DNA of 10,395 bases from contig DNGI01000482.1 in NCBI GenBank assembly GCA_003486645.1, positions 2,271-12,665 on the forward strand. The letters are read 5' to 3'. This DNA is from Cyanobacteria bacterium UBA11370. Its GTDB lineage: Bacteria; Cyanobacteriota; Cyanobacteriia; Cyanobacteriales; Coleofasciculaceae. Numbering within the stretch: the stretch's first letter is position 1; the number at the start of each line of letters is the position of its first letter. Shown here piece by piece: positions 1-10,395 of this stretch. The notes beneath the pieces were generated by a model, which saw only the letters and a program-made list of their open reading frames with translations, was not told the origin of the DNA and made no database searches. Made by a program: the position numbers and the translations under genes.

Positions 1-50
1 GGGTTGGGGGAGGGGTCAAATGGCTAATTGAGATTGGTGCAAGCTCTCAA

Positions 51-80
51 TTACATCCGTTACATCCGTTACCTAATCCG
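51..80. repeat. 9-bp direct repeat at the 3' end of the exoprotein gene
   Basis: TTACATCCG occurs twice in tandem (51-59 and 60-68), followed by the expanded copy TTACCTAATCCG (69-80). The array overlaps the last codons and stop of the exoprotein gene on the minus strand. It looks like a slippage-type tandem duplication; no function can be assigned. Confidence 0.7.
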
Positions 81-2250
81 TTGCCATTGGGTGACAAGGG
101 ATAGAATTATACCGATTTCCGTTAGGCGTGGAGGCGCTGGCGACGAGGATAATCTGTCCATCGGGAGTTTTCACCCAGCCTTGGGCTTCGATAATTGGAT
201 TACGGCTATTCTCCGCGTTTCCCTCTGTCTGTGTTTCTGTGTCTTGTTCTCCAGTTGCCAGAGTTCCTAAATCATCCAGTACGGTATCGGCGGTGAGGAT
301 ATCATCGGGACTGGAGGGTATGCCGCCGCGTCCGGTGATGATAAATTGGTTGGCGTTGTTGTTTGCCTGTGGGGTGCAGGTGCGATCGAATTCCTGGGTA
401 GAGTCGGTGAAGTTACTGGGTAATTGATTGAGTCCTTGACTGGGGTCAATGAAGGTAATAATGTTTACTTGACCTGAAGAACCAGATTGAGAAGTCGCAT
501 CAATATCATTGGTCATATTTCCACGGTTTGCTTCCCGTTCCTCGATTCTAAAGATTCCTTGAGCGTTGATGGAAATATTACCGCCGTCTCCATCTTTTGC
601 ACTGGCAATGATATCGCTACCGTTATTTTCTTCGGGTGGTAAGGCTGTGAGGACTCCGGTATTAATTCTGATATTGCCGCCATTGGCATTGCCTGTAGCT
701 CTTGCGGAAATTAGACTTTCATTTTGTAAGAGTAAGGATTCTGATATCGTGAGAGTTATATTTGCACCTTCATTTTGTTGATTGCTTGTCGTTGGTCCCG
801 TTTCAGCGGTCAGTTCTCCTTGATTGAGGACTAGGGAATTGGCAGTGATTGTGACATTGCCTGCTGTACCTGTACTGCTTGTGTTAGCAATAATTTGACT
901 ATCATTAAATGTGACTTCACCAGGACTAGTAATCGTGACATTCCCGGCTTGATCACTGCCTTTTGTGTCACTTTCAATTGAGCTATTATTAAATGTAAGA
1001 TTACCGGAACTCGTAACGATAACATCTCCAGAGCGCCCTTCACCACCAACATTCAAAGTTATAGGATTACCAAATGGCTGCGGAACGCTCACCTGCTTAC
1101 TGGTAAGGATGTCGGTATCAGTGACGGATAAATTTCCAAATCCAGTTATCCTAACCGTTCCAGATCGGGATGACGAGGATAAAGTTAAAATTTCTAAGTT
1201 CGTCACGGTGTTCTGAGCTTCTAGGGTGACATTCCCACCCTTTCCAGCATCTCCTTCCTCAGAAATGGAAAAAGAAGCTAGGGCTGCTTTAGTAGAACCT
1301 CCTCTAATATCTCCACGCCTAGCGGAGAGCAAAATCGCTCCTCCATCTCCCGCTGTGCCAGAAGGAGAGAACGAGCTAGAGTTCAAGTCGCCAGAGATGG
1401 TGAGGTTGCCATTGGTTGTTACCAGGCGAATATTTCCCCCATCTCCCCGTTCGCCACCAACAGAGAACGAGTAAGAGGACAAGTGGCCAGAGTTGGAGAG
1501 GTTGCCATTGGTTGCCACCAGACTAATATTTCCCCCTCTAACTGTGCCAGGATCAGAGGCTCCAGGGTCCAAGTCCCCAGAGTTAGTGAGGTTGCCATTT
1601 GTCGCCACCAGACTAATATCTCCCCCTCGTGCTGTCAGACGACCCCTATTGACAACACTACTACCAATTAACGTCAGAGACTCTCCAAAATCTACCTGTA
1701 AATCCCCCGAATTACGAATCATTCCCCTGGCAGAATTCGCCCCAAACTGCAACCCTGGAGTAACATTAACCGTCAACAACGGCGGCGCTTGTGGATTCGT
1801 CGCACTAAACTCACTCCCATCGGCAAACTTAAAGCTATTTGCCGTAGACGCAAAAAACGAACCGCCAATATCTAACCTGGCATTTCGCCCCAAAATAATC
1901 CCATTGGGATTAATTAAAAATAGATTCGCCCTTCCATTCGCCCGAATCAACCCATCAATATTTGAAATTGAATTACCTGTAACGCGAGTCAGAATATTCT
2001 GAATATCCAAGGCATTATCAAAAAATGCCTCACCTCCTGTTGGTACAGAAAACTCCTGGAAACTGTGGAATAGATTAACCCCCCGCACCGTACCGCCAGT
2101 AATTTTACAAACCAAACATCCGGGCGTAACATCGGAATTAACCGGAAGTGTATTATCTCGTACAATTTGAGCAAGGGAAGTAGTCATGATTCCTAGACAG
2201 CCGAAGGTAATGCTGCTAGCCATCCCAACTTTAAAAATGACCTGTTTCAT
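73..2250 (-). CDS. Filamentous haemagglutinin-like secreted exoprotein (TpsA type)
   Basis: This 725-residue protein resembles the cyanobacterial filamentous haemagglutinin N-terminal domain family, which is exported by two-partner secretion through an outer-membrane TpsB pore. I chose the ATG at 2250 because it gives a classical signal peptide (MKQVIFK, a hydrophobic core, cleavage near SLA27/Q28); an ATG at 2289 would add 13 polar residues in front of it. Residues about 28-150 are the TPS domain, with the NPNGI motif at 114-118. Residues about 208-560 are beta-helix-like repeats rich in Gly, Asn, Ser and Thr (GGN-I, NGNLT). The C-terminus has a Cys-containing segment (C625), the motif FIITGRGG near 636-643, and WVKTPDGQIILVA at 692-704, which I know from cyanobacterial members. 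It is probably surface-exposed or released and may act in adhesion (inference). No TpsB gene is in the window. No clear Shine-Dalgarno site precedes the start. Confidence 0.9.
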   Translation of the reverse strand: MKQVIFKVGMASSITFGCLGIMTTSLAQIVRDNTLPVNSDVTPGCLVCKITGGTVRGVNLFHSFQEFSVPTGGEAFFDNALDIQNILTRVTGNSISNIDGLIRANGRANLFLINPNGIILGRNARLDIGGSFFASTANSFKFADGSEFSATNPQAPPLLTVNVTPGLQFGANSARGMIRNSGDLQVDFGESLTLIGSSVVNRGRLTARGGDISLVATNGNLTNSGDLDPGASDPGTVRGGNISLVATNGNLSNSGHLSSYSFSVGGERGDGGNIRLVTTNGNLTISGDLNSSSFSPSGTAGDGGAILLSARRGDIRGGSTKAALASFSISEEGDAGKGGNVTLEAQNTVTNLEILTLSSSSRSGTVRITGFGNLSVTDTDILTSKQVSVPQPFGNPITLNVGGEGRSGDVIVTSSGNLTFNNSSIESDTKGSDQAGNVTITSPGEVTFNDSQIIANTSSTGTAGNVTITANSLVLNQGELTAETGPTTSNQQNEGANITLTISESLLLQNESLISARATGNANGGNIRINTGVLTALPPEENNGSDIIASAKDGDGGNISINAQGIFRIEEREANRGNMTNDIDATSQSGSSGQVNIITFIDPSQGLNQLPSNFTDSTQEFDRTCTPQANNNANQFIITGRGGIPSSPDDILTADTVLDDLGTLATGEQDTETQTEGNAENSRNPIIEAQGWVKTPDGQIILVASASTPNGNRYNSIPCHPMATD
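1384..1629 (-). repeat. Three tandem coding repeats in the exoprotein beta-helix
   Basis: Three copies of a 20-residue unit with consensus GGN-I-LVATNGNL-NSGDL lie at 1570-1629, 1480-1539 and 1384-1443. They are separated by variable Gly/Ser-rich linkers of 10 and 12 residues. The DNA copies are also very similar (GAGGTTGCCATT in each on the plus strand), which suggests recent duplication. Each unit probably adds one turn or coil to the beta-helix. Confidence 0.75.
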
Positions 2251-2293
2251 AATATCTAGCTCAGTAGACTTACTCCATTCCGTTCTCACACTC

Positions 2294-2326
2294 AGAAGTC
2301 GGGTTTCTTAAAGAAACCCGACTTCT
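2294..2326. repeat. Perfect 33-bp palindrome between two minus-strand genes
   Basis: The arm AGAAGTCGGGTTTCTT is followed by one A and then its exact reverse complement, giving 16+1+16 bp. It lies in the gap between the FecR/TPR gene (stop at 2346) and the exoprotein start (2250). The sequence resembles dispersed palindromic repeats that I recall from many cyanobacterial genomes. As RNA it would form a very stable hairpin, so it may act as a processing site or partial terminator between the genes, but no T-run follows it. Confidence 0.8.
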
Positions 2327-2345
2327 CAACCTTGTGCCTATCTGC

Positions 2346-3434
2346 TTAACGATTAGAATCAGCTAACGTCAGACTCCGCTGTTGTAATGCTTCTACCCGT
2401 TCCGAATCTCCCAATTGCTGATAGTTAACCTGCGCCTCATCTAACAAATTAACCGCTTCACTGGGATTTCCCAACATTACCATCACCTCCGCTAACCCTA
2501 CCTGCGCCGCCGCTTGTCCCTCAATATCCTCACTAGCAGCCAGTGCGATCGCCTCCTCATACCGTTCCTTCGCCAGCAGATTCAGCCCTGAATACCGATA
2601 GAGATCCCCAAGCATTTGGTAAACTTGAACCGTTGTACTTCCTGCCTTAACGAACGGCTCAAGAGTTGCGATCGCCTCACTCACCAAATCCTCTTCAAAA
2701 TACAGATCAGCCATTGCTAAAGCCTGGGCTTCTGGAGATAATTCAGATTGAGCGATGTCGTTAATTTTCGTCCGAACTCGCTCTGCAACATCCGGATAAA
2801 CTAACTTAAATCCCGAATCTGTAGCCCCTTCATCCCACTGCGATGAAGTCCCATTATCCGCTTCAACAATAACCGAATAAACTTTTCCCGGCTGTAGCAC
2901 TTGCTCACCCGAATAAACAACCTCACTCCCACTAATTTCAGTTTCCCAATTTACCCCTGATCCCACAACACGCACCGTATAGCGAGTGACACCAGAAATC
3001 GGATTCCAACGTAACGTCGGTGTATCATCCAGCAATCCGCCTCGACGTGGGGTAATAAGGTAAGGAATCGTCGAATCATTACCCCCTGGAAAACTATCGA
3101 TCTGTTCCGGTTGGCGTAACGGAGTACGATTTGAATTACCGCAAAAATAAGAAACTGGATAAATCTGAGTCGGAGGAACTCGTAAAGGCGGCGAACCTGC
3201 ACAACTTACAGCCGCTTTCACTCCCTGGGAGGCTTGTAATTGATCCCCACTATTGAGTAATGTACCCACTCCGACTGTACTAAAATTCGACCATCCCTAA
3301 CGCTTAAGCCTTAGCGAACCTTCAGCAACTCGATTTTGACTTGCCATAGCCACTGTCGGTAGGGTGATGATTGCTAACCCGACAGCTAAAAATAAAGAAA
3401 CCTGTCCTTTCGATTTCATCATTGACGGTAGCAT
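2346..3434 (-). pseudogene. Secreted FecR-like/Fn3/TPR protein interrupted by one in-frame amber codon
   Basis: Read from the ATG at 3434, this frame gives a clear signal peptide (MMKSKGQVSLFLAVG start, cleavage near AMA31/S32), runs to ...LRLKR45, meets TAG at 3297-3299, and continues in the same frame as GWSNFSTVGVGTLLNSGDQL to the stop at 2346. Without the TAG it would be 362 residues. The part after the stop matches a cyanobacterial family I know: a FecR-like segment (about 40-105), an Fn3-like domain (about 125-215, including LRWNPISGVTRYTVR), then TPR-like helices (about 217-362). In that family the residue before GW is usually Glu or Gln, one base from TAG. A GTG at 3269 could start a 307-residue product, but it would lack a signal peptide. 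It may be a true nonsense mutation, a readthrough site or a base-call error. It is probably an envelope or periplasmic protein paired with the exoprotein next door (inference). Confidence 0.8.
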
Positions 3435-3473
3435 AACGTTTTCTCACATTGTTTAGGTTTTTAGGAATATGTA

Positions 3474-3488
3474 GAACTTCCGAAGTTC
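3474..3488. promoter_or_regulatory. 15-bp inverted repeat, possible operator
   Basis: GAACTTC-C-GAAGTTC is a perfect 7+1+7 inverted repeat about 40 bases upstream of the FecR/TPR gene start. On the minus strand it is directly followed by TACATATT, which could serve as a -10 element. That placement suits a repressor or activator site. No regulator can be named. Confidence 0.35.
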
Positions 3489-3544
3489 ATCCTTTAATTC
3501 CGGGTTATCTGTCAAATCACTGGCAGTAGATGGGTTGCCATTTC

Positions 3545-3649
3545 ATATCAAATCCGGTTAATTAGTCTGACTCGCTGTCAACAAAAACCCTGTAGAGACG
3601 TTGCAATGCAACGTCTCTACAATGCGTGCATTCACGCCGGATTTGATAT
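3545..3649. mobile_element. MITE-like 105-bp nested inverted-repeat element
   Basis: The outer arms ATATCAAATCCGG (3545-3557) and CCGGATTTGATAT (3637-3649) are perfect 13-bp inverted repeats. They enclose a second perfect palindrome, TGTAGAGACGTTGCA-A-TGCAACGTCTCTACA (3591-3621). There is no coding capacity. Both sequences resemble dispersed repeats I recall from other cyanobacterial genomes, so this is probably a small non-autonomous element. I see no convincing target-site duplication. It sits in the gap between the TPR membrane gene and the FecR/TPR gene, where it could affect transcription of the latter or the 3' end of the former. Confidence 0.65.
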
Positions 3650-3699
3650 CCTATCTATTGAAATAATCATTACTAAAAACTTCACCTCCTCCTAATTCT

Positions 3700-4980
3700 C
3701 TACGGATTACCCGATTTCGCCTTAGCACCCTGAGTTGATTGATTGCTTGTAGAATTCAGCCGTTGTTGGGCAATATCAAACCACTTATCCTCATCAGGAT
3801 TAAGTCCATCAACCAAATCCCGACACTTTTGCCACGAGGGAATTGCCCCTTTTTTATCACCTTTAGCTTCTTTTACCTGAGCCAATAAACAGTAAGCTGA
3901 AGCTTGATTGCCCCCTAAATCAATTGCTTGTTGAAGGTTAGCTTCAGCTTCATCATACCGAGCCTGTTTCAACCGTGCCCAGCCGAGGTTTTTGAGCAGG
4001 AAGTAACTCTCACTATTGTCTTGAGCTTGTAGAAGTCCCTGTTTTAATAAAAAGGCAGCCGCCGCATAATCTTTTCCTTCTAAGATATACAAGCGACCTA
4101 GGTTACTATACGCGCTAACATACCCTCCAAAAATAGCGATTCGGTATTGAGCGCGAGCTTTTTCAAAGTCTAGCAAGTTTTCGTAAACTGAACCCAACCT
4201 AAAATGAGCTTCCATATTATTCGGATCGAGTTCAGTCGCCCGACGGTAATCAGCTAAAGCACTTGTGGGTTGTCCAGCGACTTCATCTTTCTTACCCTCT
4301 TCGACATAAAAATTAGCAATTTTCGGTAAAGAACTTTGCAACCCAACTAAACTCAAGAGAACCAATAAAGAAGTACCCAGCTTCACCTCATGCCAAAAAT
4401 GCTTGGGAATTTTGAAACTTTCGAGTATATTTTCAATAACATGGCGACCTGTTTCGGTTAATGTCCCCCCGGCCGCCGTGAGAGCAAGTACAGCCTGACC
4501 CACGACGGTTAATGCTCCCAGGGTATCTACCCCTCCACTCAAAAACCGTGCCGAAATAGCGGCAACTAAACTAAAATTAACCGTTAGAACAGGTACTGTC
4601 AGCGCTCCCCACAACCAGTCATAACGATCCCAAGGATGGAGGCGTTCCACAGTGTCTAAAAACCACCACCAAGCCGTCAGTGGCGGATTGAGAATTGCGC
4701 GTAATTCGGCTAAAGGCGCTAATTTAGCGATCGCTTCCCCTTGTCGCTTTAAGCGTTGGTCTAATTCATGGAGAGTCAGTAAGATTACCTTCGGGTTTTC
4801 GGATTCTTCCGCTAGCAACCACTGGATGCGATCGCGCACAATCAAAACATCTAAAATCGTTTCAGTACCAATTCGAGTATCGAGATTTTTTTGAGTTCGT
4901 TGATTAGCAATGAATTCTTCGAGCGACGTAAGACCGTCAGTATAGTGACTGATAGCATTCTCTAAATCAAGGAAAGTCAT
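3700..4980 (-). CDS. TPR-repeat membrane protein of unknown function
   Basis: The protein is 426 residues. Residues 1-95 are polar and helical with no signal peptide. Hydrophobic segments lie near 124-146, 154-173 and 200-218, followed by about five TPR-like helix pairs from 223 to 392 (for example ALADYRRATELDPNN at 241-255 and YDEAEANLQQAIDLGG at 342-357). A Ser/Gln/Lys-rich tail ends the chain. An odd number of membrane spans would put the N-terminal and TPR regions on opposite sides of the membrane. The ATG at 4980 is supported by AAGG at 4988-4991, seven bases upstream. It is co-oriented with the FecR/TPR and exoprotein genes but separated from them by 265 bp holding the MITE-like element, so co-transcription is uncertain. 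The TPRs imply protein-protein scaffolding; the partner is unknown. Confidence 0.85.
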   Translation of the reverse strand: MTFLDLENAISHYTDGLTSLEEFIANQRTQKNLDTRIGTETILDVLIVRDRIQWLLAEESENPKVILLTLHELDQRLKRQGEAIAKLAPLAELRAILNPPLTAWWWFLDTVERLHPWDRYDWLWGALTVPVLTVNFSLVAAISARFLSGGVDTLGALTVVGQAVLALTAAGGTLTETGRHVIENILESFKIPKHFWHEVKLGTSLLVLLSLVGLQSSLPKIANFYVEEGKKDEVAGQPTSALADYRRATELDPNNMEAHFRLGSVYENLLDFEKARAQYRIAIFGGYVSAYSNLGRLYILEGKDYAAAAFLLKQGLLQAQDNSESYFLLKNLGWARLKQARYDEAEANLQQAIDLGGNQASAYCLLAQVKEAKGDKKGAIPSWQKCRDLVDGLNPDEDKWFDIAQQRLNSTSNQSTQGAKAKSGNP

Positions 4981-5098
4981 AAAAGAACCTTGATATCAAA
5001 GAGCTTGTTTGTTGTTTAATATAGTATGGCTCATTCTCATCAAGACTGAAAATCAACCCGATCGCAAAAATTATTTTCTCTCCTACTCCCCCTTTAGA

Positions 5099-5215
5099 TT
5101 AGGCATCTTGCCACCGTTGGGAATTAGTGAGTTGGCGCAGTCGGTAAAAATCAATAGCGTCAGCTAATAGGGTTTTGTCCTCTGATTGGGGGCGGTATCC
5201 GGGTTTGAGGATCAT
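5099..5215 (-). pseudogene. N-terminal fragment of a cyanobacterial hypothetical protein (38 codons)
   Basis: An ATG at 5215 opens a 38-codon frame beginning MILKPGYRPQSEDKTLLADA and ending LTNSQRWQDA before TAA at 5099-5101. The pattern of P-x-S-x-D, then acidic residues, then F-x-LRQLT-x-x-x-R resembles the start of small cyanobacterial hypothetical proteins that I recall as longer, about 70-100 residues. The rest of such a protein is not seen in any frame downstream, so I read this as a truncated remnant. It could instead be a real short peptide or chance. Confidence 0.35.
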
Positions 5216-5221
5216 GAGAGA

Positions 5222-5259
5222 GGGAGAGGGAGAGGGTGAGGGGGGGAGGGGGTGAGGGG
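5222..5259 (+). repeat. G-run array with G-quadruplex potential
   Basis: Six runs of three to seven G (5222-5224, 5228-5230, 5234-5236, 5240-5246, 5248-5252, 5256-5259) are separated by spacers of one to three bases such as AGA and TGA. This fits a canonical intramolecular G-quadruplex on the plus strand. It lies upstream of the structured region and next to the start of the gene fragment at 5215. Confidence 0.7.
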
Positions 5260-5310
5260 AGTCAGATTTTTACCTTATATTGATATAGTTTAAACTAGTG
5301 GGAAGAGAAG

Positions 5311-5697
5311 GTTATCGTTGTAAGCAACCCCGGTCTAAAGACACGGAGCTTCAGCTATGAAATTAGCGAAAGCTGTGCTTACCCGCCTAAGTCCCCTGCG
5401 GACTACGTTATCGGCAAGAGTTAAAGAACCTACCAGTGGATGCTCCCGCTAGTCCCCTGCTCTAGAACCAAAAAGTTAAACAGTTTTAAGGTCACTGAAA
5501 CAGTGCTTTTTGGATAGTTACCGACCGATAACATTGGCAAAGCTAACTTTACCCGCAAGGGAAAATTGGAGACAACCATATCTCCATGGAGGGGCAACCA
5601 TACCCCTCCACCCCGAAAGGGGTAGGCGGTTAAAACCGCTATTGTGCGTTCCTCTCGGCTCTAAAGAGACAGAGTTTCCCGCAACGGAGGATATCTG
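5311..5697 (+). ncRNA. Candidate structured RNA / long leader of the small secreted protein gene
   Basis: This coding-free stretch is dense in helices on the plus strand. GTAAGCA (5320-5326) pairs with TGCTTAC (5376-5382) and encloses two hairpins (5330-5346 and 5352-5375), giving a three-way junction. AGTCC/GGACT closes 5390-5404. GTTATCGG (5407-5414) pairs with CCGATAAC (5525-5532) as a long-range 8-bp helix. Inside it CCAAAAAG (5468-5475) pairs with CTTTTTGG (5506-5513), around CACTG-AAA-CAGTG. CCC-GCAA-GGG (5552-5561) and CCCC-GAAA-GGGG (5611-5622) are GNRA-capped hairpins. GGAGGGG/CCCCTCC (5588-5609), GCGGTT/AACCGC (5626-5639) and a CTCT/AGAG hairpin (5652-5674) follow. Direct repeats of AGTCCCCTGC lie at 5390 and 5451. 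It could be a cis-regulatory leader or a mobile-element RNA such as the HEARO/omega-RNA class; the family is not established. Boundaries are approximate. Confidence 0.6.
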
Positions 5698-6003
5698 ATG
5701 AAAACTGCATTTATTATTCTCACCGCTGTTCTTGCTACAATTAGCTTAACCCGGCAACTTTCTGCTCAAGCACGAACCCCAGCTCAAGAGTTTTTTGAGC
5801 AAGGATGGCGAGAATTAGAGCAACAAATTCAGATTCTTCAGGGAGAACAGAGGAACTCAGAGGAGAACTCTCAACAGCAAGAATCCGAACCTTTGTTGCA
5901 AGTTAATCCTTCTGCGTCTCCCGAAGCCAATCCAACGCCAAATGAGGTAGAAAGTCCATCCCAGAGACCTGATGATCAAAGGAACAACATCCGTGAAAAT
6001 TAG
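5698..6003 (+). CDS. Small secreted protein of unknown function
   Basis: The product is 101 residues. MKTAFIILTAVLATISL is a signal-peptide core with likely cleavage near SA23 or AQA25. After it comes an amphipathic helical stretch rich in Glu and Gln (about 28-52, EFFEQGWRELEQQIQIL), then a low-complexity Ser/Pro/Asn/Glu tail to the end. The start is well supported: GGAGG at 5686-5690 is seven bases upstream of the ATG. It is the only convincing plus-strand gene here, sits directly behind the structured leader, and is convergent with cysE. I do not recognise a family. The short helix plus disordered tail suggests a periplasmic or envelope peptide, not an enzyme (inference). Confidence 0.7.
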   Translation: MKTAFIILTAVLATISLTRQLSAQARTPAQEFFEQGWRELEQQIQILQGEQRNSEENSQQQESEPLLQVNPSASPEANPTPNEVESPSQRPDDQRNNIREN

Positions 6004-6010
6004 TTGATAC

Positions 6011-6033
6011 TCCGCCGCTTAAAACACGGCGGA
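6011..6033. terminator. GC-rich hairpin between convergent genes, also similar to an IS605-type end
   Basis: TCCGCCG (6011-6017) and CGGCGGA (6027-6033) form a perfect 7-bp stem with a nine-base loop, between the stop of the small secreted protein gene and the stop of cysE. Its position suits a bidirectional terminator, but neither side has a real T-run. Read on the minus strand the surroundings run GAATCCGCCG...CGGCGGAGTATCAA. This resembles the hairpin ends of IS200/IS605 tnpB elements, with TTGAT at 6004-6008 on the plus strand like the target site of that family. Confidence 0.45.
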
Positions 6034-6050
6034 TTCTAAAATGCTACCTG

Positions 6051-6809
6051 TTAAATCCCTGAGCCATCCAAAAACTGTTGAATGGTCTTGTCACGGAGGC
6101 TACAACTCTGAGTTGCAGAAGCACAAGCCTCTAGAAAATCAATCTGCGACTCGCTGAGGGAGGGTTTTGAAGATTGGTTATTCATCAATGCTTCAACTTG
6201 TTGTTCGAGTGTCTCAATTCGATCCAGTAAAGCGCGAATCACGGTGGCTTCAGAATCAGGAAGACTGCCATGTTCTAGGGGATTAACCCGAACTCCAGAA
6301 CGATATACAATTCGACCCGGTACACCAACTACAGTACAATCAGAAGGAACATCGCGCAATACGACTGAGCCTGCCCCAATCCGGACATTATTGCCGATTT
6401 GGATATTGCCCAGAACTTTAGCACCACCCCCCACTACTACATTTTCTCCGAGGGTGGGATGGCGTTTACCGCATTCTTTCCCCGTACCACCGAGGGTGAC
6501 ACCTTGGTAAATGAGACAGTAATCACCAACAATAGCAGTTTCTCCAATCACCACACCCATGCCGTGGTCAATGAAGACACCCTTACCAATGGTGGCACCG
6601 GGGTGAATTTCAATGCCTGTCAAAAATCGGGAAAACTGAGAAATTAGGCGGGGGATGAAGGGAATCCCGATGTCATGCAACCAATGACAGAAGCGGTGGA
6701 ACAGCAGTGCTTGTAAACCGGGGTAGCAGAACAATACCTCCAGCCAGTTGCGGGCGGCTGGATCACGATCAAAGATGATGCGGAAGTCAGCAAGGAAGGT
6801 AGATAACAC
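6051..6809 (-). CDS. cysE: Serine O-acetyltransferase
   Basis: CysE transfers acetyl from acetyl-CoA to L-serine, giving O-acetylserine, the committed step of cysteine synthesis in the cytoplasm. The 252-residue sequence is the short CysE form: an N-terminal helical region (1-62), the left-handed beta-helix with hexapeptide repeats (about 66-165), and an extended tail. Signature segments are TGIEIHPGATIG (64-75), the catalytic DHGMGVVIGET (81-91, His82), QGVTLGGTGK (102-111), KRHPTLGEN (115-123, His117) and VGVPGRIV (161-168). Residues about 190-210 look coiled-coil and the tail beyond 212 is longer than in minimal bacterial forms. The start is GTG at 6809, chosen because the resulting MLSTFLADFR matches the family N-terminus; no Shine-Dalgarno site is visible. 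The secreted-protein gene at 6868 ends 58 bases upstream, so the two could share a transcript. Confidence 0.96.
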   Translation of the reverse strand: MLSTFLADFRIIFDRDPAARNWLEVLFCYPGLQALLFHRFCHWLHDIGIPFIPRLISQFSRFLTGIEIHPGATIGKGVFIDHGMGVVIGETAIVGDYCLIYQGVTLGGTGKECGKRHPTLGENVVVGGGAKVLGNIQIGNNVRIGAGSVVLRDVPSDCTVVGVPGRIVYRSGVRVNPLEHGSLPDSEATVIRALLDRIETLEQQVEALMNNQSSKPSLSESQIDFLEACASATQSCSLRDKTIQQFLDGSGI

Positions 6810-6867
6810 GAGTGAGTTAGAAAAGTGTTAAGGATAAACAACTCACTGACTATCTTATCGCTCTTGG

Positions 6868-7335
6868 TTACTCTCGCACACTCAAGGTGTAATTCCAGTT
6901 TTGACCCGGATTAATTGAACCCACCCAGACGCTATATTCCCCCGCTTCCAGGTTTGATGCCTCTACGCTAGCGTCTTTCTTTGACCCGGTATCATCGCCA
7001 CACAGAGCAACGCCATTGGGGCCTTTAATGACTAGAGTAGTATCATTTCCACCACTATTGACTTTTATACTCAGTTTGGGAAAGTCTTGCTCTAAGACGA
7101 GTTTGTGATCTGGAGTTTCATCGCCATAACCCAGGCAGGGGGTATTATTGCGATCGCGGTTAACTAGGGACGGCAAGGAATACGATCCACCTGTATTCCC
7201 TGCCACCATTCCCGACTCTGGGGGAAAACCCAATGCGATGGTCAAATTGGCAAAATTTGTTTGGGCTACAACGGGTGTAGCGCTTAGGACGGCTACTAAA
7301 CCAATGAGTGTTCGATAATTAGATAATCCTAGCAT
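6868..7335 (-). CDS. Secreted beta-rich protein, pre-peptidase-C-like domain
   Basis: The product is 155 residues. Residues 1-24 are a signal peptide with cleavage near VVA24/Q25. The mature part has a CLGYGDETPDHKL segment, then hydrophobic strands around DTTLVIKGPNG and CGDDTG, and ends LEAGEYSVWVGSINPGQNWNYTLSV. This layout (strand, TLVV-x-x-P-x-G, C-x-DD, then G-x-Y-x-VWVG) resembles small secreted bacterial proteins related to the pre-peptidase C-terminal beta-sandwich domain. I know the pattern, not the function. Two Cys residues in the mature region could form a disulfide. The start ATG at 7335 is supported by AGGAGG at 7345-7350, nine bases upstream. A periplasmic or extracellular location is likely. 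Confidence 0.85.
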   Translation of the reverse strand: MLGLSNYRTLIGLVAVLSATPVVAQTNFANLTIALGFPPESGMVAGNTGGSYSLPSLVNRDRNNTPCLGYGDETPDHKLVLEQDFPKLSIKVNSGGNDTTLVIKGPNGVALCGDDTGSKKDASVEASNLEAGEYSVWVGSINPGQNWNYTLSVRE

Positions 7336-7375
7336 ATGTCTCGCCCTCCTAAAAACTTTGGTACTTATACCCTTT

Positions 7376-7400
7376 GGGATTTTGGATTTGGGATTTTGGA
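7376..7400. repeat. Tandem GGGATTTTGGA repeat
   Basis: GGGATTTTGGA occurs at 7376-7386 and 7390-7400 with TTT between, a 14-bp period over about 1.8 units. This kind of short tandem repeat is common in cyanobacterial intergenic DNA. Confidence 0.65.
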
Positions 7401-7401
7401 A

Positions 7402-7429
7402 GAGTTACTCTATAGACTTTCAGTAACTC
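7402..7429. promoter_or_regulatory. Inverted repeat upstream of the secreted-protein gene
   Basis: GAGTTACT (7402-7409) and AGTAACTC (7422-7429) are perfect 8-bp inverted arms with a 12-base spacer. A third related GTTAC lies at 7434-7438, just before the T-run at 7440-7449. The set is 67-105 bases upstream of the gene at 7335 and could be an operator; no regulator is implied. On the plus strand the last hairpin plus T-run also looks like a weak intrinsic terminator, but no plus-strand gene leads into it. Confidence 0.35.
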
Positions 7430-7489
7430 GTCTGTTACATTTTTTTTTTAATGGCTATTAAGTGTTGCGCCTCAGTTCCGTACTGATGG

Positions 7490-7508
7490 GACAGATCTTA
7501 AGACTGTC
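7490..7508. repeat. 19-bp near-palindrome
   Basis: GACAG (7490-7494) and CTGTC (7504-7508) flank the self-complementary TCTTAAGA (7496-7503), with one unpaired A. It may be a protein-binding site or a decayed repeat; nothing else supports a role. Confidence 0.4.
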
Positions 7509-7806
7509 TACTCTCTTTATACCGAATTCTGAGTAATTAGATAGCGTAGGAGGTGACAGTTGACTCTCTGCCACATGGAGTGGGGAGATGGGGGATGTTT
7601 TCTGTGGGTAATTAACTGGAAATGACAGCCTATGCCTCTAATTATTTTAATTGGATTACTTTTAATCAACAGTTGGCTATTTGCGGAAGTTCTTGTCTTG
7701 TTTCCTATAAATATTTTGAATTCATTCAAACCCGTTAGTTCTCTAATACTAGTGATTGTCGTATTGGGATTTTTCTGGTGCTTTGGAGACGACTGACTAT
7801 TTTCTT

Positions 7807-7833
7807 CCCACTCCCCACTCCCCACTCCCCACT
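7807..7833. repeat. CCCCACT heptanucleotide tandem array
   Basis: Four units (CCCACT, then CCCCACT three times) run right up to the stop of the AAA-like gene, leaving one base between array and stop codon. This is the STRR type of 7-bp repeat typical of cyanobacteria. On the minus strand it reads as four G-runs spaced by AGT, a canonical G-quadruplex pattern in what would be the 3' untranslated region of that gene. Confidence 0.8.
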
Positions 7834-7834
7834 T

Positions 7835-10243
7835 TCAAGTTAAACGTGTACTAATAAACGAGAGATCGACATTGCCAAAATTGGTTACTAAAGCAATGTT
7901 TAAGTTTTCCATCAATTCAATCAGCCATAGGATATCATCAATAGATTGAGATTCGTAGTGGTTAAATAAGATAGAGAAACGCTTTTCTAAATCGGGTTTG
8001 ACTTGATGAGAGAGAAGGGCAATTTTGAGTAACAATCCTGTTGTTTGCACAGTGCCGTTATTATCTAGTAGATTGGTAAATTCTAGGAGTTCGCTTGTGT
8101 CCGGACTTTTGACCAAGAAATTGAATAGTTGGCTACAGGTTCGCACCAATAAGAAGTCGTTAACTTTCTGAGTATCAAATTCAGTTAAGGTGGTTCTCAG
8201 ATGCTTGGATAAACGCTGACTGAAACGTTTATTAAACTCATGTCCACCATCTTGAGCTTTGATAGAGGTCATCAGGTATTCATATAAATCCTTTTTAAAG
8301 GCTTGATAAGATTGCGTCTGAACGGTGTGAGTTAGAAAGCCTTTAGCTAACTCTCGATAGGTATAGGAACCTTCAACTTTGCCAGCAAATTGCTTGAGTG
8401 CTAAAAATAGTTTAGCATCGGCTAATCGAGTAGGATTCGGTACGGGGGGAATTTGCATTTCCTTTTGTCGCATCAAATACGTTGCGTACTGCGATAAATT
8501 GACTCCAAATTGATGTTGCCGTTCGGCTTGAAGTTGGCGGATAGTTTCTTGTTCCTCAATTGAACAGCCTTCGGGTAATAAACAATGGAGGTATAAGAAG
8601 GGATATTGTCCAATTAATTCCGATAAGATTGTCCGATTAGGTTGGGGTAATTTGACGACTTGGACTAATCGTTGTAGACTGCGATATTGCTGACTTTTAG
8701 TAAATTTTTGGAGGAGTTCTTGCAAGCGTGAATTGGCATAATTGTGAATTATAGGACTTTCAAAAAGGGCAATTAACTCTGCGATCGCGGCTTCTTGTTT
8801 GGGAGGTAAGCGCCAGTGGTTAATTAAAATGTGGCAGCATCGATAGAGAACAGGGATAAAGTCTTGATCGGCGTGTTTTGCAACAGTCAGTCTGTAAACG
8901 GCGGTTGAGATCCGGATTTCGGGGTAGCCTGTCCCTTCAATAAATAGCTTGCGGCAGCGTTCAATTAACTGCGTAGGTGACTCTTTTTCAACACATTGAA
9001 GTAGGTGTTTGTAGAGGATTTCTGGTTCTGGTTCTGCTGGATCAATCGTTGCTAATGAGGGAAGTGCGTCAAGTTGTTGTCTGACCCAACGGCGATCAAA
9101 TACAGATTCATAAATGCGGTTATAAACTTTTAAGATACCTCCCCGTTTAACGACTAATCCTGAGAGTCGCAATTCCATTTGTTCTGGACTGTTATTAGCG
9201 GCGACTTGACCCCAGCGTAGAATTTGCTGATAAAGGCTGAGAAGATGGCGGGTACTCTGTCCTCTTCTGAGAATGCGATCGCGGATGGTTCTGAGATGTT
9301 CGGGTTCGTCGGTTGCTTCCCAATTGTTAATTAAATTCTGACGCACGAGTTGTTCTACCCAGTCAGAAATTTGAGATTTTGAATTCCCTCCCTTTGGGAT
9401 TAACTTACTGATAATTTTTGGAGAAAAATGCTCTCCTTTTCCTTTATTACTATAACCATCGGCTTGCTTTAAAATAACTTTACAGAGTTTTTGAGTAAGA
9501 AAAGGTTGGCCGCCTGTCCATTCTAATATTTCCTGGATTACTGCTTGAGAATCGCTGACTTTTCCTTCTAATCCTTCAGCTAAGGGTTGTGCTTCTGCTA
9601 ATTCAAAACCACACAACTCAATCCCCTGACCAATGGTAAACGGTATGCCATTGGTATCTCGAATTAAATCTGAAGGTGTTGCAACTCCCAGCAAGGTAAA
9701 GGTCAAACGCTTATATTTAGGTTGATCAGCACGTTGGTTATAGCAAGCTTGAATTGCGGCTAAGAAATCATCTTTGAAACTTAAGCGGAGAATACTATCA
9801 ATTTCATCTAAAAAAATGACTAAATTTTGAGGAATTAACTCTAACAATACCTCGCCAATAAATTCACTCCAACGCTTAACTGGAGAGAGAATTTCGTGAT
9901 CGCGCCACCAGGTTACAATATCTATATGGTCTAATAAATTGAGGCTATTTGCCAAGGTGTAGGCTATTCCGGCATACCACTGATCTGGGGTAATATCCTG
10001 ACAACCAATCGCACTTAAATCGACTTCAGCACAGGCAATTCCTTCAAATTGCAAGCGTTGCATTGTTCGTACCCGCAGACTCGATTTCCCCATTTGTCGG
10101 GAGTTAAGAACATAGCATAATTCTCCAGCTTTGAGAGCATTATAAAGCTCAGAGTCAGCCTGTCGTACCACGTAGCTTGGCGCATCAATGGGTAGACAGC
10201 CACCGACTTGATAGTCATACACTGAGTTTTGAGTTAGGGTCAT
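7835..10243 (-). CDS. AAA-like ATPase fused to a conserved cyanobacterial C-terminal domain
   Basis: The product is 802 residues from the ATG at 10243. An in-frame ATG at 10258 is possible, but 10243 has AAGG at 10252-10255, eight bases upstream, and gives the usual family beginning. Residues about 8-390 match the AAA-like (AAA_35 type) NTPase module common in cyanobacteria: Walker [10 protein letters not shown] with Lys53, Walker B VIFLDEID at 142-149 (Asp146, Glu147), then [13 protein letters not shown] (242-254) and a winged-helix-like end ([17 protein letters not shown], 371-387). In relatives this module is often followed by WD40 or other sensor/effector domains. Here residues about 407-802 are helical and contain [31 protein letters not shown] (621-640), [17 protein letters not shown] and [13 protein letters not shown]. 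These resemble a stand-alone conserved cyanobacterial hypothetical protein. The likely role is signalling or regulation; the specific function is unknown. Confidence 0.88.
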
Positions 10244-10372
10244 GGTATGCACCTTCATTCGGGCAGAAATAATAAAAATAACCTGAAAATAGCAGATTGA
10301 AAATAGGAGTTATTCGATTGAACGCTGACTGCTGGTAACTGATACTAAGTTGCAGTCAAAGATAGTGGATAG

Positions 10373-10395
10373 GGAGGACAAGGAGGACAAGGAGG
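10373..10395. repeat. 9-bp tandem repeat running off the window end
   Basis: GGAGGACAA occurs at 10373-10381 and 10382-10390, with a partial third copy GGAGG at 10391-10395. The array is cut by the window edge, so its true length is unknown. The preceding 10259-10372 stretch holds no gene; it is probably the upstream region of the AAA-like gene. Confidence 0.7.

Follow-up and report, generated by a model that had tools for sequence, protein, structure and literature searches.

In the window, the 10,395-nucleotide stretch of Cyanobacteria bacterium UBA11370 DNA analyzed here, a short element carrying a HEARO/omega-RNA directly abuts the 5′ side of a host gene's start codon, and its relatives are found next to gene starts much more frequently than chance would predict. 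Our best explanation, which we hold with considerable confidence, is a 378-base non-autonomous HEARO element of the IS200/IS605 family that lacks a nuclease and would have been mobilized in trans to the ATGA of a host start, with its GGAGG probably used for translation and its omega-RNA probably usable in trans. As a nuclease-less HEARO, the element belongs to a familiar class, and the interest lies in the start-codon pattern.

We began from an initial annotation that had described dense RNA structure upstream of a small secreted protein, had offered either a large cis-regulatory RNA or a HEARO/omega-RNA mobile element without its nuclease gene as the source, and had placed the unit at 5311–6003. 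The density of structure exceeds chance: 5320–5697 folds to −131.8 kcal/mol, compared to a mean of −100.35 kcal/mol (sd 5.61) for 100 dinucleotide shuffles, none of which folded as well (z = −5.61). Inspection of the sequence and the fold confirmed the closing stem, the GGAGG and two hairpins with GNRA loops, CCCGCAAGGG and CCCCGAAAGGGG. HEARO (RF02033) was the one Rfam match in the window (134.8 bits, cut-off 83), and this match spans model positions 1–211, that is, the whole model, above the curated cut-off. A scan of 5200–6100 for other RNA classes, admitting matches up to E = 1, likewise returned HEARO alone. Compensatory changes, anticipated among homologous copies in the same annotation, were found in an alignment of 24 HEARO copies: 23 of the 33 predicted consensus pairs show a double change with the pair kept in at least one sequence, the copies having been chosen across types from 106 fetched loci and compared without a phylogenetic null. 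The closing stem contributes six pairs to the 24-copy consensus, and these are preserved in 143 of 144 cells. The segment 5320–5552 is, thus, a HEARO/omega-RNA. Positions of this and the remaining features are collected in Table 1.

Table 1 Features of the element, its flank and the host gene (window coordinates).
Feature	Position	Strand	Basis
Presumed guide: adjoining host DNA on the element's 5′ side, taken to form the omega-RNA 5′ end	5300–5319	+	OMEGA layout
HEARO/omega-RNA core, also the element's left end	5320–5552	+	RF02033, 134.8 bits
Closing stem (5320–5326/5376–5382)	5320–5382	+	Fold and 24-copy consensus
Left-end hairpin CCGGTCTAAAGACACGG, near-copy of relatives' right-end hairpin; presumed transposase recognition hairpin	5330–5346	+	
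Hairpin run in place of IscB gene	5552–5619	+	Sequence and fold
IS200/IS605-type right end: subterminal hairpin (5652–5674), GGAGG (5686–5690), 7-nt spacer	5622–5697	+	
Putative target-adjacent motif ATGA and host start codon	5698–5701	+	Junction comparison, relatives' alignment
Host gene, 101 aa, signal-peptide-like N-terminus (by eye)	5698–6003	+	No Pfam/NCBIfam match

Comparison of copies set the boundaries of the element. The structured unit of the initial annotation stood but was trimmed to 5320–5697, since 5698–6003 belongs to the host gene. Judged from its sequence, the 378-base element is composed of the omega-RNA, extra hairpins and an IS200/IS605-type right end and encodes no nuclease. 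Matches to the RRXRR family were limited in this genome to contigs C199, C229, C97 and C49 and absent from C37, the contig of the window, which bears out the suggestion of a HEARO element devoid of its nuclease gene. The 101-residue protein, which had been thought to occupy the usual place of the nuclease, lies outside the element, past its right end. Among eight HEARO matches in the same genome at E ≤ 0.001, six exceeded the cut-off and four adjoin RRXRR genes. A point of reference was found on C229, where the omega-RNA is 88% identical to that of the window over about 230 bases and the adjoining gene is an uninterrupted 426-aa IscB (NF040563 at 462 bits, HNH domain) whose start lies 22 bases past the HEARO match and whose end falls a few bases short of the right end. 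In autonomous IscB/IsrB OMEGA elements, the RNA is followed directly on its 3′ side by the nuclease gene; in the window element, hairpins take the position that the IscB gene has at C229. These hairpins fall in a segment, 5541–5622, that is 98% identical to a stretch of C542 in the same genome.

Parts of 5620–5702 recur in at least eight other places of the genome, with 81–90% identity over 42–82 bases among the BLAST matches listed. This repeat block is present behind the IscB gene at C229 and, at 89% over 80 bases, beside a broken Y1_Tnp gene and a TnpB gene at C437; the block constitutes the right end. The element, therefore, has its right end in common with a Y1-transposase locus, as is characteristic of non-autonomous IS200/IS605 members, and, on this sequence comparison, a single end type appears to be common to TnpB and IscB/HEARO elements. 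The C437 locus (L047, 462–2351) comprises the TnpB gene, the Y1 transposase, split over two frames, and the right end with its 89% identity to that of the window. A further transposase, on C379, is a fragment scoring under the cut-off, and the two full-length Y1 transposases of the genome (C469 and C300) had no right-end match among the matches listed. Substrates of IS200/IS605 transposases are expected to carry like hairpins at both ends. Bases ~11–33 of the element match the right end of three of the seven short relatives compared (82–96% identity), from which we infer that both element ends bear such hairpins. The omega-RNA stem-loop corresponding to the left-end hairpin, SL1, is described in PMC9581776 as dispensable for nicking and as possibly serving mobility.

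To the left of the element, the boundary is marked by a loss of conservation: across 58 mapped copies of types A, B and C (defined below), no position in the 30 bases 5′ of the element exceeded 0.6 bits. In OMEGA systems, the guide is host DNA 5′ of the element and forms the 5′ end of the omega-RNA. A search of the genome with 15 bases of the presumed guide followed by NTGR gave no second match with fewer than three mismatches; the 19 matches at up to three mismatches, compared to 14 for a reversed control, comprised the own locus with one mismatch and others that all had three. No sigma-70-like promoter was found in 5000–6100, against 1.0 expected in shuffles. Just upstream of the element, at 5215–5275, lies a G-rich GAGAGGGAGAGGG-type tract. 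Because its pieces match at least 20 other places in the genome, among the matches listed, we regard it as a separate dispersed repeat.

The protein encoded downstream has no family in Pfam or NCBIfam. Matches to it occur in 11 of 57 genomes, counting its own, and the eight best relatives in other genomes are 36–58% identical to it. The three closest (in G011, G009 and G010) align from residue 1, that is, from the same methionine, and a search of nine loci around the relatives gave no match to the element sequence. Both observations make ATG at 5698 most simply the gene's own start, located seven bases after GGAGG. By the same alignments, the 101-aa protein is best read as the product of a host gene rather than as cargo of the element. 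Attempts to locate an empty site for this insertion used the neighboring genes and the left flank, which had no convincing match within 1.5 kb of the relatives' loci. Further genes in the window encode, on the minus strand, a 738-aa protein with a TPS secretion domain (73–2289) and an 807-aa protein with an AAA-like (AAA_35) domain (7835–10258). Proteins of both kinds were also seen near elements elsewhere, with a TPS protein following the element at locus L225 and the AAA_35 family represented downstream of element L186 in another genome.

Empty sites were obtained for relatives. For a 1,666-base type B element in G015 (L192), the flanks were found joined and gapless in three genomes of the same genus, with 95–97% identity over 600 bases and ATG directly after the junction, so that the element lies exactly between flank and start codon. 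For this type B relative, insertion 5′ of a short target without duplication is, thus, directly visible in all three genomes. Similarly, the joined flank of L198 matches L161 without gaps over 181 bases across the junction. A third candidate, the joined flank of L172, was 85% identical to L224 with 22 gaps and was left unused, and the search for an empty site of L194 found the gene in its own genome alone among four.

To place the window insertion among its relatives, we assembled a sample of copies. HEARO matches numbered at least 235 in 17 of 20 genomes of the family (in G015, 70 of 95 candidates were scored). From these, 106 loci were fetched, namely 100 from other genomes, taken from the top of the listing, and six of the eight in the own genome. 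A right end could be assigned in 65; the 41 loci without one were dropped and two shared insertions removed, leaving 63 insertions from 11 genomes (14 of type A, 32 of type B, 12 of type C and five of type E). Elements of 356–400 bases, without room for a nuclease, account for 14 of the 63, plus one cut by a contig end. The HEARO match began with a sequence other than the usual GTCA, GTAA or GTTA in 11 of the 106 loci, of which two, L202 and L042, are among the 63: the left end of L202 was placed about 50 bases too far in, and in L042 the contig end cuts the element, which has no host left flank.

Type A, the end type of the window element, and type B, with a different right end, both have ATGA at the junction and contain GGAGG in 9 of 14 and 23 of 32 copies, respectively; where GGAGG is present, the spacer is 7 nt in 29 of the 32. 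Type C has no GGAGG (0/12) and ATGG at the junction, with L041, L142 and L147 among the copies in which ATGG stands in place of ATGA. Type E also lacks GGAGG (0/5), and four of its five copies have GTGA. From these sequences, a change of end sequence seems to go along with a change of target motif. ATGA was present at all 46 type A and B junctions; this share is not independent evidence, because ATG was part of the ends used to train the right-end models and the caller accepted only junctions with [AG]TG[AG]. Independent evidence is provided instead by the share of junctions that open a gene.

We called a junction a likely gene start if its ATG opened at least 60 codons with no in-frame extension in the joined flanks. 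The first count was restricted to copies with at least 100 bases of left flank, and other sites in the same host DNA served as controls. Types A and B had a likely gene start at the junction ATG in 32 of 45 cases, compared to 85 of 1,238 control ATGA sites. This result changed little on removal of the misplaced L202 (31/44) or inclusion of L042 (33/46). For type C, the count was 5 of 12 against 69 of 1,340 control ATGG sites and, for type E, 0 of 4 against 40 of 912 control GTGA sites. A gene-based count, from which six copies with less than 300 bases of left flank were omitted, assigned the 42 remaining type A and B insertions to gene starts (27, L202 among them), intergenic DNA (11) or gene interiors (4), while the 1,177 control ATGA sites were distributed as 52, 293 and 832, respectively (start versus intergenic, odds ratio 13.8, p = 1.1e-12). 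Type C insertions (n = 11; two start, four intergenic and five inside) did not differ from control (start versus intergenic, p = 0.19), and all four type E insertions were intergenic.

A Pfam family was detected over its curated cut-off in 25 of the 33 proteins scanned downstream of type A and B elements. Proteins complete from near the N-terminus include ribosomal L19, ribosomal L9, an acyl-carrier-type protein, glutaredoxin and RmlD. The elements L210, L040 and L224, located directly before complete ribosomal L19, L9 and acyl-carrier-type genes, are copies without GGAGG.

A second set (L081–L105), of right ends in other cyanobacteria, was retrieved by a search pattern ending ahead of GGAGG and ATG. 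Of its 25 copies, one lay at a contig edge and one was without ATGA, leaving 23, which may include shared insertions. Gene starts were counted in 14 of these 23, compared to 250 of 1,354 controls, under the weaker criterion of 60 open codons downstream and with controls from the flanks of the first set. A HEARO-like match was present in 14 of the 25 loci, in one over just 29 bases, and some second-set copies may, therefore, be other elements with the same ends. As a weaker test, this set points the same way as the first, to insertions at gene starts. Whether ATGA-targeting cyanobacterial HEARO elements in general prefer the start codons of intact genes, including ribosomal ones, and become their leaders while leaving the proteins intact, we judge to be evenly balanced. 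A literature search of titles and abstract openings, with the original HEARO/IscB papers outside its scope, found no report of HEARO/IscB insertion at start codons. We do not claim the pattern as unpublished, and it might surprise a specialist.

Three other readings of the window element were weighed against these data. In the first, it is a dead, MITE-like remnant, at present without any function of its own, and its start-codon position and GGAGG are accidents of landing. The missing nuclease, the broken state of the transposases found beside its right end and the independence of GGAGG from start-codon position all agree with such a relic. However, the position across copies is far from accidental, the HEARO core is intact by score and the genome holds an uninterrupted IscB gene with a related omega-RNA; we consider this reading rather doubtful.

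According to the second reading, GGAGG would be kept because it renders insertions before starts harmless, with copies accumulating there as a result. Its conservation in two otherwise different right-end types, A and B, agrees with this, as does the lower share of gene starts in the GGAGG-free types C (2/11) and E (0/4) compared to A and B (27/42, p = 0.0008), a comparison that is confounded because types C and E also differ in target motif (ATGG and mostly GTGA). Within types A and B, however, gene starts were as frequent with GGAGG (22/31) as without it (10/14, Fisher p = 1), and the second set showed the opposite trend (0/3 with and 14/20 without). GGAGG as the cause of the start-codon preference, thus, held between subfamilies and failed within A and B and in the second set. 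Because the share of starts is the same with and without GGAGG, and because none is present in the copies that precede the L19, L9 and acyl-carrier-type genes, this reading was demoted and is now unlikely. The cause could instead be preferred entry at gene starts that are weakly structured, single-stranded or R-looped, or selection for expression supplied by the element. Lastly, retention of the element as a co-opted cis-regulatory RNA, whose omega-RNA or leader now regulates the secreted-protein gene, would suit the high score of the omega-RNA, the GGAGG 7 nt before ATG and the open frame downstream, but is highly improbable given that the element has no match in the nine loci around the gene's relatives and that HEARO copies precede many unrelated genes, as a mobile element would, and the same two findings speak against the large cis-regulatory RNA initially considered as its origin.

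We return, therefore, to the favored reading of a non-autonomous element mobilized in trans. A Y1 transposase encoded elsewhere would have moved the element to a position just 5′ of the ATGA at a host start, and the insertion would have displaced the gene's own leader. Translation of the host gene would then proceed from GGAGG-7nt-ATG, a composite site to which the element supplies GGAGG and spacer and the host supplies ATGA. The omega-RNA, equipped with a guide from the left flank, may serve in trans as an RNA for the IscB encoded in this genome. After departure of the element, this IscB would cut the empty site, consisting of the guide followed by ATGA, and repair would restore the element, which could explain its retention.

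If the start-codon pattern holds, natural mobile guide RNAs insert before genes, ribosomal ones included, without breaking the encoded proteins, and a guide-RNA element would be rewriting host-gene 5′ ends genome-wide. Testable questions would follow, such as whether omega-RNA and host mRNA form one transcript, by what means expression of the genes is maintained and why the element is attracted to these sites. The window also serves as a caution for annotators: densely folded RNA immediately before a gene need not be a riboswitch and can instead be a mobile element.

Among known systems, the IscB/IsrB OMEGA systems of IS200/IS605, with which HEARO RNA (RF02033) is associated, are closest: the window element has the same RNA family and, likewise, a left end that coincides with the first base of this RNA. 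It differs from them in having extra hairpins instead of a nuclease and in abutting a host start codon. MITE-like non-autonomous derivatives of IS200/IS605 elements are short, keep both ends and have no transposase. The window element is likewise short, with both ends and without a transposase, and differs from such derivatives in carrying a full guide RNA. Stand-alone omega-RNA copies in IscB genomes were reportedly described by Altae-Tran in 2021; the window element similarly lacks a nuclease of its own and has one elsewhere in the genome. ATGA or GTGA is said to have been recognized as a HEARO integration site by Weinberg in 2009. The ATGA at the element's right end fits the NTGA target motif described for DtIsrB in PMC9581776, where TTGA is nevertheless said to be preferred at 60 °C.
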